A stretch of DNA of 64,000 nucleotides, taken from Streptomyces sp. NBC_00094 (GTDB lineage: Bacteria; Actinomycetota; Actinomycetes; Streptomycetales; Streptomycetaceae). The notes beneath the pieces were generated by a model that was not told the origin of the DNA, made no database searches, and saw nothing but the letters and a program-made list of their open reading frames with translations. Where the stretch lies: positions 5,151,501-5,215,500 of the forward strand of contig NZ_JAPEMB010000001.1 of NCBI RefSeq assembly GCF_026343125.1, in the 5' to 3' direction. Numbering within the stretch: position 1 is the first letter of the stretch; every line of letters begins with the position of its first letter. Position numbers and translations under genes: made by a program. Shown here one piece after another: positions 1 to 64,000 of this stretch.

Positions 1-2
1 TG

Positions 3-311
3 CTCGCCGCCGTCACCTCGGGTGACGCCGGCGGAGTCGTACCGCAGGTGACCGCGACCCTGACCTCGCTGGTCAACCTGGCCGTCGCCACCGTGCTCGG
101 CAGCGGGCTGCCCGCACCGGACCTGGCCGGCCTGCCCGCGCTCCCGGCGCTCCCGGTCGCCGTGCCGGAGCTGCCCGTCGACCCGCCCGAGCTGCCCGTC
201 GAGCCGCCGGCGCTGCCCGTCGACCCGCCGGCGCTCCCGGTCGACCCGCCCGTGAAGCCGCCCGTCGACGTCCCCGAGCTGCCGGTCAAGCCCCCGCTGC
301 CCGTCAGGTAA
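3..311 (+). CDS. C-terminal part of a Pro/Val-rich, probably exported protein (5' end outside window)
   Basis: The reading frame is open from the left edge, so only about the last 102 codons are present. The visible part begins with an Ala/Val/Gly-rich stretch and ends in a low-complexity tail built on variants of LPVDPPELPVEPP, with a roughly 6-7 residue step. The frame ends in TAA and is followed directly by a strong hairpin terminator. Tails of this kind are common in streptomycete secreted or wall-associated proteins, and the next genes downstream also encode exported proteins, so a surface role is likely. No enzymatic domain is visible. An internal ATG at 48 exists but has no convincing ribosome site. 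Confidence 0.6.
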   Translation, partial: LAAVTSGDAGGVVPQVTATLTSLVNLAVATVLGSGLPAPDLAGLPALPALPVAVPELPVDPPELPVEPPALPVDPPALPVDPPVKPPVDVPELPVKPPLPVR

Positions 312-317
312 TCCCCG

Positions 318-365
318 CGAAGGCCCGCACCGGCCCGGCGTCCGCCGAGTCGGTGCGGGCCTTCG
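318..365 (+). terminator. Intrinsic terminator hairpin
   Basis: A perfect 15-bp inverted repeat (CGAAGGCCCGCACCG at 318-332 and its complement at 351-365) encloses an 18-nt loop. It starts 7 nt after the stop codon of the partial gene. There is no U-tract, which is usual in Streptomyces. Confidence 0.8.
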
Positions 366-537
366 CGCGCGACAAATAGCACCGGTCGACTTCGATCGGG
401 TGCAGTGTCGAGAAATCCTTCCTCCCGGAGTTTCCGGGGAGCGCACTTCTCGTTACAGAAGGCAGAACAACACGCGGGATTCAGCCAAGAACCCTGTGTG
501 GCACGTGACTTGAAAGTTCAGAGGAAGGATTCTCCCC

Positions 538-828
538 ATGAAGTCCACCAAGGTCGCCGCGCTCGTCGCCGGTTCGCTCGTGGCGCTGGGTGCCGCCGCG
601 CCCGCCATGGCCACGGAGGCGCTGACCCCCACCAGTCTGAATGGTGGGCTTGAGGCGATCGCCGCCAATGGACTGAAGACGGACGTCCTGAGCAGCACCA
701 CGGACGGCTCTCCGGTGAAGACCGCCACGGACACCCTGGGGCAGCTCAACGAGGCCGGGAAGGGCGGCTCCGCGCTGCTCGGCGGCCTCCCGGTCGCAGG
801 TCCGGTCGGTAGCCCGCTGGGCGGCTGA
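538..828 (+). CDS. Small secreted protein, function unknown
   Basis: This 96-residue protein starts at an ATG preceded by AGAGGAAGG (about 10 nt upstream). Residues 1-25 form a classical signal peptide: Lys at positions 2 and 5, an Ala/Val/Leu core and an APAMA cleavage motif. The mature part, about 70 residues, is small, Gly/Thr/Leu-rich and has no cysteine, so it is not a chaplin. It lies in a run of exported-protein genes leading to a chaplin and is followed by a short GC hairpin. I do not recognise the family. A role in the hyphal surface is inferred from context only. Confidence 0.75.
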   Translation: MKSTKVAALVAGSLVALGAAAPAMATEALTPTSLNGGLEAIAANGLKTDVLSSTTDGSPVKTATDTLGQLNEAGKGGSALLGGLPVAGPVGSPLGG

Positions 829-857
829 TCGAATGATTTTCTGATCGGCCGCCGTGT

Positions 858-879
858 GGCCCCCGCTCGACGCGGGGCC
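858..879 (+). terminator. Short GC hairpin after the small secreted protein gene
   Basis: GGCCCC (858-863) pairs with GGGGCC (874-879) about 30 nt after the stop codon. The stem is short, so termination is plausible but not certain. Confidence 0.4.
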
Positions 880-987
880 TCGCTCCCTACTCTCTGGTCC
901 ATCCCACGCGAACGTCGGCGTGGACTGGCCGGTCGGAGCGAGGGGGGATCCTCGCCGGTCTCTCCCTTTCTCCAGAGGAAGAGCGGT

Positions 988-2046
988 ATGCGGTCCATCA
1001 TCAGCAGGAAAGTACTCACCGCAGCAGCAGCGACCGGCATTCTGTCGCTGACCGGCGGATTCGCCATTGCCGCCAACTCCCATGCCGGTACGGGTGATTC
1101 ACCCGGTCCCGGTGCGGCAGGTCATGTGCAGGCGCCCCTGCCGGCCGATGTCTGCGGCAAGAGCATGGAACTCGGCGATCTCGTCGCGGCGGCCGTCGGC
1201 GACCTCTGCGCCCAGGCGGGGGAACCCGGCGGCTACGGCGACGAGCCGGGCGAGCCGACCGAGCCCCCGACGAATCCGCCGCACACCGAGCCGCCGACGA
1301 CACCGCCGCATACAGAGCCGCCGACGACGCCGCCGCATACAGAGCCGCCCACCACTCCGCCGCACACCACCCCTCCGCCGACCAACCCGGACGAGCCCGG
1401 TGAGTGCGAGGCCCCCGCCCCCGGTGAGGAGCCGGAGCCGGGTTGTGAGGAGCCGACGACTCCGCCGACCACTCCGCCGACGTCCCCGCCGTGGACGCCT
1501 CCGACCAACCCGGATGAGCCCGGTGAGTGCGAGGCCCCCGCCCCGGGCGAGGAGCCGGAGCCCGGTTGTGAGGAGCCGACCACTCCGCCGACTTCCCCGC
1601 CGCACACCACCCCTCCGCCGACCAACCCGGACGAGCCGGGTGAGTGCGAGGCCCCCGCTCCCGGTGAGGAGCCGGAGCCCGGTTGTGAGGAGCCGACCAC
1701 TCCGCCGACGACTCCGCCCACCACTCCGCCGACGTCCCCGCCGTGGACGCCGCCGACCAACCCGGACGAGCCCGGTGAGTGCGAGGAGCCCGCCCCGGGT
1801 GAGGAGCCGGAGCCCGGTTGCGAGGAGCCGACCACTCCGCCGACCACTCCGCCCACCTCCCCGCCGTGGACGCCTCCGACCAACCCGGACGAGCCGAGCA
1901 ACCCGACCACCCCGCCGGGCGGCCCCGAACTCCCCGACACCGGCAGCGACCCCGCGCTCATGGGCGCGGCCGCGATCAGCGCCGCGCTGATCATCGGCGG
2001 CACCGTCGTCTACCTCCGAGGCGGACGGATCTCCCGCCGTCACTGA
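988..2046 (+). CDS. LPXTG wall-anchored protein with chaplin-like N-terminal domain and Pro/Thr repeat stalk
   Basis: The ATG at 988 follows AGAGGAAGAG and gives 352 residues. Domains in order: signal peptide (about 1-31, ending IAANSHA); a short globular part (about 32-75) with two cysteines 17 residues apart (CGKSMELGDLVAAAVGDLC), the same spacing and a similar pattern to the chaplin core CGNTVSVIGLLNPAFGNTC; a stalk of about 230 residues made of Pro/Thr-rich repeats containing NPDEPGECE and GEEPEPGCEEP; then a sorting signal, LPDTG, a hydrophobic segment and a basic tail (RGGRISRRH). Sortase anchoring to peptidoglycan is therefore expected. Long chaplins (ChpA-C) carry two chaplin domains and a sorting signal; this protein has one very divergent domain and an unusually long stalk. 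Paired cysteines recur in each repeat. Confidence 0.85.
   Translation: MRSIISRKVLTAAAATGILSLTGGFAIAANSHAGTGDSPGPGAAGHVQAPLPADVCGKSMELGDLVAAAVGDLCAQAGEPGGYGDEPGEPTEPPTNPPHTEPPTTPPHTEPPTTPPHTEPPTTPPHTTPPPTNPDEPGECEAPAPGEEPEPGCEEPTTPPTTPPTSPPWTPPTNPDEPGECEAPAPGEEPEPGCEEPTTPPTSPPHTTPPPTNPDEPGECEAPAPGEEPEPGCEEPTTPPTTPPTTPPTSPPWTPPTNPDEPGECEEPAPGEEPEPGCEEPTTPPTTPPTSPPWTPPTNPDEPSNPTTPPGGPELPDTGSDPALMGAAAISAALIIGGTVVYLRGGRISRRH
1381..1910 (+). repeat. Imperfect long tandem repeats coding for the wall-spanning stalk
   Basis: The string ACCAACCCGGA (or a one-base variant) recurs at 1381, 1504, 1621, 1756 and 1879. The unit lengths are therefore 123, 117, 135 and 123 bp, all multiples of three. Units differ mainly in the number of CCGACCACT (Pro-Thr-Thr) triplets, which suggests in-frame expansion and contraction of the stalk. 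Confidence 0.85.
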
Positions 2047-2164
2047 CGCCACAGGCTGACGGAACGTCAATCAAGGCCCCCGCCTTCACCGGTGGGGGCC
2101 TCCGACGTTGCTGCACACAGGGGAATTCCGCCACGTTTCCCCCGAACGCCTCGTTCTCCAGAGC

Positions 2165-2677
2165 ATGACTCTGCGCTCTCACGCCGGCATGGGAATCCTC
2201 ATGACCGCACTCGCCTCCGCCGCCCTGGCCGCCCCGGCCTCCGCCGTCGAGGCACCGGTGATCGTCCCGCTCCAGGGCCTGGAGCCGGTGCTCCCGATGG
2301 ACGCCCCGACGGTGGCCACCGGTGTGCCCGTCCCGATGCCCGGCGCACCCACCGGCTTCCAGAAGGGCCTCGGTGCCCTGCCGGATGTCACCCTGCCCAG
2401 CGTGCCGCTCGCCGGCACCCTGCCGAAGACCGTCGTGGACGCGCCGCTGCCCGAGCTCCTGGACGGCAGCGACCCCGGCCGGGCCCTCCTCAGCAGCCCG
2501 CACTCGGAGATGAGGGCGGCCACGCCCGGCGCCGTCGTCGGCAACCCGGTGGAGGCCCCGCGCGGGAACGGACTCGCCGGCCTCCCGGACCTGGCGAAGC
2601 CTCAGGTCGGCCTCCTCACCCCCGTACTCAGCGGAGCCCTCGACCCCCAGCTGGGCCTGGCGCCGACCTCGCACTGA
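2165..2677 (+). CDS. Secreted protein, Pro/Leu/Val-rich, function unknown
   Basis: The ATG at 2165 gives 170 residues with a signal peptide (MTLRSHAGMGILMTALASAA and onward, ending APASA at about residue 27). A second ATG at 2189 would give a shorter signal peptide and cannot be excluded, since neither start has a strong ribosome site. The mature chain has no cysteine and is rich in short LP, VP and GLP motifs, like the tail of the partial gene at the left edge, so the two may belong to one family of surface proteins. It is followed by a strong hairpin and then by the chaplin gene. No catalytic motif is visible. Confidence 0.7.
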   Translation: MTLRSHAGMGILMTALASAALAAPASAVEAPVIVPLQGLEPVLPMDAPTVATGVPVPMPGAPTGFQKGLGALPDVTLPSVPLAGTLPKTVVDAPLPELLDGSDPGRALLSSPHSEMRAATPGAVVGNPVEAPRGNGLAGLPDLAKPQVGLLTPVLSGALDPQLGLAPTSH

Positions 2678-2772
2678 CGCGACCGCGCACCCCGGGCGGG
2701 TGAAGACACGATTCTTCCCCGCCACCCCGGGGATCGTTGATCGTTATAGGCGAAGGCTCGTCGCATGGCCGC

Positions 2773-2846
2773 GGCCCGTGGACCGAGGCCCGTCCCGCCG
2801 TAACCGGCGGCGGGCGTCCTCCGGTCCACGGGCCATTCTTTTCGGA
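2773..2846 (+). terminator. Intrinsic terminator with T-rich tail
   Basis: GGCCCGTGGACCG (2773-2785) pairs perfectly with 2822-2834. The stem is followed by ATTCTTTTCGG and further T-rich sequence. It separates the unknown secreted protein gene from the chaplin gene. Confidence 0.8.
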
Positions 2847-2965
2847 TCTTTTCGGTTTTTCCCCGTCTCGTTCGGCTCAATGACCGTGACCAGCTCCGTT
2901 GACGGGCGTTGTAGGGGAGTCGGCCGTGATTCCTGCGGTCGCTTTCCACGTCCAAGGAGTTCTTG

Positions 2966-3253
2966 ATGTCTCGCATCGCGAAGGCTGCCGCTGTTCTCGC
3001 CGGCACGGGTGCCGTGGCCCTCAGCGGAGCCGGCCTGGCCGTCGCCGACTCGGGCGCCGAGGCCGTCGCCGCCCACTCGCCCGGTGTCGCCTCCGGCAAC
3101 GTCGTCCAGGTCCCGGTCCACGTCCCGGTCAACCTCTGCGGCAACACCGTCAGCGTCATCGGCCTGCTCAACCCGGCCTTCGGCAACACCTGCGTCAACG
3201 CCGACGGTCACGACAACGGTCACGACAACGGTGACGGCGGCTACGGCGGCTGA
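2966..3253 (+). CDS. chpG: Short chaplin, ChpG-like
   Basis: This 95-residue protein starts at the ATG at 2966 (a TTG one codon earlier is less likely), with AAGGAG 7-8 nt upstream. Residues 1-28 are a signal peptide ending GLAVADS. The mature part is one chaplin domain: SPGVASGNVVQVPVHVPVNL, then two cysteines bracketing GNTVSVIGLLNPAFGNT. The tail is Asp/His/Asn-rich and ends DGGYGG. Short chaplins are secreted amyloid-forming coat proteins that lower surface tension and let aerial hyphae emerge. The neighbouring melC2/melC1 operon matches, from memory, the chpG-melC2-melC1 order of S. coelicolor, which supports the ChpG assignment. The acidic tail (NADGHDNGHDNGDGGYGG) replaces the usual Asp-Lys tail. 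Confidence 0.93.
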   Translation: MSRIAKAAAVLAGTGAVALSGAGLAVADSGAEAVAAHSPGVASGNVVQVPVHVPVNLCGNTVSVIGLLNPAFGNTCVNADGHDNGHDNGDGGYGG

Positions 3254-3270
3254 TCCCCCTCCGTTTCGCT

Positions 3271-3309
3271 CGGGTGTCCCCCCGGCCCGCCAGGCCGGGG
3301 GGACACCCG
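3271..3309. terminator. Bidirectional terminator between chaplin and tyrosinase genes
   Basis: A perfect 17-bp stem (CGGGTGTCCCCCCGGCC at 3271-3287 and its complement at 3293-3309) has a 5-nt loop. It lies 17 nt after the chaplin stop and 12 nt after the melC2 stop, so it serves both convergent genes. Confidence 0.85.
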
Positions 3310-3320
3310 TCTGTGCGGGG

Positions 3321-4187
3321 TCAGGCGTACCGGTAGATCCGGCTGTGGTCGAACAGCTCCGCCGGGGTGACCCCCCACGGCTCCATCGGCTGGTGCCGGG
3401 CGACGACCTTGCGGTACTGCGCGTCCCCGAGCGGCGGCGGCTCCGCCGGCAGGTACGCGGCACCGGGGTTGCGCTGCTGCCACCGCGACCAGACCAGGTC
3501 GACGAAGGAGTGGTGCAGCCAGAAGACCGGGTCGTTGACGGAGCCGCCGCCGAGCATCAGCCCGCCGACCCAGCGGTGGACCCGGTTGTGGATCCGGAAC
3601 CTCTCGTTGCCCCGGCCCGGGGCCCAGCCCTCCAGCCGGTTGCGGAAGCCGGAGACGCTCGTGGAGTTCCAGGGCGCCACGTCGTACACCCGCTCCCGCA
3701 TCACCTCGTCCAGCTGGGCCTGGGTGGGGAGCGCGATCGGGTCGCGAGGCCGGCCGAAGTCCCTGGTCAGGAAGCGGGTCTCGGTCATCCCGTACGTGAC
3801 GTTCCACCGCCCGGCGGAGTGGGCGAAGGGGCCGGTCATGACCTGGAGGTCGGCGCGGCGCCCGTTGCCGCCCAGGAAGTCCTCGCCCCAGATCGAGGAG
3901 GCCGGACTGTTGTCCCGGGTCCAGTCCCAGTACGGGACGGAGACCGTCGGATCGAGCCGGCGCAGCGCCTTCTCGAACTCCAGCAGGAACCTGCGGTGCC
4001 AGGGCAGGAAGCTCGGGGCCATGTGGGCCGTCCTGAGCCGCCCCTCCCCGTCGGCCGTGTAGTGGTCGATGTGGGTGCGGACGAACTCGTCGTACGCGCC
4101 GGTCCGCTTGAGCTCCAGGACGGCGGCGACGAACTTCCGGCGCTCGGCGCCGGTCAGGTCGCGCTGGTTCTTACGCGTGTACACCAC
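3321..4187 (-). CDS. melC2: Tyrosinase (melanin-forming, type-3 copper enzyme)
   Basis: This 288-residue protein oxidises monophenols and diphenols to o-quinones, giving melanin. All six copper ligands are visible: CuA H39, H55 (in RTAHMAPSFL) and H64 (LPWHRRFLLEFE); CuB H200 and H204 (IHNRVH) and H226 (FWLHHS). The length is slightly above the usual 270-275. There is no signal peptide, as expected for an enzyme exported with its MelC1 partner. The start is the GTG at 4187 (a second GTG follows at once), with GGGAGGGAG upstream. It overlaps melC1 by 17 bp, so the two are translationally coupled. The sequence differs enough from common MelC2 that it could belong to the second streptomycete tyrosinase lineage (MelD2). 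Confidence 0.95.
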   Translation of the reverse strand: MVYTRKNQRDLTGAERRKFVAAVLELKRTGAYDEFVRTHIDHYTADGEGRLRTAHMAPSFLPWHRRFLLEFEKALRRLDPTVSVPYWDWTRDNSPASSIWGEDFLGGNGRRADLQVMTGPFAHSAGRWNVTYGMTETRFLTRDFGRPRDPIALPTQAQLDEVMRERVYDVAPWNSTSVSGFRNRLEGWAPGRGNERFRIHNRVHRWVGGLMLGGGSVNDPVFWLHHSFVDLVWSRWQQRNPGAAYLPAEPPPLGDAQYRKVVARHQPMEPWGVTPAELFDHSRIYRYA

Positions 4188-4584
4188 GCGGGCTCCCTCC
4201 CGTCGGGTCGGTGTGGACGCCGTGGGCCGCGGCGAGCCGGGACAGCGGCGCCGCCCCCAGCTCGTCGACGGCGGCGCGGGTGGCCGCCAGCGGCGTCGGG
4301 CAGGACTCGTAGTGGTCGATCGGCGATACGTAGCCGCCGTCGGCGCACCGCATCAGGTGCAGCGGCCGGCCGTCGACGAGGGCCACCGGGGCGCCGTCGG
4401 GGCCGGAGAGGCCCCGGATGCGGCGGCCCCCGTACATCTCGTCGAAGGCGAGCGGGTCGCGCGCCGTCCCGGACGGCTCTCCCGGCGGGGTGCGGGTCGC
4501 GATGCGGCCGAGCGCACCGCCGGTGAAGGCGGTGACGGCCAGAGCGAAGAGGGACCGCAGTGCGACGCGGCGCGGGACGATCAT
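4171..4584 (-). CDS. melC1: Tyrosinase cofactor / copper-transfer and export chaperone
   Basis: This 137-residue protein delivers copper to apo-tyrosinase and carries it out of the cell. The ATG at 4584 follows AGGAG at good spacing, so the longer upstream frame is not used. The N-terminus has twin arginines followed by a hydrophobic stretch (VPRRVALRSLFALAVTAF), consistent with Tat export of the MelC1-MelC2 complex. The conserved core FDEMYGGRRIRG ... LVDGRPLHLMRCADGGYVSPIDHYESCPTPLAATRAAVDELG is typical of MelC1, with His and Cys residues that can bind copper. It is the first gene of the melC operon and overlaps melC2. Confidence 0.93.
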   Translation of the reverse strand: MIVPRRVALRSLFALAVTAFTGGALGRIATRTPPGEPSGTARDPLAFDEMYGGRRIRGLSGPDGAPVALVDGRPLHLMRCADGGYVSPIDHYESCPTPLAATRAAVDELGAAPLSRLAAAHGVHTDPTGGSPRGVHA

Positions 4585-4733
4585 GAGTGATCTCCTCGGG
4601 TCGGCAATTGCCCTCAGGGCACAACGATGAAAACCCGGGTTCGTTGCGCCGGAAATGCCGGAGGCGTGAATATCGACCGTTCGGGTGAAATTGGCGCGGG
4701 GAAAGGGTGGTTGGGCCACTAGCATCCGTATTC

Positions 4734-5237
4734 ATGACCACTTCCAATGTCGTTTCCTCGGCGCGCAGCGCCTCTCCGCTGGGAACTCTCACGGTGATTC
4801 CGTGGTCCAGCGAGCCCTCCGCCGACTCGGCCGGCACGCCGTTCCTGATGGCGTATTCGCTCGGCGACGGCCGGGACGGCCCGGAGGCCGGTCAGCAGGC
4901 GATGCGGACGGCTCTGGAGTCCATGGGGCTGTCGGTCGGCGACCGGCTCTTCGACCTGGAGAAGGACGCGGGGATCAACGCGACGCTCCTCGTGGAGGGC
5001 GGCTCCGCCGTCCTCAACCTGCCCTTCCTCAAGGTGCAGTGCCCGGTGCCGGACGAATGGCAGGCGGCCGCCCGCGAGCGCGGCCAGGTCTACCTCATCT
5101 GCTCCGTCCGGCCCTGGCCCGAGGCGGTCCCCGGCCGGCCGGTCGACGAGGCGCGGCTGCGCTCCTTCGTCTCCGACGAGGAGATGCTCGCGGAGAGCGC
5201 CCACGTCCTGATGCCGATCAGGCGCCTGCAGGGCTGA
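4734..5237 (+). CDS. Small conserved streptomycete protein, DUF5949-like
   Basis: The ATG at 4734 gives 167 residues with no signal peptide or membrane segment. Visible landmarks are LGTLTVIPWSSEPS, PFLMAYSLGDGRDGPEAGQQAMRTALESMGL, NATLLVEGGSAVLNLPFLKVQCPVPDEWQAAARERGQVYLICSVRPWPEA and a C-terminal ESAHVLMPIRRL. This pattern resembles, from memory, a streptomycete family annotated only as a domain of unknown function (DUF5949). It is divergent from melC1 across a 150-bp gap that must hold both promoters. It is followed at 26 bp by the VKOR-type gene, so the two may be cotranscribed. No ribosome site of note is visible. Confidence 0.8.
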   Translation: MTTSNVVSSARSASPLGTLTVIPWSSEPSADSAGTPFLMAYSLGDGRDGPEAGQQAMRTALESMGLSVGDRLFDLEKDAGINATLLVEGGSAVLNLPFLKVQCPVPDEWQAAARERGQVYLICSVRPWPEAVPGRPVDEARLRSFVSDEEMLAESAHVLMPIRRLQG

Positions 5238-5263
5238 GCGGGAGAACGGAAGGGGGTCACGGC

Positions 5264-5914
5264 ATGGCGACGGTGGACGTACGGGGCGGGGTGCCGGGGC
5301 AGCGGCAGGAGGAGTCCGCGCGGGGGGCCGCGGGGACGGGGATCGGCGCGAGCCGGGCCTTCGCCTGGATGCTGATGATCACCGGGGCGGCGGGCGTGCT
5401 CTCCGGCTGGGTGATCACGATCGACAAGTTCAAGCTCCTGGAGGACCCCGGCTTCCAGCCCGGGTGCAGCCTGAACCCGGTCGTCTCCTGCGGCAACATC
5501 ATGAAGAGCGAGCAGGCGGGGGTCTTCGGCTTCCCTAATCCGATGCTCGGGCTCGTGACGTACGCCGTCGTCGTCGCCGTCGGTGCCGGGCTCCTCGCCG
5601 GGGCCCGTTACCGGGGCTGGCTCTGGCTCGGCCTCAACGCCGGGATGCTCTTCGGGGTCGGCTTCTGCACCTGGCTCATGTACCAGTCGCTGTACGAGAT
5701 CAACTCGCTCTGTCTGTGGTGCTGCCTGGCCTGGGTCGCGACCATCGTCATGTTCTGGCACGTGACCGCGCACAACGTCGGGGCCGGGCTGCTGCCCGCG
5801 CCGGCCGGGGTGCGGACCTTCCTCGGCGAGTTCGCCTTCGCCCTGCCCGTCCTGCACATCGGGATCATCGGGATGCTGATCCTGACCCGCTGGTGGGACT
5901 TCTGGACGAGCTGA
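5264..5914 (+). CDS. Vitamin K epoxide reductase (VKOR)-family membrane thiol oxidoreductase
   Basis: The ATG at 5264, with GGAAGGGGG upstream, gives 216 residues. After a cytoplasmic N-terminus of about 30 residues there are four or five hydrophobic segments. The VKOR signatures are present: C68 and C76 flank SLNPVVS in the first extracytoplasmic loop, and C150-L-W-C153 is the active-site CxxC in a later helix, followed by a further Cys. Bacterial VKOR homologues replace DsbB: they reoxidise a DsbA-like thiol oxidase and pass electrons to menaquinone, and so drive disulfide formation in exported proteins. That suits a locus rich in exported proteins. The next gene starts one base after its stop. 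Confidence 0.92.
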   Translation: MATVDVRGGVPGQRQEESARGAAGTGIGASRAFAWMLMITGAAGVLSGWVITIDKFKLLEDPGFQPGCSLNPVVSCGNIMKSEQAGVFGFPNPMLGLVTYAVVVAVGAGLLAGARYRGWLWLGLNAGMLFGVGFCTWLMYQSLYEINSLCLWCCLAWVATIVMFWHVTAHNVGAGLLPAPAGVRTFLGEFAFALPVLHIGIIGMLILTRWWDFWTS

Positions 5915-5915
5915 C

Positions 5916-6962
5916 GTGAGCCGACCTCCCGTCGGGATTCCCCGGCTCTCCTGGCCGCGGGCCGCACTGACCGTGCTGCTCGCGGCCGTTCTCGTGTTCC
6001 TGCTGGCGCCCGAGCGGCTCGCGCCCGGCGGGCGCCATACCGGGAGCGGGGGAACGGCCGAGCGGCAGCCGTTGCCGGAGCCGCTGCCCGGGGTGCCCTC
6101 GGGCTTCTTCACCGGCTCCGACGAGGCCGGGGTGCGGCGGATCGCGCAGGTGCAGGCCTGGCTCGGTGGCGAGACACTGACCGTCGGCCACACCTACCTG
6201 CCGGGGGACCGCTGGTCCAACATCGAGGGGCATCCGGCGCTCTTCGAGCCCTGGGCGCGGTGGAAGGAGGAGCGGCCCGGGCGGCTCTTCGTCCTGAACG
6301 TGCCGCTGCTCGACCGCAACGAGGCGGGGCTGCCGGACGCGGAGGTGCGGGCGGGGCTGCGGAGCGGCGCGGGCGGTGCCTTCGACGGGCACTTCCGGGT
6401 GCTGGGGGAGCGGCTGGTGGAGCACGGGCTGGGGGACGCGGTCCTGGTGCTGGGCTGGGAGATGAACGGCACCACGTACAGCCATCGCTGTGGACCGGAC
6501 CCGACGGCCTGGAAGGCGTACTGGCGGCGGGTCGTGGAGGTGCTGCGCGGGGTGGGGGGGCAGCGGTTCCGCTTCGACTTCACGCCGAGCCGGGGGCTCG
6601 ACGCCGTGGCGTGGCCGCTCTGCTACCCGGGTGACGACGTCGTCGACATCATCGGGATGGACGCCTACGACCAGCCGGCGGGGCTCTCCTTCGAGGAGCA
6701 GGTGACCGAGGAGTACGGGCTCGAACACCACGTGCGGTTCGCGGCGACGCACGGGAAGCCGGTCTCGTACCCGGAGTGGGGGCTCTTCCGGAACGGGGAC
6801 AACCCGGTGTACGTGCGGGGGATGCTCGACTGGTTCGCGGCGCACCGGCCGGTCTACCAGACGGTCACGGACTACTGCCCGCACGGGGTGTGGGAGTGCG
6901 CGGACAATCCGGAGTCGGCGCGGATCGTCCGGGGAGCGCTGGGGGCTGCGGCGAGCCGGTAG
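5916..6962 (+). CDS. Exported GH26-like glycoside hydrolase
   Basis: The GTG at 5916 gives 348 residues and follows the VKOR stop by 1 bp, so the genes are coupled. Residues 1-32 are an uncleaved or cleavable signal anchor (WPRAALTVLLAAVLVFLLAP). The catalytic region shows GH26 features: an acid/base Glu at E182 in LGWEMNG, and a nucleophile Glu at E287 in VSYPEWG, on the expected strand ends of a TIM barrel, with IIGMDAYDQPAG between them. GH26 enzymes cut beta-mannan or mixed glucans. The exact substrate cannot be read from the sequence. Sharing an operon with a disulfide-forming enzyme would fit its several cysteines (CGPD, LCYPGDD, YCPHGVWECAD). Confidence 0.82.
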   Translation: MSRPPVGIPRLSWPRAALTVLLAAVLVFLLAPERLAPGGRHTGSGGTAERQPLPEPLPGVPSGFFTGSDEAGVRRIAQVQAWLGGETLTVGHTYLPGDRWSNIEGHPALFEPWARWKEERPGRLFVLNVPLLDRNEAGLPDAEVRAGLRSGAGGAFDGHFRVLGERLVEHGLGDAVLVLGWEMNGTTYSHRCGPDPTAWKAYWRRVVEVLRGVGGQRFRFDFTPSRGLDAVAWPLCYPGDDVVDIIGMDAYDQPAGLSFEEQVTEEYGLEHHVRFAATHGKPVSYPEWGLFRNGDNPVYVRGMLDWFAAHRPVYQTVTDYCPHGVWECADNPESARIVRGALGAAASR

Positions 6963-6965
6963 GGC

Positions 6966-6982
6966 GGCCTGATCGACAGGCC
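6966..6982. terminator. Weak bidirectional hairpin
   Basis: GGCCTG (6966-6971) and CAGGCC (6977-6982) form a 6-bp stem with a 5-nt loop between two convergent genes. It is short and has no U-tract, so termination is only likely. Confidence 0.4.
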
Positions 6983-7018
6983 CCCCTCGGCCTTCCGGGT
7001 CGCCGCGCCCGCCGAGCG

Positions 7019-7723
7019 TCAGGCGTGCTGGTAGGCGACCAGCGAGATGCCGACGTAGTGGACGATGAAGGCCGCGAGGGTCAGCGAGTGGAAGACCTCG
7101 TGGAAGCCGAACCAGCGGGGTGAGGGGTTCGGGCGCTTCATGCCGTAGATGACGCCGCCCGCGCTGTAGAGCAGACCGCCGACGACGACGAGCACGAGGA
7201 CGGCGATGCCGCCGGTGCGCATGAAGTCCGGCAGGAAGAAGACCGCTGCCCAGCCCATCGCGATGTAGCAGGGCGTGTACAGCCAGCGGGGCGCGCCGAC
7301 CCAGAAGACGCGGAAGGCGATGCCGGCCGTCGCTGCCGCCCAGACCGCCCACATGAGCGGCTTCGCCGTCGAGTCGGGGAGCAGGAGCAGGGTCAGCGGG
7401 GTGTAGGTGCCCGCGATGATCAGGAAGATGTTGGCGTGGTCGAGGCGCCGCAGCACGGCCTCGCCGCGCGGTCCCCATTCGCCGCGGTGGTAGAGCGCGC
7501 TGATGCCGAAGAGCAGGCAGGCGGTGAGGACGTAGATCCCGCAGGCGATCCGGGCGCGGGGCGAGTCGGCGAGGGCCACGAGGACGACGCCCGCGACGAT
7601 CACGGCGGGGAACATGCCGGCGTGCAGCCATCCTCTGAGCCGCGGCTTCGGCGGGAGCGACGAGGGGCTATCGATCGACGGCGGATTCTCGATCGGGGTC
7701 ACTTCCGGTGTGGCTGCAGTCAT
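7019..7723 (-). CDS. TrhA / hemolysin III (PAQR superfamily) membrane protein
   Basis: This 234-residue protein has about seven hydrophobic segments after a Pro/Ser-rich N-terminus of about 30 residues. The family motifs are present: ISALYHRGEW with the conserved Ser and His, LRRLDHANIFLIIAGTYTPL, and near the C-terminus FGFHEVFHSLTLAAFIVHY, which together make the putative metal site of PAQR proteins. Members were named hemolysin III from Bacillus. E. coli and Bacillus homologues are now linked to membrane-lipid homeostasis. The start is the ATG at 7721-7723, divergent from pckG. A palindrome resembling a TetR-family operator lies 14 bp upstream of the start. Confidence 0.92.
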   Translation of the reverse strand: MTAATPEVTPIENPPSIDSPSSLPPKPRLRGWLHAGMFPAVIVAGVVLVALADSPRARIACGIYVLTACLLFGISALYHRGEWGPRGEAVLRRLDHANIFLIIAGTYTPLTLLLLPDSTAKPLMWAVWAAATAGIAFRVFWVGAPRWLYTPCYIAMGWAAVFFLPDFMRTGGIAVLVLVVVGGLLYSAGGVIYGMKRPNPSPRWFGFHEVFHSLTLAAFIVHYVGISLVAYQHA

Positions 7724-7736
7724 GAGACCGCATGGT

Positions 7737-7754
7737 ACCTACGCCCCCGTAGGT
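7737..7754. promoter_or_regulatory. Candidate TetR-type operator upstream of trhA
   Basis: ACCTACG (7737-7743) and CGTAGGT (7748-7754) form a perfect 7-4-7 inverted repeat, 14 bp from the trhA-like start codon in the trhA-pckG divergent region. The symmetry and spacing are typical of TetR-family operators. No TetR gene is in this window, so the regulator is unknown. Confidence 0.5.
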
Positions 7755-7920
7755 TCCGGATACGAGTGGCGATGCTCACGTGGGCGGCCCCCTGGACATA
7801 TGGGCGCTAACATCGGATGATCAAATGAGTGCGGTCGGCACCGGATGAGCAGCTACGAAGCATCCGGGTCGCGGCCCCCACGGGGCATACACCAAAAAAA
7901 CCCCTCAACAAGGAGCAATC

Positions 7921-9744
7921 GTGGCGCGCGACAACGCGGCTCCCACCACCGTCCCGACCCAGCACCAGGAGCTCGTCTCCTGGGTGAACGACATCGCCGA
8001 GATCACCCAGCCGGACAACATCGTCTGGTGCGACGGGTCCGAGGCCGAGTACGAGCGCCTGTGCGAGGAGCTCGTCGCCAAGGGGACCTTCACGAAGCTC
8101 GACCCGGTCAAGCGCCCGAACTCGTACTACGCGGCCTCCGACCCCTCCGACGTCGCGCGTGTCGAGGACCGGACGTACATCTGCTCCGAGAAGGAGGAGG
8201 ACGCGGGCCCGACGAACCACTGGAAGGCCCCGGCCGAGATGAAGGAGCTCTTCGCGGGCTCCGAGGGCATCTTCCGCGGCTCCATGCGCGGCCGCACCAT
8301 GTACGTCGTGCCCTTCTGCATGGGCCCGGTCGGCTCCCCGCTCTCCGCCATCGGCGTCGAGATCACGGACTCCGCGTACGTCGCCGTCTCCATGCGCACC
8401 ATGACCCGCATGGGACAGGCCGTCCTGGACGAGCTCGGCACCGACGGCTTCTTCGTCAAGGCCGTCCACACCCTCGGCGCTCCGCTGGAGGAGGGCCAGG
8501 AGGACGTGCCGTGGCCCTGCAACACCACCAAGTACATCTCGCACTTCCCCGAGAGCCGCGAGATCTGGTCGTACGGCTCGGGCTACGGCGGCAACGCCCT
8601 GCTCGGCAAGAAGTGCTACGCGCTCCGCATCGCCTCCGTCATGGCGCGTGACGAGGGCTGGCTCGCCGAGCACATGCTGATCCTCAAGCTCACCCCGCCG
8701 CAGGGCGAGTCGAAGTACGTCGCCGCCGCGTTCCCGTCCGCCTGTGGCAAGACCAACCTCGCCATGCTGGAGCCCACGATCTCCGGCTGGACGGTCGAGA
8801 CCATCGGCGACGACATCGCCTGGATGCGCTTCGGCGAGGACGGCCGCCTCTACGCGATCAACCCCGAGGCCGGCTTCTTCGGCGTCGCGCCCGGCACCGG
8901 CGAGCACACCAACGCCAACGCCATGAAGACCATGTGGGGCAACTCCGTCTTCACCAACGTCGCCCTCACGGACGACGGCGACGTGTGGTGGGAGGGGATG
9001 ACCGAGACGGCCCCCGCGCACCTCACGGACTGGAAGGGCAACGACTGGACGCCCGCGTCCGAGACGCCCGCCGCCCACCCGAACGCCCGCTTCACCGTCC
9101 CGGCCGGGCAGTGCCCGATCATCGCGCCGGAGTGGGAGGACCCGAAGGGCGTGCCGATCTCGGCGATCCTCTTCGGTGGCCGCCGCGCCTCCGCCGTCCC
9201 GCTGGTGACCGAGTCCTTCGACTGGAACCACGGCGTCTTCCTCGGTGCGAACGTCGCCTCCGAGAAGACCGCCGCCGCCGAGGGCAAGGTCGGCGAGCTG
9301 CGCCGCGACCCCTTCGCCATGCTGCCGTTCTGCGGCTACAACATGGGCGACTACATGGCCCACTGGGTCAAGGTCGGCGCGAACGCGGACGCCGCGAAGC
9401 TCCCGAAGATCTACTACGTGAACTGGTTCCGCAAGAACGACGCGGGCAAGTTCGTGTGGCCCGGCTTCGGCGAGAACAGCCGCGTCCTGAAGTGGATCGT
9501 CGAGCGCCTGGAGGGCAAGGCCGAGGGCGTCGAGACCCCGATCGGCATCCTGCCGACCCCGGAGTCCCTCGACACCGAGGGCCTGGACCTGCCGGCCGAG
9601 GACCTGGAGTTCCTCCTCAAGGTCGACCGTGACGTGTGGCGCGAAGAGGCCGCCCTCGTCCCCGACCACCTGAACACCTTCGGCGACCACACGCCGAAGG
9701 AACTGTGGGACCAGTACAACGCGCTCGTGGAGCGCCTGGGCTAG
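7921..9744 (+). CDS. pckG: Phosphoenolpyruvate carboxykinase (GTP)
   Basis: The GTG at 7921 follows AAGGAG by 6 nt and gives 607 residues, the usual size for the GTP-dependent enzyme. It converts oxaloacetate and GTP to PEP, CO2 and GDP in the cytosol. Key motifs: the P-loop F271-PSACGKTN279 with the hyper-reactive Cys275 that marks the GTP class (the ATP class lacks it), the [13 protein letters not shown] substrate region, and the C-terminal guanine-binding region [26 protein letters not shown]. It stands alone, between a divergent trhA-like gene and a strong terminator. In Streptomyces it links the TCA cycle to gluconeogenesis or acts in reverse as an anaplerotic step. Confidence 0.98.
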
Positions 9745-9822
9745 TCCCCCCTGAAACTCGTGGTGGGTTGCCCCGAAACACCGCCCTGACCAGTGGGGTC
9801 ACGACGGCCCACCACGACGCAA

Positions 9823-9858
9823 CCGGCCCCCGGAGCCCCCTCAGGCTCCGGGGGCCGG
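9823..9858. terminator. Bidirectional terminator after pckG
   Basis: A perfect 15-bp stem (CCGGCCCCCGGAGCC at 9823-9837 and its complement at 9844-9858) with a 6-nt loop lies between pckG and the convergent operon whose last gene ends at 9882. Confidence 0.85.
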
Positions 9859-9881
9859 CGCATGTCCCGGGCCGGTGCCCG

Positions 9882-10472
9882 TCAGTTGCCGCGGCCCTCC
9901 ACGTACTCCGTGTGGGTGTGCTGGCGGATCTCCTCCGCCTCCTGGAGGGCGGTGGCGATCCGCGTCGCCTCCTCGTGGAGCGCGGCCAGCTGCCGTTCGA
10001 GGTGACTCTCCGGCGCCTCGGCGCCCGCGGTGAACCGCGACCACCACCGCGTCCGTACGAAGGTGTCGACGGACTCCGGGATGTCCTGGCGGACCGCCCG
10101 GGCCAGGACGTGCAGGTGGTCCGGGTCGCTCACCCAGCCCGGTTCGAGGAGCGCCTCGACCAGGGCGTCGAGCGCGGTGAGCCGCTCGCGCGGGGCCGGT
10201 GGCAGCTCCACCTCGGCCAGGTACGCGCGCAGGGCCGTGAAGTCGGTGCGCAGCGCTTCGAGCTGCTCGCCCGCGTCCGGGAAGTGCGGGGTGTCCGGGC
10301 GCTCGGGCGGGGCGATCAGCGCCCCCGCCGCGTACAGACCGACGACCACCAGCGGCCACAGCGCGCCCGCGGCGCCGGTGAGGGTGAGTGCGAGACCGGC
10401 CAGGCCGGCGGCGCTGCCCGTCAGGTTCTTGCGGGACTCGGCGTACCGCAGGAATCGGTTACTGGTAGCCAC
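9882..10472 (-). CDS. Membrane protein of the TelA/vWA operon, function unknown
   Basis: This is the last gene of a four-gene operon: a 196-residue protein that starts at the GTG at 10472 and overlaps the preceding gene by 14 bp. Near the N-terminus are basic residues (SNRFLRYAESRKN) and two close hydrophobic segments (about 20-50), then about 145 mostly helical residues with a long coiled-coil-like C-terminus (ERQLAALHEEATRIATALQEAEEIRQHTHTEYVEG). This suggests a membrane anchor with a cytoplasmic helical domain. I do not recognise a named family. Strict overlap with its neighbours argues for a shared complex. Confidence 0.82.
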   Translation of the reverse strand: MATSNRFLRYAESRKNLTGSAAGLAGLALTLTGAAGALWPLVVVGLYAAGALIAPPERPDTPHFPDAGEQLEALRTDFTALRAYLAEVELPPAPRERLTALDALVEALLEPGWVSDPDHLHVLARAVRQDIPESVDTFVRTRWWSRFTAGAEAPESHLERQLAALHEEATRIATALQEAEEIRQHTHTEYVEGRGN

Positions 10473-12144
10473 GGATCTCCTCGAAGGCGCCGTCGAGCGA
10501 CCCCTGCTGGGCGTCGAAGAGCTTGCCGCCGGTCAGGCTCGCGATGTGGTCGAGCTCGCCGCGGTCGGAGTCCCCGAAGAGGATCGGGAAGACCGGGGTG
10601 CGCTGCTGCTCGGCGGGGAGCGAGCGGTAGAAGGCGTCGAAGGCGGAGGCCGGATCGCCGTCGGTGTTCTCGCCGTCCGTCATCAGCACGATCGAGGTGA
10701 ACGTGTCACCGGGGGTCGTGCCGAGGAAGCGGTACGCCTCCTGGACGCTGGAGTAGATCGCGGTGCCGCCGGACGCCGAGAGCTTTCCGGCGTCGGTCCG
10801 GATCGCGTCGAGCGCCGCCCGGGGCGAGGCCGGGTCGACCGTGTGCGTACGGACCTCGTGCTGCTTCACCGTGGAGCCGAAGGGCATCAGGGTGACCTCC
10901 TCCCGGTCCCGGAAGTCGCCGGTGAGCTCGGCGAGCGCCGTCTTGAGCCGTTCGAGGCGCCCGCCCGCCATGGAGCCGGAGGTGTCGAGGACGTAGACCG
11001 TGCGGGAGGGCCTGCGCAGGGTGTTGTCGTACGCGTCGAGCAGACCGTCCGCGACGGCCCGGCTGCCGGGGAACGGCAGCTCGCGCCGCTGGTCCCGGGC
11101 GAGCGCGGCGGCCGGGTGGACGCCCGGGACGACCGGGCGGCGCAGGGTCGTCTCCGTGATCCGCCGCTGGGCGTCCGGGGTGCGCAGATAGGTGGTGAGC
11201 CGGCCCGCCGCCTCCTTCGCCTCGGCGCGGGCCGAGGTGAGCAGGGTGAACGGGTAGTCGGCGGTCACGACCCCGTCGGACGGCCGGATCACGGTGAGCT
11301 TCCCGGGCGCCGACAGCAGCACCGACTCGTAGTTGACCAGCGCGTCGACGTCGGTGCGGCGGCCGTAGGCGGTGGCGAGCCAGCCGGAGGATCCGGAGGT
11401 CAGCGTCTGCCCCGCGAAGAATTCCTTCAGCCGGGGCGTGGCCCGGGTGACGTCCTGAGCGGTGAGCGCGGACTGGGCGCCGGAGAGCCCCGAGGCCACC
11501 GAGACCAGCGCGGAGAAACCGGAGTTGGAGCGCATCGGGTCCGTCATGCCGTACGTCAGCTTCTTCTCGGCGACCGCCTTGTGCAGCTGCGACCAGGTGA
11601 CCTTCGCCGGATCCCAGCCCAGGCGGGTGACGGCGGCGGGCCGTATGCCGACAGCGACCGGCGAGGTCATGATCGGGGTCTCGCCGGTGATCCGCGCGGC
11701 CGTGTCCGGGCGGAGCCGCAGATAGTCGTTGGAGGAGAGCCAGATCGCGTCGTACGCCTTCTCCGCCTCGCCCGAGGCGATCTGCTCGACGGCGTCGAGG
11801 GTGCCGGCGTAGGTGGGACGGACGGTGACCCCGGTCGCCTTGCGGGCCTCTTCCAGTACGGGGGCCATGTCGGCCAGCTCGGAGGAGGCGAGGACCCGGA
11901 GGGTGCCGGACCAGTACCCCTTGCCGTACCGGTCGGGATCGGGGCCGCCCTGGCCGCCGACGGTGCTGTTGTCGATGGTGGAGCAGGCGCTGCCGGTCGC
12001 CGTGACGATCAGCGTGAGGGCCAGACCGGCGATCGTCCGGGCCAGGAGACGGGCGCGGCGGTGGGCGGCGGTGCGGAGGCGGGTGCCGGGGTGGGCGCCG
12101 GTGCGGGGCGCGGTGCCGGGTGTCGTGCGCGTGCGGGTCGTCAT
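10459..12144 (-). CDS. Lipoprotein with substrate-binding-protein domain fused to a vWA domain
   Basis: The ATG at 12144 (ATGA overlap with the upstream gene) gives 561 residues. The N-terminus is basic, followed by a hydrophobic segment and a lipobox-like end (IVTATGSAC), so the protein is probably lipid-anchored outside the membrane. Residues about 75-350 look like a periplasmic binding protein of the solute/molybdate type (LRVLASSELADMAPVLEEARKATGV, NSGFSALVSVASGL, PSDGVVTADYPFTLLT). Residues about 380-561 form a von Willebrand A domain with a full MIDAS: D387-TSGS, a later Thr, and MTDGEN. Similar fusions are known in Actinobacteria without an assigned role. The pairing suggests a ligand sensor linked to a metal-dependent adhesion module. 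Confidence 0.88.
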   Translation of the reverse strand: MTTRTRTTPGTAPRTGAHPGTRLRTAAHRRARLLARTIAGLALTLIVTATGSACSTIDNSTVGGQGGPDPDRYGKGYWSGTLRVLASSELADMAPVLEEARKATGVTVRPTYAGTLDAVEQIASGEAEKAYDAIWLSSNDYLRLRPDTAARITGETPIMTSPVAVGIRPAAVTRLGWDPAKVTWSQLHKAVAEKKLTYGMTDPMRSNSGFSALVSVASGLSGAQSALTAQDVTRATPRLKEFFAGQTLTSGSSGWLATAYGRRTDVDALVNYESVLLSAPGKLTVIRPSDGVVTADYPFTLLTSARAEAKEAAGRLTTYLRTPDAQRRITETTLRRPVVPGVHPAAALARDQRRELPFPGSRAVADGLLDAYDNTLRRPSRTVYVLDTSGSMAGGRLERLKTALAELTGDFRDREEVTLMPFGSTVKQHEVRTHTVDPASPRAALDAIRTDAGKLSASGGTAIYSSVQEAYRFLGTTPGDTFTSIVLMTDGENTDGDPASAFDAFYRSLPAEQQRTPVFPILFGDSDRGELDHIASLTGGKLFDAQQGSLDGAFEEIRGYQ

Positions 12145-13361
12145 GCGAGGCCGCCACCCTCCAGGGCGCCGGTGCGGCGGCTGCGGTCCAGATGCGTGCT
12201 CGCCTGCTGGAGTTCCGAGGTCAGGGACCGGACCGTGGCCGCCATCGACTCCGTGGCCTGGACCTTGTACGTGTCGATGGCGTCGAGGGTCGAGTAGATC
12301 TGCTGGAACGCCGCCCGGAGCGCCTCCGTGCCCACCGCCGGGTTCTCCGCGATCCGCTGGATCTCGACGGCCTGCTCGGACAGCATCGAGGCGTTGGTGC
12401 GGATCAGATGGTCCGTCGTCGCCCGCAACACGTTCACCTGCTCCGTGACCGTCCGCTGGTGGTCCAGGGCGGTGGCGAGCATGACGGAGATCCGCAGCGC
12501 CGACAGTGTGGTGGTCGCCGCCCGTTCCACGCCCTTGATCAGCTCGTCGTTGTTCCGGCGGACCACGTCCATCGCCATGTACCCCTGCGCGCAGACGGCG
12601 AGTTGGGTCAGCAGGTCCTGGTGCTTCTGCCGGACCGGGAAGAGGACGTCGGCGCGCAGCGCGTCCGCCTGGGCCTGGTCCGGGGTGAGGGTGACGCGCT
12701 CCTCGACGGCCGCGTCGAGGGCCTCGGTGAGCACCACGTACTCCTGGAGCTTGCCCATGGTCTCCCACAGGCGGGCCCGCTCGGTGAGCAACGCGGCGTT
12801 GTCGCGCTCCAGTTCGTCCTGGCCGCCGCGCAGCGAGCCGACGATCCGGTTCAGAGTGGCCTGGGACGAGGCGTACTTGGCGACGTGGTCGCGCAGCTTG
12901 TTGCCGCCGGGGAGCTTGGCGAGCAGTCCCTTGATGCCCTTGCCGGGGGTGTCCCGGGGGTCCAGGTCCTCGACCGTGCGCCGGAGTTCGACGAGCGAGG
13001 AGCCGACCCGGTTCTGGGCGCTGCCGCCGGGAGTACCGCTGCCGAGCGAGCGGACCGTGCGGTCGAGCATCCGGTTCGACTGGTTGGCGGCGGAGCGCAT
13101 CTCGCCCGCGCCGAGCGCGGCGATCTCGCCGATGCGGCCCGAGAACTCGGGGGAGCGCGGGTCGAGTCCGGCGAGTGAGCCGACGTACTCGACGGCCCGC
13201 CGGGACATCTCCGTACGGGTGACCTCGTCCAGCGGGACGACGCCGGAGACCTGCTCGGCGCGGACGGGCGGCACCGGCTCGGGCGGGGTGAGGACGAGCG
13301 GGCTGTCGTTCCCGGGCGGTGTCAGGGCCATCGTTCTGGGGTCCTCGGGCTGCCTGGTCAT
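12141..13361 (-). CDS. TelA/KlaA-like toxic-anion-resistance family protein
   Basis: This 406-residue protein overlaps the genes on both sides by 4 bp. It is soluble and largely helical. Sequence landmarks of the TelA family are visible: LWETMGKLQEYVVLTEALDAAVE, LFPVRQKHQDLLTQLAVCAQGYMAMDVVRRNNDELIKGVERAATTTLSALRISVMLATALDHQRTVTEQVNVLRATTDHLIRTNA. The family was named for plasmid tellurite resistance, but most chromosomal members have no proven link to tellurite and often sit beside vWA or TerD-like proteins. Here both neighbours are predicted extracytoplasmic binding proteins, one with a vWA domain, so a membrane-linked stress-response complex is a better guess than simple detoxification. 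Confidence 0.9.
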   Translation of the reverse strand: MTRQPEDPRTMALTPPGNDSPLVLTPPEPVPPVRAEQVSGVVPLDEVTRTEMSRRAVEYVGSLAGLDPRSPEFSGRIGEIAALGAGEMRSAANQSNRMLDRTVRSLGSGTPGGSAQNRVGSSLVELRRTVEDLDPRDTPGKGIKGLLAKLPGGNKLRDHVAKYASSQATLNRIVGSLRGGQDELERDNAALLTERARLWETMGKLQEYVVLTEALDAAVEERVTLTPDQAQADALRADVLFPVRQKHQDLLTQLAVCAQGYMAMDVVRRNNDELIKGVERAATTTLSALRISVMLATALDHQRTVTEQVNVLRATTDHLIRTNASMLSEQAVEIQRIAENPAVGTEALRAAFQQIYSTLDAIDTYKVQATESMAATVRSLTSELQQASTHLDRSRRTGALEGGGLA

Positions 13362-14488
13362 GCGGTGTCCCCCTGGTCGCGGGCCCGCAGCGCCATCTCG
13401 TGCAGCACCTTGCCGGTGGGCACGGGCGCCTGGCGGACGCCGGTCAGTGTCTGGTTGAGGTAGGCGGTGTGCTGGGCGGTGGCGGTGGTGAACTCGTTCG
13501 CCGCGCCCTGCGGCCGGAAGCCGTGGCGGACCGCGAGCTTGCGCAACTCGGGGTCGGTGGAGAGGAGTTCGCCGAGCGCCCGGCCGTTCTCGGTGAGCGG
13601 TACGAGGGTGTGGTCGCTGTTGACGGTGGTGTCCGGGTAGAGGACGACGAGGTCTCCCATGGGCCGGCCGGCGAGGAGCTGGGCGGCGACCTGGGACTCG
13701 TACACCAGGACGAGCGGGTTGCCGACGCCGCTGACGAAGTCCCGGAACGGGGCGTCAGAGCCTGCCTGTTGGGCGCCCTGCACCTGGATCAGCTTGCGCA
13801 TCAGGGGCGCGGTGCGGGCCACGGCGGCCGTGTCGCCCGCGACCCGTCCGCCGTCGGCGACGTAGCTCGCGGCGGCCAGGTAGAGGGCGCCGGAGTTGGA
13901 GGCGACCGGATCGGTGGAGGTGATGAAGAGGGTGCCGCTCAGCTCCGCGTGGCCTGCGGAGCCCTTCAGTTGCTGCCAGGTCCGGTCCGCGCGGGCGGCG
14001 GCCAGGTAGGCGTCCATCTTCAGGGTGCCGGTCGTCCCGCGCGCGCCGAGGGTCGCGAGGCCGTTGCCGGCCAGGATCCGGGCGGCGGCGCTGTGGGCGA
14101 CGACGACGAGCGGCGAGTAGAAGGGCCGCAGCGGGGCGGTGGTCGCCTTGTCCTTCGCCGTCGCCTTCGCGCGGAGCCCGTCGGCGGGCCCCTTGGAGGA
14201 AGGGAAGGCGAAGTCGTAGCCCCCGAGGGGCAGTTCGTCCATGTCCCAGGACCCGGAGGTCTCGGTGCCCACGGTGAACCCCTTGGCGGCCAGCGCCTTC
14301 ACCACCTGCGGGTCGGCGAAGAACTCCGCCTTCTCCGACCCGATGACTCCTCGCACGGTCTTCGTTGCCGTGCCTGTGTCCTTGTCGCCGCCCGTCACGA
14401 GGACGGCGGCCACGCCGCCGAGGAGCAGGACGGCCAGGACGATTCCCAGGATGCGTCTCACGCGGGCAGCGTGCTCGCGGAAACCCAC
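13358..14488 (-). CDS. Membrane-anchored substrate-binding-protein-like protein, first gene of the TelA/vWA operon
   Basis: This 376-residue protein starts at a GTG (14488); a GTG eleven codons later is an alternative, since no strong ribosome site is visible. Residues 12-32 are a hydrophobic anchor (RILGIVLAVLLLGGVAAVLVT) preceded by arginines. The rest resembles an extracellular solute-binding fold: VRGVIGSEKAEFFADPQVVKALAAKGFTV, LPLGGYDFAFPSSKGPAD, ITSTDPVASNSGALYLAAASYVA, GNPLVLVYESQVAAQLL. It lacks a lipobox Cys, so it is likely held by the N-terminal helix. It overlaps the TelA-like gene by 4 bp. No permease or ATPase gene is nearby, so it is probably a sensor, not part of an ABC importer. 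Confidence 0.85.
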   Translation of the reverse strand: MGFREHAARVRRILGIVLAVLLLGGVAAVLVTGGDKDTGTATKTVRGVIGSEKAEFFADPQVVKALAAKGFTVGTETSGSWDMDELPLGGYDFAFPSSKGPADGLRAKATAKDKATTAPLRPFYSPLVVVAHSAAARILAGNGLATLGARGTTGTLKMDAYLAAARADRTWQQLKGSAGHAELSGTLFITSTDPVASNSGALYLAAASYVADGGRVAGDTAAVARTAPLMRKLIQVQGAQQAGSDAPFRDFVSGVGNPLVLVYESQVAAQLLAGRPMGDLVVLYPDTTVNSDHTLVPLTENGRALGELLSTDPELRKLAVRHGFRPQGAANEFTTATAQHTAYLNQTLTGVRQAPVPTGKVLHEMALRARDQGDTA

Positions 14489-14584
14489 ATTCCAGGGGGA
14501 GTTGGGTGTACGGGAGGTGAAGTGACGATCCCGGTACCGAACCGGAGCAGGGGGTGCCGGATGGGGGTCCTGCGGGGGGCGACG

Positions 14585-14712
14585 GAGACCCGCGGTGGGT
14601 GGCGGAGACCCCGCGGTGGTTGGCGGCCTTGCCCGCGTTGGGTGGCGCCCGGTCCGTGGGGGGTTGGCGGCCTTGCCCGCGGTGGGTTGGTGCCCGGTCC
14701 GCGGTGGGTGGC
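14585..14712. repeat. Degenerate GC-rich tandem repeat region
   Basis: Variants of CGCGGTGGGTGGCG, GGCGGCCTTGCCCGCG and GGCGCCCGGTCCGCGG recur in this intergenic stretch at irregular spacing. No convincing gene crosses it. It lies between the operon promoter side of the TelA cluster and the end of the 14752-15150 gene. Confidence 0.6.
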
Positions 14713-14713
14713 G

Positions 14714-14747
14714 CCCGGTCCGCGCGGTTCGTGCCGCGCGGACCGGG
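14714..14747 (-). terminator. Terminator hairpin after the 14752-15150 gene
   Basis: CCCGGTCCGCGCGG (14714-14727) pairs perfectly with 14734-14747 around a 6-nt loop, 5 bp beyond the stop codon of the minus-strand gene. Confidence 0.75.
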
Positions 14748-14751
14748 GCCG

Positions 14752-15150
14752 TCAGGGGGCGCCGACTGCCGCCAGGGTGGGTTCCCCGGCCAGCGCCGCG
14801 GTGTGCGCGTCCATGCGCTCGGCGGCGAGGATCGCGGCGGCCGTGTCGGCCCGGGAGGCGGCGACGACCAGCGCGCGGCCCGCGAGGGTGTGTGCCCTGC
14901 CGTGCAGCTCCCGGGCGGACGAGCCGCTCAGACCGGCGTGGCGGGCGGGCGGTGCGCCGCGCAGCCGTGCCACCTGGCGGGCGATGAGCTCGCCCGCCTC
15001 CGTGTCGCCGAGCTCGTCGGTGACGGCGAGCAGGGCGGAGAGGTGTCCGGCGAGCTGGATGTCCAGCTCCTCCTCGCGGGAGCGGTGCGGGTACGCGTGG
15101 GCGTCGTCGGCCATCCGGTGGACCGACTTGGTGCGGATCGGTTCGTACAT
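14752..15150 (-). CDS. Small conserved actinobacterial protein, function unknown
   Basis: The ATG at 15150 follows AGGAGG at ideal spacing and gives 132 residues (MYEPIRTKSVHRMADDAHAY). It has no signal peptide and no membrane segment. The middle is helical and Ala/Leu-rich (EEELDIQLAGHLSALLAVTDELGDTEAGELIARQVARLRG) and the C-terminus continues with ARELHGRAHTLAGRALVVAASRADTAAAILAAERMDAH. The family looks streptomycete-specific to me and has no assigned role. It has its own promoter: TAGGAT (read on the minus strand, 15180-15185) sits 30 bp upstream, and an inverted repeat occupies the spacer just behind it, so its expression is probably controlled. Confidence 0.82.
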   Translation of the reverse strand: MYEPIRTKSVHRMADDAHAYPHRSREEELDIQLAGHLSALLAVTDELGDTEAGELIARQVARLRGAPPARHAGLSGSSARELHGRAHTLAGRALVVAASRADTAAAILAAERMDAHTAALAGEPTLAAVGAP

Positions 15151-15179
15151 GGGATGGCCTCCTGAGTGCTCTGGAACCA

Positions 15180-15202
15180 TCCTAGCTTAGATTCGGTCTA
15201 AA
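15180..15202 (-). promoter_or_regulatory. Promoter with TTAGA-N5-TCTAA inverted repeat
   Basis: Reading the minus strand, TAGGAT (15185-15180) is a good -10 hexamer. Directly upstream, TTAGA and TCTAA (15188-15202, 5-bp spacer) form a perfect 5-5-5 palindrome in the -10/-35 spacer. A repressor bound here would block RNA polymerase. The identity of the regulator is not evident. Confidence 0.5.
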
Positions 15203-15243
15203 GTTGAGCCACGTCCGGCCAAGATAGGGGGGTGGGTCGGGCC

Positions 15244-16455
15244 TCAGGGCTGGCTGTAGCCGTCCAGGAACCGGCCGATCCGGGTCACCGCGTCCGCCAG
15301 GTCCGCCGCCGCCGGCAGCGTGACGATCCGGAAGTGATCCGGCTCGTGCCAGTTGAAGCCCGTACCGTGCACGACCATGATCTTCTCGGCCCGCAGCAGG
15401 TCCAGGACCATCTGCCGGTCGTCCTTGATCTTGTAGACGTTCGGATCGAGCCGCGGGAACAGGTACAGCGCGCCCTTCGGCTTCACGCACGTCACACCCG
15501 GGATCTGGGTCAGCAGCTCGTACGCCGTGTCCCGCTGCTCCAGGAGCCGCCCGCCCGGCAGGACCAGGTCCTCGATCGACTGCCGGCCCTGGAGGGCGGC
15601 GGCCACCGCGTGCTGCGCCGGCATGTTCGCGCACAGGCGCATGTTGGCGAGGATCGTGAGGCCCTCGATGTACGAGGTCGCGTGGTGCTTCGGACCGCAG
15701 ACCGCGAGCCAGCCGGAGCGGAAGCCCGCCACCCGGTAGTTCTTGCTCATCCCGTTGAAGGTGAGGCAGAGCAGGTCGGGGGCGATCGCGGCGGTCGGCG
15801 TGTGCGTCGTGCCGTCGTAGAGGATCTTGTCGTAGATCTCGTCCGAGCAGACGACCAGGTTGTGGCGGCGGGCGATCTCCGTCAGGGAGCGGAGCATCTC
15901 GTCGTCGTAGACCGCACCCGTCGGGTTGTTCGGGTTGATGATCACGATCGCCTTGGTGCGGTCGGTGATCTTCCGCTCGATGTCGGCGAGGTCCGGCATC
16001 CAGTCCGCCTGCTCGTCGCAGCGGTAGTGCACGGCCGTACCGCCCGCGAGCGAGACCGAGGCGGTCCACAGGGGGTAGTCGGGGGCCGGGACGAGGACCT
16101 CGTCGCCGTCGTCGAGCAGCGCCTGCATCGACATCTGGATCAGCTCCGAGACGCCGTTGCCGAGGTAGATGTCCTCGACGGAGAGCGGGATGCCCTTGGT
16201 CTCGTAGTGGCTCATCACCGCGCGGCGGGCCGAAAGCAGCCCCTTCGCGTCGCCGTAGCCGTGCGCCTCGGAGAGGTTGCGCAGCACGTCTTCGAGGATG
16301 GCGGGCGGGCACTCGAAGCCGAAGGCGGCCGGGTTGCCCGTGTTGAGCTTGAGGATGCGATGACCCGCAGCCTCAAGCCGCATCGCCTCTTCGAGCACCG
16401 GACCCCGGATTTCGTAACAGACGTTGGCGAGCTTCGTGGACTGGATCACCTGCAT
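15244..16455 (-). CDS. Class I aminotransferase, AlaA-like (alanine/glutamate-pyruvate type)
   Basis: This 403-residue PLP enzyme begins with the ATG at 16455. It follows E. coli AlaA closely: a similar length and near-identical blocks such as CYEIRGPVLEEAMRLEAAGH, LKLNTGNPAAFGFECP, YLGNGVSELIQMSMQALL, VLVPAPDYPLWTASVSLAGG, IINPNNPTGAVYDDEML, SDEIYDKILYDG and LPAAADLADAVTRIGRFLDGY. The Schiff-base lysine lies in FNGMSKNYRVAGFRSGW. The enzyme makes alanine from pyruvate and glutamate. It is a single gene, convergent with nothing, and 93 bp from the upstream small gene. Confidence 0.93.
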   Translation of the reverse strand: MQVIQSTKLANVCYEIRGPVLEEAMRLEAAGHRILKLNTGNPAAFGFECPPAILEDVLRNLSEAHGYGDAKGLLSARRAVMSHYETKGIPLSVEDIYLGNGVSELIQMSMQALLDDGDEVLVPAPDYPLWTASVSLAGGTAVHYRCDEQADWMPDLADIERKITDRTKAIVIINPNNPTGAVYDDEMLRSLTEIARRHNLVVCSDEIYDKILYDGTTHTPTAAIAPDLLCLTFNGMSKNYRVAGFRSGWLAVCGPKHHATSYIEGLTILANMRLCANMPAQHAVAAALQGRQSIEDLVLPGGRLLEQRDTAYELLTQIPGVTCVKPKGALYLFPRLDPNVYKIKDDRQMVLDLLRAEKIMVVHGTGFNWHEPDHFRIVTLPAAADLADAVTRIGRFLDGYSQP

Positions 16456-16568
16456 GACGAGAGCTTACGGCGGGGTGAGGCGGGGCGCCTCGTGTTTTGG
16501 GACACGTCGGACACCCTGATGTGACCCCCGTCGCACCCGCGGTGTCGTGCTCCCTACAATTCGGGCCC

Positions 16569-17060
16569 ATGAGCCAGCACGACCCCGGAGCCGCCGGACC
16601 CCGGCGCGCCCGCCGCCGTCACGCCCCCGCACGCCGAGGGCGCGGTCCGGTGTGGCTGATCGCCGCCGGCGGGGTCGTGGTCCTCGGGGCCGCCGCCGCG
16701 CTGCTCTCGGGCGGCTCCGGCACGAAGGGCGGTACGGGTTCCCCCGGCGGCGGCTCCGACGGGCCGCCCGCGCTGATCCAGGCGGACCCCTCGGACCCCT
16801 CCGGCCCGTCGGCCCCCGACGGCGGCGAGGCCGGTTCCTCCGGTCCGCCCGACGCGGCGGGCGCCGGCGGTGGCGCGTCCGCGTCCCCCGGGGGGCGTAC
16901 GAGCCCGTCCGCCACGGCCGGCGCCAAGGAACCGACGGCTGCTCCGTCCGGGTCCGGGGCTGCCGCTACGGACGCCGGCGCCGCGACGGAGGCAACCCCC
17001 AGCGGCGGCCAGTCGACCAAGCCGGGCAAGGGGCGGGGCGCAACCAAGCGGCCGCGGTAG
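16569..17060 (+). CDS. Single-pass membrane protein with long disordered Ala/Gly/Ser/Pro tail
   Basis: The ATG at 16569 gives 163 residues: a basic cytoplasmic N-terminus (PRRARRRHAPARRGRG), one membrane helix (about 27-48, VWLIAAGGVVVLGAAAALLSG), then about 115 low-complexity residues rich in Gly, Ser, Ala and Pro that end in a basic KPGKGRGATKRPR. There is no catalytic motif. Such proteins are frequent and poorly conserved in Streptomyces. The function is unknown, and it is possible that only the membrane part matters. Confidence 0.6.
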   Translation: MSQHDPGAAGPRRARRRHAPARRGRGPVWLIAAGGVVVLGAAAALLSGGSGTKGGTGSPGGGSDGPPALIQADPSDPSGPSAPDGGEAGSSGPPDAAGAGGGASASPGGRTSPSATAGAKEPTAAPSGSGAAATDAGAATEATPSGGQSTKPGKGRGATKRPR

Positions 17061-17170
17061 GGCTTCGGGTGTCTGCGGATCGGGGCGAGGGGGGCTTTCG
17101 GCCACCAGGGCGGGCTGCCGCTCCGGTCGGCCGGTTTGGGTTTCACTGACCGTCGGGCTAGTTTGTGAGC

Positions 17171-18370
17171 ATGCCTTTGAGCCCTGTGAAGCGGGCGTTC
17201 AAGTTCCGCTTCCATCCGACTGATGCGCAGGCAGTTGAGCTGGCGCGCACGTTCGGGTGTGTGCGGAAGGTCTACAACCTGGCGCTCGCGGCACGTACGG
17301 AGGCGTGGGCGCGTCAGGAGCGGGTCAACTACAACGCCACCTCGGCGATGCTGACCGCGTGGAAGAAGACCGAGGAGCTGGCGTTCCTCAACGACGTGTC
17401 GTCGGTACCGTTGCAGCAGACGCTGCGGCACTTGCAGTCCGCGTTCACCCATTTCTTCGGCAAGCGGGCCAAGTATCCGCGGTTCAAGTCGCGCAAAAGG
17501 TCGCGGAAGTCCGCCGAGTACACCACGTCCGGTTTTCGGTTCCGGGACGGTCGGCTGACTCTGGCGAAGATGACGGAGCCGCTGGACATCGTGTGGTCCC
17601 GGCCCCTTCCGAAGGGCGCGGAGCCGTCGACGGTGACGGTCTCGCAGGATGCGGCGGGGCGCTGGTTCGTCTCGATGCTGTGCGAGGACCCGTCCGTACA
17701 GCCGCTTCCCGCCACGGACTCGGCGGTCGGCATCGACGTCGGCCTGGACCACCTCCTCACCCTGTCCACGGGGGAGAAGATCGCCAACCCGAGGCATGAG
17801 CGCCGTGACCGTGCCGCTCTGGCCAGGGCCCAGCGGTGCCTTGCCCGCAAGGCTCCGGGCAACGGAGCCAACCGGGCCAAGGCCCGGCGCAAGGTCGCGA
17901 AGATCCATGCCCGCATCGCGGACCGGCGGCGTGATGGCCTGCACAAGCTGACGACTCGACTCGTGCGTGAGAACCAAACGCTCGTGATCGAGGACCTGAC
18001 CGTGCGCACCATGGTCAAGAACCGGAGCCTGGCGCGCGCCATCAGTGATGCGGCGTGGTCGGAGTTCCGGAGCATGCTGGAGTACAAGGCCTCCTGGTAC
18101 GGACGGGAAGTGATCGCGGTCGACCGCTTCTTCCCCTCCTCCAAGCTGTGCTCCCACTGCGGCAAGCTCGCCCAGAGCATGCCGCTGCACGTCCGCACCT
18201 GGACGTGCGAGGGTTGCGGCACGATCCACGATCGGGACGTGAACGCGGCGAAGAACCTCAAGGCCGCCGGGCTGGCGGTATCGGTCTGTGGAGCCGGCGT
18301 AAGACCCCAACGGAGAACTCCGGGCGGGCAGCCGACGACGAAGCAGAAAACCCTGCGGCGCGAGCCGTGA
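17171..18370 (+). CDS. tnpB: TnpB, RNA-guided nuclease of an IS605-type element (copy 1)
   Basis: The ATG at 17171 gives 399 residues, a normal TnpB size. An N-terminal helix-turn-helix-like region (KRAFKFRFHPTDAQAVELARTFGCVRKVYNLAL) is followed by the RuvC-like nuclease. The three catalytic acids are present: D189 (VGIDVGLDHL), E274 (LVIEDLTV) and D356 (TIHDRDVNAA). The zinc ribbon is intact (C327/C330 and C346/C349). TnpB proteins cut DNA using an omega RNA made from the 3' end of their own gene and the element end, and protect the element from loss. All key residues are kept, so activity is possible. The C-terminus is arginine/lysine-rich after residue 370. It overlaps the next frame as GTGA. 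Confidence 0.93.
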   Translation: MPLSPVKRAFKFRFHPTDAQAVELARTFGCVRKVYNLALAARTEAWARQERVNYNATSAMLTAWKKTEELAFLNDVSSVPLQQTLRHLQSAFTHFFGKRAKYPRFKSRKRSRKSAEYTTSGFRFRDGRLTLAKMTEPLDIVWSRPLPKGAEPSTVTVSQDAAGRWFVSMLCEDPSVQPLPATDSAVGIDVGLDHLLTLSTGEKIANPRHERRDRAALARAQRCLARKAPGNGANRAKARRKVAKIHARIADRRRDGLHKLTTRLVRENQTLVIEDLTVRTMVKNRSLARAISDAAWSEFRSMLEYKASWYGREVIAVDRFFPSSKLCSHCGKLAQSMPLHVRTWTCEGCGTIHDRDVNAAKNLKAAGLAVSVCGAGVRPQRRTPGGQPTTKQKTLRREP

Positions 18371-19848
18371 GAATCTCCCTTCTCCAGAGGGGAGAGGAAG
18401 CCAAGTGGGTTTTCAGTGCCTCCGGATGCCGGTGGCTGGGTGCTGCCGGATCGCTCGCCGTCGCCGTGGGCGGGTGGGCCGCCGGGACGCTGCCCGTACG
18501 CGGCGGCTGGGGGCTGTGGGAGCCGCGCGGCTCCTCGCTGACCGTGGCCGGCGCGGTCCTCGCGTACCTCGGTCTGACCCTGCTCGTGGCCGCGTGGTGG
18601 CGGTACGGGGTGCTGCTCGCCCGGGGCGTACGGGAGAGGGTGATCGCGACCCTGGCCCTCTGGACCGTGCCGCTGCTCCTCGCTCCGCCGCTCTACAGCG
18701 CCGACGTCTACAGCTACGTCGCGCAGGGCGCGATGGTCCTCGAAGGCCACGACGTCTACGGCGGCGGGCCCTCCGTCCTCGGGCCCGGCGACCTCGGGGC
18801 GGACGCGGCGGCGAGCGTCGGCGGCCACTGGACCGACACCCCCGCGCCGTACGGGCCGGTCTTCCTGCTCCTCGCCGAGGTGGTCGTGAAGGCGACCGGC
18901 GGGGCGGTCGTGCCCGCCGTGCTCGGGATGCGGCTGATCGCCCTGGGCGCGCTCGCGCTGATCGTCCGGGCCGTACGGGGGCTGGGCGGCGGACCCGGCG
19001 GCCGGGACGGCGCTCTGTGGCTGGCCGCGCTCAACCCGCTGCTGCTGATCCATGTCGTCGGCGGCATGCACAACGACGGGCTGATGATCGGCCTCATGCT
19101 GAGCGGCGTGCTGCTCGCGGTGCGCGGGCGATGGGTGCTCGGCTGCGTCCTCGTCGGCCTCGCGATGATGGTGAAGTCTCCGGCGGCGGTGGCCCTGCTG
19201 TTCATCGGCGTGCTGGTCGCGCGCCGGGACGGGGGCGGCGCCCGGGGTGTGGTGAAGGGGCTCGTGCTGCCCGGTCTTGTGGCGGCCGGGGTCGCCGTGG
19301 GGGCGACTCTGGCGGCCGGGACCGGGTTCGGATGGCTGCGGACGCAGAGTGTCGCCGGGGCCATTCACACGGCGCTGTCGGTGACGAGTGATCTCGGGCT
19401 CGGGCTCGGGCTGCTCGTCGCGGACGATCCCGATCCGGTGAAGGGCGTCGTCCAGAAGCTGGGGTTGGTCGTCGCCGTCGGCGTGATCCTGGCGCTCGCG
19501 TGGCGGTCCTGGCGCGGGGTGCTGGATCCCGTGCTCGGGCTCGGGCTTTCGCTGGTCGCGCTCGTGGCGCTCTCGCCGATGGTGCAGCCCTGGTACCTGC
19601 TGTGGGGGACGGTCGTCGTCGCGGCGGTTGCCTGGCGGAGCCGGGTGGGGCAGGTGCTGGTGGTGCTGTCGGCGGCGCTCGTGTACGAAACGGCGCCGTC
19701 GGGACGTACGCCCTGGTACGGGTTCGTGGTGGCGGGCGTCGTGCTGGCCGTGGGGCTGGTGTGGATGCGGCGGGAGCGGTGGCCGGGGGCCGTACCCGAC
19801 GACGCCGGCACCGCCCGGGGTGCCGACCCGGTGGGCCGGGGGGCGTAG
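18367..19848 (+). CDS. MptB-like polyprenol-phosphomannose mannosyltransferase (5' end altered by the tnpB element)
   Basis: The frame can start at the GTG at 18367 (GTGA overlap with tnpB), giving 493 residues, but its first 12-13 codons are then element DNA. Homology-like sequence begins at about SGCRWLGAAGSLAVAVGG. The protein has about 12 hydrophobic segments of the GT-C type with the conserved early loop SADVYSYVAQGAMVLEGHDVYGGGP and the acidic pair, then LNPLLLIHVVGGMHNDGLMIGLMLSG and MVQPWYLLWG, all typical of the alpha-1,6-mannosyltransferase MptB family. These enzymes add mannose from polyprenol-phosphomannose to cell-envelope glycans on the outer face of the membrane. The native start codon was probably displaced by insertion. 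Confidence 0.82.
   Translation: MRISLLQRGEEAKWVFSASGCRWLGAAGSLAVAVGGWAAGTLPVRGGWGLWEPRGSSLTVAGAVLAYLGLTLLVAAWWRYGVLLARGVRERVIATLALWTVPLLLAPPLYSADVYSYVAQGAMVLEGHDVYGGGPSVLGPGDLGADAAASVGGHWTDTPAPYGPVFLLLAEVVVKATGGAVVPAVLGMRLIALGALALIVRAVRGLGGGPGGRDGALWLAALNPLLLIHVVGGMHNDGLMIGLMLSGVLLAVRGRWVLGCVLVGLAMMVKSPAAVALLFIGVLVARRDGGGARGVVKGLVLPGLVAAGVAVGATLAAGTGFGWLRTQSVAGAIHTALSVTSDLGLGLGLLVADDPDPVKGVVQKLGLVVAVGVILALAWRSWRGVLDPVLGLGLSLVALVALSPMVQPWYLLWGTVVVAAVAWRSRVGQVLVVLSAALVYETAPSGRTPWYGFVVAGVVLAVGLVWMRRERWPGAVPDDAGTARGADPVGRGA
18371..18404 (+). ncRNA. Predicted 3' end of the TnpB-associated omega RNA (copy 1)
   Basis: After the tnpB stop lies GAATCTCCCTTCTCCAGAGG and then GGAGAGGAAGCCAA. The stem TCTCCC/GGGGAGA and the closing GGAAGCCAA resemble the RNA scaffold end of this family and the equivalent end of copy 2 (GGGAGGGGAGGATTCAA). 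The guide would begin at 18405 with GTGGGTTTTCAGTGCC. The 5' boundary lies inside tnpB and cannot be set by eye. Confidence 0.55.
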
Positions 19849-19856
19849 GAGCGGAC

Positions 19857-19873
19857 GCGCCCGCGGAGGGCGC
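19857..19873 (+). terminator. Short hairpin after the mannosyltransferase gene
   Basis: GCGCCC (19857-19862) and GGGCGC (19868-19873) form a perfect 6-bp stem with a 5-nt loop, between two convergent genes only 34 bp apart. Confidence 0.45.
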
Positions 19874-19882
19874 CCGCGTGGG

Positions 19883-21481
19883 TCAGCGTGCCGGGGTCCG
19901 GCGGATGGCGCGGCCCGCCAAGGCGTCCGTGCGGTGTCCGTCCTCCATGACGAAGGCGCCGGCGATCAGGACGTGGGGGATGCCCCTCGGGAGCGTGCGG
20001 GGGGACGCGTACGTCGCGCCCGCCGCGACCGTCTCCGGGTCGAAGAGGACCAGGTCCGCCGCATAGCCCTCGCGGATCAGGCCGCGGTCCGGGAGACGGA
20101 GGCGGGCTGCCGGGCGGGACGTCAGATGGGCGACGCACTCCTCCAGGGAGAGGACGCCGAGCTCGCGTACGTACCGGCCGAGATAGTGCGGGAACGTGCC
20201 GTACGCGCGCGGGTGCGGCTTGAGGCCCTGCAGGATGCCGTCCGAGCCGCCCGTGTGCACCCGGTGCCGCATGATCGTCCGGACGTTCTCCTCGTGGCCC
20301 ACGTGCTGGAGGATCGTCGTCCCGAGCCGGTCGTCGAGCAGGAGGCGCCGGGCCGTCGTCCAGCCGTCGAGGCGGCGGCCCACGAGCTCCGTGAGGCGGG
20401 GGTCGGTCACGCCCGCGACCTCGATCGTGTTCCAGTCGACCGGCACTCCGTGGCAGCCGTCCGAGCCGACCTCTTCGAGGTGGTGGCGGATCCGCTCCGC
20501 CGTCTCCGCGTCCCCGAGGCGGGTCAGTACCGCCTCCGGGCCGCCCTCGCTCGCCCAGCTCGGGAGGACGGCGAGCAGCGTCGTACTGCCGGGGGTGTAC
20601 GGGTACGTGTCGAGGCTGATGTCCGCGCCTCCGGCGAGGGCCTCGTCCAGGAGGGCCAGGAGCTCGGGCGCCCGGCCCTCGTTCACGCCGAAGTTCATGG
20701 TGGCGTGGGCCAGATGGAGCGCGCAGCCGGCCTCGCGGGTCAGGGCGACCATCTCCTCGTACGCCTGGAGCGCACCCGCGCCGTACGAGCGGTGATGCGG
20801 GCAGTAGTAGCCCCCGTACCGCGCCACGACCCGGCAGAGTTCGGTGAGTTCGCTGTCCGGCGCGTACATGCCGGGGGTGTAGGTCAGGCCGGAGGACATG
20901 CCGACCGCGCCCTGTTCCAGGCCCTCGGCGACGAGCTGTCGCATCCGGTTCAGCTCGGAGTCGGTGGCGGGCCGGTTCTCCCAGCCCATCGCGTACATCC
21001 GGACCGTGCCCTGGGGGATCAGGTAGGCCGCGTTCACCGCGATCCCCCGGCCGCCGTGCGCGTGGTCGAGGCGGTCCAGGTACGCGCCGACCGTGCGCCA
21101 GTCGAGGTCCAGGTCGGATCCGTCGCCGTTCCAGCCGGTGATCGCCCGCCGGACCTCCGCGAGCGTGCGGTCGTCGACGGGCGCGTACGACAGGCCGTCC
21201 TGGCCCAGGACTTCGAGCGTCACGCCCTGCGCGGCCTTCGCGCTGTGGTCCGGGTCGCGGAGCAGCGCGAGGTCGCTGTGGGCGTGCATGTCGACGAAGC
21301 CGGGGGAGAGCACCAGGCCCTCGGCGTCCACGACGCGGCGGGCGGAGGGGCGTTGGCAGCCGGCGGCGGCGCCCTCCTTGACGATCGCGGCGATCCGGCC
21401 GCCGTCGACCGCCACGTCGGCCCGGTAGGACGGGCCGCCGCTGCCGTCGACGACGTCCGCGTCGCGGAAGACGAGTTCCAT
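19883..21481 (-). CDS. D-aminoacylase / N-acyl-D-amino-acid deacylase (amidohydrolase)
   Basis: The ATG at 21481 follows AGAAGGAA and gives 532 residues. It frees D-amino acids from N-acyl-D-amino acids. The amidohydrolase features are seen: the metal ligands FVDMHAHSDLALL (HxH), an HHRSYG strand end, LHLAHATMNFG and a late Asp in a GGSDGILQGLKPHPRAYGTFPHYLGRYVREL block, followed by the closing beta-sandwich KADLVLFDPE-like segment (YAADLVLFDPETV). It is the second gene of a minus-strand pair, 11 bp after the PLP deaminase gene, and sits opposite a sugar kinase, IclR and RidA, so the module is built for use of D-amino acid derivatives. Confidence 0.93.
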   Translation of the reverse strand: MELVFRDADVVDGSGGPSYRADVAVDGGRIAAIVKEGAAAGCQRPSARRVVDAEGLVLSPGFVDMHAHSDLALLRDPDHSAKAAQGVTLEVLGQDGLSYAPVDDRTLAEVRRAITGWNGDGSDLDLDWRTVGAYLDRLDHAHGGRGIAVNAAYLIPQGTVRMYAMGWENRPATDSELNRMRQLVAEGLEQGAVGMSSGLTYTPGMYAPDSELTELCRVVARYGGYYCPHHRSYGAGALQAYEEMVALTREAGCALHLAHATMNFGVNEGRAPELLALLDEALAGGADISLDTYPYTPGSTTLLAVLPSWASEGGPEAVLTRLGDAETAERIRHHLEEVGSDGCHGVPVDWNTIEVAGVTDPRLTELVGRRLDGWTTARRLLLDDRLGTTILQHVGHEENVRTIMRHRVHTGGSDGILQGLKPHPRAYGTFPHYLGRYVRELGVLSLEECVAHLTSRPAARLRLPDRGLIREGYAADLVLFDPETVAAGATYASPRTLPRGIPHVLIAGAFVMEDGHRTDALAGRAIRRTPAR

Positions 21482-21492
21482 GCCGATTCCTT

Positions 21493-22758
21493 CTAGAAGA
21501 ACGTGCGGATGTAGTCGACCACCGTGCCGTCCGCCTCGACCAGCGGGATCAGCTGCCACTTGTCGAAGGACGTGCAGGGGTGCGACAGGCCCATGCCGAT
21601 CCAGTCCCCGACCTCCAGATCGGCGCCCTCCTCCGTCCGTACCCAGGCGTGCTGGTCGGAGAGGCCGGTGACGGTCATGCCGTCGGCGGGACGGATCTCG
21701 CCGGTGCGGGCGTCACGGACCACCTGCGCCTCGGGGAGGTGCAGGTCGTGGGCGGCGTCGCGCTTGCCGGCGTTGGTGAAGGCCTGCTCGGGGGTGGGGC
21801 GGGAGACGACCTGCGACCAGAGGCGGAACGCGGGCTGGAGCGCGCCCTCCTCGGGGACGCGGTTGAAGGGGGTCTTCTCGCGGTACTGCCCGTCGTCGTG
21901 CGAGACGTACGCGCCGGAGCGCAGCAGCTTCAGGACGGGGAGGGAGAGTGCGGGGATCTCCGCGAAGACGTCCGCGACCGCGTCGAACCACTCGCTTCCG
22001 CCCGCGCTCACCACGATCTCGCCGATGGCGGTGTCGAAGCGGCCGGCCTTGTCGAAGTCGGCCGCGAGCCCGACCAGCCGGTGCAGCCACTTCCTGACCC
22101 GCTCGCCGTCGGCCCCGGGCATGGTGCCCTCGTACCCGGCGACGCCGACGAGCCGCAGCGTGGCGACGGCCGCGACCGCGTCGGCGACGGCCGCGCACTC
22201 CGCCTCGGTGCGTACGCCCGTCCGACCGGTCGCGCCCGCGGCCAGCTCGACGACGACGTCCACGGGGCGGGCGGCTCCCGCCGCGCGCAGCGCCTCGTCC
22301 ATCAGCTCGACGCCACGGACCGAGTCGACGTAGCAGACGAAGCGGAACTCCGGGTCGGCGTCGAGTTCGGCGGCGAGCCAGCGCAGGGCGACGGCGTCGA
22401 CGAGTTCGTTGGCGAGGAAGATCCTGGTGATGCCGTGGGCGCGGTAGACGCGGGCCTGGTGGGGCACGGCGGCGGTGATGCCCCAGGCGCCGTGCTCCAG
22501 CTGGCGGTCGAAGAGCCGGGGCGCCATGGACGTCTTGCCGTGCGGGGCGAAGGCGAGGCCGTGGCGTTCGGCGTAGACCTCCAGGAGGCGGAGGTTGTGC
22601 TCGACGGACTCGGCGGAGAGCGCGAGGACGGGGGTGGTGAAGCCTCCCGTGAAGAGGGAGCGGCGCTCGGCCGCCAGCTCGCCGACGGTCAGGCCGTCGG
22701 CGTCCGGGGGCAGCCCCTTGAAACGGTGGTCGACTCGCTCGTTCGCCAGGTCGGGCAC
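21493..22758 (-). CDS. PLP-dependent amino acid deaminase / D-serine dehydratase-like enzyme
   Basis: The GTG at 22758 has GAGGAGG 5-6 nt upstream, far better than the in-frame ATG at 22815, and gives 421 residues. It has the alanine-racemase-type barrel with the PLP lysine in FAPHGKTSMAPRLFDRQ near residue 77, the conserved EHGAWGITAAVPHQARVYRAHGITRIFLANELVD, and a C-terminal DSD1-like zinc domain ending SHPCTSFDKWQLIPLVEADGTVVDYIRTFF. Enzymes of this kind deaminate D-amino acids such as D-serine or D-threonine derivatives. It leads the operon with the D-aminoacylase and would act on the free D-amino acid released by it. Reactive enamine/imine products would be handled by the RidA protein opposite. 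Confidence 0.9.
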   Translation of the reverse strand: MPDLANERVDHRFKGLPPDADGLTVGELAAERRSLFTGGFTTPVLALSAESVEHNLRLLEVYAERHGLAFAPHGKTSMAPRLFDRQLEHGAWGITAAVPHQARVYRAHGITRIFLANELVDAVALRWLAAELDADPEFRFVCYVDSVRGVELMDEALRAAGAARPVDVVVELAAGATGRTGVRTEAECAAVADAVAAVATLRLVGVAGYEGTMPGADGERVRKWLHRLVGLAADFDKAGRFDTAIGEIVVSAGGSEWFDAVADVFAEIPALSLPVLKLLRSGAYVSHDDGQYREKTPFNRVPEEGALQPAFRLWSQVVSRPTPEQAFTNAGKRDAAHDLHLPEAQVVRDARTGEIRPADGMTVTGLSDQHAWVRTEEGADLEVGDWIGMGLSHPCTSFDKWQLIPLVEADGTVVDYIRTFF

Positions 22759-22776
22759 GGGGCCTCCTCGTCGTGC

Positions 22777-22793
22777 GTTGCAGTATCTGCAAC
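22777..22793. promoter_or_regulatory. Palindromic operator, probably for the IclR regulator
   Basis: GTTGCAG-TAT-CTGCAAC (22777-22793) is a perfect 7-3-7 inverted repeat. It lies 19 bp upstream of the deaminase start and 86 bp from the kinase start, in the divergent promoter region. The 15-17 bp length and central AT bases fit IclR-family sites, and an iclR-like gene sits in the divergent operon. Confidence 0.75.
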
Positions 22794-22879
22794 AGTCGTT
22801 GCGCATTGTGCTCATTGCTGTCTAACATCCGGGCCAAGGCCGGGTCAATGGACCCGTCACAGTCACAGGGAGCCCGAGA

Positions 22880-23929
22880 GTGAGCGGACACGCGCCCCCG
22901 GACGTCGTGTGCCTCGGCGAGTCCATGGTCACCTTTCTTCCCTCCCGGCCCGGCCGCCTCGCCGACGTCCCCTCCTTCGCCCGCGCGATCGGCGGCGCCG
23001 AGTCCAACGTCGCCTGCGCCCTCGCCGCCGCGGGACACCGCACCCGATGGGTCGGCAGGGTCGGCCGCGACGGCTTCGGCGACCACCTGGTCGAGGCCAT
23101 CGGCGCCTACGGTGTCGACGTCACCGCCGTCGGCCGCGACCCACACCGGCCGACCGGCGTCTACTTCCGCACCGACGACGACCGCGCCACCGACGCCCAC
23201 GAGGTCGTCTACTACCGGGCAGGATCGGCCGCCTCGGCCATGTCGCCCGCCACCGTCCCGTACGCCTCCGTCGCCGACGCCCGCATCCTCCACCTCACCG
23301 GCATCACCGCGGCGCTCTCCGAGGACTGCCTGGCCCTCATGCGGAAACTCACCGCCCCGCGCCCCGGCCGCCCGCTCGTCTCCTTCGACGTCAACCACCG
23401 GCCGGGCCTGTGGCGCGACGGCAGCGCCCCCGAGGTGCTCCTCGAACTCGCCCGCCGCGCCGACCTCGTCTTCGTCGGCGCCGACGAGGCGAAGACGCTG
23501 TGGGGCCTGAAGGGCACCAGGACCGTCACCGAACTCATCGACGGACCCGAGACCCTCGTCCTCAAGCTCGGCAAGGGCGGCGCCCACGCCGTCGACCGCC
23601 GGCCCGAGTCCTTCGCGGACATCGAGGATGCCGACGGCGTCAGTCACCTCGTACGGCCGCCCCGCGTCGACGTCGTCTCCACCGTCGGCGCCGGGGACGC
23701 CTTCGCCGCCGGGTTCCTCTCCGCCACCCTCCGCGGGCTCGACATGACCGCGCGGCTCCGCCACGGCCACCTCATGGCCGCCGCCGCCCTCACCGTCCCC
23801 GGCGATCTCGCCGTCCCTCCCCGCCGCGCCCACGCGGACCGGCTCGCCGCCCTCGACGCCAGGGCCTGGGGGACACTTCACCTCGGCCCCGGCTGGACGG
23901 GGGACGACCAGGAGGTACGTACGCCATGA
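22880..23929 (+). CDS. PfkB-family sugar kinase (2-keto-3-deoxygluconate kinase-like)
   Basis: The GTG at 22880, with AGGGAG upstream, gives 349 residues. It shows the PfkB signatures: an N-terminal GGAESNVACALAAAGHRTRWVGRVGRDGFGDHL and the C-terminal ATP/anion-hole motif VSTVGAGDAFAAGFLSATLRGL with the catalytic Asp. Spacing and the VYYRAGSAASAMSP segment resemble KDG kinases, but the substrate could equally be another keto-acid sugar. It overlaps iclR by 4 bp (ATGA) and is probably repressed by it. A sugar kinase within a D-amino acid cluster is common in actinomycetes and suggests that an amino-sugar or keto-sugar acid is a co-substrate or inducer. Confidence 0.9.
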   Translation: MSGHAPPDVVCLGESMVTFLPSRPGRLADVPSFARAIGGAESNVACALAAAGHRTRWVGRVGRDGFGDHLVEAIGAYGVDVTAVGRDPHRPTGVYFRTDDDRATDAHEVVYYRAGSAASAMSPATVPYASVADARILHLTGITAALSEDCLALMRKLTAPRPGRPLVSFDVNHRPGLWRDGSAPEVLLELARRADLVFVGADEAKTLWGLKGTRTVTELIDGPETLVLKLGKGGAHAVDRRPESFADIEDADGVSHLVRPPRVDVVSTVGAGDAFAAGFLSATLRGLDMTARLRHGHLMAAAALTVPGDLAVPPRRAHADRLAALDARAWGTLHLGPGWTGDDQEVRTP

Positions 23930-24690
23930 GCCAGACCGTCGACCGGGCGCTCAGCATCCTGCCGCTGCTCGCACAGGGCCCCGCCGACCTCGGGCAGGTC
24001 GCCGACCGGCTCGGTGTCCACAAGTCGACCGCCCTGCGCCTGCTGCGCACCCTCCACGAGCACGGCCTCGTCCACCGGCAGCAGGACCAGCGCTACCGCC
24101 TCGGCGCCCGCCTCTTCGCCCTCGCCCAGGAGGCCGTCGAGAACCTCGACGTCCGCGAGATCGCCCACCCCTACCTCGCCGCCCTCAACGAGCAGATCGG
24201 GCACACCGTCCACCTCGCCGTGTACGAGGAGGGCGAGGTCCTCTACATCGACAAGGTCGAGAGCCGCTACCCGGTCCGCATGTACTCCCGCATCGGCAAG
24301 CCGGTCGCGATCACCGTCGCCGCCGTCGCCAAGCTGCTCCTCGCCGACCTGCCCGAGGCGGAGCGCCGTACCATCGCCGCGAAGCTCGACTACCCCCCGT
24401 ACACGCCCCGTTCGACCCCGAACGCCGCCGCCTTCCTCAAGGAGCTGGCGACCGTACGCGAACAGGGCTGGGCCACGGACCTCGGCGGCCATGAGGAGTC
24501 CATCAACTGTGTCGGCGCCCCGATCCGCGGCGCCGACGGCCGTGTCGTCGCCGCCATGTCGGTCTCGGCGCCCAACGTGGTCGTCACGGCCGAGGAACTC
24601 CTCGGCCTCCTCCCGCTGGTGCGCCGCACCGCGGACGACATCAGCCGGGAGTACTCCGGCACCGCCCCGACGAAGGAAGCCAGCGCATGA
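23926..24690 (+). CDS. IclR-family transcriptional regulator
   Basis: The ATG at 23926 follows GGAGG and gives 254 residues. Residues 1-65 are the winged helix (TVDRALSILPLLAQGPADLGQVADRLGVHKSTALRLLRTLHEHGLVHRQQDQRYRLG) and residues about 75-245 are the effector-binding IclR domain (GHTVHLAVYEEGEVLYIDKVES, GWATDLGGHEESINCVGAPIRGADGRVVAAMSVSAP). It overlaps both neighbours by 4 bp. It very likely binds the palindrome at 22777-22793 and controls both divergent operons in response to a small acid from this pathway. That link is inferred from position and site symmetry. Confidence 0.95.
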   Translation: MSQTVDRALSILPLLAQGPADLGQVADRLGVHKSTALRLLRTLHEHGLVHRQQDQRYRLGARLFALAQEAVENLDVREIAHPYLAALNEQIGHTVHLAVYEEGEVLYIDKVESRYPVRMYSRIGKPVAITVAAVAKLLLADLPEAERRTIAAKLDYPPYTPRSTPNAAAFLKELATVREQGWATDLGGHEESINCVGAPIRGADGRVVAAMSVSAPNVVVTAEELLGLLPLVRRTADDISREYSGTAPTKEASA

Positions 24691-25097
24691 CCGAGAAGAC
24701 CGCCCTCACCCCCGCCACCCACACCACCCCGCCCGCGAAGTTCTCGCACGGCGTGCGGAAGGGCAACATCCTCCAGGTCGCAGGCCAGGTCGGCTTCCTC
24801 CCCGCCGTCGAGGGGCAGGCCCCGACGGTCGCGGGCCCGACCCTGCGCGAGCAGACCCTCCAGACCTTCGCGAACGTCAAGGCGATCCTGGAGGAGGGCG
24901 GCGCGAGCTGGGACGACGTCATGATGATGCGGGTCTACCTCACCGACGTGGACCACTTCGCCGAGATGAACGCGATCTACAACCAGTACTTCCAGGAGGA
25001 GGGCCTCAAGGCCCCCGCCTCCGCCCGGACGACCGTGTACGTCGGCCTCCCGGCCGGCCTCCTCATCGAGATCGACGCGCTCGCCGTCCTCGGCTGA
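24687..25097 (+). CDS. RidA-family reactive imine/enamine deaminase
   Basis: This 136-residue protein starts at an ATG overlapping the iclR stop. It has the family core: ILQVAGQVGFLP, REQTLQTFANVKAILEEGGASWDDVMMMRVYLTDVDHFAEMNAIYNQYF, and the signature PASARTTVYVGLPAGLLIEIDALAVLG with the substrate Arg. RidA trimers hydrolyse the reactive 2-aminoacrylate or imine intermediates that PLP dehydratases release. That is exactly what the deaminase in the divergent operon would make. It ends the kinase-iclR-ridA operon and is followed by a hairpin terminator. Confidence 0.95.
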   Translation: MTEKTALTPATHTTPPAKFSHGVRKGNILQVAGQVGFLPAVEGQAPTVAGPTLREQTLQTFANVKAILEEGGASWDDVMMMRVYLTDVDHFAEMNAIYNQYFQEEGLKAPASARTTVYVGLPAGLLIEIDALAVLG

Positions 25098-25124
25098 CCT
25101 GGTTTCCGGACCGGAACACGACGG

Positions 25125-25156
25125 AGCGGGCCGCCCCTGGAGAGGAGCGGCCCGCT
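25125..25156 (+). terminator. Terminator after the ridA-like gene
   Basis: AGCGGGCCGC (25125-25134) pairs with GCGGCCCGCT (25147-25156) around a 12-nt loop, 28 bp after the stop codon. Confidence 0.7.
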
Positions 25157-25180
25157 TGTGTGTGGTGCTGTGCTGTGTGG

Positions 25181-25216
25181 TGCCGGTGGTGCCGGTGGTG
25201 CCGGTGGTGCCGGTGG
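25181..25216. repeat. Four tandem copies of a 9-bp unit
   Basis: TGCCGGTGG is repeated four times without change (25181-25216) in the 184-bp gap between convergent genes, flanked by more GTG-rich sequence. It does not code for anything convincing and is probably a slippage product. Confidence 0.75.
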
Positions 25217-25281
25217 TGCGGTGCCGTGCGGTGCGTCATGACGTGCCGCACGGCGCCGTACCGGTCAGGCGCCGTTTGGCG

Positions 25282-28200
25282 TCAGAAGATGCCGGTGATG
25301 ATGTTGGCCCAGCCGGCGTTGCCGGCGAGGTGCGGCGGGCGCCCGCTCGCGGGGCCGCCGGGGTAGGTGAGGAGGCAGCCGGTCGGGCAGAGGGTGCTCG
25401 TCCAGTTGCCCGACCCGTCCACGTAGTCGACGGGGGTGTCGGCGTCGGCGCTGGTGGTGGCCCACCAGTCGCCGTACTCCTCACCGGGCGTGGGCGCGAA
25501 CTGCTTGAAGTTGTACGTCTTGTTCGTTCCCTCGTCGTTCACCGTGACCGAGGTGCTCTTCACGGTGCCCTGGATGTTGCCGGGGGAGGTGAGGTACGGG
25601 CGGGCGTTCCAGCCGCCGGAGCCGTAGATCGAACGCGTGCCCAGCGCGTAGCTGGTCGGGCACTCGGGCTTGTTGAGGCAGCCCGGGTAGAGGTAGAGCT
25701 TCCCGTCGCCGGGGTAGCGGCCGACGAGGTCGCCGACGCCGTCGCCGTTGAGGTCGTCCATGGCGAGGTTGGTGAAGTCGCGCCAGCCGCCGGAGCCGAT
25801 GACGGTCGGGTTGGCGAAGTCGAACGGCTCGGTCTGGTCCTGACCGCCGCCGGCGATGGCGCGGCCGCTGTAGAGCAGCAGCTCGGCGTTGACGCAGTTC
25901 TGCGAGGCGTCCCAGATGCACTCGACGGTGATCAGGTCGTTGCCGGACTTGCCGTCGATGTTGCCGGGCATCACGATCTGCCGCAGGCCCTTCCAGTCCG
26001 CCTGGGACGGGTGGGCGAGCTCCTGGCGGGAGTAGACCCACGGGGCGCCGAGACCGTTGCCGGGGTACAGGTAGAGCCGGTTGTTCGACAGGCGGACGAG
26101 GACGTCCTCGTAACCGTCCGGGGTGGCCGTCGGGCTGCCGAAGCCCTGGAGGTCACCGCGGTGGCCGACGAGCGCGCCGCCCCAGCCGCCGGTGCCCACC
26201 TTGACGGCGGCGGCGGGCGTCGTGAGCGTGCCGTTGCCCTTGTAGACCAGCAGCTCGCCGTCGGCGTTGGTGGCGAGGAAGTCGGCGAAGCCGTCACCGT
26301 TCAGGTCGCCCCGGCGGTCCTGCGGGTAGGTGCCCGCGGTGACCGGGGTGACGCCGGCGTCGTAGACGAACTCGGACTTCACCGTGGAGAGCACGACGGT
26401 CTCGTCGCCGCCGTCCACTGGCGAGTGGTTGTCGGCGGCGTCGTAGGCGACGACGTACAGGGTGCTGGACGGGTAGCCGGACGGCGTCACCGTGACGGTG
26501 GCGCTGTTGGCGGCGTCCGAACCGGCGTTGACCCAGGTGCCGTTGGCGCAACGGGTGCTGGAGACGGACACCGAGTGGTCCATGGCCCAGCAGTAACCGA
26601 CCACGTCGGAGACGGTGTTGGAGAACTTGAGCTGGACCGACTTGCGGGCCGTGTACTTGTCCGTCTCCTGGCCCGCCGCCGAGCCGTCCGACACGTCGAA
26701 GACCGAGACCGGGAGGTTGGGGCCGATGCGGTCGACGGTGAAGGAGCAGGCCGCGGTCGGGGCCGAGGCGCTGCCGGTGGCCTCGTAGTCGGCCGCGTAG
26801 ACGGACCAGGTGTAGGTGCCGTTGGGCAGGTTCTTTGCGGGCATGGTCACCGAGGCCCACTGGCCGCTTGTGACCCGCTTCCAGTGGCTGTTCGGCGTGA
26901 AGGAGATCGCCGTACCGCTGGAGTTCTTGATCGAGAAGATGGCGTCGACGTTGCCGCCGTCCGGGTCCCGGACCTTCGCGGTCAGGGCGATGCCGCTGTT
27001 GCCGATGGCCGTGGCGCAGGGGACGGGCTTGTTGCCGTCACCGGACGGGTTCCAGGTGCCCTCGTAGGCGGCGTGGCTGTCCACGACCGGCTTGTAGTTG
27101 AAGGTGACTTCGAGCTTCGGGTTGTTGCGGAACCTCTTGAACGTGTTCACGTCGCCGAGGGTCGGGGTCCGCAGGCCGAAGACCGTGGTCCCCCAGCCGC
27201 CGTTGGCGGCCTGCTGGACGAAGTTCGTCAGCGCCGTGCTCTTGAAGTCGTGACCGAGGTCGCCGGGGCAGAAGGTGTCGTTGCCACCGGCGAAGGAGTC
27301 GGAGTCGAGCTTGCTGCCCCAGTAGCCGCTCTGGTTGCCCCAGGTCGGGGTGTTGGCGATGCCGCCCGCGGACCACAGCTCGGTCGGACCGGCGTCGGTC
27401 GCGTTGCAGGTCCAGGTGTGGGTCTCGATGACGGCGAAGGTGGCGTCGAGGATGGTGGCGCCGCTCAGCCCGTCGGTGTTCATGGCGAAGAACGAGCGGG
27501 TGTTGCCGTCGCCGTTGTAGCCGACCCGCGGCTCGTCGGCCGGGTTGGACGAGTTCCAGCCCGAACCGTCGGGGTAGGCGGCGTTCGGCGTCGCGTCGTA
27601 GATGACCGCCCACTTCTCGCGGTCGCCGTCGCCGAAGATCGGGTCGATGACCAGCGGGAACTGGTCCGCCGTCGCCAGGAGCCTCGCGTCCGGCGTGAGC
27701 GTGAGCGTGTCGCCGGAGACGTCGGCGGTGACGGGGGCGCTGTCGGGCTGCGCGGCGGCGGGGGCGGTGTCGGCGGACGACGAGGCCGTCGTCTTGCCCT
27801 TCGCCTTCGTGCCGGCGTTCCGCTTCTCCTCGGGACCGACCGCGGGCTGCTCCCACATCTTCGGCCCGGGGGCGCTGAAGACGGTACGGCCGCTCTTGTC
27901 CTTGGCCACGAGCTCGTTGCCGGCACCCTCGGTGAGGGTGACGCCGTCCGCCTTGACGCCGAGCTTGATGCTGCGCAGGGCGGGGTTGGCGGCGGCCTGG
28001 GCGTTGTTGACGACCAGGTGCTGGGCGAAGCCGTCGACATCGGCGATCAGCTTCAGGTCCACGCCCGGGAGGACCGAGGGGTACGTGGCCGTGTCGCCCT
28101 CGACGATCGGCGCCGGCAGGGCGGTGGGCCAGGTCAGGGCGAGCTTCTTGCCCTGCTTGACCATCATGGCCAGCGGCTGGGCGCCGCCGCCGGAGAAGGC

Positions 28201-28596
28201 GATGGGGAAGGTGGGGGCGGCCGGCGCCACCGAGCCGTCGGCCCGCTTGACGAGCCGCGCGTCGGCGAGACGCCACCGGCCCTCGGACCGGCTCCACTTG
28301 GGCTCGCCGTAGGTGGCGCGGGTCGTCGTGCCGTCCGGGTTGGCGAAGTACTCGGCCGCCTCCTCGCGACGGTCGAGGATCTCCACCCGCTTCCCGGTCC
28401 GCTTGGCCTCCGCGAACGCCGCCTTCTCGAACCGGGCCCCGGGCTCCTGGCCCGCTTCCTGGACGCCGGCCGCCGCCGTCTCGGCGACGGCCACGGCCGC
28501 GCTGCCGGGCAGGACCGCCGAGAGGGGCAGGGCCATGGACGCGGCTATTGCCAGAGCGATTGCTCTCCGGCCGCGTCTGGGTCTCTTGGTGCTCAT
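25282..28596 (-). CDS. Large secreted FG-GAP/VCBS-repeat protein with DNRLRE-like region
   Basis: The ATG at 28596 gives 1104 residues. The N-terminus is basic (STKRPRRGRRAI) followed by a hydrophobic signal segment, cleaved near PGSAAVAVAE. Residues about 50-330 carry an Ala/Lys-rich region and a beta-rich domain, residues about 330-520 resemble a DNRLRE module (PNAAYPDGSGWNSSNPADEPRVGY, QSGYWGSKLDSDSF), then Ig-like strands (to about 780) and a C-terminal FG-GAP propeller with calcium-type repeats GDLNGDGFADFLATNADGEL and DDLNGDGVGDLVGRYPGDGK. Such proteins are secreted, calcium-binding and adhesive. In Streptomyces they are often paired with RHS toxins, as here, where the RHS gene starts divergently 420 bp away. 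A delivery or surface-docking role is inferred. Confidence 0.85.
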   Translation of the reverse strand: MSTKRPRRGRRAIALAIAASMALPLSAVLPGSAAVAVAETAAAGVQEAGQEPGARFEKAAFAEAKRTGKRVEILDRREEAAEYFANPDGTTTRATYGEPKWSRSEGRWRLADARLVKRADGSVAPAAPTFPIAFSGGGAQPLAMMVKQGKKLALTWPTALPAPIVEGDTATYPSVLPGVDLKLIADVDGFAQHLVVNNAQAAANPALRSIKLGVKADGVTLTEGAGNELVAKDKSGRTVFSAPGPKMWEQPAVGPEEKRNAGTKAKGKTTASSSADTAPAAAQPDSAPVTADVSGDTLTLTPDARLLATADQFPLVIDPIFGDGDREKWAVIYDATPNAAYPDGSGWNSSNPADEPRVGYNGDGNTRSFFAMNTDGLSGATILDATFAVIETHTWTCNATDAGPTELWSAGGIANTPTWGNQSGYWGSKLDSDSFAGGNDTFCPGDLGHDFKSTALTNFVQQAANGGWGTTVFGLRTPTLGDVNTFKRFRNNPKLEVTFNYKPVVDSHAAYEGTWNPSGDGNKPVPCATAIGNSGIALTAKVRDPDGGNVDAIFSIKNSSGTAISFTPNSHWKRVTSGQWASVTMPAKNLPNGTYTWSVYAADYEATGSASAPTAACSFTVDRIGPNLPVSVFDVSDGSAAGQETDKYTARKSVQLKFSNTVSDVVGYCWAMDHSVSVSSTRCANGTWVNAGSDAANSATVTVTPSGYPSSTLYVVAYDAADNHSPVDGGDETVVLSTVKSEFVYDAGVTPVTAGTYPQDRRGDLNGDGFADFLATNADGELLVYKGNGTLTTPAAAVKVGTGGWGGALVGHRGDLQGFGSPTATPDGYEDVLVRLSNNRLYLYPGNGLGAPWVYSRQELAHPSQADWKGLRQIVMPGNIDGKSGNDLITVECIWDASQNCVNAELLLYSGRAIAGGGQDQTEPFDFANPTVIGSGGWRDFTNLAMDDLNGDGVGDLVGRYPGDGKLYLYPGCLNKPECPTSYALGTRSIYGSGGWNARPYLTSPGNIQGTVKSTSVTVNDEGTNKTYNFKQFAPTPGEEYGDWWATTSADADTPVDYVDGSGNWTSTLCPTGCLLTYPGGPASGRPPHLAGNAGWANIITGIF

Positions 28597-29017
28597 GCTC
28601 TGGAATGCCTTTCCGGAGGACGCAGGCGACTTTTCAGTGTTAACGGAATTCTGGTCGCTCCTGGCGCCGGACTCTATCTCGACGGGCGGCTCGTTGGCAC
28701 AGCCCTTTGTGGCGCAATTGCACACCCTCGGATCCGTTCGCGTCCGGGACGGAAAGCGGAATTCTTTCCTCCGCGACGAGAGAGGGCGACGCAGAGTGGA
28801 TCATGTCCCGTGATGGGTGTCATCGGGCCTGGTTGGGGCATTGGTCCTACTTGCGGTCAGCCGTCACGGCTTGGTGGCCCGACCTGACAGATCCTGCCTC
28901 CGTTTACCTGCCATTCCTTGCCAAGGGGATATGCCTGGGTGTTGGGTGGGCGCGCTCAGCTGTTTTCGTGTGCGTATTGGGGTGGGGATTTAATTGAGAT
29001 CCGGCCGTGGCTTTGCC
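28597..29017. promoter_or_regulatory. 420-bp divergent intergenic region between FG-GAP and RHS genes
   Basis: This stretch is visibly less GC-rich than its flanks (for example TTTTCGTGTGCGTATTGGGG and GGGGATTTAATTGAGATCC) and holds no convincing gene. It must contain the promoters of both large genes. No clear operator palindrome was seen, and the AT-rich segment at 28960-29040 is the likeliest RHS promoter. Confidence 0.5.
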
Positions 29018-32000
29018 ATGCCATTTTTCAGAATTTCTCAGAGGCGAATGGCAAAGCGTGCGCGGACGGGTCTCGTCGGCGCTCTCGCCGCGGGTCTGAG
29101 CGTTTCGCTGCTGTCGGCGCCCTCGTGGGCGGTGCAGGCGGAGGTCAAGGTTCCAGGCCCGCCGGCCGTACCGAAGACGGAGTCGGTGGACGGGACGGAC
29201 TTCTTCCCGGGAGGCCTCCGGCAGAAGCCCAGGCAGTCGCCGCCGTGGCAGGCGCCCCCCGTGACATGGCCGGCGCCCAGCGCGCGAGAGGTCGCCCTGC
29301 GGGCCGACGCTGCACAGGGCGTGAACGTCGGCGGGGTTCCTGTCCAGCTCGCCGTGCCCACCTCGCGTACGCGCAAGTCCGCGGCCGCCCCCGGCCGGCT
29401 GGAGGTGGCGGTCAAGGACCGCGCCACCGCCCGCAAGGCGGGCATCGAGGGCCTGCTGCTGAGCCTGCGCCCCACGGACGCCGCGACCGCCTCCGGTGCG
29501 CCGCTTGACGTCGAGGTCGACTACAACGCCATCCGCGGTGCGTTCGGAGCCGGTTGGGCCTCGCGCCTCCGCCTGGTGACGCTCCCGGCCTGCGCGCTGA
29601 CGACCCCCGACAAGGCGGAGTGCCGCAAGCAGACGCCGCTGGCGACGGAGAACAACACCACCGACGGCACGCTGAGCGCGACCGTCACGACGGCCGCTCC
29701 GGCGGCGCCGCTGAAGACAGACGGCGCGAAGGCCTCGTCCTCTTCCCTCTCCTCGCTCGCCGTGAGCGCCATGGGTGCGACGGTACTGGCGGCGACGGCG
29801 GGCGCGGAGGGCGCCGACGGTTCCTTCAAGGCGACGTCGCTGTCGCCGTCGGGCTCGTGGTCGGCGGGCGGGAACTCGGGTGGGTTCGGCTGGAACGTTC
29901 CCCTCGGGGTCCCGACGGTTCCCGGCGGTCTGGTGCCCAAGGTGGAGCTGTCGTACAACTCGTCGTCCATCGACGGACGTACGGCCTCCACGAACAACCA
30001 GTCCTCGTGGATCGGTGAGGGTTGGGAGTACTCGCCCGGCTACGTCGAACGCAGCTACGCCTCGTGCGAGAACGACAAGCAGGGCGGCAACAACACCGCC
30101 AAGACCGGCGACATGTGCTGGAAGTCCGAGAACGCGACCCTGTCGCTGAACGGTTCCTCCAGCACGCTCGTCTGGGACGCGACGAAGCAGACCTGGAAGC
30201 TCGAGGGCGACGACGGCTCGCGTATCGAGCGGATCTACGACACCGCCCCCAACAACTCCGGTGACGAGGACTCCGAGTACTGGAGGGTCACCACTCTCGA
30301 CGGTACGCAGTACTGGTTCGGCAAGAACCACCTTCCGGGCTGGGTTGACGGCAAGACGGAGACGAACTCCGTCTTCACCGTCCCTGTCTACGGCAACCAC
30401 GCCGGTGAGCAGGGGAACGGCGCGGACTACGCCTCCTCCGCGGAGGTGCAGGGCTGGCGCTGGAACCTGGACTACGTCGTCGACCCGCACGGCAACGCGA
30501 TGGCCCTCTACTACACGAAGGAGCAGGGCTACTACGCGCAGAACGGCAAGTTCGACGACTCCAAGCCGTACACGCGCGGCGGCTACCTGAACCGGATCGA
30601 CTACGGTCTGCGCGCCGGTGCCGTGTACTCGACGCCGAACCCGGCCGGCCGGGTCACCTTCACCACCGGCAACCGCTGCACGGCCACGGACTGCGCGTTC
30701 ACCGAGGCGAACGCGACCAACTGGCCCGACACCCCGGTCGACCTCGACTGCACCGCGGGCACCCAGTGCCTCCAGGGATCGCCGTCGTACTGGTCGAAGC
30801 AGCGTCTGACCAGCGTCAACACCTTCTCCCTCGTCGGCACGACGCTGCAGCCGGTCGACACCTGGGCGATGGCCCAGTCGTTCCCTGCGACGGGTGACAC
30901 CTCGACGCCCGCGATGTGGCTGGACTCGGTGCAGCGCACCGGCAAGGCCGGTGCGCTGGCGGACATCACGCTGCCGAAGACGGTGTTCTCCGGTGAGCTG
31001 ATGGCGAACCGCGTGGACGCGGCCGAAGGCCGGCCGGCACTGAACCGTAAGCGCATCACCGCCGTGACGAACGAGACCGGCGGTCAGACGCTGGTCACCT
31101 ACAGCGCGAAGGAGTGCACGTCGACGTCGCTGCCCGCGGCGCCGGACACGAACAACAAGCGCTGCTACCCGTCCTGGTGGACCCCGGACGGCTACGTCGA
31201 GCCGGTCAAGGACTGGTTCCACAAGTACCTGGTCACGCGGATCGACGAGAACGACACCACGGCCGGCAGCGGTTCGCCGTCGAAGGTGACGACGTACGAG
31301 TACGCCAACGGTCCGCACTACCGCCGTGACACCGGCGAGTTCACCCTTGAGAAGAACCGCACGTGGAACGGCTTCCGTGGCTACGGGACCGTGCGGACGT
31401 ATGTCGGTTCGACGAACCGGGTGAAGACCGAGAAGACGTACTACCTCGGTATGGCCGGGGATACTCTCGCCGACGGCAGCCCGCGTCCCGGCATGGCGAT
31501 CAACGGGGTGACCGACAGCGAGGACTTCGCCGGTCGCGTCGCCTCCAGCGCCACGTACGACAAGGACGGCACCGGCGGAAAGATCGTCGCGAAGGCCACC
31601 TACGTCCCCTGGGAGTCCGCCGCGACGGCCACTCAGGCGGTCAAGGGCATCACCGACCCCGACAAGCCGAACGACCCCGCGCCCACGCTTCCGGCGAAGA
31701 CCGCCCACCTCTCCGGCACGGTGGAGGAGGAGGCGAGCACCCTCCTCGACAGCGGCACCTGGCGCACCCTGACCACGACCCGCGCATACGACACCACCTA
31801 CGGTCTGGTGCTCAGCGAGACCGACGACGGTGGCGGCACCGTGGAGGCCAGGAGCGCCTGCACCAGCTACGTCACGCCGGACACGGTCAACTGGCTCATC
31901 AAGTACCCGAGCGAGGTCGTCACCACCAGTCAGGGCGGCTGCGCGACCTTCGGGGACAACGTCACGAGCCGTTCGCGGAGTTACTACGACGGCAAGCAGC

Positions 32001-35000
32001 TCGGCGAGGCCCCGGTTCCCGGTGCCGCCGTCGTGACGAAGATCGAGCAGGCTTCGGCCAGCAGCACCCAGGGCGGTACCACCTGGGAGACGACCGCACA
32101 GACCACGTACGACCAGTACGGCCGTGCGGTGACGGTGAAGGGCCAGGACGGCCAGCCGGTCACCACGACGTACGAACCTGCCGTCGATGCACAGCCGACG
32201 AAGGTGACCGTCACGAACGTCAAGGGCCACGCGACGTCCACGACGTTCGACGGCCTGCGCGGCCTCGCTCTCACCACGACCGATGCCAACAGCCGGACCG
32301 CGACCAGCGAGTACGACGCGCTCGGCCGCCTCACGAAGGGCTGGAGCACGGGCCGGTCGAAGACCCTGAACCCGAACGCGACGTTCACCTACAACCTGTC
32401 CGGCACTGTCCCCTCCACCGTCGTCTCCAAGAAGCTCTACGAGAACGGGACCTGGGGCACCAGCACCGCCTTCTTCGACTCCTTGTTGAGGGAGCGTCAG
32501 ACGCAGTCCGACGCGATCGCCACGACCGGCCGTCTCGTCAGTGACACGTTCTACGACAGCCACGGTCGGGCCTACCTCACCAACGCGCCCTTCCACAACG
32601 CCAGCGCGGTGTCGACGTCGACCATGTTCGTGGTCACGCCGAACCAGGTCCCCCAGGCCGTCGAGACGCAGTACGACGGCCGTGGCCGGGTCACCGCGAG
32701 CATCCAGCTGTCGCTGAACGTGGAGAAGTGGCGGACCAGCACCACCTACGGTGACTACTGGTCCGCGGTCGTTCCGCCGGCCGGCGGCACGGCGACCCTG
32801 AGCGTGTCCGACGCGCGCGGACGCCCGGTCGAGCAGCGGTTGTACAAGGACCGCAACCCGCTCGTCGGCGCGGCGCCGACCCAGTACGAGAAGATCACCC
32901 GTACGTACAACGACGCGGGTCTGCTCGCCTCGCTGACGGACACATCGGGCCGCAACACCTGGGCGTACACCTACGACCTGCGTGGTCGCCAGGTGACGAT
33001 GAAGGACCCCGACAAGGGCGAGAGCACCACCCGCTACGACACCAAGGGTCGCGTCGACCAGGTCACCGACCCGCGGGGCGCGCTGGTGACCGCCTACGAC
33101 GAGCTCGGACGGAAGACCAGCCTGCGTGCCGGTTCGACGTCCGGCGCGCTGCTGGCGGAGTGGACCTACGACACCGCCACCGGCGGCAAGGGCATGCCCC
33201 ACAAGTCCATCCGCCACGACCTCGACAACGGGGGCGCCGCCTACGTCACCGAGACGCTGGGCTACGACACCGCGGGCCGTTCGACCGGCACCAAGGCGAC
33301 GGTGCCGAGCGTGCCGGGTGAGGAGATGCTGGCCGGCACGTACACGGTGGCCGCCACCTCCACGCCGGTGAGCGGTCTGCCGGAGACGAGCACGTACAGC
33401 ACCGGCAACCTCAACGCGACCACCGCCCTGCCCGGCGAGACGGTCACGAACCACTACGGCTCGCAGGACCTGCTCGGCGTCGTCGACGGCACGCTGGACC
33501 ACGCCTACCTGCGCGGGGCCAGCTACACGCCCTTCGGCGAGCTCGCCCAGGCGCAGCTCGGCAACATCGGCAAGCTCGTGACCTCGACCCTCTCCTACGA
33601 GGCGTCGACCCGGCGCCTGCTCGGGAACACGGTCAACCGTGAGGCGACGGGCCCGGCGACACCGTCGAACATCACCTACGGCTACGACCAGGCCGGCAAC
33701 ATCACCACCATCCGGGACGCGCAGACCGACGGCACCGTCGTCGACCAGCAGTGCTTCGGCTACGACTGGGCCCGCCGTCTGGCCGAGGCGTGGACCTCGG
33801 GTGACGCCTGCGCCACCAAGCCCGTCAACGGCACCGGCACCCCGAACCTGGGCACGGTCGACCCGTACTGGACGAGCTGGACGTTCACGGACACCGGGCA
33901 GCGCAAGACGGAGACCCTCCACAAGGCGGGCCCGATCACGGCCAACACCACCCGTACCTACGCCTACCCGACCACGGCCGGCGCGGTCCGGCCGCACGCC
34001 GTCACCTCGGTGACCGCGACCGGCGGAGTGACCGGCACCGACAACTACAGCTACGACGACACCGGCAACCTCCAGAAGAAGACCCCGGCCAACGCCGGCC
34101 CGGTCCAGGACCTGACCTGGACCGAAGAGGGCAAGCTCAAGAGCTCCACGATCTCCGCCAAGACGACGTCGTTCCTGTACGACGCCGAGGGCACCCGGAT
34201 CGTCAAGCGTGAGCCGGCCAACACCACGCTCTACCTGCCCGGCGGCCAGGAACTCGAGCTGATCCGCAAGACCGGGACGACCCCGGCCAGCATCAAGAAC
34301 GGAACCCGCTACTACTCGGTCCCCGGCGGTTCGGCGATCCGTACCAGCAGCGACGCCAAGGTCCGTCTGCTGGTGGCCGACCACCACAACACCAACACGC
34401 TCTCGTTCTCCTCGACCACGCTCACCTTCAACCGCCGCAAGACCCTGCCCTTCGGCGGGCAGCGCGGCGCCGCCCCCGCCTTCTGGCCGGGCACGAAGGG
34501 CTTCGTCGGCGGCGACATCGACGCCACCACCGGGTTCACCCACATCGGAGCCCGCGACTACGACCCCACTCTGGGGCAGTTCATCAGCGTCGACCCGATC
34601 CTGAGCCTGGACTTCCCTCAGTCTCTCAACGGGTACAGCTACGCCAGCAACACGCCCATCACCTCCTCCGACCCCACGGGTCTCGCGGAGATGTGCGGTG
34701 CTTCAGGAGGGGCCTGCTTCCCCGACGACTGGAACAACGACGGCACGGCGAACCTCGACAACGACCGGACCACCAACAACGACAACGACGGCACGAACGG
34801 TGACGGCGATGACGGTGATGACGGTGGCGACGACGGTGGCAACAGCGGTGGCGGTGGCGGCGGCGGCGGTGGCGGCGGTGGCGGCGGCGGTGGCGGTGGC
34901 GGTGGCGGCGGGAACGACTGCGGATGGGCCGGCTTCCTGTGCGATGCCTGGGACTCCACGGGTGACTTCCTCGTCGAGAACCGCGAGATAGTCAGCTTCG

Positions 35001-36025
35001 GTACCGAACTCGTCGCAGGACTCGCCTGTGGCTCCGCAGCCGTCTCCGCCGGCTTCGTCACCGGAGGCGTCGGCTTCGCCGCCGTCGCAGGGTGTGGAGC
35101 GGTGGCCGCGGCTGCCGGAGCGGCGGTCAACAACGCGCTCGACCCGGGCGCGGACCACAGCCTCAGCGGTCAGTTGGCCGGCCAGGGCGAAGCTGCTGTG
35201 TGGGGTGCGGCCACCGGTGTGGCGACGGCGGGCCTCGGTAAGGCGCTCATCGGCTGTCACTCCTTCCTGCCGGGGACGCAGGTACTCCTGGCGGACGGCT
35301 CCACCAAGAGCATCGAGGACGTGGAGCTCGGTGACGTCGTTCTCACGACCGACACCGAGACCGGGAAGAACGAGAAGAAGCCGGTCCTCGAGGTCTTCAC
35401 GACCGAGTACGACAAGCAGTTCACCAACATCGATGTGGCGACCGACTCCGGCACGGCCCGCATCGTCGCCACCAACACGCACCCCTTCTGGGTTCCTGCG
35501 GCGGGCGAATGGCTCGAGGCCGGCGAACTCCGTGCGGGTCAGTGGCTCCGTACCAGTGCCGGCACCCAGGTGCAGATCAAGGCGATCAGCTACTTCACGA
35601 AGCAGCAGCGCACGCATGACCTCACGGTCAAGGACATCCACGCGTACTATGTGCTCGCGGGCGCCACGCCGGTACTCGTTCACAACTGCGGTCCAGGTAC
35701 ACCGTTTGGCGAGCCTTGTACGTGCAGCCTTGATCAGGGATTCTCTCGGTTCGGTATCTCTCCCGAAAGCACTGGCCGCCTCACCGCCAAATCGGCAGAG
35801 GCGGAAGGGAGAGGGTTTGGGCACGGAGTCTCGGTGAGTCCGGCTGATGGTCCGGTGGAGGGCGCGTCGATAGCTACCCGGGCGCAATTGGAGGCGGCAG
35901 GGATGAATCTTGTGTTCACCCCGACGAGGAACATTCCCATGCATCACACCGTGATCCTTCCGAAACCGGTGGACGCGACGGTTCGAAAGTCGTTCAATAC
36001 TGCCTTTGGCCGGGGGACAAGGTGA
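29018..36025 (+). CDS. RHS-repeat polymorphic toxin with HINT pretoxin domain and unrecognised C-terminal toxin
   Basis: The start is uncertain: the ATG at 29018 gives 2335 residues, while ATG 29048 has AGAGG close by. Either leaves a basic N-terminus and a signal peptide ending APSWAVQA. Residues about 250-430 open the RHS shell (GFGWNVPLGVPTVPGGLVPKVELSYNSSS), then many YD/RHS repeats (YDxxGRLT, YDLRGRQVTMKDPDKGE) run to the RHS core end GARDYDPTLGQFISVDPI at about 1850. A tract of over 20 glycines follows, then a hydrophobic helical segment. Residues 2080-2223 are a HINT/intein-like autoprocessing domain, from CHSFLPGTQVLLADGSTKSIEDV to the terminal VLVHN before C2224. The last 112 residues are the toxin tip. 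The tip and the next gene have lower GC than the shell. Function inferred: contact- or secretion-delivered antibacterial toxin. Confidence 0.92.
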   Translation: MPFFRISQRRMAKRARTGLVGALAAGLSVSLLSAPSWAVQAEVKVPGPPAVPKTESVDGTDFFPGGLRQKPRQSPPWQAPPVTWPAPSAREVALRADAAQGVNVGGVPVQLAVPTSRTRKSAAAPGRLEVAVKDRATARKAGIEGLLLSLRPTDAATASGAPLDVEVDYNAIRGAFGAGWASRLRLVTLPACALTTPDKAECRKQTPLATENNTTDGTLSATVTTAAPAAPLKTDGAKASSSSLSSLAVSAMGATVLAATAGAEGADGSFKATSLSPSGSWSAGGNSGGFGWNVPLGVPTVPGGLVPKVELSYNSSSIDGRTASTNNQSSWIGEGWEYSPGYVERSYASCENDKQGGNNTAKTGDMCWKSENATLSLNGSSSTLVWDATKQTWKLEGDDGSRIERIYDTAPNNSGDEDSEYWRVTTLDGTQYWFGKNHLPGWVDGKTETNSVFTVPVYGNHAGEQGNGADYASSAEVQGWRWNLDYVVDPHGNAMALYYTKEQGYYAQNGKFDDSKPYTRGGYLNRIDYGLRAGAVYSTPNPAGRVTFTTGNRCTATDCAFTEANATNWPDTPVDLDCTAGTQCLQGSPSYWSKQRLTSVNTFSLVGTTLQPVDTWAMAQSFPATGDTSTPAMWLDSVQRTGKAGALADITLPKTVFSGELMANRVDAAEGRPALNRKRITAVTNETGGQTLVTYSAKECTSTSLPAAPDTNNKRCYPSWWTPDGYVEPVKDWFHKYLVTRIDENDTTAGSGSPSKVTTYEYANGPHYRRDTGEFTLEKNRTWNGFRGYGTVRTYVGSTNRVKTEKTYYLGMAGDTLADGSPRPGMAINGVTDSEDFAGRVASSATYDKDGTGGKIVAKATYVPWESAATATQAVKGITDPDKPNDPAPTLPAKTAHLSGTVEEEASTLLDSGTWRTLTTTRAYDTTYGLVLSETDDGGGTVEARSACTSYVTPDTVNWLIKYPSEVVTTSQGGCATFGDNVTSRSRSYYDGKQLGEAPVPGAAVVTKIEQASASSTQGGTTWETTAQTTYDQYGRAVTVKGQDGQPVTTTYEPAVDAQPTKVTVTNVKGHATSTTFDGLRGLALTTTDANSRTATSEYDALGRLTKGWSTGRSKTLNPNATFTYNLSGTVPSTVVSKKLYENGTWGTSTAFFDSLLRERQTQSDAIATTGRLVSDTFYDSHGRAYLTNAPFHNASAVSTSTMFVVTPNQVPQAVETQYDGRGRVTASIQLSLNVEKWRTSTTYGDYWSAVVPPAGGTATLSVSDARGRPVEQRLYKDRNPLVGAAPTQYEKITRTYNDAGLLASLTDTSGRNTWAYTYDLRGRQVTMKDPDKGESTTRYDTKGRVDQVTDPRGALVTAYDELGRKTSLRAGSTSGALLAEWTYDTATGGKGMPHKSIRHDLDNGGAAYVTETLGYDTAGRSTGTKATVPSVPGEEMLAGTYTVAATSTPVSGLPETSTYSTGNLNATTALPGETVTNHYGSQDLLGVVDGTLDHAYLRGASYTPFGELAQAQLGNIGKLVTSTLSYEASTRRLLGNTVNREATGPATPSNITYGYDQAGNITTIRDAQTDGTVVDQQCFGYDWARRLAEAWTSGDACATKPVNGTGTPNLGTVDPYWTSWTFTDTGQRKTETLHKAGPITANTTRTYAYPTTAGAVRPHAVTSVTATGGVTGTDNYSYDDTGNLQKKTPANAGPVQDLTWTEEGKLKSSTISAKTTSFLYDAEGTRIVKREPANTTLYLPGGQELELIRKTGTTPASIKNGTRYYSVPGGSAIRTSSDAKVRLLVADHHNTNTLSFSSTTLTFNRRKTLPFGGQRGAAPAFWPGTKGFVGGDIDATTGFTHIGARDYDPTLGQFISVDPILSLDFPQSLNGYSYASNTPITSSDPTGLAEMCGASGGACFPDDWNNDGTANLDNDRTTNNDNDGTNGDGDDGDDGGDDGGNSGGGGGGGGGGGGGGGGGGGGGGNDCGWAGFLCDAWDSTGDFLVENREIVSFGTELVAGLACGSAAVSAGFVTGGVGFAAVAGCGAVAAAAGAAVNNALDPGADHSLSGQLAGQGEAAVWGAATGVATAGLGKALIGCHSFLPGTQVLLADGSTKSIEDVELGDVVLTTDTETGKNEKKPVLEVFTTEYDKQFTNIDVATDSGTARIVATNTHPFWVPAAGEWLEAGELRAGQWLRTSAGTQVQIKAISYFTKQQRTHDLTVKDIHAYYVLAGATPVLVHNCGPGTPFGEPCTCSLDQGFSRFGISPESTGRLTAKSAEAEGRGFGHGVSVSPADGPVEGASIATRAQLEAAGMNLVFTPTRNIPMHHTVILPKPVDATVRKSFNTAFGRGTR
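34846..34914 (+). repeat. Poly-glycine (GGT/GGC) tract in the RHS gene
   Basis: An almost uninterrupted run of GGC/GGT codons gives more than 20 consecutive Gly residues between the RHS core and the HINT domain. It is a flexible linker and a slippage-prone microsatellite. In-frame length changes are likely between strains. Confidence 0.9.
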
Positions 36026-36417
36026 CTTCGGACGAGGATCTGAGTCAGAGGCGGATGCATGTCCTCCTCATCTTCGGCTGGCTCGACGGGCCGACGGAGG
36101 GAATCTTTCGATACGTGGACGGCGACGAGTGTTGGCATTTCAAACTCTTCGCAGAACGGCGGGAGAGTTCTCACTCTGATGACAGGCTGTTCGAGCTCTG
36201 GCCAATTCTGGGATCGGATGCCTCAGTGCTCTGTGCAGAATTTGGGGGGAGTGGTGACGTCCCGCACGTTTGGCCGGTGTCCGGTGGGCTTGGATCGGTG
36301 GAAGCGCGCGGAATCGTCGAGCGCATCCTGTCAGGCGACCCGAGGCCGCCACAGACGGTGATCCAGACTCAGGATTTCTCTACGGTGCTCGAATGCTGGG
36401 ACGTCGTGTCCGACTGA
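36022..36417 (+). CDS. Candidate immunity protein for the RHS toxin
   Basis: The GTG at 36022 overlaps the toxin stop as GTGA, giving a 131-residue soluble protein (SDEDLSQRRMHVLLIFGWLDGPTEG and onward). It is acidic, Trp-rich and has no signal peptide, as expected for a cytoplasmic immunity protein that meets the toxin after entry. The region counts 57% GC over 36181-36240, well below neighbouring genes, which fits a recently exchanged toxin-immunity cassette. I do not recognise a named immunity family. Translational coupling to the toxin and the matching base composition are the evidence. It is followed by a hairpin terminator. Confidence 0.8.
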   Translation: MTSDEDLSQRRMHVLLIFGWLDGPTEGIFRYVDGDECWHFKLFAERRESSHSDDRLFELWPILGSDASVLCAEFGGSGDVPHVWPVSGGLGSVEARGIVERILSGDPRPPQTVIQTQDFSTVLECWDVVSD

Positions 36418-36440
36418 TCCTTTCCCCCGAGTAGTAAGGA

Positions 36441-36468
36441 GTTCCACCGGTTTCCCGTCCGGTGGAAC
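36441..36468 (+). terminator. Terminator after the immunity gene
   Basis: GTTCCACCGG (36441-36450) pairs perfectly with CCGGTGGAAC (36459-36468) around an 8-nt loop, 23 bp after the stop. Confidence 0.8.
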
Positions 36469-36491
36469 CAGGGTCATGTGTCGGACCTTCC

Positions 36492-36521
36492 GGGGCCGGC
36501 GGGAGAGATCCCGTCGGCCCC
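36492..36521 (-). terminator. Terminator after the M14 carboxypeptidase gene
   Basis: GGGGCCGGCGGGA (36492-36504) pairs with TCCCGTCGGCCCC (36509-36521), a 13-bp stem with one G-T pair and a GAGA tetraloop, 17 bp beyond the minus-strand stop codon. Confidence 0.75.
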
Positions 36522-36538
36522 ATCCGTCGTTTGCGGGG

Positions 36539-37927
36539 TCAGGCCGTGCAGTACTGGGACTGCTTGCCGATCGAGCGGTACATGCAGTCCGCGTTCTCCA
36601 GGAGCTGGAGGACGGCGTCGCGGTTGCGGCTCGTCTCGCGTTCGATGACCTCGTCGGGCGGGTAGAAGCCGCCGCCGCCGGACGATGCCGGGTACATCTC
36701 GAAGGTGTACCCGAAGATCCGGTGCACGCCCCACAGGTAGTCGTCGATCGAGCCGTCCGTGATGTAGAGGTCGCTGGACTGCTCGGGGGTGTAGCCGTTG
36801 CTCGCGGCCATCTTCCCGCCGACGGTCGCGAAGGCGTCGCGGTCGTCCTGGGTCATGCCGGGGGCGGTGTTCGCGGTGGTCCAGCCGAAGGGCCAGAGGA
36901 CCAGCTCGCTGTAGGTGTGGAAGTCGATGGCCGCGGTGATCTGCTGCTTGCCGCCGACGATCCGCGAGCGGACGAAGTCGGCGACGACCTTCACCTCGGG
37001 GGCGGACTCGGGGGCCGTGCCGCGGTACGTCTCGGAGCTCTTGGTACCGGAAGAGCCGCCGCAGCAGCCCCACTTGTAGTTCCAGTTCCGGTTCATGTCC
37101 GTACCGATGTACGAGGAGCCGGAGTTGGGCTGCCGGTTCTTGCGCCAGCTGCGGTACGAGCCGGAGGCGATGTCGTACTCGCCGCCGTCCGGGTTGAGGT
37201 CCGGGATGATCCAGATCTCGCGCCCGTTCACGGCGTTGGTCACGCGGGAGTCCGTGCCGTATCCGGCACCGAGCTCGCGCAGCAGGTAGAGCGCCATCTC
37301 GACCGTGAGGTGTTCACGGGCGTGCTGGTGGTGGGTGAAGAGGACCTCGGGCTCGTTCTCGTCGGTGGCGACGTTGTCGCTGATCTTGATCGCGACGATG
37401 TCCCGGCCCTGGTAGGTCTTGCCGATGACCTGCTTGCGCATGATCGACGGGTAGGCGGCGAGCCGCTGGTCGATCTCCGCGTTCATCTCCGCGTAGTTGT
37501 GGTACTTCGCGTCGGCGGAGGGGAAGTCGAGCGGGCCGGCGGCCAGGCCCTCGTCCGCGTCGTGTGTGTGGCCCTCGGCGGTCTCCGCGGTGCTGCGGTT
37601 CGGCGGCCCGGGGAGGGCCACCGGCTTGTAGCCGAGCGCCTTGAGGCGCGCGAGCTGCTCGGTGTTGGCGCTGACGACGACCGAGCGGGCATCGACCTCG
37701 TCGATCGAGACGCCGGTGGCGGTCAGTGCGGTGCGGGCCGCCTGGGTGGACGGTCCGGCGATCTCGTACTGCCGGATCACCTCCTCGGCGCCGGAGGCGA
37801 TGCGGGCGGCGGTCGGCGCCGGGTCGGCCCCGGCGGGTGAGGAGAGTGCGGAGAGGGGCGCCGCGAGGGCGAGCGCCACGAGGGCCGCGAGGGTGGCGGA
37901 CCTTCTGCCGCGGGTGGGACGTCGCAT
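36539..37927 (-). CDS. Secreted M14-family zinc carboxypeptidase
   Basis: The ATG at 37927 follows AGGAGAC and gives 462 residues. A signal peptide ([20 protein letters not shown] and onward, to SPAGADP) is followed by a pro-region (to about 120) and the M14 catalytic domain. Zinc ligands lie in [21 protein letters not shown] (HxxE) and [15 protein letters not shown] (His). The substrate-binding Asn-Arg is in [12 protein letters not shown] and the catalytic Glu in [10 protein letters not shown] disulfide is likely between nearby cysteines ([23 protein letters not shown]). It trims C-terminal residues from peptides outside the cell. It is divergent from the protein kinase gene. Confidence 0.95.
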
Positions 37928-38017
37928 GGTGTCTCCTGGGTGGGGAGTGTGGGGGAGTGCGACAAACTCGTGCGGGTGTCCGGCCACATGGTGAAGCCAT
38001 GTCATGGACCGGTCAAG

Positions 38018-39364
38018 ATGGTGAGTTCGGCCATACTGTCCCGCGTGGGGACCCTCATCGGCAGATACGTCATCGAGCACAAGCTAGGCGAAGGCGGCAT
38101 GGGAACCGTCTACCTGGCCCGATCCCGCGGCGGGCGTGCCGTCGCCGTCAAAGTCGCGCGGCCGGAACTCGCCTCCGACCCGTCCTTCCGCGCGCGCTTC
38201 CGCGCCGAGGTCGAGGCAGCCCGACAGGTCGGCGGCTTCCATACCGCCCAGGTCGTGGACGCCGACCCCGATGCCGAGGCGCCGTGGCTCGCCACCGCCT
38301 ACATCCCGGGCCCGACCCTCGCGGGACTCCTCACCGCCGAGGGCCCGATGGGCGAGGAGCGGCTGCGGACGCTCGGGGCCGCGCTGGCGGAGGCCCTGGA
38401 GGCCATCCACGCCTGCGGGCTCGTCCACCGGGACCTCAAGCCCGGCAACATCGTCATGGCCCCCGATGGCCCGCGGGTGCTGGACTTCGGGATCGCCCGC
38501 GCCCTGGAGTCGACCCGGCTCACCGCCACCGGTTCCGCCTTCGGCACCCCCGGCTACCTCGCCCCCGAGCAGGCGCTCGGCGAGGAGGTGACGGGCGCCG
38601 CGGACGTCTTCGCGCTCGGCGCCGTGCTCGTCGCCGCGGCCGGCGGGCGGCCCTTCGGCGAGGGCACGCCGATGGGGCTGATGTACCGGTCGGTGCACGA
38701 GGCCCCGGACCTCGGCACCGTACCGGAGGGGCTGCGGGGGCTGGTGGGGCGTTGCCTCGCCAAGGACCCGGCCGAACGGCCTACGCCGGACGAGGTTCTG
38801 GATGCGTTGGGGTCGGGGTCGGGAGTGGCGTTGGGCTCGGGGTCGGGGTCGGGGTCGGGTTCCGGCTCGGGGGTGGTGTCCGTGCAGGCCGGGGAGGCCG
38901 TGTCCGCGGCGGTTCCTGCGCCCCCCGTGACGCCCGCCGACGCGGTGCCGGAGCCCGTGGACGCGGTGCCGGCGCCCGTCCATGCGCTGCCGACGCAGAC
39001 GGCCGGCGTCCAGGACGCCGTCCCCGCCCCCGTACCGCACCCCGCCACCCTCTTCGTACCCCCGCGGCCCTCCGTGCCGCCGCTGCCCGCGCCGGACTTC
39101 GTCGCCGCCGACCGGAGCTCCGGGATCGTCGTCGACGCGAGCGGGGTGTCCTTGCACTTCCTCGACGAGGAGGCCGACTTCGTCTGGGCCGAGATCGGGG
39201 CCGTGCGGTACGAGCGCGTCCGGCGCGGCCGGGTGTTGCGCGTCGCCGTCACCCTCCACGACGGGGCGGTCTACGACTGCGAGGTCGACGGCCGCCGCGC
39301 CGCCCGGGTCGACGAGTGGATCCTCCGGCTCGACCCGGTGCTCGCCCGGTACCTGCCCGCGTGA
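38018..39364 (+). CDS. Soluble serine/threonine protein kinase with Pro/Gly-Ser linker and C-terminal unknown domain
   Basis: The ATG at 38018 (or GTG at 38045, since no ribosome site decides) gives 448 residues. The kinase domain fills about residues 14-265: GEGGMG glycine loop, AVAVKVA lysine, HRDLKPGN with the catalytic Asp at about 139, DFGIA, and [28 protein letters not shown]. Then comes a Gly-Ser repeat ([11 protein letters not shown]) and a Pro/Val/Ala-rich linker, and a compact beta-rich C-terminal domain of about 90 residues ([35 protein letters not shown]...). Unlike most PknA/B-type kinases it has no membrane segment and no PASTA or NHL repeats. Targets are unknown. It is divergent from the M14 gene. 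Confidence 0.9.
38811..38882 (+). repeat. GGGTCG/GGCTCG repeats coding for a Gly-Ser linker
   Basis: A run of 6-bp units of the type GGGTCG, GGCTCG and GGTTCC encodes GSGSG between the kinase domain and the Pro-rich linker. Its length is a whole number of codons. Confidence 0.85.
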
Positions 39365-39452
39365 GGACACGGCGCCGTGCCGTCTCCTCACGCGCACGTC
39401 GGCGCCGCGCCGCCGGGGGAGCGGCGACGCGGCGCGGTCGACTCGCCTGCCG

Positions 39453-41168
39453 TTACGGCAGGTTGTGCACGTGCGGGCCCACCGCGTTCGACCAGGCGTT
39501 GCCGGCCGTCGCGTCCCAGTTGGTGGACCAGGTCATGGCGCCGCGCAGCGTCGGCCAGGCCTGGGCCGGCTTGTAGGTGCCGCAGCCGGTGAGCTTGGTC
39601 AGGCAGTCGAGCGCGTTCTTCACGATCTGCGGGTCGACGTATCCGCTGCCCGCGCCCCGCGTGGACGCCGGGACGCCCAGGCCGACCTGGGACGGGTCGA
39701 GTCCGCCCTGGATCTGGATGCAGGCGAGCGCGGTGAGGAAGTCCACCGAGCCCTGGCTGTAGACCTTGCCGTCGCAGCCGAGCATCGAACCGCTGTTGTA
39801 GTACTGCATGTTGACGACCGTGAGGATGTCCTTCACGGCGAGCGCCGTCTTGAAGTACTCGGTGCCGGTGCTCTGCATGTCGATGGTCTGCGGGGCCATC
39901 GTGAGGACCATCGACGAACCGGCCTTGGCGGAGAGCTGGCGCAGCGCCTTGGTCAGGTACGTGGAGTTGATGCCGTGCTCCAGGTCGATGTCGACCCCGC
40001 TGAAGCCGTACTCCTGCATCAGCGCGTACGCGCTGTCGGCGAAGGCGGTCGCGCTCGCGTCACTGTTGATCGTGACGTTGCCCTTCTCGCCGCCGACCGA
40101 GATGATCACGGACTTGCCGGCCGTCTTCTTGGCCGCGATGTCGGCCTTGAAGTCGGCGGTGGAGGCGTAGCCGACGGCCGGGTCGAGGTTGAAGACGATC
40201 TGGCCGGGCGTGGCGGTCGAGTCGGCGAAGGAGACGGCGATGATGTCGTACTGCGCCTGGACGTCCCGCAGCTTCTGGACGGTCGCGCCGTTGTTGAAGT
40301 TCTGCCAGTAGCCGGTCAGGGCGTGCTTGGGCACGGCCGGGCCGGGGCCCGGGTCGGTCGCCTTGGCGGTGCGGGCCGACACGGCGGTGGACTTCGCGGA
40401 CTCGCCCGCGGAGTTCGTCGCGGAGACCTGGAACTGGTAGGCGGTGTCGGCGGTGAGGCCGGTGACCGTGGTCGACGTGCCGGTCACCGTCTGGGGGTTG
40501 GCGCCGTCGCGGTACACCTTGTAGCCGGTGGCGCCGGAGACCGCGCCCCAGTTGAGGGCGACGGACGTCGTGGTGACGGTGCCGGCGGCGAGGCCCGCGG
40601 GGGTGGCCGGGACGACCGGGTCGGGGTCCTGGCCGCCGCCCCCGTCGGGCCCGAAGACGCTCACGTCGTCGACGAGGTAGGGGGAGGTGCCGTACCAGCC
40701 GTGGGTGTAGATCTGGACCGAGGTGGTGCTCGCGCCGGTCGTGAAGGTGGTGGTGAGCTGCTTCCAGGCGGCGCTGTCCGGCGTCCAGGTGGAGACCGAG
40801 CCGGAGCCCGTCCCGGTGCCGGTCGCGCCGAGGTAGGCGTACCCGCCCTGGACCCAGGCGCTCAGCGTGTACGTGGAGTTGGGCTTGACGGCCACGGTCT
40901 GCACACACTTGGCGTTGTCGAGACCGGCCGGGGTCGCCTTGAGGGCGCCGGCCCCGGTGCGTACCGGCGAGGAGACGGCGGCGCCGCTTCCCGCGGAACA
41001 GGACCAGTTGGTGAGGCCGTTCTCGAACCCGGCGTTCTTGGCGACGTTGACGTCGGCCGCCTGGGCGGTGCCGGCTCCGCCGACGAGGACGAGCCCGGAG
41101 CCGACGGCGAGCGCGAGGGCTCCGCCGAGCCATCGACGTCCGTGCGGGCGGGTGGTGGTGCGGTCCAC
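39453..41168 (-). CDS. Secreted GH18 chitinase with N-terminal carbohydrate-binding and fibronectin III domains
   Basis: The GTG at 41168 is chosen because GGAGG lies 6 nt upstream; the ATG two codons earlier would touch the ribosome site. This gives 571 residues: signal peptide (to GGAGTAQAAD), a carbohydrate-binding module (about 35-172, NVAKNAGFENGLTNWSCSAG), a fibronectin III domain (about 185-275, PAGLAAGTVTTTSVALNWGAVSGATGYKVYRDG) and the GH18 barrel (about 285-571). The catalytic motif reads GFSGVDIDLEHG, with the catalytic Glu and the two preceding Asp kept but the first Asp of DxxDxDxE replaced by Ser. It hydrolyses chitin outside the cell. The promoter carries a DasR-type site, fitting control by N-acetylglucosamine. 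Confidence 0.93.
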   Translation of the reverse strand: MDRTTTRPHGRRWLGGALALAVGSGLVLVGGAGTAQAADVNVAKNAGFENGLTNWSCSAGSGAAVSSPVRTGAGALKATPAGLDNAKCVQTVAVKPNSTYTLSAWVQGGYAYLGATGTGTGSGSVSTWTPDSAAWKQLTTTFTTGASTTSVQIYTHGWYGTSPYLVDDVSVFGPDGGGGQDPDPVVPATPAGLAAGTVTTTSVALNWGAVSGATGYKVYRDGANPQTVTGTSTTVTGLTADTAYQFQVSATNSAGESAKSTAVSARTAKATDPGPGPAVPKHALTGYWQNFNNGATVQKLRDVQAQYDIIAVSFADSTATPGQIVFNLDPAVGYASTADFKADIAAKKTAGKSVIISVGGEKGNVTINSDASATAFADSAYALMQEYGFSGVDIDLEHGINSTYLTKALRQLSAKAGSSMVLTMAPQTIDMQSTGTEYFKTALAVKDILTVVNMQYYNSGSMLGCDGKVYSQGSVDFLTALACIQIQGGLDPSQVGLGVPASTRGAGSGYVDPQIVKNALDCLTKLTGCGTYKPAQAWPTLRGAMTWSTNWDATAGNAWSNAVGPHVHNLP

Positions 41169-41292
41169 GTGCATCCTCCGATGGGGGAGTTGGGGATGTG
41201 GAGGTGCCGTACGTCGTCGTACGGAGGGGCTCGTACGGGGGGTACGAGGCTGATGCGGGGGTGCGGACGGTGGCCACCGTTGTCGGAACAAG

Positions 41293-41319
41293 TTGGTCCA
41301 GACCAATCGCGTTGTCAAG
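41293..41319 (-). promoter_or_regulatory. Chitinase promoter with DasR-type (dre) palindrome
   Basis: TTGGTCCAGACCAA (41293-41306) matches the core of the DasR-responsive element known from Streptomyces chitinase and N-acetylglucosamine genes. On the minus strand TTGACA (41319-41314) is a good -35 box, and the palindrome occupies the spacer up to the -10 region, so DasR binding would block the promoter. It lies 125 bp upstream of the chitinase start. Confidence 0.75.
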
Positions 41320-41477
41320 ACCTCTGGCAGTAAGGGGCGTTCGGCGGAGTCGAAGTCGGGGTGAGGGTGGGGTGGGAGGGGCGGGGGGTTCGGTTGTCGG
41401 ACCCGGCCGCCGGGTCGAGCGCCGGACTCGGCCGTCGGGTCGACCGCGTGGCCGGTCGCCGGGCCGACTTCCGGGCT

Positions 41478-41563
41478 GATCGCCGGGCCCGCCGCCAGGC
41501 CGACCGCCGGGCCCGCCGCCAGGCCGACCGCCGGGCTCGCCGCCGGGCCGGTCGCCGGGCTCG
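41478..41563. repeat. 24-bp tandem repeats, about 3.5 copies
   Basis: Units start at 41478, 41502, 41526 and 41550 (partial). Each follows GAYCGCCGGGCYCGCCGCCR and ends GGCC. Two further, more degenerate units precede them. The stretch lies in the 540-bp gap between the chitinase promoter and the tad cluster. Reading frames across it are low-complexity Arg/Ala/Gly strings, so I do not call a gene. Confidence 0.8.
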
Positions 41564-41716
41564 AAGAAATGGCGGGAGCTTGGCGGATTGTGTGTTCACC
41601 ACCCCGGGGGACGTGGATAAAGTGCAGAGGCGGCGGCGCCCGCGGTGACGCCGCGAGCGCGGTAAGTGATCTGCGACCCCCGGTGCTCCGGAGGCCGGAG
41701 TGGACGGGGGTCTGAC

Positions 41717-42871
41717 GTGTCGACAGCGATCGCGGTCACCAGCGCCGACCTGGTGCTGCCGCCGACCGACCCGCGAACACCGGACGCCGCGGTGCTCCTG
41801 CCCCCCGAGGCGCGGTCCCTCGAAGCCTCGATCGCCGACATGCAGCAGCTCCTCATGCGGTACGGGAGCGTGGTCGTCGTCTGCCCCGCCTCCGCACCCG
41901 CCGCCGTCGAGCAGCGCCTGTACGCGGTCCGCGGCCTGCTCGAAAGCGACCGGATCGCGGTGGTCAGGACCGACCTCCCGCCCCTCGGCGCGGCCGTACT
42001 CGTCCGGCAGTTACGGCAGCTGGCCTCCTGCGACTTCAGCCCCGGAGTGCTCGCCTCCGCCGCCAGACTGCTCGCCCACTACATCTACGCGGGGGCCGTA
42101 CTCGGCTCGGTCTCCCGGCTCGACCGCGTACCCGTCAGCCTGTCGTCCCACCTCAAGGGGTGGCTGCCCGGGGCCCACTTCGCGGTCCTCGCCGGGCCCA
42201 CGCCGCAGATCGTCCGGATCGGCGGATCCTCGGAACAGCCCCTCACCGGACCGGAGTTCGGCACTCAGCTCCTCGTCGCCCGTGGTCAGCTCCAGACCGA
42301 CTGGCCCGCCACCGCCCTCGTCCCCGCGTGGCGGATCCAGGGCGCCGTCCAGGAGGCGGCGCTGCCCGAGGCGTCGCCCGGCTGGTGGGGCACCGGCAAG
42401 CTCGTCGAGTTCGCCGCGCACCTGCCCGATCTGCCCGTCCTCTACCAGCTCGTCTCCTCCGTACGGCGCGAGACCTGCCACTGGTGCGGCATGGAGCTCA
42501 TCGGCGACCGCTGCGGCTTCTGCGCGGCCCCGCTGACGGTGCTCGCGGCCCCGGCGCCCGTGCCCGCGCCCCGCCGTACGACCCCGGCGCTCGACGCGGC
42601 CCACGCCCACGGCGGCGCCCACGCCCACGGCGGTGCCCACGCCCTGGGCCCGGCTCCGGCCCACGGGATCACGCGGGCCCTCGGCCCCGCACCGACGCAC
42701 GCCGCGGACCTGCAGGTCGCGGGCCCTCAGGGCGCCGGACCGCACCCCGCAGGCGCTCACGCCGCAGGTCCGAACCCCACGGGCCCGCACCCCGCAGGTC
42801 CGAACCCCACGGCCCCGAACCCCGCAGCCCCCCACCCCGCAGGCCCGCTCGACCCGCGCGCCGTCCCGTGA
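41717..42871 (+). CDS. First gene of the tad cluster: unknown protein with zinc-ribbon and Pro/His/Ala repeat tail
   Basis: The GTG at 41717 follows GGGGG and gives 384 residues. Residues 1-265 form a mixed alpha/beta region without signal peptide (EASIADMQQLLMRYGSVVVVCPASAPAAVEQRLYAVRGLL...). A CxxC-x(7)-CxxC zinc ribbon follows at about 253-270 (CHWCGMELIGDRCGFC). The last 100 residues are low-complexity, with HAHGGAHAHGGAHA and then PHPAGPNPTGPHPAGP repeats. It precedes the cpaB-like gene by 61 bp and is very likely cotranscribed with it. The family is known to me only as a companion of streptomycete tad genes. A role in pilus assembly or its control is inferred. Confidence 0.78.
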   Translation: MSTAIAVTSADLVLPPTDPRTPDAAVLLPPEARSLEASIADMQQLLMRYGSVVVVCPASAPAAVEQRLYAVRGLLESDRIAVVRTDLPPLGAAVLVRQLRQLASCDFSPGVLASAARLLAHYIYAGAVLGSVSRLDRVPVSLSSHLKGWLPGAHFAVLAGPTPQIVRIGGSSEQPLTGPEFGTQLLVARGQLQTDWPATALVPAWRIQGAVQEAALPEASPGWWGTGKLVEFAAHLPDLPVLYQLVSSVRRETCHWCGMELIGDRCGFCAAPLTVLAAPAPVPAPRRTTPALDAAHAHGGAHAHGGAHALGPAPAHGITRALGPAPTHAADLQVAGPQGAGPHPAGAHAAGPNPTGPHPAGPNPTAPNPAAPHPAGPLDPRAVP

Positions 42872-42932
42872 GCGGAGCCTCGTACCGCCCCCGTCCGACC
42901 AGACCCACGTCTCCGATCGAGGAAGTCCGGCC

Positions 42933-43643
42933 ATGAACTCCCGCCAGCGCCGCGGCGTGATCCTGTTGCTGCTCTCCGTCCTGTGCGCCCTCGGCGCCTT
43001 CGCCGGCGTCCTCACGGTCATCAGCGACGTGAACTCGAAGGTCGGCCCGGAGGTCACCGCGTACCGGCTCAAGGAGGACGTGGCTCCCTACAAGCCCCTG
43101 AGCGCCGGCCAGTTCGAGAAGATCTCCATGCCCAAGCGCTGGCTCTCCGCCACCGCCGTCACCGATCTCCGCCAGATCGAGGGCAGGATCGCCGTCACCC
43201 GGCTGAAGGCCGGCTCCCTCCTCCAGAACGACATGATCGTCCAGCGCCCGGAACTCAAGCCCGGCGAGCAGGAGATCGCGATCATGATCGACGCGGCCAC
43301 CGGCGTCGCCGGAAAGATCACCGCCGGTGCCACCGTCAACATCTACGCCACCTTCGCCGGTGAGAAGAAGGGCGATCCCTCCCAGTCACGGATGATCGTT
43401 GCCGGCGCCCGCGTCCTCTCCGTCGGCAAGCTCACCCCCATCGGCGACAGCAACGGCCGCGCCGGCCGGTCCGCCGCCGAGGCCGTCCCGATCAGCTTCG
43501 CGCTCTCCACCCTCGACACCCAGCGCGTCGCGTACGCCGAGTCCTTCGCCGAGCACGTACGCCTCGCCCTCGTCGCCCCGACCACGGGCGGCGCCCCGGC
43601 CGACCAGCGCGACCGCACCTACACGCTCGACAAGGACAATTGA
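42933..43643 (+). CDS. cpaB: CpaB/RcpC-like SAF-domain pilus assembly protein, 3' end altered by a tnpB element
   Basis: The ATG at 42933 follows GAGGAAG and gives 236 residues. An N-terminal membrane helix (GVILLLLSVLCALGAFAGVLTVI) precedes a SAF domain (KEDVAPYKPLSAGQFEKISMPKRWLSATAVTD) and the RcpC/CpaB region (LKPGEQEIAIMIDAATGVAGKITAGATVNIYATF). In tad systems this protein lines the route of the pilus through the envelope. The last residues are TLDKDN, and the stop TGA belongs to the right end of the tnpB element. Removing the element (43640-45157) would extend the protein in frame by IFGGTR to a TGA just before the next tad gene, so the C-terminus is likely shortened by insertion. Confidence 0.9.
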   Translation: MNSRQRRGVILLLLSVLCALGAFAGVLTVISDVNSKVGPEVTAYRLKEDVAPYKPLSAGQFEKISMPKRWLSATAVTDLRQIEGRIAVTRLKAGSLLQNDMIVQRPELKPGEQEIAIMIDAATGVAGKITAGATVNIYATFAGEKKGDPSQSRMIVAGARVLSVGKLTPIGDSNGRAGRSAAEAVPISFALSTLDTQRVAYAESFAEHVRLALVAPTTGGAPADQRDRTYTLDKDN

Positions 43644-43668
43644 ATCCTCCCCTCCCTAAAGGGAGGGG
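43640..43668 (-). ncRNA. Predicted 3' end of the TnpB-associated omega RNA (copy 2)
   Basis: On the minus strand CCCCTCCC (43668-43661), loop TTTA and GGGAGGGG (43656-43649) form a perfect 8-bp hairpin that overlaps the tnpB stop codon, followed by AGGATTCAA. The guide would then start at 43639 and read TTGTCCTTGTCGAGC, which is the end of the cpaB-like gene. The 5' boundary inside tnpB is unknown. Confidence 0.6.
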
Positions 43669-44882
43669 ATTCCTGGCTCACGTTGGCTGCGGACCGGCGG
43701 TCCGGCAGCTCTTGCACGATCAGCACCAGCCGGGTTGAGACCAGCCCGGGTCAGCATCACGAGGGCGGAGTTCTTGTCCCTGGGGGACACGGCTCCACAC
43801 GCGGTGCAGGTATAGGTACGTTCCGAGAGAGGTAGCGCGTGCTTGGTTCTCGCTCCGCACCGTGCGCAGTCCATGGTGGTGTGCGCGGGGTGCACGAGGC
43901 GGATGTCCCGCCCGTGTTTGCGGCCCATCTCGATCAGGGCCGTCTTGGTGGCGCCGATCGCGGCGTCCGCCGCCTTGCGTGCCATGGTCGTCTTCGCGAG
44001 AAACTTCGGCCGGAAGTCCTCGACGGCCAGGACGTCATGGTCGGTCACCACGCGCTTGGCCCACTTGCGGCCGGTGTCCTGCCGCTGTCGGGCGATCTTC
44101 TTGTGGATCTTCGCGGTCTGCCGTCCGGCTTCCCGGTAGCCCTTCGACGCGGGCCGGCCGGGCTTGGGCTTACGGCGGGCCATCATCCGCTGGTAGCCGG
44201 CCAGGCGCTGCGCAGCGTTCCTGCCGTGCTGTGCGTGGGGGAGGTCGTGGGCGTCCGAGGTGGTGGTGGCGGTTTCCCTGACGCCCCAGTCGATGCCGAT
44301 CACGCGCCCGGTGGTGGGCAGAGCCTCGACGGTTGTCGCCACGACGAACGAGGCATACCAGTGGCCGAGGCTGTCGCGGTAGACGCGGACGGAGGACGGC
44401 GGCTTGGGCAGCTTGCGGGACCACACCACCGTCAGGCTGATTCCGCCTGCGAGACACAGGCGTCCGTCGTTCAGTCGGAACCCGCGCTGTGTGTAGTTCA
44501 GCGACGGAGCGGCGGTGCGCTTCTTCTTGTGCTTCGGCATCCCCGCGCGCTGGCGCTGTGGCACCAGGGCTTTGATGTCCTTCAGCGCCTTCGCGCGAGC
44601 CTTGGCGAAGTCGCGGACGGTCTGCTGTTGAGGTACCGAACTTCCCTCGCGCAGCCATGCGTTCAAGCCGCGGGCCTCGGTCAGCATCTTGTCCAGCCCG
44701 GCCGGGCCGCACGCTTCCCCGATGGCGTAGGCCTTCTTCGAGCGGGCGCAGCACTCGTTCCAGATCCACCGGCACCGCGCCCACTCCGCAAGCAGTGCGG
44801 CGCGGGCGGTCGACGACACGCGGAGCCGGTAGGTGTACCGGGCGAGCCCGGCATCCACGCCCGTTCCCCGCAGTGTCGCCAT
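43656..44882 (-). CDS. tnpB: TnpB, RNA-guided nuclease of an IS605-type element (copy 2)
   Basis: The ATG at 44882 gives 408 residues. It belongs to a different branch from copy 1 (little identity outside motifs). Catalytic residues are all present: D198 (VIGIDWGVRE), E288 (LAVEDFRPKFLAK) and D369 (SPRDKNSA). The zinc ribbon is intact (C339/C342 and C359/C362). An N-terminal helical region (YRLRVSSTARAALLAEWARCRWIWNECCARS) and a lysine-rich KHKKKRTAAPSLNYTQRGFRL segment complete the usual layout. It lies opposite to the tad genes and is divergently transcribed from a small RHH gene 50 bp away. The 3' end overlaps the predicted omega RNA hairpin. Confidence 0.94.
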   Translation of the reverse strand: MATLRGTGVDAGLARYTYRLRVSSTARAALLAEWARCRWIWNECCARSKKAYAIGEACGPAGLDKMLTEARGLNAWLREGSSVPQQQTVRDFAKARAKALKDIKALVPQRQRAGMPKHKKKRTAAPSLNYTQRGFRLNDGRLCLAGGISLTVVWSRKLPKPPSSVRVYRDSLGHWYASFVVATTVEALPTTGRVIGIDWGVRETATTTSDAHDLPHAQHGRNAAQRLAGYQRMMARRKPKPGRPASKGYREAGRQTAKIHKKIARQRQDTGRKWAKRVVTDHDVLAVEDFRPKFLAKTTMARKAADAAIGATKTALIEMGRKHGRDIRLVHPAHTTMDCARCGARTKHALPLSERTYTCTACGAVSPRDKNSALVMLTRAGLNPAGADRARAAGPPVRSQREPGIPSL

Positions 44883-44891
44883 GGTGTCATT

Positions 44892-44919
44892 ATGCCACCG
44901 TCAAGCCGTCAAGTGGCAT
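44892..44919. promoter_or_regulatory. Operator-like repeats between tnpB and the RHH gene
   Basis: ATGCCAC (44892-44898) and GTGGCAT (44913-44919) form an inverted repeat that encloses two direct copies of CCGTCAAG (44898-44905 and 44906-44913). The whole lies in the 50-bp gap between the two divergent start codons. Tandem 8-bp sites are typical for ribbon-helix-helix dimers. Confidence 0.6.
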
Positions 44920-44932
44920 CTACAGTGGAGTC

Positions 44933-45091
44933 ATGGATGAAGAGAAGCGCATCACTCTCCGCCTGCCTGCCGATCTCCACGCGTGGCTGGCAGGCGAAGC
45001 AAAGTCCGCCCGCAGGTCCCTCAACTCCGAGATCATCCATCGGCTGGAGGTCGAGCGCGACGCAGCCCTGTCGGGCGGTGAATCGCCCTGA
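44933..45091 (+). CDS. Arc/MetJ-type ribbon-helix-helix DNA-binding protein inside the tnpB element
   Basis: This 52-residue protein starts at the ATG at 44933. EEKRITLRLPADLHAWLAGE gives the beta strand and first helix of an RHH fold, and AKSARRSLNSEIIHRLEVERD the second helix, with the Ser-x-x-Asn-Ser-Glu-Ile-Ile signature of Arc-like repressors. RHH proteins bind DNA as dimers with the strands in the major groove. It is divergent from tnpB across an operator-like repeat, so it probably represses itself and tnpB. An antitoxin role is possible, but no toxin gene is next to it. It ends in a terminator that overlaps its stop codon. Confidence 0.82.
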   Translation: MDEEKRITLRLPADLHAWLAGEAKSARRSLNSEIIHRLEVERDAALSGGESP

Positions 45092-45103
45092 CGGCGATTC
45101 ACC
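45077..45103 (+). terminator. Terminator overlapping the end of the RHH gene
   Basis: GGTGAATCGCC (45077-45087) pairs perfectly with GGCGATTCACC (45093-45103) around the loop CTGAC, which contains most of the stop codon. Confidence 0.75.
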
Positions 45104-45137
45104 TACTCCCGCCCTGCTCCGCAGGAGCCCGACTCCT

Positions 45138-45157
45138 CCCCGACCTGCAGGCCGGGG
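45138..45157. repeat. Imperfect palindrome near the left end of the tnpB element
   Basis: CCCCGACCTGCAGGCCGGGG can fold into a hairpin with one mismatch. A second small hairpin (CCTGC-TCC-GCAGG, 45113-45125) precedes it. Subterminal hairpins like these are the recognition structures of single-strand transposing IS605-type elements. Confidence 0.5.
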
Positions 45158-45186
45158 CATCTTCGGAGGAACCCGGTGATGCCGGT

Positions 45187-46464
45187 ATGACCACCAGGAT
45201 CCTGCCGGCCGTCGGGGACCCCGACGCGGCCCGGTCCGTCGTCACCCTGCTCAGCCAGCTGCCCGACGCCGAACCCGCCGCGCCCGTCACCGACTCCACC
45301 CAGCTCGTCGACACCCTCGCCCGGCTCGCCGCCGAATCCCTCGACGAGCTCCCCGAGGTCGTCCTCGTCCACGAGCGCATCGGACCCGTCCCCGCGCTCG
45401 ACGTCGTCCGCGAGGTCGCCCTCCGCTTCCCGGCCGTCGGCGTCGTCCTCATCACCGCCGACGCCAGCCCCGTCCTCTTCTCCGCCGCCATGGACTCCGG
45501 CGCCCGCGGTCTGGTCACCCTCCCCCTCGGGTACGAGGAGCTCGCCAGCCGCGTCCAGGCCGCCGCCCAGTGGTCCGCCGGGGTCCGCCGTCACCTCGGC
45601 GCCGGCGCCGAACTCGCCACCGGTCCCGGCGGCACCGTCGTCACCGTCAGCGGCGCCAAGGGCGGCGTCGGCACCACCGTCACCGCCGTCCACCTCGCCC
45701 TCGCCGCCCGCGCCTCCGGCCGGACCGTCGCCCTCCTCGACCTCGACCTCCAGGGCGGCGACATCGCCTCCTACCTCGACGTCCAGTTCCGGCGCTCGGC
45801 CGCCGACCTCGCGGCGATCACCGACATCTCGCCCCGCGTCCTCCAGGACGCCGTGTACGTCCACGAGACCGGCCTCGCGCTGCTCCTCGCACCGGCGGAG
45901 GGCGAGCGCGGCGAGGAGGTCACCGACCGCGCCGCCCGCCAGATCGTCAGCGCCCTGCGCGCCCGCCACGAGGTCGTCGTCGTCGACTGCGGCTCCCAGC
46001 TCACCGGGGCCAACGCCGCCGCGATCGAGATGGCCGACACCGCGCTGCTCGTCACCACCCCGGACGTGGTCGCGGTACGGGCCGCCAAGCGCACCGTACG
46101 GATGTGGGAACGCCTCCAGGTCCGGAAGGCCGAGGAGACGATCGCCCTGGTCAACCGCCACCACCGGTCCACCGAGATCCAGCCGCCGCTCGTCCAGAAG
46201 ATCACCGGCACCCGTACGGCGGGCGTCTCCGTCCCCGCCAACTTCAAGGAGCTCCAGGCCGTCGTCGACGCGGGACGGCTGCACGACCTCGACGCCAAGT
46301 CGACGGTCAAGCAGGCCCTGTGGTCCCTCGCGGGCGAACTGGGCCTGGTCCAGCCCGCCGCCGTGCCCGGGCAGCAGGGCAGGACCGGCAAGCCCGGCAA
46401 GCAGCTCGCCCGGGCCGGCGACCGCGGCTCGCTCGGGCTGCGCCGCCGCACCGGAGGACGCTGA
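45187..46464 (+). CDS. tadZ: CpaE/TadZ-like pilus-localising ATPase
   Basis: The ATG at 45187 follows GGAGGA by 14 nt and gives 425 residues. Residues about 1-140 look like a degenerate response-regulator domain (VVLVHERIGPVPALDVVREVALRFPAVGVVLITADASPVLFSAAMDSGARGLVTLPLG). Residues about 145-390 are a MinD/ParA-type ATPase with the deviant Walker A K158-GGVGTT and the DLDLQGGDIASYLDV loop. The family places the tad machine at its cellular site. The tnpB element lies directly upstream and cuts it off from cpaB, so its expression now depends on a promoter in or after the element. Confidence 0.92.
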   Translation: MTTRILPAVGDPDAARSVVTLLSQLPDAEPAAPVTDSTQLVDTLARLAAESLDELPEVVLVHERIGPVPALDVVREVALRFPAVGVVLITADASPVLFSAAMDSGARGLVTLPLGYEELASRVQAAAQWSAGVRRHLGAGAELATGPGGTVVTVSGAKGGVGTTVTAVHLALAARASGRTVALLDLDLQGGDIASYLDVQFRRSAADLAAITDISPRVLQDAVYVHETGLALLLAPAEGERGEEVTDRAARQIVSALRARHEVVVVDCGSQLTGANAAAIEMADTALLVTTPDVVAVRAAKRTVRMWERLQVRKAEETIALVNRHHRSTEIQPPLVQKITGTRTAGVSVPANFKELQAVVDAGRLHDLDAKSTVKQALWSLAGELGLVQPAAVPGQQGRTGKPGKQLARAGDRGSLGLRRRTGGR

Positions 46465-46467
46465 GCC

Positions 46468-46857
46468 ATGCGGGCGGCGTACCGGGACGACGACAGGGGG
46501 CGGGGTGACAGCGGACAGGTGGCCATCGAGTTCCTCGGCATGGTCCCGCTCATCCTGCTCACCCTGGCCCTGCTCTGGCAGGTCGTCCTGGTCGGCTACA
46601 CGTACACCCTCGCCGCGAACGCGGCGGACGAGGGGGCGCGCGCGTGCGCGGTCGACGGCGACTACAGCGAAGCCGCGCTACGGCACCTGGACGGGGCGTG
46701 GAGGGGCGGCACGACGGTGGGCGGCTGCTCCCCGAGCGGCGGCATGGCGACCCTGACCGTGACGGTCCAGGTCCCCGCCATCGCCCCGGGCACCTTCGGC
46801 CTCTTCCCGGTGTCGGCCACGGCGGGCGCGATCTCGGAGGAGGGCCTCAAGCCGTGA
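46468..46857 (+). CDS. TadE-like minor pilin (1)
   Basis: The ATG at 46468 starts 3 bp after the preceding stop and gives 129 residues. The N-terminus has the TadE signature, GQVAIEFLGMVPLILLTLALLWQVVLVGYTYTLAANAADEGARACA: a short basic leader, then Glu five residues into the hydrophobic helix, as in type IV-like pilins. The prepilin peptidase at 55.9 kb is the likely processing enzyme. The C-terminal half is beta-rich with a cysteine pair (C in ARACAVD and VGGCSPS). It overlaps the second tadE-like gene by 4 bp (GTGA). Confidence 0.92.
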   Translation: MRAAYRDDDRGRGDSGQVAIEFLGMVPLILLTLALLWQVVLVGYTYTLAANAADEGARACAVDGDYSEAALRHLDGAWRGGTTVGGCSPSGGMATLTVTVQVPAIAPGTFGLFPVSATAGAISEEGLKP

Positions 46858-47234
46858 GGATCCGTACGAGGGCCCGCGACCGGGGCCAGGCCGCCATCGA
46901 GTACCTCGGCTTCCTCCCCATCCTGCTCATCGTCGGCTTCGCCGGCCTCCAGCTCGGCATCGCCGCGTACGCGGCCCAGCAGGCGGGCACGGCGGCCCGC
47001 GCCGCCGCCCGGGCGGCGACCACCGACGAGGAGGACGCGCCCGACTACCAGGCGGCGGCCGACGCGGCCGTGAGCGGCTGGATCAACCCCGCCGCCACAT
47101 CCCAGGTCAGCGACGAGGCGGTCACCGTCACGGTCACCGTACGCATCCCCCAGGTCATCCCCTTCTGGAGCTTCGACCCCGTCGTGAAGACCGCCACCAT
47201 GCCCCGCACCCCGCCCACCGAGGACGACGAATGA
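46854..47234 (+). CDS. TadE-like minor pilin (2)
   Basis: The GTG at 46854 overlaps the stop of the first TadE-like gene and has GGAGG upstream. It gives 126 residues: RIRTRARDRGQAAIEYLGFLPILLIVGFAGLQLGIAAYAAQQAGTAARAAARAA, the same leader-Glu-hydrophobic pattern, then a beta-rich C-terminal part (VTVTVTVRIPQVIPFW) and an acidic end. TadE/TadF proteins are pseudopilins needed for Flp pilus formation. It precedes tadA by 19 bp. Confidence 0.92.
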   Translation: MRIRTRARDRGQAAIEYLGFLPILLIVGFAGLQLGIAAYAAQQAGTAARAAARAATTDEEDAPDYQAAADAAVSGWINPAATSQVSDEAVTVTVTVRIPQVIPFWSFDPVVKTATMPRTPPTEDDE

Positions 47235-47253
47235 GAAGGAGGGACGACACGTC

Positions 47254-48597
47254 ATGAGTCTGCGTGCCCGGATCAACGCCCCCGAGGACAAGGGCGCCGG
47301 AGCAGGCAGGGAGGACGGCCATCTCGTCGCCGCCTTCCGCGCCAAGCTCCTGGAGGAGATCGACCTCACCGAGATGTCCGCGCTCGCGGCCGCCGAACGG
47401 CGCGCCCGCCTGGAGCGCGTCCTCGGCCACATCATCAGCCGCGAGGGCCCCGTGCTCTCCACCGCCGAGCGCGGCCAGCTGATCCGCCGCGTCGTCGACG
47501 AGGCGCTCGGTCTCGGCGTCCTCGAACCGCTCCTCGAAGACGCCTCGATCACCGAGATCATGGTCAACGGACCCGACCAGATCTTCATCGAGCGCGCCGG
47601 CCGCGTCGAACTCCTGCCGCTCCGCTTCGCCTCCCACGACCAGCTGATGCAGACCATCGAGCGGATCGTCTCGACGGTCAACCGTCGCGTCGACGAGTCG
47701 AACCCGATGGTCGACGCCCGGCTCCCGTCCGGCGAGCGCGTCAACGTCATCATCCCGCCGCTCTCCCTCACCGGGGCGACGCTCACCATCCGCCGCTTCC
47801 CCCGTGCGTACACGCTCCACGAGATGATCGGCCTCGGCTCGCTCGACGAGCAGATGCTGCTCCTGCTCTCCGGTCTCGTACAGGCCAAGTTCAACCTGAT
47901 CGTCTCCGGCGCCACCGGCACCGGGAAGACCACCCTCCTCAACGCCCTCTCCGGGCTCGTCCCGGAGGGCGAGCGGATCATCACCATCGAGGACTCGGCG
48001 GAGCTCCAGCTCCAGCAGGCCCACGTCATCCGCCTCGAAGCCCGCCCGCCGAACATCGAGGGCCGCGGCCAGATCTCCATCCGCGACCTCGTCCGCAACT
48101 CCCTGCGCATGCGCCCTGACCGGATCATCGTGGGAGAGGTCCGCGGCGGTGAGACGCTCGACATGCTCCAGGCGATGTCCACCGGCCACGACGGCTCGCT
48201 CGCCACCGTCCACGCCAACTCCGCCGAGGACGCGCTGATGCGCCTCCAGACGCTCGCCTCGATGTCCGAGGTGAAGGTGCCCTTCGAGGCGCTCCGCGAC
48301 CAGATCAACAGCGCGGTCGACGTCCTCGTCCAGCTGACCCGGCACCCGGACGGCACCCGTCGGATCACCGAGATCGCCGTCCTCGCCTCCCACGGGCGCG
48401 AGCGGTTCCTCCTCGCCACGATCTGCCGCTTCCAGGCGCAGCCGGTCGCCGCCGACGGCCGGGTGTACGGGCAGTTCACGTACCACCCGCTGCCCCGGCG
48501 GGTCGCGGAGCGGCTCTACATGGCAGGTCAGCCGATCCCGCAGGCCTTCGGCGTGGCCGCGACCGACGCCGGACTCGCCACCCGAGAAGCGAACTAG
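47254..48597 (+). CDS. tadA: TadA/CpaF secretion ATPase
   Basis: The ATG at 47254 (AGAAGGAGGGACGACACGTC upstream, with AAGGAGG 12 nt before) gives 447 residues. It is the hexameric ATPase of the tad pilus. Visible: an N-terminal helical domain, the SITEIMVNGPDQIFIERAGRVE and IERIVSTVNRRVDESNPMVDARLPSGERVNVIIPPLSLTGATLTIRRF blocks of the N-terminal domain, Walker A GATGTGKT (about 219-226), Asp and His boxes (ERIITIEDSAELQL, TGHDGSLATVHANSAEDALMRL) and MRPDRIIVGEVRGGE. All catalytic features are intact. Confidence 0.97.
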   Translation: MSLRARINAPEDKGAGAGREDGHLVAAFRAKLLEEIDLTEMSALAAAERRARLERVLGHIISREGPVLSTAERGQLIRRVVDEALGLGVLEPLLEDASITEIMVNGPDQIFIERAGRVELLPLRFASHDQLMQTIERIVSTVNRRVDESNPMVDARLPSGERVNVIIPPLSLTGATLTIRRFPRAYTLHEMIGLGSLDEQMLLLLSGLVQAKFNLIVSGATGTGKTTLLNALSGLVPEGERIITIEDSAELQLQQAHVIRLEARPPNIEGRGQISIRDLVRNSLRMRPDRIIVGEVRGGETLDMLQAMSTGHDGSLATVHANSAEDALMRLQTLASMSEVKVPFEALRDQINSAVDVLVQLTRHPDGTRRITEIAVLASHGRERFLLATICRFQAQPVAADGRVYGQFTYHPLPRRVAERLYMAGQPIPQAFGVAATDAGLATREAN

Positions 48598-48617
48598 AAG
48601 CAGAGGTGCAGAGGTCC

Positions 48618-49559
48618 ATGACCGATCCCGTGTGGCTGACGCTCGGCGTGGCGCTGCTCTGCTGCGTCCTCGCCGTGACGGGCCTCCAGGTGTACGCGAG
48701 CGGGGCCCGCCGCCACGCGGCGCTGATCGCCCGGCTCGACGAGACGGGTGAGCCCGAGACCACCGGCCGACGCAGACGTCACTTCCGCGGCATCGACCGG
48801 CGCGTCCGCCGGACGTCCCTCGGCCGGAAGCTGGAACTGCGCATCGCGGCGACCGGACTCGACGTCACCCCGGGCGAGTTCACCGTCGCCCTCGCGGCGA
48901 CCGTGGCCGTCCTGTGGGCGGTGGGGCAGTCGGCGCTCTCCCCGTTCTTCGGCCCGATCTGCGGACTCCTCGGCGTGTGGGTGGCGTTGGGGTTCCTCGG
49001 CTGGCAGCGCCAGAAGCGCATCGAGAAGTTCATCAACCAACTCCCCGAACTCTCCCGCATCCTGGCCAACGCCACGCAGGCCGGACTCGCCCTGCGCATG
49101 GCGCTGAGCCTCGCCGCCGACGAGCTGGAGTCCCCGGCCGGAGACGAACTGGAGAAGGTGGCGCAGCAGCTGGCCGTCGGCACCTCCCTCGACGACGCGC
49201 TCGGAGAGCTCGCCGAACGCCTCCCCTCCCGCGAACTCGTCGTCCTCGTCACCACCCTCGTCCTCGCCAACCGGGCGGGCGGCACCGTCGTCTCCTCCCT
49301 CCGGAACCTCACCGAGACCCTGGAGGAACGCAAGGAGACCCGGCGCGAGGTCCGCACCCAGCTCTCCCAGGTGAGCATGACCGCGTACGCCGTCCCCGTC
49401 ATCGGCGTCGGCTCCCTCCTGCTCATCGACAACATGCAGCCCGGCGCCCTCGACCGCATGACCAGCTCGACCATCGGACAGTTCGCGGTGGTCGCCGCCT
49501 GCGCCCTGTACGTGGTCGGCTTCGCCGCCATCCGCCGCTTCTCCAAGATCGACGTATAG
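48618..49559 (+). CDS. tadB: TadB-like inner-membrane platform protein
   Basis: The ATG at 48618 follows GAGG and gives 313 residues (a GTG at 48606 would add four). It has hydrophobic segments at the N-terminus, at about 95-130 and two at the C-terminus, with the T2SF domain between: KFINQLPELSRILANATQAGLALRMALSLAADELESPAGDELEKVAQQLAVGTSLDDALGELAERLPSRELVVLVTTLVLANRAGG. It pairs with the TadC-like protein to form the platform that couples ATPase TadA to pilus extension. Confidence 0.95.
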   Translation: MTDPVWLTLGVALLCCVLAVTGLQVYASGARRHAALIARLDETGEPETTGRRRRHFRGIDRRVRRTSLGRKLELRIAATGLDVTPGEFTVALAATVAVLWAVGQSALSPFFGPICGLLGVWVALGFLGWQRQKRIEKFINQLPELSRILANATQAGLALRMALSLAADELESPAGDELEKVAQQLAVGTSLDDALGELAERLPSRELVVLVTTLVLANRAGGTVVSSLRNLTETLEERKETRREVRTQLSQVSMTAYAVPVIGVGSLLLIDNMQPGALDRMTSSTIGQFAVVAACALYVVGFAAIRRFSKIDV

Positions 49560-49573
49560 GACGGCGCTGCGCC

Positions 49574-50461
49574 ATGGACCTCCTCCTCGCACTCCTCGCC
49601 GGCCTCGCCGTCGCCGGCATCGCCTACGGCCTGCGCCTCTACCGGGCCGACGCCCGCCTCCCCGACGACCTCAAGCTGGCCCTGGAGGTCGGCGCCACCC
49701 GTACCGGCGCCGTCGACTCCGCCGTCGACCGGCTCGGTATGCGGTGGTCACCCGCCGTCCTGCGCCTCATGGGCCCCAAGCGGGTCAACGCCGTACGCCG
49801 CCGCATCGACCTCGCCGGAAACCCCGGCGGACTCACCATCGACCGGTACGGGGCGAGGCGGGCCGTCTACGGCTTCCTCGGTGTCCTCGGCGGCCTGCTC
49901 ATGCTGGGCAAGGGCTCGGTCCTCGTCGCGCTGCTCCTCTTCGCGTTCGGCGCGTTCTGGACGGAGGTCGGCATCTGGTCGGCCGTCCGCATCCGCAAGG
50001 ACCAGATCGAACGCACCCTCCCCGACTTCCTCGACGTCCTGGCCGTCGTCGTCTCGGCCGGCCTCGGCTTCCGCCAGGCCCTGGAACGGGTCGCGGAGCA
50101 GTACGCGGGCCCCTGGTCCGACGAGCTCCGCATCACCCTGCGCCAGATGGACATGGGCGTCAGCCGCCGCCAGGCCTTCGACGAACTGCGCCGCCGCAAC
50201 GACTCCGAGCAGGTGGCCCAGTTCGTCACGGCGCTCCAGCAGGGCGAGGAGCTGGGCGCCCCGATCGTGGACACGCTCATCCAGATCGCCAACGACATGC
50301 GGCGAACGGACGCCCAGAACGCCCGCCGCAAGGCCGCCAAGGCGGTCCCGAAGGCCACCATGGTCATCACGACGCTGATGGTCCCGGCGACGATGATCCT
50401 CCTCGGTGCGGGCCTCTTCCTGGGCACGGGCACCGACTTCGGCTCGGTCACGGGGGAGTAG
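49574..50461 (+). CDS. tadC: TadC-like inner-membrane platform protein
   Basis: The ATG at 49574 gives 295 residues, 14 bp after tadB. The T2SF domain is clear: RTLPDFLDVLAVVVSAGLGFRQALERVAEQYAGPWSDELRITLRQMDMGVSRRQAFDELRRRNDSEQVAQFVTALQQGEELGAPIVDTL, flanked by hydrophobic segments at 1-20, about 95-125 and the C-terminus (TMVITTLMVPATMILLGAGLFLG). Partner of TadB. Confidence 0.95.
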   Translation: MDLLLALLAGLAVAGIAYGLRLYRADARLPDDLKLALEVGATRTGAVDSAVDRLGMRWSPAVLRLMGPKRVNAVRRRIDLAGNPGGLTIDRYGARRAVYGFLGVLGGLLMLGKGSVLVALLLFAFGAFWTEVGIWSAVRIRKDQIERTLPDFLDVLAVVVSAGLGFRQALERVAEQYAGPWSDELRITLRQMDMGVSRRQAFDELRRRNDSEQVAQFVTALQQGEELGAPIVDTLIQIANDMRRTDAQNARRKAAKAVPKATMVITTLMVPATMILLGAGLFLGTGTDFGSVTGE

Positions 50462-50467
50462 ACCCCG

Positions 50468-50734
50468 GTGGCGGCAACTGTCTCAATCTCACCGCAGGTT
50501 GACGATCCCGCTTCGCGCGCGCAACCGCATGTGACAGAGTGCGGACTGGGTGTGAGAGAGGTGGGAGTGATGGACCTGAGCGCCGCTGGCCTGAACGACC
50601 GGCAGATTGCCGCGACTTGCTCCATCACCGAGAAGACGGTCACGGGTCACGTCGACCGCGTCTTCGCCCAACTCCACCCCACCACGCGCGCCGAGGCCAT
50701 AGCCTCCTGGCTGGGCACCAGGCCGACCCGATGA
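50468..50734 (+). CDS. Small stand-alone LuxR-type helix-turn-helix protein
   Basis: The GTG at 50468 follows tadC by 6 bp and gives 88 residues; an ATG at 50570 (54 residues) is an alternative start. Residues about 38-85 are a LuxR/GerE winged-turn motif (AAGLNDRQIAATCSITEKTVTGHVDRVFAQLHPTTRAEAIASWL). There is no receiver or sensor domain. It may be a real small regulator of the pilin gene that follows, or the remnant of a larger LuxR protein. Confidence 0.65.
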   Translation: MAATVSISPQVDDPASRAQPHVTECGLGVREVGVMDLSAAGLNDRQIAATCSITEKTVTGHVDRVFAQLHPTTRAEAIASWLGTRPTR

Positions 50735-50830
50735 CCGGCACCCACAGACGGCCCTCCGGGCCCTGTGAGCCGACACGACCACCGGCCTACCGTGCCGGTG
50801 CGCAGGCGTCTGAACGCGGAGGGGACGACG

Positions 50831-51055
50831 ATGAACGACGCGATGCTGAAGGCCATGACCAAGGCCAAGGTACGGGCATGGAGTTGGACGGCAAGGTCTT
50901 CGAGGGACCGCGGGCAGACGGCGGTGGAGTACCTGGGGATCATCGTGGTGGTGGTGGCGATCGTGGTGGCGATCACGGGTACGGATATCGGTCAGTCGAT
51001 CAAGAATGCGATCGCTCAGAAGATCACCGAACTCACCGGAGGCGGTGGCGAGTAG
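50831..51055 (+). CDS. flp: Flp-type major pilin precursor
   Basis: The ATG at 50831 lies after GGAGGGGACGACG and gives 74 residues. A 25-residue basic leader (MNDAMLKAMTKAKVRAWSWT and onward) ends at DRG, then the Flp core GQTAVEYLGIIVVVVAIVVAITG with the conserved Glu-Tyr, then a short IGQSIKNAIAQKITELTGGGGE tail. Flp pilins polymerise into thin adhesive pili. The prepilin peptidase gene at 55.9 kb would cut before the hydrophobic core. A separate transcript for the abundant pilin is likely, since 96 bp separate it from the LuxR-like gene. Confidence 0.9.
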   Translation: MNDAMLKAMTKAKVRAWSWTARSSRDRGQTAVEYLGIIVVVVAIVVAITGTDIGQSIKNAIAQKITELTGGGGE

Positions 51056-51675
51056 GCGCTCATCGTCGTTGGGGAGACGAGGGGCAGGCTTTTCCCATCT
51101 ATGTCGCCATCGTGGCGGGCCTCTTGTTTCTAGCCTTCGCCTACTTTGCGGTGGGGCAGGCCGCATTCACTCGGAACAGCGCACAGACGGCGGCGGATGC
51201 AGCGGCTCTAGCGGCTGCGCAGGATGCGCGGGAGCAGCTGCGAGAGGACTGGCTCGAAGTGATCCTCGACCCTGAACAGTGGGATGGATTCCTTCAAGGT
51301 GCAGCCTACGTCGACCTGTCCCCGTGTCTGCAGGCCGGCGAGTTCGCGTCCCGGAACCAGGCAGTGCTCGCGGGGGGCGGCTGTGAGCGTCTCGACTCGT
51401 GGGGTTTCCGTGTGACGGTGCGTACGAATGGCACGGAGTCGCATCCTGCGACGGCGTCTGCTTCAGCAGTGATCGAACCGCTCTGTCAGTTCAAAGGGCA
51501 GGAGCCCACCTCGGAGCCGCCCCCACCTACGCCGACGCCATCCGGCGAGGGTGAAGAGGAGGAAGAGAGCCCGATCGTGGGGCTCATGTGCGACGGGGGC
51601 GCCTGGGAGATTGACCCGGAGAACCCGACCTTGCCCGACGCCGTCGACCTTTTTGCGGTCCGACTGTCCGAATGA
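51052..51675 (+). CDS. TadG/TadE-like pilus protein without a clear start codon
   Basis: The coding sequence is obvious from about codon 5: GDEGQAFPIYVAIVAGLLFLAFAYFAVGQAAFTRNSAQTAADAAALAAAQDAREQL, a pilus-like hydrophobic N-terminus, followed by a middle part with paired Cys and a Pro/Glu-rich segment (EPPPPTPTPSGEGEEEEES) and a C-terminal LMCDGGAWEIDPENPTLPDAVDLFAVRLSE. No ATG, GTG or TTG is in frame near the expected start; the closest upstream one is an ATG at 50878 inside the pilin gene. GTA at 51052 has GGAGG 10-11 nt upstream and looks like a mutated GTG. The start given is therefore a guess, and the gene may be translated poorly or from another codon. Confidence 0.6.
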   Translation, partial: VGAHRRWGDEGQAFPIYVAIVAGLLFLAFAYFAVGQAAFTRNSAQTAADAAALAAAQDAREQLREDWLEVILDPEQWDGFLQGAAYVDLSPCLQAGEFASRNQAVLAGGGCERLDSWGFRVTVRTNGTESHPATASASAVIEPLCQFKGQEPTSEPPPPTPTPSGEGEEEEESPIVGLMCDGGAWEIDPENPTLPDAVDLFAVRLSE

Positions 51676-51706
51676 CCTGCGACGACGAGTAAAGGAAGCG
51701 CGCTCC

Positions 51707-52282
51707 ATGAACGTTCATCAGGCACGCAGGGGGTTGGCCTCCCTCGTGGTCGCGGCAATGGGTCTCCTCGCGGTCGGCTGCGCAGCAGAGGAGAAGCCCA
51801 AGACGGACAAGCCGGCTGCCACGACCACGGTTGCCCCTCAGGAGACACAAGGCACTCAGGAGCAGCCAGCTGCGGAGGAGCCCACGGAGACGTTGGCGAC
51901 CCTCAAGGGGCAGAAGGGTCTGGAGCTCGTGATCAACTCGGTGGAGCGAGATGCGGGCGGATTCATTACCGTCAAGGGTCGTCTCAGGAACACGTCCGAA
52001 ACGGCCAGCATCATCCCCGCGCAGATGAGTGGCAATGAGACCGAGGTCGTAAAGCACGGCAACTCGCTGGGAGGTGCAGCGCTGGTCGACTCCGTCGGCA
52101 AGAAGCGGTACTACGTCCTACGGGACACGGACGGTCGACCGCTCACCACCTCCGCGCTCGACAGCCTCGGGCCCGGCAAGTCGACCGCCGTCTTCATGCA
52201 ATTCCCCGCCCCCCCCACCTCCACCACCGAGGTCTCCTTCCAGCTCCCCACCTTCGAACCCGCCACCCTCAAACTCTCCTGA
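51707..52282 (+). CDS. Lipoprotein, tad-cluster associated, function unknown
   Basis: The ATG at 51707 follows AAAGGAAG and gives 191 residues. The signal peptide ends in a lipobox (LLAVGCAAEE, Cys at 25). A Thr/Glu/Pro-rich linker precedes a beta-sandwich-like domain (GLELVINSVERDAGGFITVKGRLRNTSETASIIPAQM ... YYVLRDTDGRPLTTSALDSLGPGKSTAVFMQFPAPPTSTTEVSFQLPTFEPATLKL). The arrangement resembles DUF4352-type extracytoplasmic lipoproteins. It lies 9 bp from the OmpA-like gene and is probably cotranscribed. A pilus-accessory role is inferred from position only. Confidence 0.82.
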   Translation: MNVHQARRGLASLVVAAMGLLAVGCAAEEKPKTDKPAATTTVAPQETQGTQEQPAAEEPTETLATLKGQKGLELVINSVERDAGGFITVKGRLRNTSETASIIPAQMSGNETEVVKHGNSLGGAALVDSVGKKRYYVLRDTDGRPLTTSALDSLGPGKSTAVFMQFPAPPTSTTEVSFQLPTFEPATLKLS

Positions 52283-52291
52283 GGCGACGCC

Positions 52292-52915
52292 ATGACGACG
52301 ACGAACCGCCGCCTGGCCGCCCTGGCCCTCGTCTCCGTGGCCATGTGGCCGCTCACCGTGCCCACCGCGCACGCCGACGACCCGCCCGGCTCCGCCGGCT
52401 CCGCATCCCCGCCCCCCGCCATCGACGCCAACGCGCCCGGCCTCATGCTTCCGGACGGGGCCACCCTCGCGCCCGCGAAGGTCCTCGACATCAAGCAGAT
52501 CGTCGAGGAGGAGGGCGGCGAGCAGCGGCGGCAGGACACCAACGTGGACGTGACGTTCGCGCTCCAGGCCGAGGTGCTGTTCCCGAAGAACAGCGCCAAG
52601 CTGAGCCCCGCTGCCACCTCCCGCATCGCCGCCATCGCCGCCGAGGTCAACAAGCTCGGTTCCGGACGGGTCCGGGTCTTCGGGTTCACCGACAACCTCG
52701 GGACGTACGAGCACGGGCTCAAGCTCTCGAAGGAGCGCGCCGTCGCCGTGCAGCAGGTCCTCGCCCGGGGGCTCGACCCCGGTACGGCCTTCGACATCCG
52801 GGGCTACAGCGAGGACTACCCGATCGCGGACAACGCCACCGAGGAGGGCCGGAAGAAGAACCGGCGCGTCGAGGTGTCCTTCCCCCGGACGACGGTCATC
52901 CCGCCCTCGCCCTGA
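52292..52915 (+). CDS. Secreted OmpA-like peptidoglycan-binding protein
   Basis: This 207-residue protein starts at the ATG at 52292 and has a signal peptide (MTTTNRRLAALALVSVAMWP and onward, to TAHADD). The C-terminal 120 residues form an OmpA/MotB domain: LFPKNSAKLSPAATSRIAAIAAEVNKL, VRVFGFTDNLGTYEHGLKLSKERAVAVQQVLARGLDPGTAFDIRGYSEDYPIADNATEEGRKKNRRVEVSF. Such domains grip peptidoglycan. In a Gram-positive cell it may fix the pilus apparatus or surface proteins to the wall. It ends the tad cluster and overlaps the next gene tail-to-tail by 20 bp. Confidence 0.92.
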   Translation: MTTTNRRLAALALVSVAMWPLTVPTAHADDPPGSAGSASPPPAIDANAPGLMLPDGATLAPAKVLDIKQIVEEEGGEQRRQDTNVDVTFALQAEVLFPKNSAKLSPAATSRIAAIAAEVNKLGSGRVRVFGFTDNLGTYEHGLKLSKERAVAVQQVLARGLDPGTAFDIRGYSEDYPIADNATEEGRKKNRRVEVSFPRTTVIPPSP

Positions 52916-53837
52916 CCTGCAGGGCCAGGGCCGCCCGGATCGTCGCGATCACGTGATCCGGGCGGGCGAAGACGTCCCGGGCCGTGAAGCGGAGGACGCG
53001 GCGGACCTCCGGGCAGGACTGGAGCGCGTTGAAGCGGGTGACGTCCCGTTCGTGGGCCCGGCGCGTGCCGTGGAAGGCATAGCCCTCCACCTCCACCGCC
53101 AGGCCCGCCTCGCGGAAGAGGAAGTCGGGGCGCAGCGTCCGGCCCTCCGCCGTCCGGAGCGGCGGCTGCGACTCGGGGAACAGGCCGGCGTCCCGCATCC
53201 GGAGCCGGGCCACCGACTCCGCCGGGGAGCCCGAGGCCGCCTCGGTCAGCGGTAGCCAGGCCCGGGCCCGGGGCGCGCCGGGCCGGGGCGCGGCGAGTTC
53301 GGCGGCCAGTTCCTCGTACCGGACGAGGGCCTCGCGCCGTACGCCCCCGACCGCTCTCCGCGCCAGCGCCGAGTCCGCCGCCACGACCGCCTCCTCCCGG
53401 CTGCCGCAGCTCCGTATGAGGTCGCCGACCGTCCGCGCCGGGGTGGTCACCCGCAGCCCTCGTCGTACGGACCGGTCCCCGTCCGTGAGGGAGGACGTGG
53501 AGCGGATCCGTATCAGGGCGTCGTGTGTCGAACGGGACGTCGCCGGCGCCGTGAAGTCGAGGAACCCCTCGTCGACGGCCCCGCCCAGGAGCTCGATGCG
53601 GTGCAGCCGCGCCGCCGTCCCGTGGCTGCAGACCAGCTCCGGGCGCAGGAACTGCAGCGCCGTCGCCCGCACCCGCCAGTCCACGTCCTTCCCCGGGGCC
53701 GCCCACGCGCCCCGGCAGATCCCCTGCCAGCCGTCCCGGCGCAGGCAGCCCGCCAGCCGGCCCCGGGACCAGCCCGCCGCGACCGCCCAGACCGTCAGGA
53801 GTACCCCGCCCCTCGCGAGGATCGCCAACTCGTACAT
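52896..53837 (-). CDS. DUF559-like protein with PD-(D/E)XK nuclease-type fold and AbiEi-like N-terminus
   Basis: The ATG at 53837 gives 313 residues (a GTG at 53873 is possible). Residues 1-200 contain a regulator-like N-terminus (GVLLTVWAVAAGWSRGRLAGCLRRDGWQGICRGAWAAPG, VCSHGTAARLHRIELLG, VTTPARTVGDLIRSCGSREEAVVAADSAL), as seen in AbiEi-type proteins. The C-terminal 110 residues hold the nuclease-like LRPDFLFREAGLAVEVEGYAFHG with Asp and Glu at the PD-ExK positions, then ERDVTRFNALQSCPEVRRVLRFTARDVFARPDHV. These proteins are very common in actinomycetes. No proven function exists and no partner toxin gene is adjacent. Confidence 0.85.
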   Translation of the reverse strand: MYELAILARGGVLLTVWAVAAGWSRGRLAGCLRRDGWQGICRGAWAAPGKDVDWRVRATALQFLRPELVCSHGTAARLHRIELLGGAVDEGFLDFTAPATSRSTHDALIRIRSTSSLTDGDRSVRRGLRVTTPARTVGDLIRSCGSREEAVVAADSALARRAVGGVRREALVRYEELAAELAAPRPGAPRARAWLPLTEAASGSPAESVARLRMRDAGLFPESQPPLRTAEGRTLRPDFLFREAGLAVEVEGYAFHGTRRAHERDVTRFNALQSCPEVRRVLRFTARDVFARPDHVIATIRAALALQVRARAG

Positions 53838-54001
53838 ACGCCCAACGATCCACGGAAGAGGGACAGTTCGCACCCCCTGTGGAAAACCTGGCGAAAGTCG
53901 GCGTCAGGAAAGTGCAAAAGTGACGGGACGTCTGCGCCGGCGAGGAGCATTCTGGAGCGGAGTACCCGACACCGCAGGGACCGTTTCGAAGTGGGCTGCT
54001 G

Positions 54002-54364
54002 ATGACGTCGACGCCGAGTGTCCAGCTGGTCAGTGATCTCGTCACCCGGATTCCCGAGTTCCGGGGCGTGTACGAGACCCATGTCTTCACCCAGGGCGGT
54101 GTCCTGCCGCACGTCTTCTTCTGGGACGTCGTCCAGGGCACCGTCCGCTCCTTCCTCGGCGAGGACCCGTCCGCCGCCGACTGGCGCCGCACGCTCGACT
54201 TCCTGGAGGAGCAGTGCTGTCGTGGAGTCATCGGCATCGACGAGGTCATCATCACCTCGTTCCTCGGTGACCTGCCCTCCCCGCAGGAGCCCGGCCACGC
54301 CATCGTCCACCAGCTCGGTCCCGTCCTGTCCGCGAAGTTCGTCCGCATAAGGCCCCTCGGGTGA
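54002..54364 (+). CDS. Small conserved protein, function unknown
   Basis: The ATG at 54002 gives 120 residues with no signal peptide or membrane segment: STPSVQLVSDLVTRIPEFRGVYETHVFTQGGVLPHVFFWDVVQGTVRSFLGEDPSAADWRRTLDFLEEQCCRGVIGIDEVIITSFLGDLPSPQEPG. It is predicted alpha/beta. The layout recalls small immunity-type or DUF7674-like proteins, but I cannot assign it. It stands alone, 31 bp ahead of the membrane mannosyltransferase gene. Confidence 0.75.
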   Translation: MTSTPSVQLVSDLVTRIPEFRGVYETHVFTQGGVLPHVFFWDVVQGTVRSFLGEDPSAADWRRTLDFLEEQCCRGVIGIDEVIITSFLGDLPSPQEPGHAIVHQLGPVLSAKFVRIRPLG

Positions 54365-54395
54365 GGGGGGTGGGGGCGCCGGGATAATCGAGCGC

Positions 54396-55508
54396 ATGCC
54401 CCCGCCCCGCCGCCCCCTCAGCCTCACGCGCCCCACCCTCACCGCCCTCGGCGGTTACGCCGCCACCCGCCTCATCGGCCTCGCCGTCCTCGCGATCGCC
54501 GCCGCCGCGACCGGCAAGGACGGGCTGCACCGGCTCAAGGGACGCTGGGACTCCGTCTGGTACGTCCGCGTCGCCGAGCACGGTTACGGGTACGAGGTCA
54601 CCCTGCCGAACGGCGACGTCCACTCCGACCTGGCCTTCTTCCCGCTCCTCCCGGCCCTGGAGCGGGGCCTGGCGACCGTCCTCCCCGTCGACGCGGCGAC
54701 CGCCGGGCTGCTCGTCTCCTGGACCGCCGCGCTCGCCGCCGCCTGGGGCATCTACCGGTGCGGCGCCCATGTCGCGGGGGAGCGCGCGGGCGTGCTGCTC
54801 GCGGTCCTCTGGGGCGTGTACCCGACCGCGTTCGTCCAGTCGATGGCGTACACGGAGACGCTGTTCACCGCCCTCGCCGCCTGGTCGCTGTACGCCGTCC
54901 TGCGCGGGCGGTGGATCCTCGCCGGTCTCCTGTGCGCCGTCGCCGGGCTCACCCGGCCGACGGCCGCCGCGCTGATCGCCGCCCTCGGGATCACGGCCCT
55001 CGTGACGCTCGTACGGGATCGGAGGCTGCCCCTGCGGACGGTGGCCGGGGTGCTGCTCGCACCGCTGGGCTGGCTCGCGTACGTCGCCTACGTCGGGGTC
55101 CGCGAGGGCGGCCCGACCGCCTACTTCGACGTCCAGGCCGCCTGGGGCAACTCCATCGACGGCGGCGTCGCCCTCGCCCGGTTCATCCTGGGCCTGCCCT
55201 GGCCCGCCGCCCTCGGGCTGTGCGCGGCGCTCGCGCTCCTCGGCTGGCTCGTCGCCCTCTGCGTACGGCAGAAGCAGCCGCTGCCCCTGCTCGTCTACAC
55301 GATCGGCGTCGTCTTCGTCTCCCTCGTCGGCGCCGCCTACTTCGGCTCCCGGCCGCGCCTGATGATGCCCGCCTTCGGTCTGCTCCTGCCGCCCGCCGTG
55401 GCCCTCGCGCGCCTGCGCACGCGTGCCGCCGTGCCGGTCCTCGCGGGACTCGCGCTCGCCTCCGCCGTGTACGGGGCGTTCACCCTGCTCGGCTCGGGCC
55501 CGCCGTGA
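54396..55508 (+). CDS. Multi-pass GT-C mannosyltransferase-like membrane protein (PIG-V type)
   Basis: The ATG at 54396 gives 370 residues with about nine hydrophobic segments. The early loop GRWDSVWYVRVAEHGYGYEV, followed by SDLAFFPLLPALERGLATVLPVD, and later GVYPTAFVQSMAYTETLFTALAAWSLYAVLRGRW are typical of the PIG-V/GPI-mannosyltransferase family seen in bacteria. It would use a polyprenol-linked sugar on the outer face of the membrane. Its acceptor is unknown. It overlaps the DUF192 gene tail-to-tail by 29 bp. Confidence 0.87.
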   Translation: MPPPRRPLSLTRPTLTALGGYAATRLIGLAVLAIAAAATGKDGLHRLKGRWDSVWYVRVAEHGYGYEVTLPNGDVHSDLAFFPLLPALERGLATVLPVDAATAGLLVSWTAALAAAWGIYRCGAHVAGERAGVLLAVLWGVYPTAFVQSMAYTETLFTALAAWSLYAVLRGRWILAGLLCAVAGLTRPTAAALIAALGITALVTLVRDRRLPLRTVAGVLLAPLGWLAYVAYVGVREGGPTAYFDVQAAWGNSIDGGVALARFILGLPWPAALGLCAALALLGWLVALCVRQKQPLPLLVYTIGVVFVSLVGAAYFGSRPRLMMPAFGLLLPPAVALARLRTRAAVPVLAGLALASAVYGAFTLLGSGPP

Positions 55509-55860
55509 CGTCCGGACGCACGTCCACCCGGACACCCCGCCGCAGCCCCCACCCCGCCATCGCGCCCGCCTCCGCCTCCAGGACGTGCCGGCCGCGCGGC
55601 CTGACCATGCCGAGGCGCCCCGGCCGCATCGTCACCACGGACAGGACCCGGAGCTCGCGGTCCAGGTAGGCCACGTCGATCGCGAACCGCATGCCGAAGG
55701 TGTGCACGCTGTTCGTCGGGGTGATCAGCATCGCCCCCGCGATCCCGTCCCGGCCGAGCAGCCCCCGCCGCCGCGCCCGGTACGACGCCGCCACCTCCAG
55801 GGGCACGACGACCCCGTCCGGCAGCGCCACCGTCCCCGTCCCGTCCACCCATTTCCCCAT
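55480..55860 (-). CDS. DUF192 family protein
   Basis: The ATG at 55860 gives 126 residues. The family core is clear: ASYRARRRGLLGRDGIAGAMLITPTNSVHTFGMRFAIDVAYLDRELRVLSVVTMRPGRLGMVRPRGRHVLEAEAGAMAGWGLRRGVRV. Members are small beta-barrel proteins of unknown function, often exported, but here no signal peptide is evident. It is divergent from the prepilin peptidase gene by 40 bp, an arrangement seen, from memory, in other streptomycetes. Confidence 0.9.
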   Translation of the reverse strand: MGKWVDGTGTVALPDGVVVPLEVAASYRARRRGLLGRDGIAGAMLITPTNSVHTFGMRFAIDVAYLDRELRVLSVVTMRPGRLGMVRPRGRHVLEAEAGAMAGWGLRRGVRVDVRPDVTAGPSRAG

Positions 55861-55900
55861 GCGCCAGACCGTAGCGGTACGGCCCTCTAGGGTCGGGTCC

Positions 55901-56638
55901 GTGTACGCCACGCTGATCACCGTCGCCGCTCTGTGGGGGGCCGTCGCCGGACTGCTCGTACCGCGCGCCGCGTACCGGCTCTCCGTGCCGGCCGAGGAGC
56001 CGTGGCGGGACCTCTGCCCCGTCGGGCACCCCCTCGCGGGCCCCGCGCGCGGCTGGGTCGGCGGGCCCGGGCGGCAGGCCTGCGCGACCACCCCCACCCC
56101 GCTCGCCGCACCGCTGCTCACCGCCCTGACCTGCGCCGCGCTCGCCGCCGCGACCGGCGGGCCCCGGCCCGAGCTGGCGGTCTGGCTGCTCGGCGCACCC
56201 TTCGCCGTCCTCCTGGCCTGCGTCGACGCCCGCGTCCACCGGCTGCCGGACGGGCTCACCCTGCCGCTCGCCGTCGGCGTCCCGCTGCTCCTCGGCGGCG
56301 CCGAGCTCCTGCCGTACGACGCGGGCTCCTGGATCCACGCGCTGCTCGGCGCGCTCGCGCTCGGCGGGTCCTATCTGGTCCTGTTCCTGGTCAACCCGGC
56401 CGGTCTCGGCTTCGGCGACGTCAAGCTGGCGCTCCCGCTGGGCGCCGCCCTCGGCTGGTACGGCTGGGGAATCCTCTTCACCGGGGCCTTCGCGGGCTTC
56501 CTCCTCGGCGCGGTGTACGGCCTCGGGCTCGTCCTGCTGCGCCGCGCGGGCCGCTCCTCGGCGATCCCCTTCGGACCGTTCATGCTGGCCGGAGCCCTGA
56601 TCGGGCTTCTCCTGGGCGCGTTCTCCGCACTCCCCTGA
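55901..56638 (+). CDS. Prepilin peptidase (A24 family, TadV/CpaA type)
   Basis: The GTG at 55901 gives 245 residues. It is an aspartic membrane protease that cleaves the leader of Flp and TadE-like pilins. The two catalytic Asp are visible: CVDARVHRLPDGLTLPL and GLGFGDVKLALPLG. There are about seven hydrophobic segments. The N-terminal methylation domain with paired CxxC typical of PilD is absent, which fits the TadV type. Although it lies 3 kb from the tad cluster, no other peptidase is present in the window, so it is the likely processing enzyme for that pilus. Confidence 0.92.
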   Translation: MYATLITVAALWGAVAGLLVPRAAYRLSVPAEEPWRDLCPVGHPLAGPARGWVGGPGRQACATTPTPLAAPLLTALTCAALAAATGGPRPELAVWLLGAPFAVLLACVDARVHRLPDGLTLPLAVGVPLLLGGAELLPYDAGSWIHALLGALALGGSYLVLFLVNPAGLGFGDVKLALPLGAALGWYGWGILFTGAFAGFLLGAVYGLGLVLLRRAGRSSAIPFGPFMLAGALIGLLLGAFSALP

Positions 56639-56896
56639 AGCGCCCCCTGAAGCGCCCCCGCAAGCGCCCCCGCATCACCCCGGGCCCGGATCGGCGGCCT
56701 CCGTACGTCAACGCCGCGCCTCGGCCGGCAGGTCCCCCTTGGGAGGGACGGAACTCCGCCGCCACGCCGGGGCACAAACCCGCCACAGGGCCCTCCACCC
56801 CTTGTCCCGTCAGGGATCCCATGGATTCAGGGGGGTCCGTTCCCTGCACGTGGCGCGCAACACGACTAACGAAGGGTTATGGTGGAAACCCCCCCT
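56639..56896 (+). other. 258-bp intergenic stretch after the prepilin peptidase gene
   Basis: No convincing coding region is seen. The stretch begins with short repeats of AAGCGCCCCC and then leads to an intrinsic terminator at 56897-56940. It may be the long 3' UTR of the peptidase gene or a small independent transcript. Confidence 0.5.
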
Positions 56897-56940
56897 CGGG
56901 CCGGTCCGTATCCCCCCCCCCACGGACCGGCCCGTTTTTT
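56897..56940 (+). terminator. Strong rho-independent terminator with T-tract
   Basis: CGGGCCGGTCCGT (56897-56909) pairs perfectly with ACGGACCGGCCCG (56922-56934), followed by TTTTTT. It is the most canonical terminator of the window, with a real U-tract, and lies 259 bp after the nearest plus-strand gene. Confidence 0.9.
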
Positions 56941-56998
56941 CTTTCCGGGTTTCCCTCCGGGTACTTTCCGGGCCGCTGTGCGATCCGGAAAGCAGGCG

Positions 56999-58036
56999 TC
57001 AGCCCCGACCGGCCCAGATGTTCACGCCCTCCGTGTCGACGGCGAACGAGTCGATCTCCTTGAGCTCCTGGTCGGTCAGCGGAGCGCCCGCGAGCGCGGC
57101 CACGTTCTCCTCCAGCTGGGCGACGCTGGACGCGCCGATCAGCGCCGACGTCATCCGCTCGTCGCGCAGCACCCACGACAGCGCCAGCTGCGCCAGCGAC
57201 TGCCCGCGCCGCTCCGCGATGCCCGCGAGGCCGCGCAGGCGACGCAGGACCTCGTCGGAGAGCAGGTTCGGGTCGAGGGACTTGCCCTGGGTGGCCCGCG
57301 AGCCCTCCGGGATGCCCTTCAGGTACTTGTTGGTGAGCAGCCCCTGCGCCAGCGGCACGAAGGAGATGCAGCCCATGCCGGCCGCCTCCAGCGTGTCGAG
57401 GAGGCCGTCGTCCTCCGTCCAGCGGTTGATCATGGAGTACGAGGGCTGGTGGATCAGGGCCGGGACGCCCATCTCGCGCAGGATCCGGGCCGCCTCGGCG
57501 GTCTGCTCCGCGGTGTACGAGGAGACGCCGACGTACAGCGCCTTGCCCTGCTGCACGGCGGAGGCCAGGGCCCCCATCGTCTCCTCCAGCGGGGTGTCCG
57601 GGTCGAAGCGGTGCGAGTAGAAGATGTCGACGTAGTCGAGGCCCATCCGCTTGAGGGAGGCGTCGAGCGAGGACATCAGGTACTTGCGGGAGCCCCACTC
57701 GCCGTACGGGCCGGGGTGCATCTCGTAGCCGGCCTTGGTGGAGACGATCAGCTCGTCCCGGTAGGGCGCGAAGTCCTGGGCGAAGAGCTTGCCGAAGTTC
57801 AGCTCGGCGGAGCCGGGCGGCGGCCCGTAGTTGTTCGCCAGGTCGAAGTGGGTGACGCCGAGGTCGAAGGCGCGGCGCAGGATCGCGCGCTGCGAGTCGA
57901 GCGCGCGGTCGTCGCCGAAGTTGTGCCACAGGCCGAGGGAGACCGCCGGGAGCTTGAGGCCGCTGCGGCCCGAGCGGCGGTACTCCATGGCGTCATAGCG
58001 GTCCGCGGAGGCGCGGTACAGGGGGGAATCAGTCAC
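56999..58036 (-). CDS. Aldo/keto reductase (YghZ-like)
   Basis: The GTG at 58036 gives 345 residues. It is an NADPH-dependent TIM-barrel oxidoreductase. The catalytic tetrad is present: Asp and Tyr in HFDLANNYGPPPGSAE, Lys in LIVSTKAGYEMHPG, and His in IFYSHRFDPDTPLEE. The NADP-binding SAVQQGKALYVGVSSYTAEQ and C-terminal TSALIGASSVAQLEENVAAL also fit. YghZ-type enzymes reduce L-glyceraldehyde 3-phosphate and methylglyoxal, but the substrate here is not proven. It is divergent from the cis-prenyltransferase gene. Confidence 0.94.
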   Translation of the reverse strand: MTDSPLYRASADRYDAMEYRRSGRSGLKLPAVSLGLWHNFGDDRALDSQRAILRRAFDLGVTHFDLANNYGPPPGSAELNFGKLFAQDFAPYRDELIVSTKAGYEMHPGPYGEWGSRKYLMSSLDASLKRMGLDYVDIFYSHRFDPDTPLEETMGALASAVQQGKALYVGVSSYTAEQTAEAARILREMGVPALIHQPSYSMINRWTEDDGLLDTLEAAGMGCISFVPLAQGLLTNKYLKGIPEGSRATQGKSLDPNLLSDEVLRRLRGLAGIAERRGQSLAQLALSWVLRDERMTSALIGASSVAQLEENVAALAGAPLTDQELKEIDSFAVDTEGVNIWAGRG

Positions 58037-58164
58037 GTATCTCTGCTTATCACGGACTTGTGACAGTCCCGGGCTGGGAGCCTGTCGCCCGTGCGCAGTA
58101 GTGTGGCGGCTTGCGGACCGCCGCTGCCGGGCGGACCCGCCGCTGCATGGAGAGGTAAAGAACA

Positions 58165-58926
58165 GTGAACCTGCGCGACCTGGTGTACGGGCTCTACGCA
58201 CGCCGGGTGGAAGGCCGCCTCGACCATGCCCAGGTGCCCAAGCACATCGGTGTCATCCTCGACGGGAACCGGCGCTGGGCGAAGGCGTCCGGCGGGACCC
58301 CCGAGCAGGGGCACAAGGCGGGCGCGGACAAGATCCAGGAGCTGCTCGGCTGGTGCGCCGAGACCGACGTCGAGGTCGTCACGCTCTGGATGCTCTCCAC
58401 GGACAACCTGAACCGGCCCGAGGAACAGCTCGTCCCGCTGCTCGGCATCATCGAGAACGCCGTGCGCGCGCTCGCCGCCGACGGCCGCTGGCGGGTCAAC
58501 CACGTCGGCACGATGGACCTGCTGCCCGACCGTACGCAGTCCGTGCTGAAGGAGGCCGAGCAGTCCACCCGCGCCAACACGGGGATACTCGTGAACGTGG
58601 CGGTGGGCTACGGCGGCCGGCAGGAGATCGCGGACGCGGTCCGCTCGCTGCTCCTGGAGCACGCGGAGCGGGGGACGAGCTTCGAGGAGCTCGCCGAGAT
58701 CGTCGACGTCGAGCACATCTCGGAGCACCTGTACACGCGCGGCCAGCCCGACCCGGACCTGGTGATCCGTACGAGCGGCGAGCAGCGGCTGTCCGGATTC
58801 ATGCTGTGGCAGAGCGCCCATTCCGAGTACTACTTCTGCGAGGTCCACTGGCCGGCCTTCCGCAAGGTCGACTTCCTGCGGGCGCTGCGCGACTACGCGG
58901 CGCGGCACCGGCGCTACGGCACCTGA
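58165..58926 (+). CDS. cis-prenyltransferase (undecaprenyl/short-chain isoprenyl diphosphate synthase family)
   Basis: The GTG at 58165 follows AGAGGTAAAG and gives 253 residues. Signature motifs: HIGVILDGNRRWAKASG with the catalytic D33, LWMLSTDNLNRPEEQL, RVNHVGTMDLLPD, VAVGYGGRQEIADAVR and PDPDLVIRTSGEQRLSGFMLWQSAHSEYYF, then EVHWPAFRKVDFLRALRDYAARHRRYG. The family condenses isopentenyl diphosphate onto an allylic primer; many streptomycetes have two or more. This copy may be the main UppS that makes the peptidoglycan carrier lipid or a second, shorter-chain enzyme; chain length cannot be read by eye. Confidence 0.93.
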   Translation: MNLRDLVYGLYARRVEGRLDHAQVPKHIGVILDGNRRWAKASGGTPEQGHKAGADKIQELLGWCAETDVEVVTLWMLSTDNLNRPEEQLVPLLGIIENAVRALAADGRWRVNHVGTMDLLPDRTQSVLKEAEQSTRANTGILVNVAVGYGGRQEIADAVRSLLLEHAERGTSFEELAEIVDVEHISEHLYTRGQPDPDLVIRTSGEQRLSGFMLWQSAHSEYYFCEVHWPAFRKVDFLRALRDYAARHRRYGT

Positions 58927-58972
58927 CGGACCCCGGCGCTCCGCCGGGAGCGCCTGACGGAACCGATCATCT

Positions 58973-58988
58973 CGTGTTCATGAACACG
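58973..58988. promoter_or_regulatory. 16-bp perfect palindrome between uppS-like and phoH-like genes
   Basis: CGTGTTCATGAACACG (58973-58988) is a perfect palindrome in a 305-bp gap. Its ATG is also the start of a 21-codon frame (58980-59045). The symmetric, AT-centred site looks like an operator for an unknown repressor and sits about 245 bp before the phoH-like start. Confidence 0.5.
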
Positions 58989-59045
58989 TCGTCATATGCC
59001 ATGGCATGGCAAGCGGTGTTCGAGGGCATATCCCTGGTGAAGTGA
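58980..59045 (+). other. Possible 21-residue micro-ORF
   Basis: ATG AAC ACG TCG begins a short frame, MNTSSYAMAWQAVFEGISLV with a final Lys, that ends in TGA at 59045. It has no clear ribosome site and could be chance. The rest of the 58927-59231 gap (about 300 bp) holds no other candidate gene and must contain the phoH promoter. Confidence 0.25.
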
Positions 59046-59231
59046 GCGGCACGGAGACCGCCACCCGGGAGGCCCCTTGCACCAGGACGACCGTGCGGGA
59101 CACGTACGGGAGAAGCGGAGGGCCGTGGTTCGGCCCGTGCATCGCGGCCTGAGCCCGGTCCCATTCCGTAGCGACACCGGTTCCGTCGCGCCCCGACCTC
59201 ACAGGGGTCTTCAGAGGGGGTCTGTCCTTCC

Positions 59232-60557
59232 GTGGTGACCAGCACGAAGCGCCGACTTAACGACCGGCGCACCTATGTTCTCGACACCAGCGTCCTGCTG
59301 GCCGACCCCAACGCGATGTCCCGGTTCGACGAGCACGAAGTCGTGCTCCCGATCGTCGTGGTCACCGAGTTGGAGGCCAAGCGGCATCACCCCGAGCTCG
59401 GCTACTTCGCCCGGCAGGCCCTGCGCCTGCTGGACGACTTCCGGGTCACGTACGGACGCCTCGACGCCCCGCTCCCCATCGGGGAGCTCGGCGGCACCCT
59501 GCGTGTCGAACTCAACCATTCCGACCCCGGCGTACTGCCCGCCGGCTACAGGTTGGGGGACAACGACTCACGGATCCTCGCGGTCGCGCGCAACCTCCAG
59601 GCGGAGGGGTACGACGTCACGGTCGTCTCCAAGGACCTGCCGCTGCGCATCAAGGCCTCCTCGGTCGGTCTCCTGGCGGAGGAGTACCGCGCCGAGCTGG
59701 CCATCACGGACGCCAACGGCTGGACCGGGATGTCCGAACTGGCGCTCTCCGGGGAGCAGGTCGACCTGCTCTACGACCAGGACTCGCTGTACGTGCCGGA
59801 GGCCGCCGCGCTCCCGGTCCACACGGGCCTGGTGCTCCAGTCCGAGCGGGGCAAGGCGCTCGGCCGGGTCACCTCCGAGGGCAACGTCCGGCTGGTCCGC
59901 GGCGACCGGGAGGCCTTCGGGCTCCGCGGCCGCAGCGCCGAGCAGCGGATCGCGCTCGATCTGCTGCTCGATCCGGACGTCGGCATCATCTCGATGGGCG
60001 GCCGGGCCGGTACGGGCAAGTCCGCGCTGGCGCTCTGCGCGGGCCTGGAGGCGGTCCTGGAGCGCCGGCAGCACCAGAAGGTGATGGTCTTCCGTCCGCT
60101 GTACGCGGTCGGCGGCCAGGAGCTCGGCTACCTGCCGGGCAGCGAGGCGGAGAAGATGAGCCCCTGGGCTCAGGCGGTCTTCGACACGCTGTCCTCGGTC
60201 GCGAGCCGCGAGGTCATCGAGGAGGTGCTCGGGCGCGGGATGCTGGAGGTCCTGCCGCTCACCCACATCCGGGGCCGCTCCCTCCATGACGCCTTCGTCA
60301 TCGTGGACGAGGCCCAGTCCCTGGAGCGGAACGTCCTGTTGACCGTTCTGTCCCGGATCGGGGCGAATTCACGGGTCGTGCTGACCCATGACGTCGCCCA
60401 GCGCGACAACCTCCGGGTCGGCCGGTACGACGGAGTCGTCGCCGTGGTCGAGAAGCTGAAGGGGCATCCGCTCTTCGCCCATGTCACCCTCACCCGCTCC
60501 GAGCGCTCCCAGATTGCCGCGCTCGTGACGGAGATGCTGGAGGACGGTCAGATCTGA
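59232..60557 (+). CDS. PIN-PhoH family RNase/ATPase
   Basis: Tandem GTG codons lie at 59232 and 59235; the first gives 441 residues. The N-terminus is a PIN ribonuclease domain ([18 protein letters not shown] with Asp at 18, [38 protein letters not shown]). The C-terminal part is the PhoH ATPase: Walker A GRAGTGKS (about 257-264), Walker [25 protein letters not shown] and the downstream [19 protein letters not shown]-PhoH (PhoH2) proteins unwind and cut RNA and are found with toxin-antitoxin genes in mycobacteria. No antitoxin gene is directly upstream here. Two tandem hairpins follow the stop. Confidence 0.95.
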
Positions 60558-60565
60558 CCCGATTG

Positions 60566-60585
60566 GTACGGGTCTGCACCCGTAC
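60566..60585 (+). terminator. First of two hairpins after the PhoH-like gene
   Basis: GTACGGGT (60566-60573) and ACCCGTAC (60578-60585) form a perfect 8-bp stem with the tetraloop CTGC, 8 bp after the stop codon. Confidence 0.6.
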
Positions 60586-60592
60586 GGCAGTT

Positions 60593-60634
60593 GGCGCCGC
60601 CCGGCGAAGCGCAGGAGCTTAGCCGGGCGGCGCC
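60593..60634 (+). terminator. Second hairpin after the PhoH-like gene
   Basis: GGCGCCGCCCGGC (60593-60605) pairs perfectly with GCCGGGCGGCGCC (60622-60634), a 13-bp stem with a 16-nt loop. Confidence 0.8.
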
Positions 60635-60669
60635 CTGCTGTCCGCCGTATCTTCCAAAACACCTGTGAC

Positions 60670-60936
60670 TGCAGAGGTGTGAGCTTTCACACGTAGGACG
60701 GAATTGCCTTGCGGTATCGCCGTCCGGCAAAGTCTTGCTTCCGTCAGGCCCCGCATACGGCACACGTGCACCCTCAGGGGTGCGCAACCCACGCACAACT
60801 CAACAGCCGTCAGCCGTATGCCGCCCACAGCACCACGGGCCCGTGTCTTCAGTGACCCAGTACGTCGGAGACCAGCGCCAGGGGCACGATTTCGCCCGCG
60901 TGGTCACCTATGCGGGCGATGCTGGAAGGAAACCGT
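60670..60936 (+). ncRNA. Long structured leader of the transglycosylase gene (candidate cis-regulatory RNA)
   Basis: The 270-bp stretch before the start contains several hairpins: GTGTGA-GCT-TTCACAC near 60677-60693, GGACGG pairing with CCGTCC (60697 and 60720 regions), and a 9-bp long-range stem GCATACGGC (60753-60761) with GCCGTATGC (60813-60821) that encloses a GCACCC-TCAG-GGGTGC hairpin. No other gene fits here. Streptomyces cell-wall hydrolase genes are often under riboswitch control. The known c-di-AMP (ydaO) consensus is not evident, so this may be a different structure or only a long leader. Confidence 0.45.
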
Positions 60937-61659
60937 GTGAGCCGGATCTCGGTCCGGGGATTCGCGGTGGCTTCGGCCACTGCGGTCACCACCGTCGGCG
61001 CCGTCGTCGGCGTTGCCTCAGGCAACGCCGTCCAGGCTTCGGATGACAACTTCGAGGCCACCGCGGCGGACACCACGCTGCTCGCGGACATCCCCGCGGG
61101 CGAGCAGGCCCAGGTACAGGTCTCCTCGCTCGTGGAGCAGGCCGACGTCCAGGCCGCCGCCGCGGACGCCACCCTGCGCAAGACCGCGGAGGAGAACGCC
61201 CGCTACCGCGCCGCCAAGGACGCCGAGGCCAAGAAGGAAGCGGCCGACAAGGCCGCCGCCGAGGCCAAGGCCGAGGAGGAGCGCAAGGAGCGCGAGAAGG
61301 AAGAGGCCGAGCGCGCCAGCCGGTCCTCCGTGCGCGACGCCTCCACCTTCTCCGCCCAGGGGTCGTACAGCATCTCCGACGTCAAGGCGATCGCCCGCCA
61401 GATGGTGCCGTCCTCGCAGTTCCAGTGCTTCAGCACGATCGTGGACCACGAGTCCGGCTGGAACTACCGCGCGGTCAACCAGTCTTCGGGCGCCTACGGC
61501 CTCATGCAGGCCCTGCCCGGCTACAAGATGAGCTCGGCCGGCGCCGACTGGCAGACCAACCCCGCCACCCAGATCAAGTGGGGCCTCAGCTACATGAACG
61601 AGCGCTACGGCAGCCCCTGCGACGCCTGGTCGTTCTGGCAGGCCAACCGCTGGTACTAG
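60937..61659 (+). CDS. Secreted lytic transglycosylase (SLT-like) with coiled-coil linker
   Basis: The GTG at 60937 has AAGGA 6-7 nt upstream, better than the ATG at 60910, and gives 240 residues. The signal peptide (RISVRGFAVASATAVTTVGA, cleaved near AVQASD) leads to a long, charged Ala/Lys/Glu coiled coil (about 60-130, KTAEENARYRAAKDAEAKKEAADKAAAEAKAEEERKEREKEE) and a C-terminal transglycosylase domain with the catalytic E172 in VDHESGWNYRAVNQSSGAYGLMQALPGYKM and the closing CDAWSFWQANRWY. It cuts peptidoglycan outside the cell and probably serves growth, branching or spore outgrowth. The leader is long and structured. Confidence 0.93.
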   Translation: MSRISVRGFAVASATAVTTVGAVVGVASGNAVQASDDNFEATAADTTLLADIPAGEQAQVQVSSLVEQADVQAAAADATLRKTAEENARYRAAKDAEAKKEAADKAAAEAKAEEERKEREKEEAERASRSSVRDASTFSAQGSYSISDVKAIARQMVPSSQFQCFSTIVDHESGWNYRAVNQSSGAYGLMQALPGYKMSSAGADWQTNPATQIKWGLSYMNERYGSPCDAWSFWQANRWY

Positions 61660-61680
61660 TACCGGCGTGCTCAACCTCCG

Positions 61681-61713
61681 GGAGCCCCTCACCGTCCTAC
61701 GGTGGGGGGCTCC
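61681..61713 (+). terminator. Terminator after the transglycosylase gene
   Basis: GGAGCCCCTCACCGT (61681-61695) pairs with 61699-61713 with one wobble pair, around a 3-nt loop, 22 bp after the stop. Confidence 0.75.
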
Positions 61714-61790
61714 CGCGTGTAGGTTGCGAAGGCCCAGGAGTCTCCGGGGGAGCGGACGGGCCGAAGAACGAACGGGGGGACGAGGAAGCG

Positions 61791-63359
61791 ATGTCGAGAC
61801 TGCCGGGATGGCTGGGACGGCTGGGCGAGAGCCTGAGCCGCATGGGCGAACGCCTGGACGAGCGCAGGGCCGAGGCGGAGCGAGAGGATCCGCTCGGACC
61901 TCCGTACGAGAGCGAGGACGACCGCGAGGTCGACCGCCCGCTCGGCCGGCCCGCCGGCAGCCCGGTCGGTCGTGAGACGGTCGACGGAACGGATCCCTCC
62001 GGCAACGGAGGCCGTGTGGCCGGTTCCGGAGGGCAGGACGCCGCCCCTCACCAGGGCGTGATCGCCCCGGCTCCCGAGCGGCTCGCCGGCCCCGTCGCGT
62101 CCCTCCCGTACGACCCGACCGCCGCCGCGGCCGAGGAGGCCCCGGACGGGCACGGCCGTTCCGTCCCCGCACCCCCCTCGTACGCCCCGGCCGTGGCCGC
62201 CCGCCCCGATCCCGTCGCCGCGATCCCCTGGGGCATGCGCGTCGCGGCGGAGGCGAGTTGGCGGCTCCTCGTCTTCGCCGGCACGGTCTGGGTGCTGATG
62301 AAGGTGATCAGCTCCGTCCAGCTGGTCGTCCTCGCCTTCGTCGCCGCGCTCCTCGTCACCGCCCTGCTCCAGCCCACCGTCGCCCGGCTCCGGGTGATGG
62401 GCCTGCCGCGCGGGCTCGCCACCGCCGTCACCGCCGTCTCCGGCTTCGTCGTGATGGGCCTGGTCGGCTGGTTCGTGGTCTGGCAGGTCATGGACAACAT
62501 CGACAACCTGTCCGACCAGGTCAGGGACGGCATCGAGGAGCTCAAGCGGGGCCTCCTCAACAGCCCCTTCCACGTGACCGAGCAGCAGATCAACGGGATC
62601 GCGAAGAACCTCAGCGACTCCATCGGCGCCAACGCCGAGCAGATCACCTCCGTCGGCCTCCAGGGCGTGACCGTCGTCGTCGAGGCGATGACCGGCATCC
62701 TGCTCTCCATGTTCTCGACGCTCTTCCTGCTCTACGACGGGAAGAAGGTCTGGGAGTGGACGCTCAAGCTGGTCCCCGCCCAGGCCCGGCCGGGCGTCGC
62801 CGGCGCCGGCCCGCGCGCCTGGCGCACCCTCACCGCCTATGTGCGCGGCACGGTGCTCGTCGCCCTGATCGACGCGGTCTTCATCGGCCTGGGCCTCTAC
62901 TTCCTCGACGTGCCGATGGCCGTCCCGCTCGCCGTCTTCATCTTCCTGTTCGCCTTCATCCCGCTGGTCGGCGCCGTCATCTCCGGCGCCCTGGCGGTCG
63001 TCGTCGCGCTCGTCACCAACGGCCTGTTCACCGCGCTCATGGTGCTCGTCGTCGTGCTGGCCGTGCAGCAGATCGAGGGCCATGTGCTGCAGCCGTTCAT
63101 CCTCGGCCGGGCGGTACGCGTCCACCCGCTGGCCGTCGTCCTCGCGGTCGCGGCCGGCGGTCTGACCGCGGGCATCGGCGGCGCCGTGGTCGCCGTCCCG
63201 CTGGTGGCCGTGTCCAACACGGTGGTCGGCTACCTCCGCGCGTACAGCACCGAACAGGCCTTGCGCAGCACACCGGAACCGCGCGGCGCGACCGCGTTCG
63301 AAGTGGCCCCGACCCCGGCACCGGGCTCGGCGGCCGTCAAGGGGGAGATCAGCTCGTGA
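61791..63359 (+). CDS. AI-2E family transporter
   Basis: The ATG at 61791 follows GAGGAAGCG and gives 522 residues. About 150 N-terminal residues are hydrophilic and disordered (Arg/Glu then Pro/Ala-rich). The membrane domain (about 155-480) has some eight segments and the family motifs SSVQLVVLAFVAALLVTALLQPTVARL, GIEELKRGLLNSPFHVTEQQINGIAKNL, VQQIEGHVLQPFILGRAVRVHPLAVVLAVAAGGLTAGIGGAVVAVPLVAV. The family includes E. coli TqsA and Na+/H+ antiporters; the true substrate here is unknown. The long N-terminal extension is usual in Streptomyces. It overlaps the next gene by 4 bp (GTGA). Confidence 0.93.
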   Translation: MSRLPGWLGRLGESLSRMGERLDERRAEAEREDPLGPPYESEDDREVDRPLGRPAGSPVGRETVDGTDPSGNGGRVAGSGGQDAAPHQGVIAPAPERLAGPVASLPYDPTAAAAEEAPDGHGRSVPAPPSYAPAVAARPDPVAAIPWGMRVAAEASWRLLVFAGTVWVLMKVISSVQLVVLAFVAALLVTALLQPTVARLRVMGLPRGLATAVTAVSGFVVMGLVGWFVVWQVMDNIDNLSDQVRDGIEELKRGLLNSPFHVTEQQINGIAKNLSDSIGANAEQITSVGLQGVTVVVEAMTGILLSMFSTLFLLYDGKKVWEWTLKLVPAQARPGVAGAGPRAWRTLTAYVRGTVLVALIDAVFIGLGLYFLDVPMAVPLAVFIFLFAFIPLVGAVISGALAVVVALVTNGLFTALMVLVVVLAVQQIEGHVLQPFILGRAVRVHPLAVVLAVAAGGLTAGIGGAVVAVPLVAVSNTVVGYLRAYSTEQALRSTPEPRGATAFEVAPTPAPGSAAVKGEISS

Positions 63360-64000
63360 TTTCAGAGCCGGAACTGGACGGCGGGGACGTCTTCGTCACC
63401 TCCGAGGTCCTCACCGAGACCCCGCCGCCCCGCCCGCCCCGCGCCCGCCGCCCCTGGCTGTGGGCGCTCGGCGGCGCGGTGGTGGCGTCGGCGGTGTGGG
63501 GCGGGGGGCTCTACGCGTACGAGAAGCGCCAGGACCGGGGTCCGGACATGCTCGGGTACAAGAGCGTGGAGAACGTCTGCGAGGCGGCGGAGCTGAAGGC
63601 ACTCGTCGGGGTCCTCGGGAAGCGTTCGTCGGACAGCGGATCGGACAACGGATCCGACAGTGGAGCGGACAGCGGATCCGACAGCGGATCCGACAGCGGA
63701 TCCGACAGCGGATCCGACAGCGGATCCGACAGTGGAGCGGACGGCGGAGAGGACGGAGCCAAGGATCCGGCTCTGGACATCGAGAGCTGCTCGCTGACCT
63801 TCGGGGCGCCGGCGACCGGCTACAGCGGGGAGGTCACGTACACCCGGCATCTGGTGACCGATCCCGGGCCCGAGTTCGGCGCGCGGGCGCGGCGCTACGG
63901 CGACGTGGAGCCGTACGAGGGGCTGGGGGAGAAGGCGTACGTCCAGGTCTACGACGACCAGGCGGCGGAGCTGATGGTGCTCGACGGTCAGGTGGAGATC
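63356..64000 (+). CDS. Membrane-anchored protein with Ser-Asp-Gly repeats, 3' end outside window
   Basis: The GTG at 63356 overlaps the AI-2E gene stop (GTGA), and the frame stays open to the right edge (215 codons). A Pro/Arg-rich cytoplasmic N-terminus (ETPPPRPPRARRPWLW) leads to one membrane helix (WALGGAVVASAVWGGGLYAY) and then a tail outside the cell with SENVCEAAELK-like sequence, a run of about eight GSDS/GADS repeats and a domain with cysteines (SVENVCEAAELKALVG and IESCSLTFGAPATGY). The Cys-containing flanks suggest a small folded domain split by a repeat insert. The family is unknown to me. Confidence 0.8.
   Translation, partial: MISEPELDGGDVFVTSEVLTETPPPRPPRARRPWLWALGGAVVASAVWGGGLYAYEKRQDRGPDMLGYKSVENVCEAAELKALVGVLGKRSSDSGSDNGSDSGADSGSDSGSDSGSDSGSDSGSDSGADGGEDGAKDPALDIESCSLTFGAPATGYSGEVTYTRHLVTDPGPEFGARARRYGDVEPYEGLGEKAYVQVYDDQAAELMVLDGQVEI
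63634..63740 (+). repeat. 12-bp tandem repeats coding for Gly-Ser-Asp-Ser
   Basis: GGATCCGACAGC and close variants (GGAGCGGACAGC, GGATCCGACAGT) are repeated about eight to nine times, in frame with the membrane protein. They are nearly identical at the DNA level, which points to recent expansion. Confidence 0.9.

Follow-up and report, generated by a model that had tools for sequence, protein, structure and literature searches.

A wall-anchored, chaplin-derived protein on a repetitive stalk in a conserved chaplin-tyrosinase island of one Streptomyces clade

Results

The window analyzed here is a stretch of 64,000 nucleotides from Streptomyces sp. NBC_00094, near the start of which positions 988-2046 of the forward strand encode a secreted protein of 352 amino acids. 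Its translation begins with a signal peptide of the long-chaplin kind (988-1074, residues 1-29) that resembles leaders such as that of locus L026 and shows a mean pairwise identity of 0.91 over 30 orthologues; the cleavage site at residue 29 is putative. What we refer to as the head follows (1099-1209, residues 38-74), containing Cys56 and Cys74, which flank the 17 residues GKSMELGDLVAAAVGDL, with SPGPGAAGHVQAPLPADVC preceding. Straight after the head lies a conserved Tyr-Gly element, GYGD (1231-1242, including Tyr83), and then a repetitive Pro/Thr/Glu-rich stalk with four Cys pairs (1243-1929, residues 86-314), built of in-frame tandem repeats of 12, 24 or 27 nt and of 117-135 nt. The sorting signal that ends the protein (1930-2043, residues 315-352) can be read directly as LPDTG at residues 315-319, a hydrophobic segment and a basic tail, RRH. 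A preliminary description of this DNA had noted the 17-residue Cys spacing, a chaplin with equal spacing 920 bp downstream (2966-3253, 17 residues) and a Pro/Thr/Cys-rich stalk of ∼230 residues with LPDTG, and on each of these points it was correct, the repeats being of Pro/Thr/Glu/Cys. The wall anchoring that it had proposed is also upheld insofar as all three parts of the signal are present, with LPXTG models matching the protein weakly, under cut-off; judged by its sequence, the product carries a wall-anchoring signal.

An artefactual reading frame was rejected, as 34 orthologue loci have the gene in the same place, and so was a longer frame from a GTG start at 856, since 1-nt indels break the leader in orthologues. 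This 62-nt leader, which lies just 5' of the start codon on the forward strand (926-987) and includes the ribosome-binding region, is near invariant across orthologues, head-less ones too, and because of the same indels in some copies it is not coding. Its 22-nt core has one exact copy genome-wide, the next best match having 3 mismatches. An inverted repeat, GCGAGG-GGGGAT-CCTCGC, lies within the leader. A known RNA element was rejected, since positions 1-4200 gave nothing above the Rfam gathering threshold, as was an unusual RNA fold (z -0.67).

The gene is flanked upstream by P4, a small secreted protein (538-828, forward strand) present at 34/34 orthologue loci, and downstream by P3, also secreted (2165-2677, forward strand) and present at 28 of the 30 loci with downstream flank; no Pfam match to either was found, and relatives of P3 occur in 147/392 Streptomyces genomes. 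Farther downstream are a ChpG-type short chaplin (2966-3253, forward strand, 98.1 bits on ChpA-C) ending in GGYGG, a MelC2-like tyrosinase on the reverse strand (3321-4187, PF00264, E 7.6e-44), whose gene ends 67 bp beyond that of the chaplin, and a MelC1-like tyrosinase cofactor, again on the reverse strand (4171-4725, PF06236, E 7.9e-25). Against the NCBIfam MelC2 equivalog, which has a cut-off of 450 bits, the tyrosinase reaches 348, so that the chaplin-linked enzyme may belong to a separate subgroup. The conserved order is chaplin - ORF48 - P4 - 988-2046 gene - P3 - chpG - melC2 - melC1, with chpG and melC2 found at 30/30 orthologue loci that have enough downstream flank. The preliminary description had suggested a survey of co-occurrence with chpG and sortases. 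The genome itself has chaplins and sortases (nine canonical chaplin domains in seven ORFs, 11 sortase matches), but co-occurrence with chaplins, though real, is uninformative, because nearly all Streptomyces have chaplins (148/150 at E<=1e-15).

In order to place the head we rely on profile comparisons. Pfam ChpA-C (PF03777) is the sole Pfam family matching the trimmed head, and relative to its gathering cut-off of 21 bits two tight trims score 21.9 (E 1.5e-4) and 21.8 (E 1.6e-4), a third trim 20.2 (E 5.4e-4), the whole protein 16.9, and the head in a genome scan 20.4 (21 with neighbours). The same family matches 19/30 orthologous heads at E<=1, the best at 1e-8, and at that threshold was not found in the other 11/30. 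A profile of 30 orthologous heads aligns with 18 canonical chaplin domains at an hhalign probability of 94.3% (E 1e-7), the local score of 35.7 lying above the maxima from 150 column shuffles each with all columns permuted (9.8), with Cys fixed (9.1) or with Cys and conserved Gly fixed (21.2). When the N-terminal 99 residues were used as query, matches were obtained in 149/150 Streptomyces genomes, and the 30 best-match loci inspected comprise 6 with this protein or close relatives and 24 others, all long chaplins, one of which (L021) runs off its contig. The reverse search of the genome itself with a profile of 22 heads (A1) is a weak result, its only chaplin match besides the protein itself being a single domain from a long chaplin that has two (E 0.0039), with the remaining canonical chaplin domains absent at E<=10. 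The divergent chaplin-type domain claimed at the outset is thus borne out as homology by Pfam, hhalign and the shuffle controls, and in the profile comparison with canonical domains the heads scored above the column-shuffle background. On sequence grounds, head and canonical chaplin domains share descent and have strongly diverged.

Chaplin domains are defined by GN motifs, a Cys pair and hydrophobicity, according to the available part of PMC13251363. The head has the two cysteines at the chaplin spacing and keeps the three chaplin Gly positions, the next residues being His, Lys and Asp (GH, GK, GD), and none of the three defining GN motifs is present in it; one orthologue, L046, retains GN near the first position. 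Its Val-rich stretch, from first Gly to first Cys, lacks 3 residues relative to that of ChpG, which also alters the first GN-to-GN spacing. Nor is the head a hydrophobic, near-uncharged and aggregation-prone domain: it holds 5 charged residues as compared with 0-1 in seven chaplin domains of the same genome, and on an aggregation scale it scores -3 versus +8 to +27 for those seven, with low scores also in other long chaplins (L024 -11, L023 -12). Two traits of long chaplins are likewise missing, the genome scan giving a single divergent match where these have two N-terminal chaplin domains, and LPDTG standing in place of the class E signal LAXTG. Despite its chaplin descent, the protein therefore falls outside the definition of a chaplin.

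Structure prediction for the head and for a canonical chaplin, which the preliminary description had also proposed, gave models too weak for their folds to be compared. AlphaFold2 gives the head as a weak helical hairpin, two helices with pLDDT ∼77 there and 65 overall, and short chaplins are described as having very low helix propensity in the part of PMC3079736 available; the canonical chaplin model reaches a pLDDT of only 44.5.

A scan of named genomes yielded 34 orthologue loci (L044-L077), forming one orthologue group in one Streptomyces clade whose members include S. narbonensis, S. zaomyceticus, S. wedmorensis, S. exfoliatus and S. litmocidini; as these loci were found with peptide patterns from the 988-2046 protein, identity within those patterns is inflated. 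A record titled Microtetraspora glauca (L074, JOFO01000053.1) bears the Streptomyces island, and its name is probably wrong. Whole proteins range from 171 to 380 aa, with stalk length and repeat type varying strongly; two loci (L059, L076) are frameshifted and four run off contigs. LPxTG is found in 28/30 complete orthologues, the other two being frameshifted, and the Cys count of every intact complete orthologue is even (0-14), with the stalk Cys in pairs, which fits paired disulphides. The head cysteines are mostly 17 residues apart, with a spacing of 16 in five orthologues (L062, L063, L064, L067, L069), 14 in L072 and 12 in L059; in two of the 34 (L073 and L077) neither the head nor any Cys is left, the rest being kept. 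Outside the island, a relative in G149 (L019, L082) is without stalk and anchor and is apparently frame-broken.

Mean pairwise identity over 30 sequences (L059, L061, L070, L072, L075 and L076 being left out of 36 rows) is 0.91 (signal peptide), 0.55 (head) and 0.77 (anchor), and the corresponding dN/dS values, from 28/36 sequences and 340 of 378 pairs, are 0.21, 0.45 and 0.29. All lie below 1 and so indicate purifying selection, relaxed in the head but not absent from it. Both cysteines occur in 30/30 rows of the head alignment A3, from which the six of 36 rows with no intact head were omitted (L059, L072, L073, L075, L076, L077), and AVGDLC is near invariant where a head exists. GYG is present in 34/35 orthologue readings (36 less L075), including the two head-less copies, the exception being the frameshifted L076. 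From these comparisons the head evolves fast under constraint, and the stalk is free in length and repeat type.

As to where the gene came from, 29 P3 loci from outside the window were examined and 24 of them carry it, namely all 20 in which the P3 match is at least 82% and 4 others (68-74%). In 7/7 examined relatives that do not have it, P4 lies next to P3, with a gap of ∼180-350 bp. Gene order indicates that it was inserted between P4 and P3 in one Streptomyces clade. Four genomes with a gene order like that of S. coelicolor (reference order in the available part of PMC3293853) have chpD and a long ChpA-type gene ∼14-20 kb away, and of the four ChpA-type proteins at those loci three are single-domain proteins with a repetitive stalk and either LPHTG or LSHTG. 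Among 23 readable long chaplins LAxTG occurs in 20, and the three with LPxTG or LSxTG are all chpA-locus proteins; the G013 protein in the tree also has LPHTG. The tree joins the orthologue clade to the chpA-locus proteins (branch supports 100/100 and 88/84), a link that could be a long-branch effect given ∼119 columns and a long branch (0.81). The genome itself has a chpD-like gene with no long chaplin beside it. The simplest origin, and one that we somewhat favor, would be a ChpA-type long chaplin that relocated and lost one domain; loss together with a new gain is an alternative that would also be compatible with these data.

The C-terminus of the neighboring chaplin led to a second pattern. 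Among 172 distinct short chaplins, Tyr falls within the last four residues in 97/98 of those within 1.5 kb of melC2 and in 0/74 of the others. As the query of this chaplin search contained the tag KGYG, a census centered on melC2 was carried out to reduce that bias. It covered the best class of melC2-like loci (E down to 4.5e-109), 103 of them across 150 genomes. A short chaplin lies within 1.5 kb at 79 of the 103, no tagged one being farther off than 291 bp, and none was found in the examined stretch at the remaining 24. The tag, mostly GYGx, is present in 77/79 of these chaplins; the two untagged ones have Tyr fifth from the end (GDYGHGR) or no Tyr (CVNK). The stretch from domain to C-terminus in tagged chaplins runs from 8 to 106 residues, with the tag kept and the rest of the tail variable. 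One melC2-adjacent chaplin (L206, G026:C6:225000-231000) has a Lys/Asp-rich tail of ∼105 residues and still ends in GYGH. Most of the chaplins concerned belong to a single orthologue group, which means that these counts are not independent events. Asp and Gly in the ChpG tail have been noted in PMC3079736, and the word tyrosine is absent from the part of that paper available; a literature search by title or abstract start found no link of chaplins or ChpG to tyrosinase, melC, melanin or cross-linking.

Discussion

That the product of 988-2046 is a wall-anchored protein derived from a chaplin can be held with considerable confidence, and we think it probable that it is a stalked wall protein that no longer works as a chaplin. 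It resembles the long chaplins ChpA-C of Streptomyces coelicolor (PF03777), ChpA in particular, in having a signal peptide, an N-terminal domain with a Cys pair, a linker and a sortase signal, but differs in its one domain rather than two, its charged head with no GN motifs, its LPxTG in place of LAxTG, its long repetitive stalk and its gene position. The preliminary description knew of no single divergent domain on such a stalk with LPDTG that had been described as a chaplin. The architecture is not unique, as 6/24 inspected non-orthologous long chaplins, classified by reading, likewise have one domain. These proteins (L023, L024, L029, L031, L037, L043), as well as that of G013, have one domain, mostly a repetitive stalk, and a sortase signal; most differ in keeping GN motifs and a canonical domain, with L023, which is also degenerate, being nearest in kind. 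No single-domain or degenerate sortase-anchored chaplin was found in the literature by title or abstract start, which is weak evidence of novelty as most subscription journals lay outside the scope of the search. Outside Streptomyces, SspA of Actinoplanes missouriensis similarly depends on sortase for its place in the wall, and disorder is predicted for its mature part, but it is shorter, belongs to a different genus and has no chaplin-derived head described in the available part of PMC13293333. CwpA and CwpB of the same organism are SrtE-dependent wall proteins that have been compared with long chaplins, and CwpB likewise has two Cys without surrounding GN motifs; there the authors concluded that chaplin domains are absent (PMC13251363, available part), whereas for the present head there is profile evidence for descent.

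How might such a protein work? A sortase would attach it to the peptidoglycan, class E sortases favoring LAXTG according to the part of PMC5148588 available, and the stalk would extend, to very roughly 70 nm when fully stretched, and take the head and the tyrosine past the wall, where the small head may be closed by a disulphide. The protein could then tether the chaplin layer to the wall or act as a spacer between the two, a role that we put forward tentatively.

Other readings must be weighed against this. The preliminary description had suggested display of an amyloid seed, in which the head, at the end of its stalk, would still be chaplin-like enough to start short-chaplin fibres or to become part of them. 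Its homology to chaplin domains, the Cys pair kept in most orthologues, the presence of chpG and another chaplin gene nearby in the conserved island and one remaining aggregation-prone 10-residue stretch, LGDLVAAAVG, all speak in its favor, but the GN motifs are gone, the head carries five charges and has a low aggregation score (-3), the prediction is helical and the head is dispensable in 2/34 orthologues (L073 and L077). The claim is thus unsupported; nucleation of amyloid by the head is unlikely, and the reading as a whole strikes us as quite improbable. Conversely, the head might be a vestige, the working part being the anchored stalk alone, disordered and hydrophilic in the manner of SspA, which affects sporangium strength according to the available part of PMC13293333. 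Loss or shortening of the head in L059, L072, L073 and L077 would fit, as would its being the fastest-evolving conserved segment and the retention of stalk and anchor in all intact copies; against this, existing heads show hardly any variation in the Cys pair (30/30 A3 rows) and in AVGDLC, and the head's dN/dS of 0.45 is below 1, so that on balance we regard a pure remnant as doubtful.

Finally, the secreted tyrosinase beside chpG might act on tyrosine, the GYG of this clade's stalk protein and the Tyr-Gly tags of the chaplins serving as acceptors, such that the chaplin coat would be cross-linked or melanized and stitched, or melanin joined, to the wall. Conservation of GYG in 34/35 orthologues, even when the head is lost, and the distribution of the tag (77/79 melC2-adjacent short chaplins, 0/74 distinct non-adjacent ones) are what one might expect, and it is possible, going by these patterns, that the C-terminal Tyr is a substrate tag for tyrosinase. 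Yet YG is found also in 13/26 long chaplins, none of which is near melC2, and the stalk protein is missing from most tagged chpG-melC loci. The full scheme is, in our estimation, unlikely.

The decay of a chaplin domain across one clade, up to its loss in two copies, with anchor and leader remaining fixed, amounts to a natural experiment on the purpose of wall anchoring. Were the tyrosine scheme true, bacterial tyrosinases adjacent to chaplins would gain a structural role beyond pigment, namely hardening of the coat, comparable to what is seen in insect cuticle and mussel glue, and the frequent neighborhood of chpG and melC2-like genes would be explained.

What the first reader, a model, noticed from the sequence alone, without database searches (positions are those of the whole stretch)
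44882..44933. TnpB paired with a divergent ribbon-helix-helix regulator and its repeats
The 50-bp gap holds an inverted repeat around two direct copies of CCGTCAAG. RHH proteins bind such tandem 8-bp sites. A TnpB nuclease controlled by an element-encoded repressor would be a dedicated dosage switch. I know of TnpB elements without any regulator, so this pairing deserves a survey.
Basis: partly seen in the sequence, partly recalled or inferred. Interest (0 to 1): 0.62.

Follow-up and report, generated by a model that had tools for sequence, protein, structure and literature searches.

The report
TnpB element with Arc-like repressor gene
A small Streptomyces mobile element carries, back to back with its RNA-guided DNA-cutting enzyme TnpB, a gene for a tiny DNA-binding protein that very probably switches both genes down; the pairing recurs in dozens of other Streptomyces and some related bacteria, although the exact DNA repeats that first drew attention occur in no other copy examined.

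Summary
The pairing is real; the reported direct repeat is not the conserved part. Window 43640-45175 is an IS605-type element (IS1341-like, no tnpA) between cpaB and cpaE. Its ends are fixed by an empty site in a relative; the inferred TAM is TCAC. It carries a TnpB with an intact RuvC triad (43656-44882, -) and a divergent 52-aa Arc-like ribbon-helix-helix protein (44933-45091, +). In 296 Streptomyces genomes 57 RHH relatives occur; 55 lie divergently beside a tnpB, some beside a TnpB subfamily only about 25-35% identical. Conversely, 30 of 110 TnpBs of this subfamily have an intact RHH, 7 a relic and 73 none, so the RHH is an optional, repeatedly lost (or exchanged) part. RHH is under purifying selection, also in a copy at the same chromosomal site in another species. 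The CCGTCAAG tandem occurs in no other RHH locus. What recurs are TAnnnT -10 boxes 6-7 nt before the RHH start (with a matching box before tnpB) and a CCAC core, often repeated at 11 or 22 bp; TRCCAC occurs in 30/48 RHH+ and 1/73 RHH- tnpB promoters. Best reading: an element-encoded Arc-type autorepressor that also represses tnpB. Binding and repression are inferred, not shown.

The parts
43640..45175 (.). Whole element (about 1536 bp), IS605-type without tnpA, inserted between cpaB and cpaE
   Evidence: Comparison with the empty cpaB-cpaE junction of L171 (92% cpaE) and ten other relatives; ends recur in other copies: LE border followed by GTGA in 59 of 79 matched copies (loose pattern), RE border TTGAATCC. 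Exact base uncertain by 1-2.
43656..44882 (-). tnpB, 408 aa, RuvC D198/E288/D369 present
   Evidence: Pfam OrfB_IS605 2.4e-13, Cas12f1-like_TNB 2.6e-10; NCBIfam guided_TnpB 4.8e-69; DED in all 129 TnpB rows compared
44933..45091 (+). rhh, 52-aa Arc-like ribbon-helix-helix protein
   Evidence: Pfam Arc PF03869 27.5 bits, cut-off 20.4; profile hits AmrZ, Mnt, Arc; model pLDDT 89.5, best folds AmrZ and Arc
44889..44894 (-). -10 box CATAAT of tnpB, 6 nt before its ATG (predicted leaderless)
   Evidence: Sequence; the same position reads TAGAGT or similar in relatives
44921..44926 (+). -10 box TACAGT of rhh, 6 nt before its ATG (predicted leaderless)
   Evidence: TAnnnT 6-7 nt before the start codon: 35 such placements among 46 RHH genes with ATG/GTG start
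44895..44898 (+). CCAC core beside the tnpB -10: most conserved operator-like core
   Evidence: Near-invariant in the long-gap class; TRCCAC in 30/48 RHH+ vs 1/73 RHH- tnpB promoters
44892..44919 (.).
   Evidence: Read from the sequence; the same arms form the perfect palindrome GATGCCACCGTGGCATC upstream of solo rhh genes in L036, L056, L057, L229; right arm not conserved in L042
44898..44913 (+).
43640..43830 (-). Right end with hairpin at the tnpB 3' end; expected 3' part of the omega RNA, with the guide starting at 43639 leftward
   Evidence: Strong terminal hairpin (z -1.8 for the whole stretch); position inferred from TnpB biology; guide strand TTGTCCTTGTCGAGCG read
45092..45175 (.). Left end with palindromes (GAATCGCC..GGCGATTC starts just inside rhh; CCTGCTCCGCAGG)
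   Evidence: shared with other copies
45176..45179 (-). Flanking GTGA, i.e. TCAC on the tnpB strand: inferred TAM

Best explanation
The 52-aa protein is an element-encoded Arc-type repressor. Dimers insert a beta-ribbon (by alignment with Arc, residues R6, T8, R10) at CCAC/TGCCAC-type half-sites in the gap. These overlap the two face-to-face, apparently leaderless promoters of tnpB and rhh. Binding lowers rhh (negative feedback) and tnpB together, so TnpB and its omega RNA stay low in an established host. They could rise briefly when the element enters a naive cell or when repressor falls. Shown: gene pair, conservation, selection on rhh, -10 boxes, association of the CCAC core with rhh, catalytic residues, element ends and empty site. 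Inferred: DNA binding, repression, feedback, leaderless starts, any burst on entry.
For: 55 of 57 RHH places in 296 genomes lie divergently beside a tnpB; 25 of 26 loci in a partly new sample of the order. Specificity: of 80 viral Arc-like loci only the two closest have a TnpB, and the weak phylum hits are unpaired. Arc-family match by sequence and fold. rhh dN/dS 0.14 between the window and L042 at the same site, against 0.24-0.35 for the flanking host genes; median 0.26 over 91 pairs. RHH and TnpB distances correlate (Mantel r 0.47, p 0.0005). TRCCAC 30/48 vs 1/73; CCAC-CCAC spacings peak at 11 and 22 bp; 8 of 17 held-out loci have TRCCAC. P22 itself has overlapping divergent promoters at the Arc operator.
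Against: 73 of 110 TnpBs of the subfamily do without it, so control by RHH is dispensable. The association of the core with rhh was found on the same data, and on phylogenetically independent pairs it is 4:0, p 0.125. This copy's own gap has lost the second and third CCAC and the middle of the gap is poorly conserved. RHH subfamilies with other N-termini mostly lack TRCCAC, so the operator is not one fixed sequence. The rhh dN/dS rests on 50 codons. No expression or binding data.
Confidence: 0.75

Rival explanations
1. RHH does not mainly control transcription but acts on the element's DNA: it coats the left end or promoter region and modulates transposition by a Y1 transposase supplied in trans.
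For: The element lacks tnpA, rhh occupies the tnpA-like divergent position, and one Y1 transposase gene exists elsewhere in the genome.
Against: The conserved sites sit on -10 boxes, not at the terminal palindromes; copies without rhh share the same ends and are multicopy in some genomes.
Confidence: 0.08
2. RHH is an antidote: it restrains TnpB by protein contact as well as by repression, as RHH antitoxins do.
For: RHH folds are common in antitoxins; pairing is tight; gene distances correlate.
Against: 52 residues leave almost nothing beyond the DNA-binding fold, and the C-terminal 12 residues are weakly constrained (pN/pS 0.68); the genes are divergent, not one operon; TnpBs without rhh are abundant.
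Confidence: 0.07
3. RHH is a passenger or host-directed regulator that happens to ride with TnpB.
For: Solo copies sit upstream of an NAD synthase gene in L056 and L057, and in the same context in L229, so the family can serve other promoters.
Against: Almost exclusive co-location with TnpB in two distant TnpB subfamilies, and operator-like sequence in the shared gap.
Confidence: 0.06
4. The pair is decayed debris with no present function in this strain.
For: 7 RHH relics and many losses in relatives; this gap has diverged from the consensus.
Against: Both ORFs intact, RuvC triad present, dN/dS well below 1 since divergence from L042 at the same site.
Confidence: 0.04

Closest known systems
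P22 Arc repressor and its operator between divergent Pmnt and Pant
   Same: Same Pfam family (Arc PF03869), about the same length, conserved RS-NSEI motif, small repressor acting on overlapping divergent promoters; the operator shares the 10-mer CACTCTACTA with the gap of L024 and L021
   Different: Phage lysogeny circuit; base-contact residues Q-N-R in Arc (own knowledge) against R-T-R here (by alignment); the shared 10-mer may be chance and is not in the window
AmrZ (PDB 3qoq) autorepressor
   Same: Best sequence and fold match; contact triad K-V-R resembles R-T-R; GGC half-sites with a 5-bp linker (PMC3325190), as in the solo-rhh palindrome GCC-ACCGT-GGC (opposite orientation)
   Different: Host global regulator of Pseudomonas with extra termini, not carried by a mobile element
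IS200/IS605 and IS1341-type TnpB elements
   Same: TnpB, palindromic ends, no target duplication, TAM next to the left end, right end at the tnpB 3' end
   Different: Textbook elements carry tnpA and/or tnpB and no repressor gene; here an RHH gene occupies the divergent position
TldR (nuclease-dead TnpB-like RNA-guided repressors; named in PMC13418256)
   Same: TnpB relatives linked with transcription control
   Different: Here TnpB keeps its catalytic residues and the regulator is a separate DNA-binding protein

Membership tests
Arc-like RHH repressors (PF03869) | Profile score above the curated cut-off | tested here: met
   27.5 bits against 20.4
Arc-like RHH repressors (PF03869) | Ribbon-helix-helix fold | tested here: met
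   Helices 13-25 and 30-47 with an extended N-terminus, pLDDT 89.5; top folds AmrZ and Arc, TM 0.69-0.85, Foldseek E only 0.02-0.07. The strand forms only in a dimer, which was not modelled.
Arc-like RHH repressors (PF03869) | Binds operator half-sites cooperatively and represses | not testable with these tools
   Only comparative sequence evidence
TnpB RNA-guided nuclease | TnpB family profile and intact RuvC D-E-D | tested here: met
   guided_TnpB 233.5 bits, cut-off 100; DED
TnpB RNA-guided nuclease | omega RNA and guided cleavage next to the TAM | not testable with these tools
   TAM TCAC and guide inferred from element borders only
IS200/IS605 superfamily element | Palindromic ends and insertion without target duplication at a fixed 4-5 nt flank | tested here: met
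   Empty site and recurrent GTGA flank
IS200/IS605 superfamily element | Y1 transposase tnpA in the element | tested here: not met
   None in the element; one PF01797 gene elsewhere in the genome; hence IS1341-like
TldR | Loss of RuvC catalytic residues | tested here: not met
   DED intact
Type II toxin-antitoxin | Antitoxin and toxin in one operon | tested here: not met
   Genes are divergent

The most novel reading that the evidence does not exclude
A whole class of TnpB elements in Actinomycetota carries a dedicated Arc-type repressor that sets nuclease dose: repressed when resident, released on entry into a cell without repressor, a zygotic-induction-like burst that lets TnpB act in naive cells while sparing established hosts. 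The operator and its number of 11-bp-phased half-sites co-evolve with the repressor.
Probability: 0.25. Interest if true: 0.75.

Novelty: new variant of a known kind. Interest (0 to 1): 0.55.

Why it matters
How mobile elements limit a self-carried RNA-guided nuclease is an open question; TnpB is usually discussed as controlled only through its own mRNA and omega RNA (own knowledge). A recurrent repressor-TnpB pair gives a direct test: delete the 52-aa gene and measure tnpB, omega RNA and cleavage. In the open-access library searched I found no paper that describes it; databases annotate the two genes separately.

Tried and rejected
CCGTCAAG as operator: rejected, absent from all other loci. 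RHH in all copies of the element: rejected (30 intact of 110). Dead TnpB (TldR-like): rejected. Toxin-antitoxin operon: rejected by gene order. Phage origin of the pair: only two of 80 viral Arc-like loci have a TnpB. More copies in genomes without RHH as evidence of copy control: looked at, not discriminating (both kinds occur in 4 or more copies), not pursued. Several literature searches found no TnpB-RHH paper; the main TnpB classification paper (PNAS 2023) is not held, so prior mention cannot be excluded.

Full report
What is there. The window lies in an 8.2-Mb Streptomyces genome. Between cpaB (ends 43643) and cpaE (starts 45187), genes of a Flp/Tad pilus-type cluster, sits an element at 43640-45175. 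Eleven relatives have cpaB and cpaE directly adjacent; in the closest (L171, 92% identical CpaE) the junction reads GACAAGTGAGGCCGGTATG, against GACAA[element]GTGATGCCGGTATG here. The element thus inserted without duplication, with GTGA next to its left end. The same flank appears in 59 of 79 copies matched by a loose pattern, and TTGAATCC at the other end recurs. On the tnpB strand this gives TAM TCAC followed by a guide from the cpaB side. The element encodes tnpB on the minus strand and a 52-aa Arc-like RHH on the plus strand; no tnpA. One Y1 transposase gene lies elsewhere in the genome.

Is the pairing more than chance? A search with the 52-aa protein in 296 Streptomyces genomes gave 57 places in 43 genomes. 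Looking at every place, 55 lie divergently beside a tnpB or a tnpB fragment; the exceptions are L036, a solo gene, and L039, degenerate. In L020 a deletion appears to have joined the two genes (counted as paired). Several of the TnpBs (L040, L197-L207) belong to a subfamily only about 25-35% identical to the window's, so the association spans distant TnpBs. A sample of the order, partly new genomes, gave 25 of 26 loci paired. Pairs also occur in Planomonospora, Actinomadura and on a Thermobispora plasmid annotated as 'transposase' and 'Arc family DNA-binding protein'. The control: weaker Arc-like proteins are not beside TnpB.

The reverse survey. TnpBs close to the window's (E below 1e-100) occur in 98 of 296 genomes. 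Of 110 such loci examined, 30 have an intact RHH, 7 a recognisable relic and 73 none. On the TnpB tree the RHH state needs about 19-20 changes, clustered far beyond shuffles; relics show that some of these are losses. RHH is thus an optional module, lost or exchanged often. Copies without RHH have different sequence upstream of tnpB.

Selection. L042 (Streptomyces griseoluteus) carries the element at the same cpaB site. Between it and the window dN/dS is 0.14 for rhh, 0.26 for tnpB, 0.24 for cpaE and 0.35 for cpaB: both element genes look constrained in place. For rhh over 91 pairs the median is 0.26; residues 2-40 are much more constrained than the tail.

The gap. The tandem CCGTCAAG and the 7-bp inverted pair (read) are in the sequence, but the tandem is found in none of 75 other loci and L042 lacks it. 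In the class with a 50-bp gap the consensus is CATGgtgtCActcTaCCACtggccaacCactcGaaa.CCACTACtcTGGgGTC-ATG: a TAnnnT box 6 nt before the rhh ATG, a corresponding box before tnpB, and CCAC cores 11 bp apart. In a second class the gap is about 22 bp shorter and one CCAC core lies directly between the two -10 boxes, which nearly touch. CCAC-CCAC distances over all loci peak at 11 and 22 bp. The TAnnnT box 6-7 nt before the rhh start (35 placements among 46 genes) fits leaderless starts, which make up about 21% of primary starts in S. coelicolor, where the -10 motif is TANNNT (PMC4895711). TRCCAC is in 30 of 48 RHH+ and 1 of 73 RHH- promoters and no relic; the motif was chosen on these data and sister-pair counts are 4:0 with p 0.125, so this is strong association but weak phylogenetic proof. 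In 17 held-out loci 8 have it, mostly in the close RHH subfamily. In the window the first core is CCAC, the second and third positions read CCGT and CATC, and an inverted TGCCAC/GTGGCA pair is present instead.

Mechanism. The protein matches AmrZ, Mnt and Arc by profile and fold. AmrZ reads two GGC half-sites with K-V-R (PMC3325190); the aligned residues here are R6-T8-R10. RHH dimers usually bind side by side in helical phase (RelB in PMC2812701; Arc half-sites about 11 bp apart, from my own knowledge). The simplest model is a repressor covering both -10 boxes, giving feedback on itself and low tnpB. A burst of TnpB on entry into a naive cell would follow, but nothing here tests it.

Limits. 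No binding or expression data; the operator is inferred; the guide and TAM are inferred; literature access was partial, so 'not described' means not found in the library searched.

Noticed in passing
L036, L056, L057, L229 (upstream of RHH): Solo members of the same RHH family, with no TnpB, lie directly upstream of a glutamine-dependent NAD synthase-like gene (seen in L056 and L057) with a perfect palindrome GATGCCACCGTGGCATC before the RHH start: possibly a host-adopted copy.
   Followed up: partly
L141, L146, L150, L162 and others (upstream of tnpB): Many RHH-less tnpB copies share another conserved upstream block, GACCRTACGTACGAC ... CGTTCGC, of unknown role (another regulator's site or part of the left end).
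   Followed up: no
L092, L095, L099, L104, L114 (upstream of tnpB): A second RHH-less class has TGTCAGT about 10 bp from a TAGGTT-like box just upstream of tnpB, on the tnpB strand, and a very short left end.
   Followed up: no
L021, L024 and L210 (X01916) 59-79: The 10-mer CACTCTACTA of the P22 Arc operator also occurs in these tnpB-rhh gaps; may be chance.
   Followed up: partly
window 43640-43643 and L042: The element supplies the stop codon of cpaB (AATTGA instead of AAGTGA) and sits at the same site in S. griseoluteus, pointing to an old, stably kept insertion.
   Followed up: partly
G000:C1:5043938-5045101 (L005): A second TnpB, 75-76% identical, in the same genome without a detectable RHH.
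   Followed up: no
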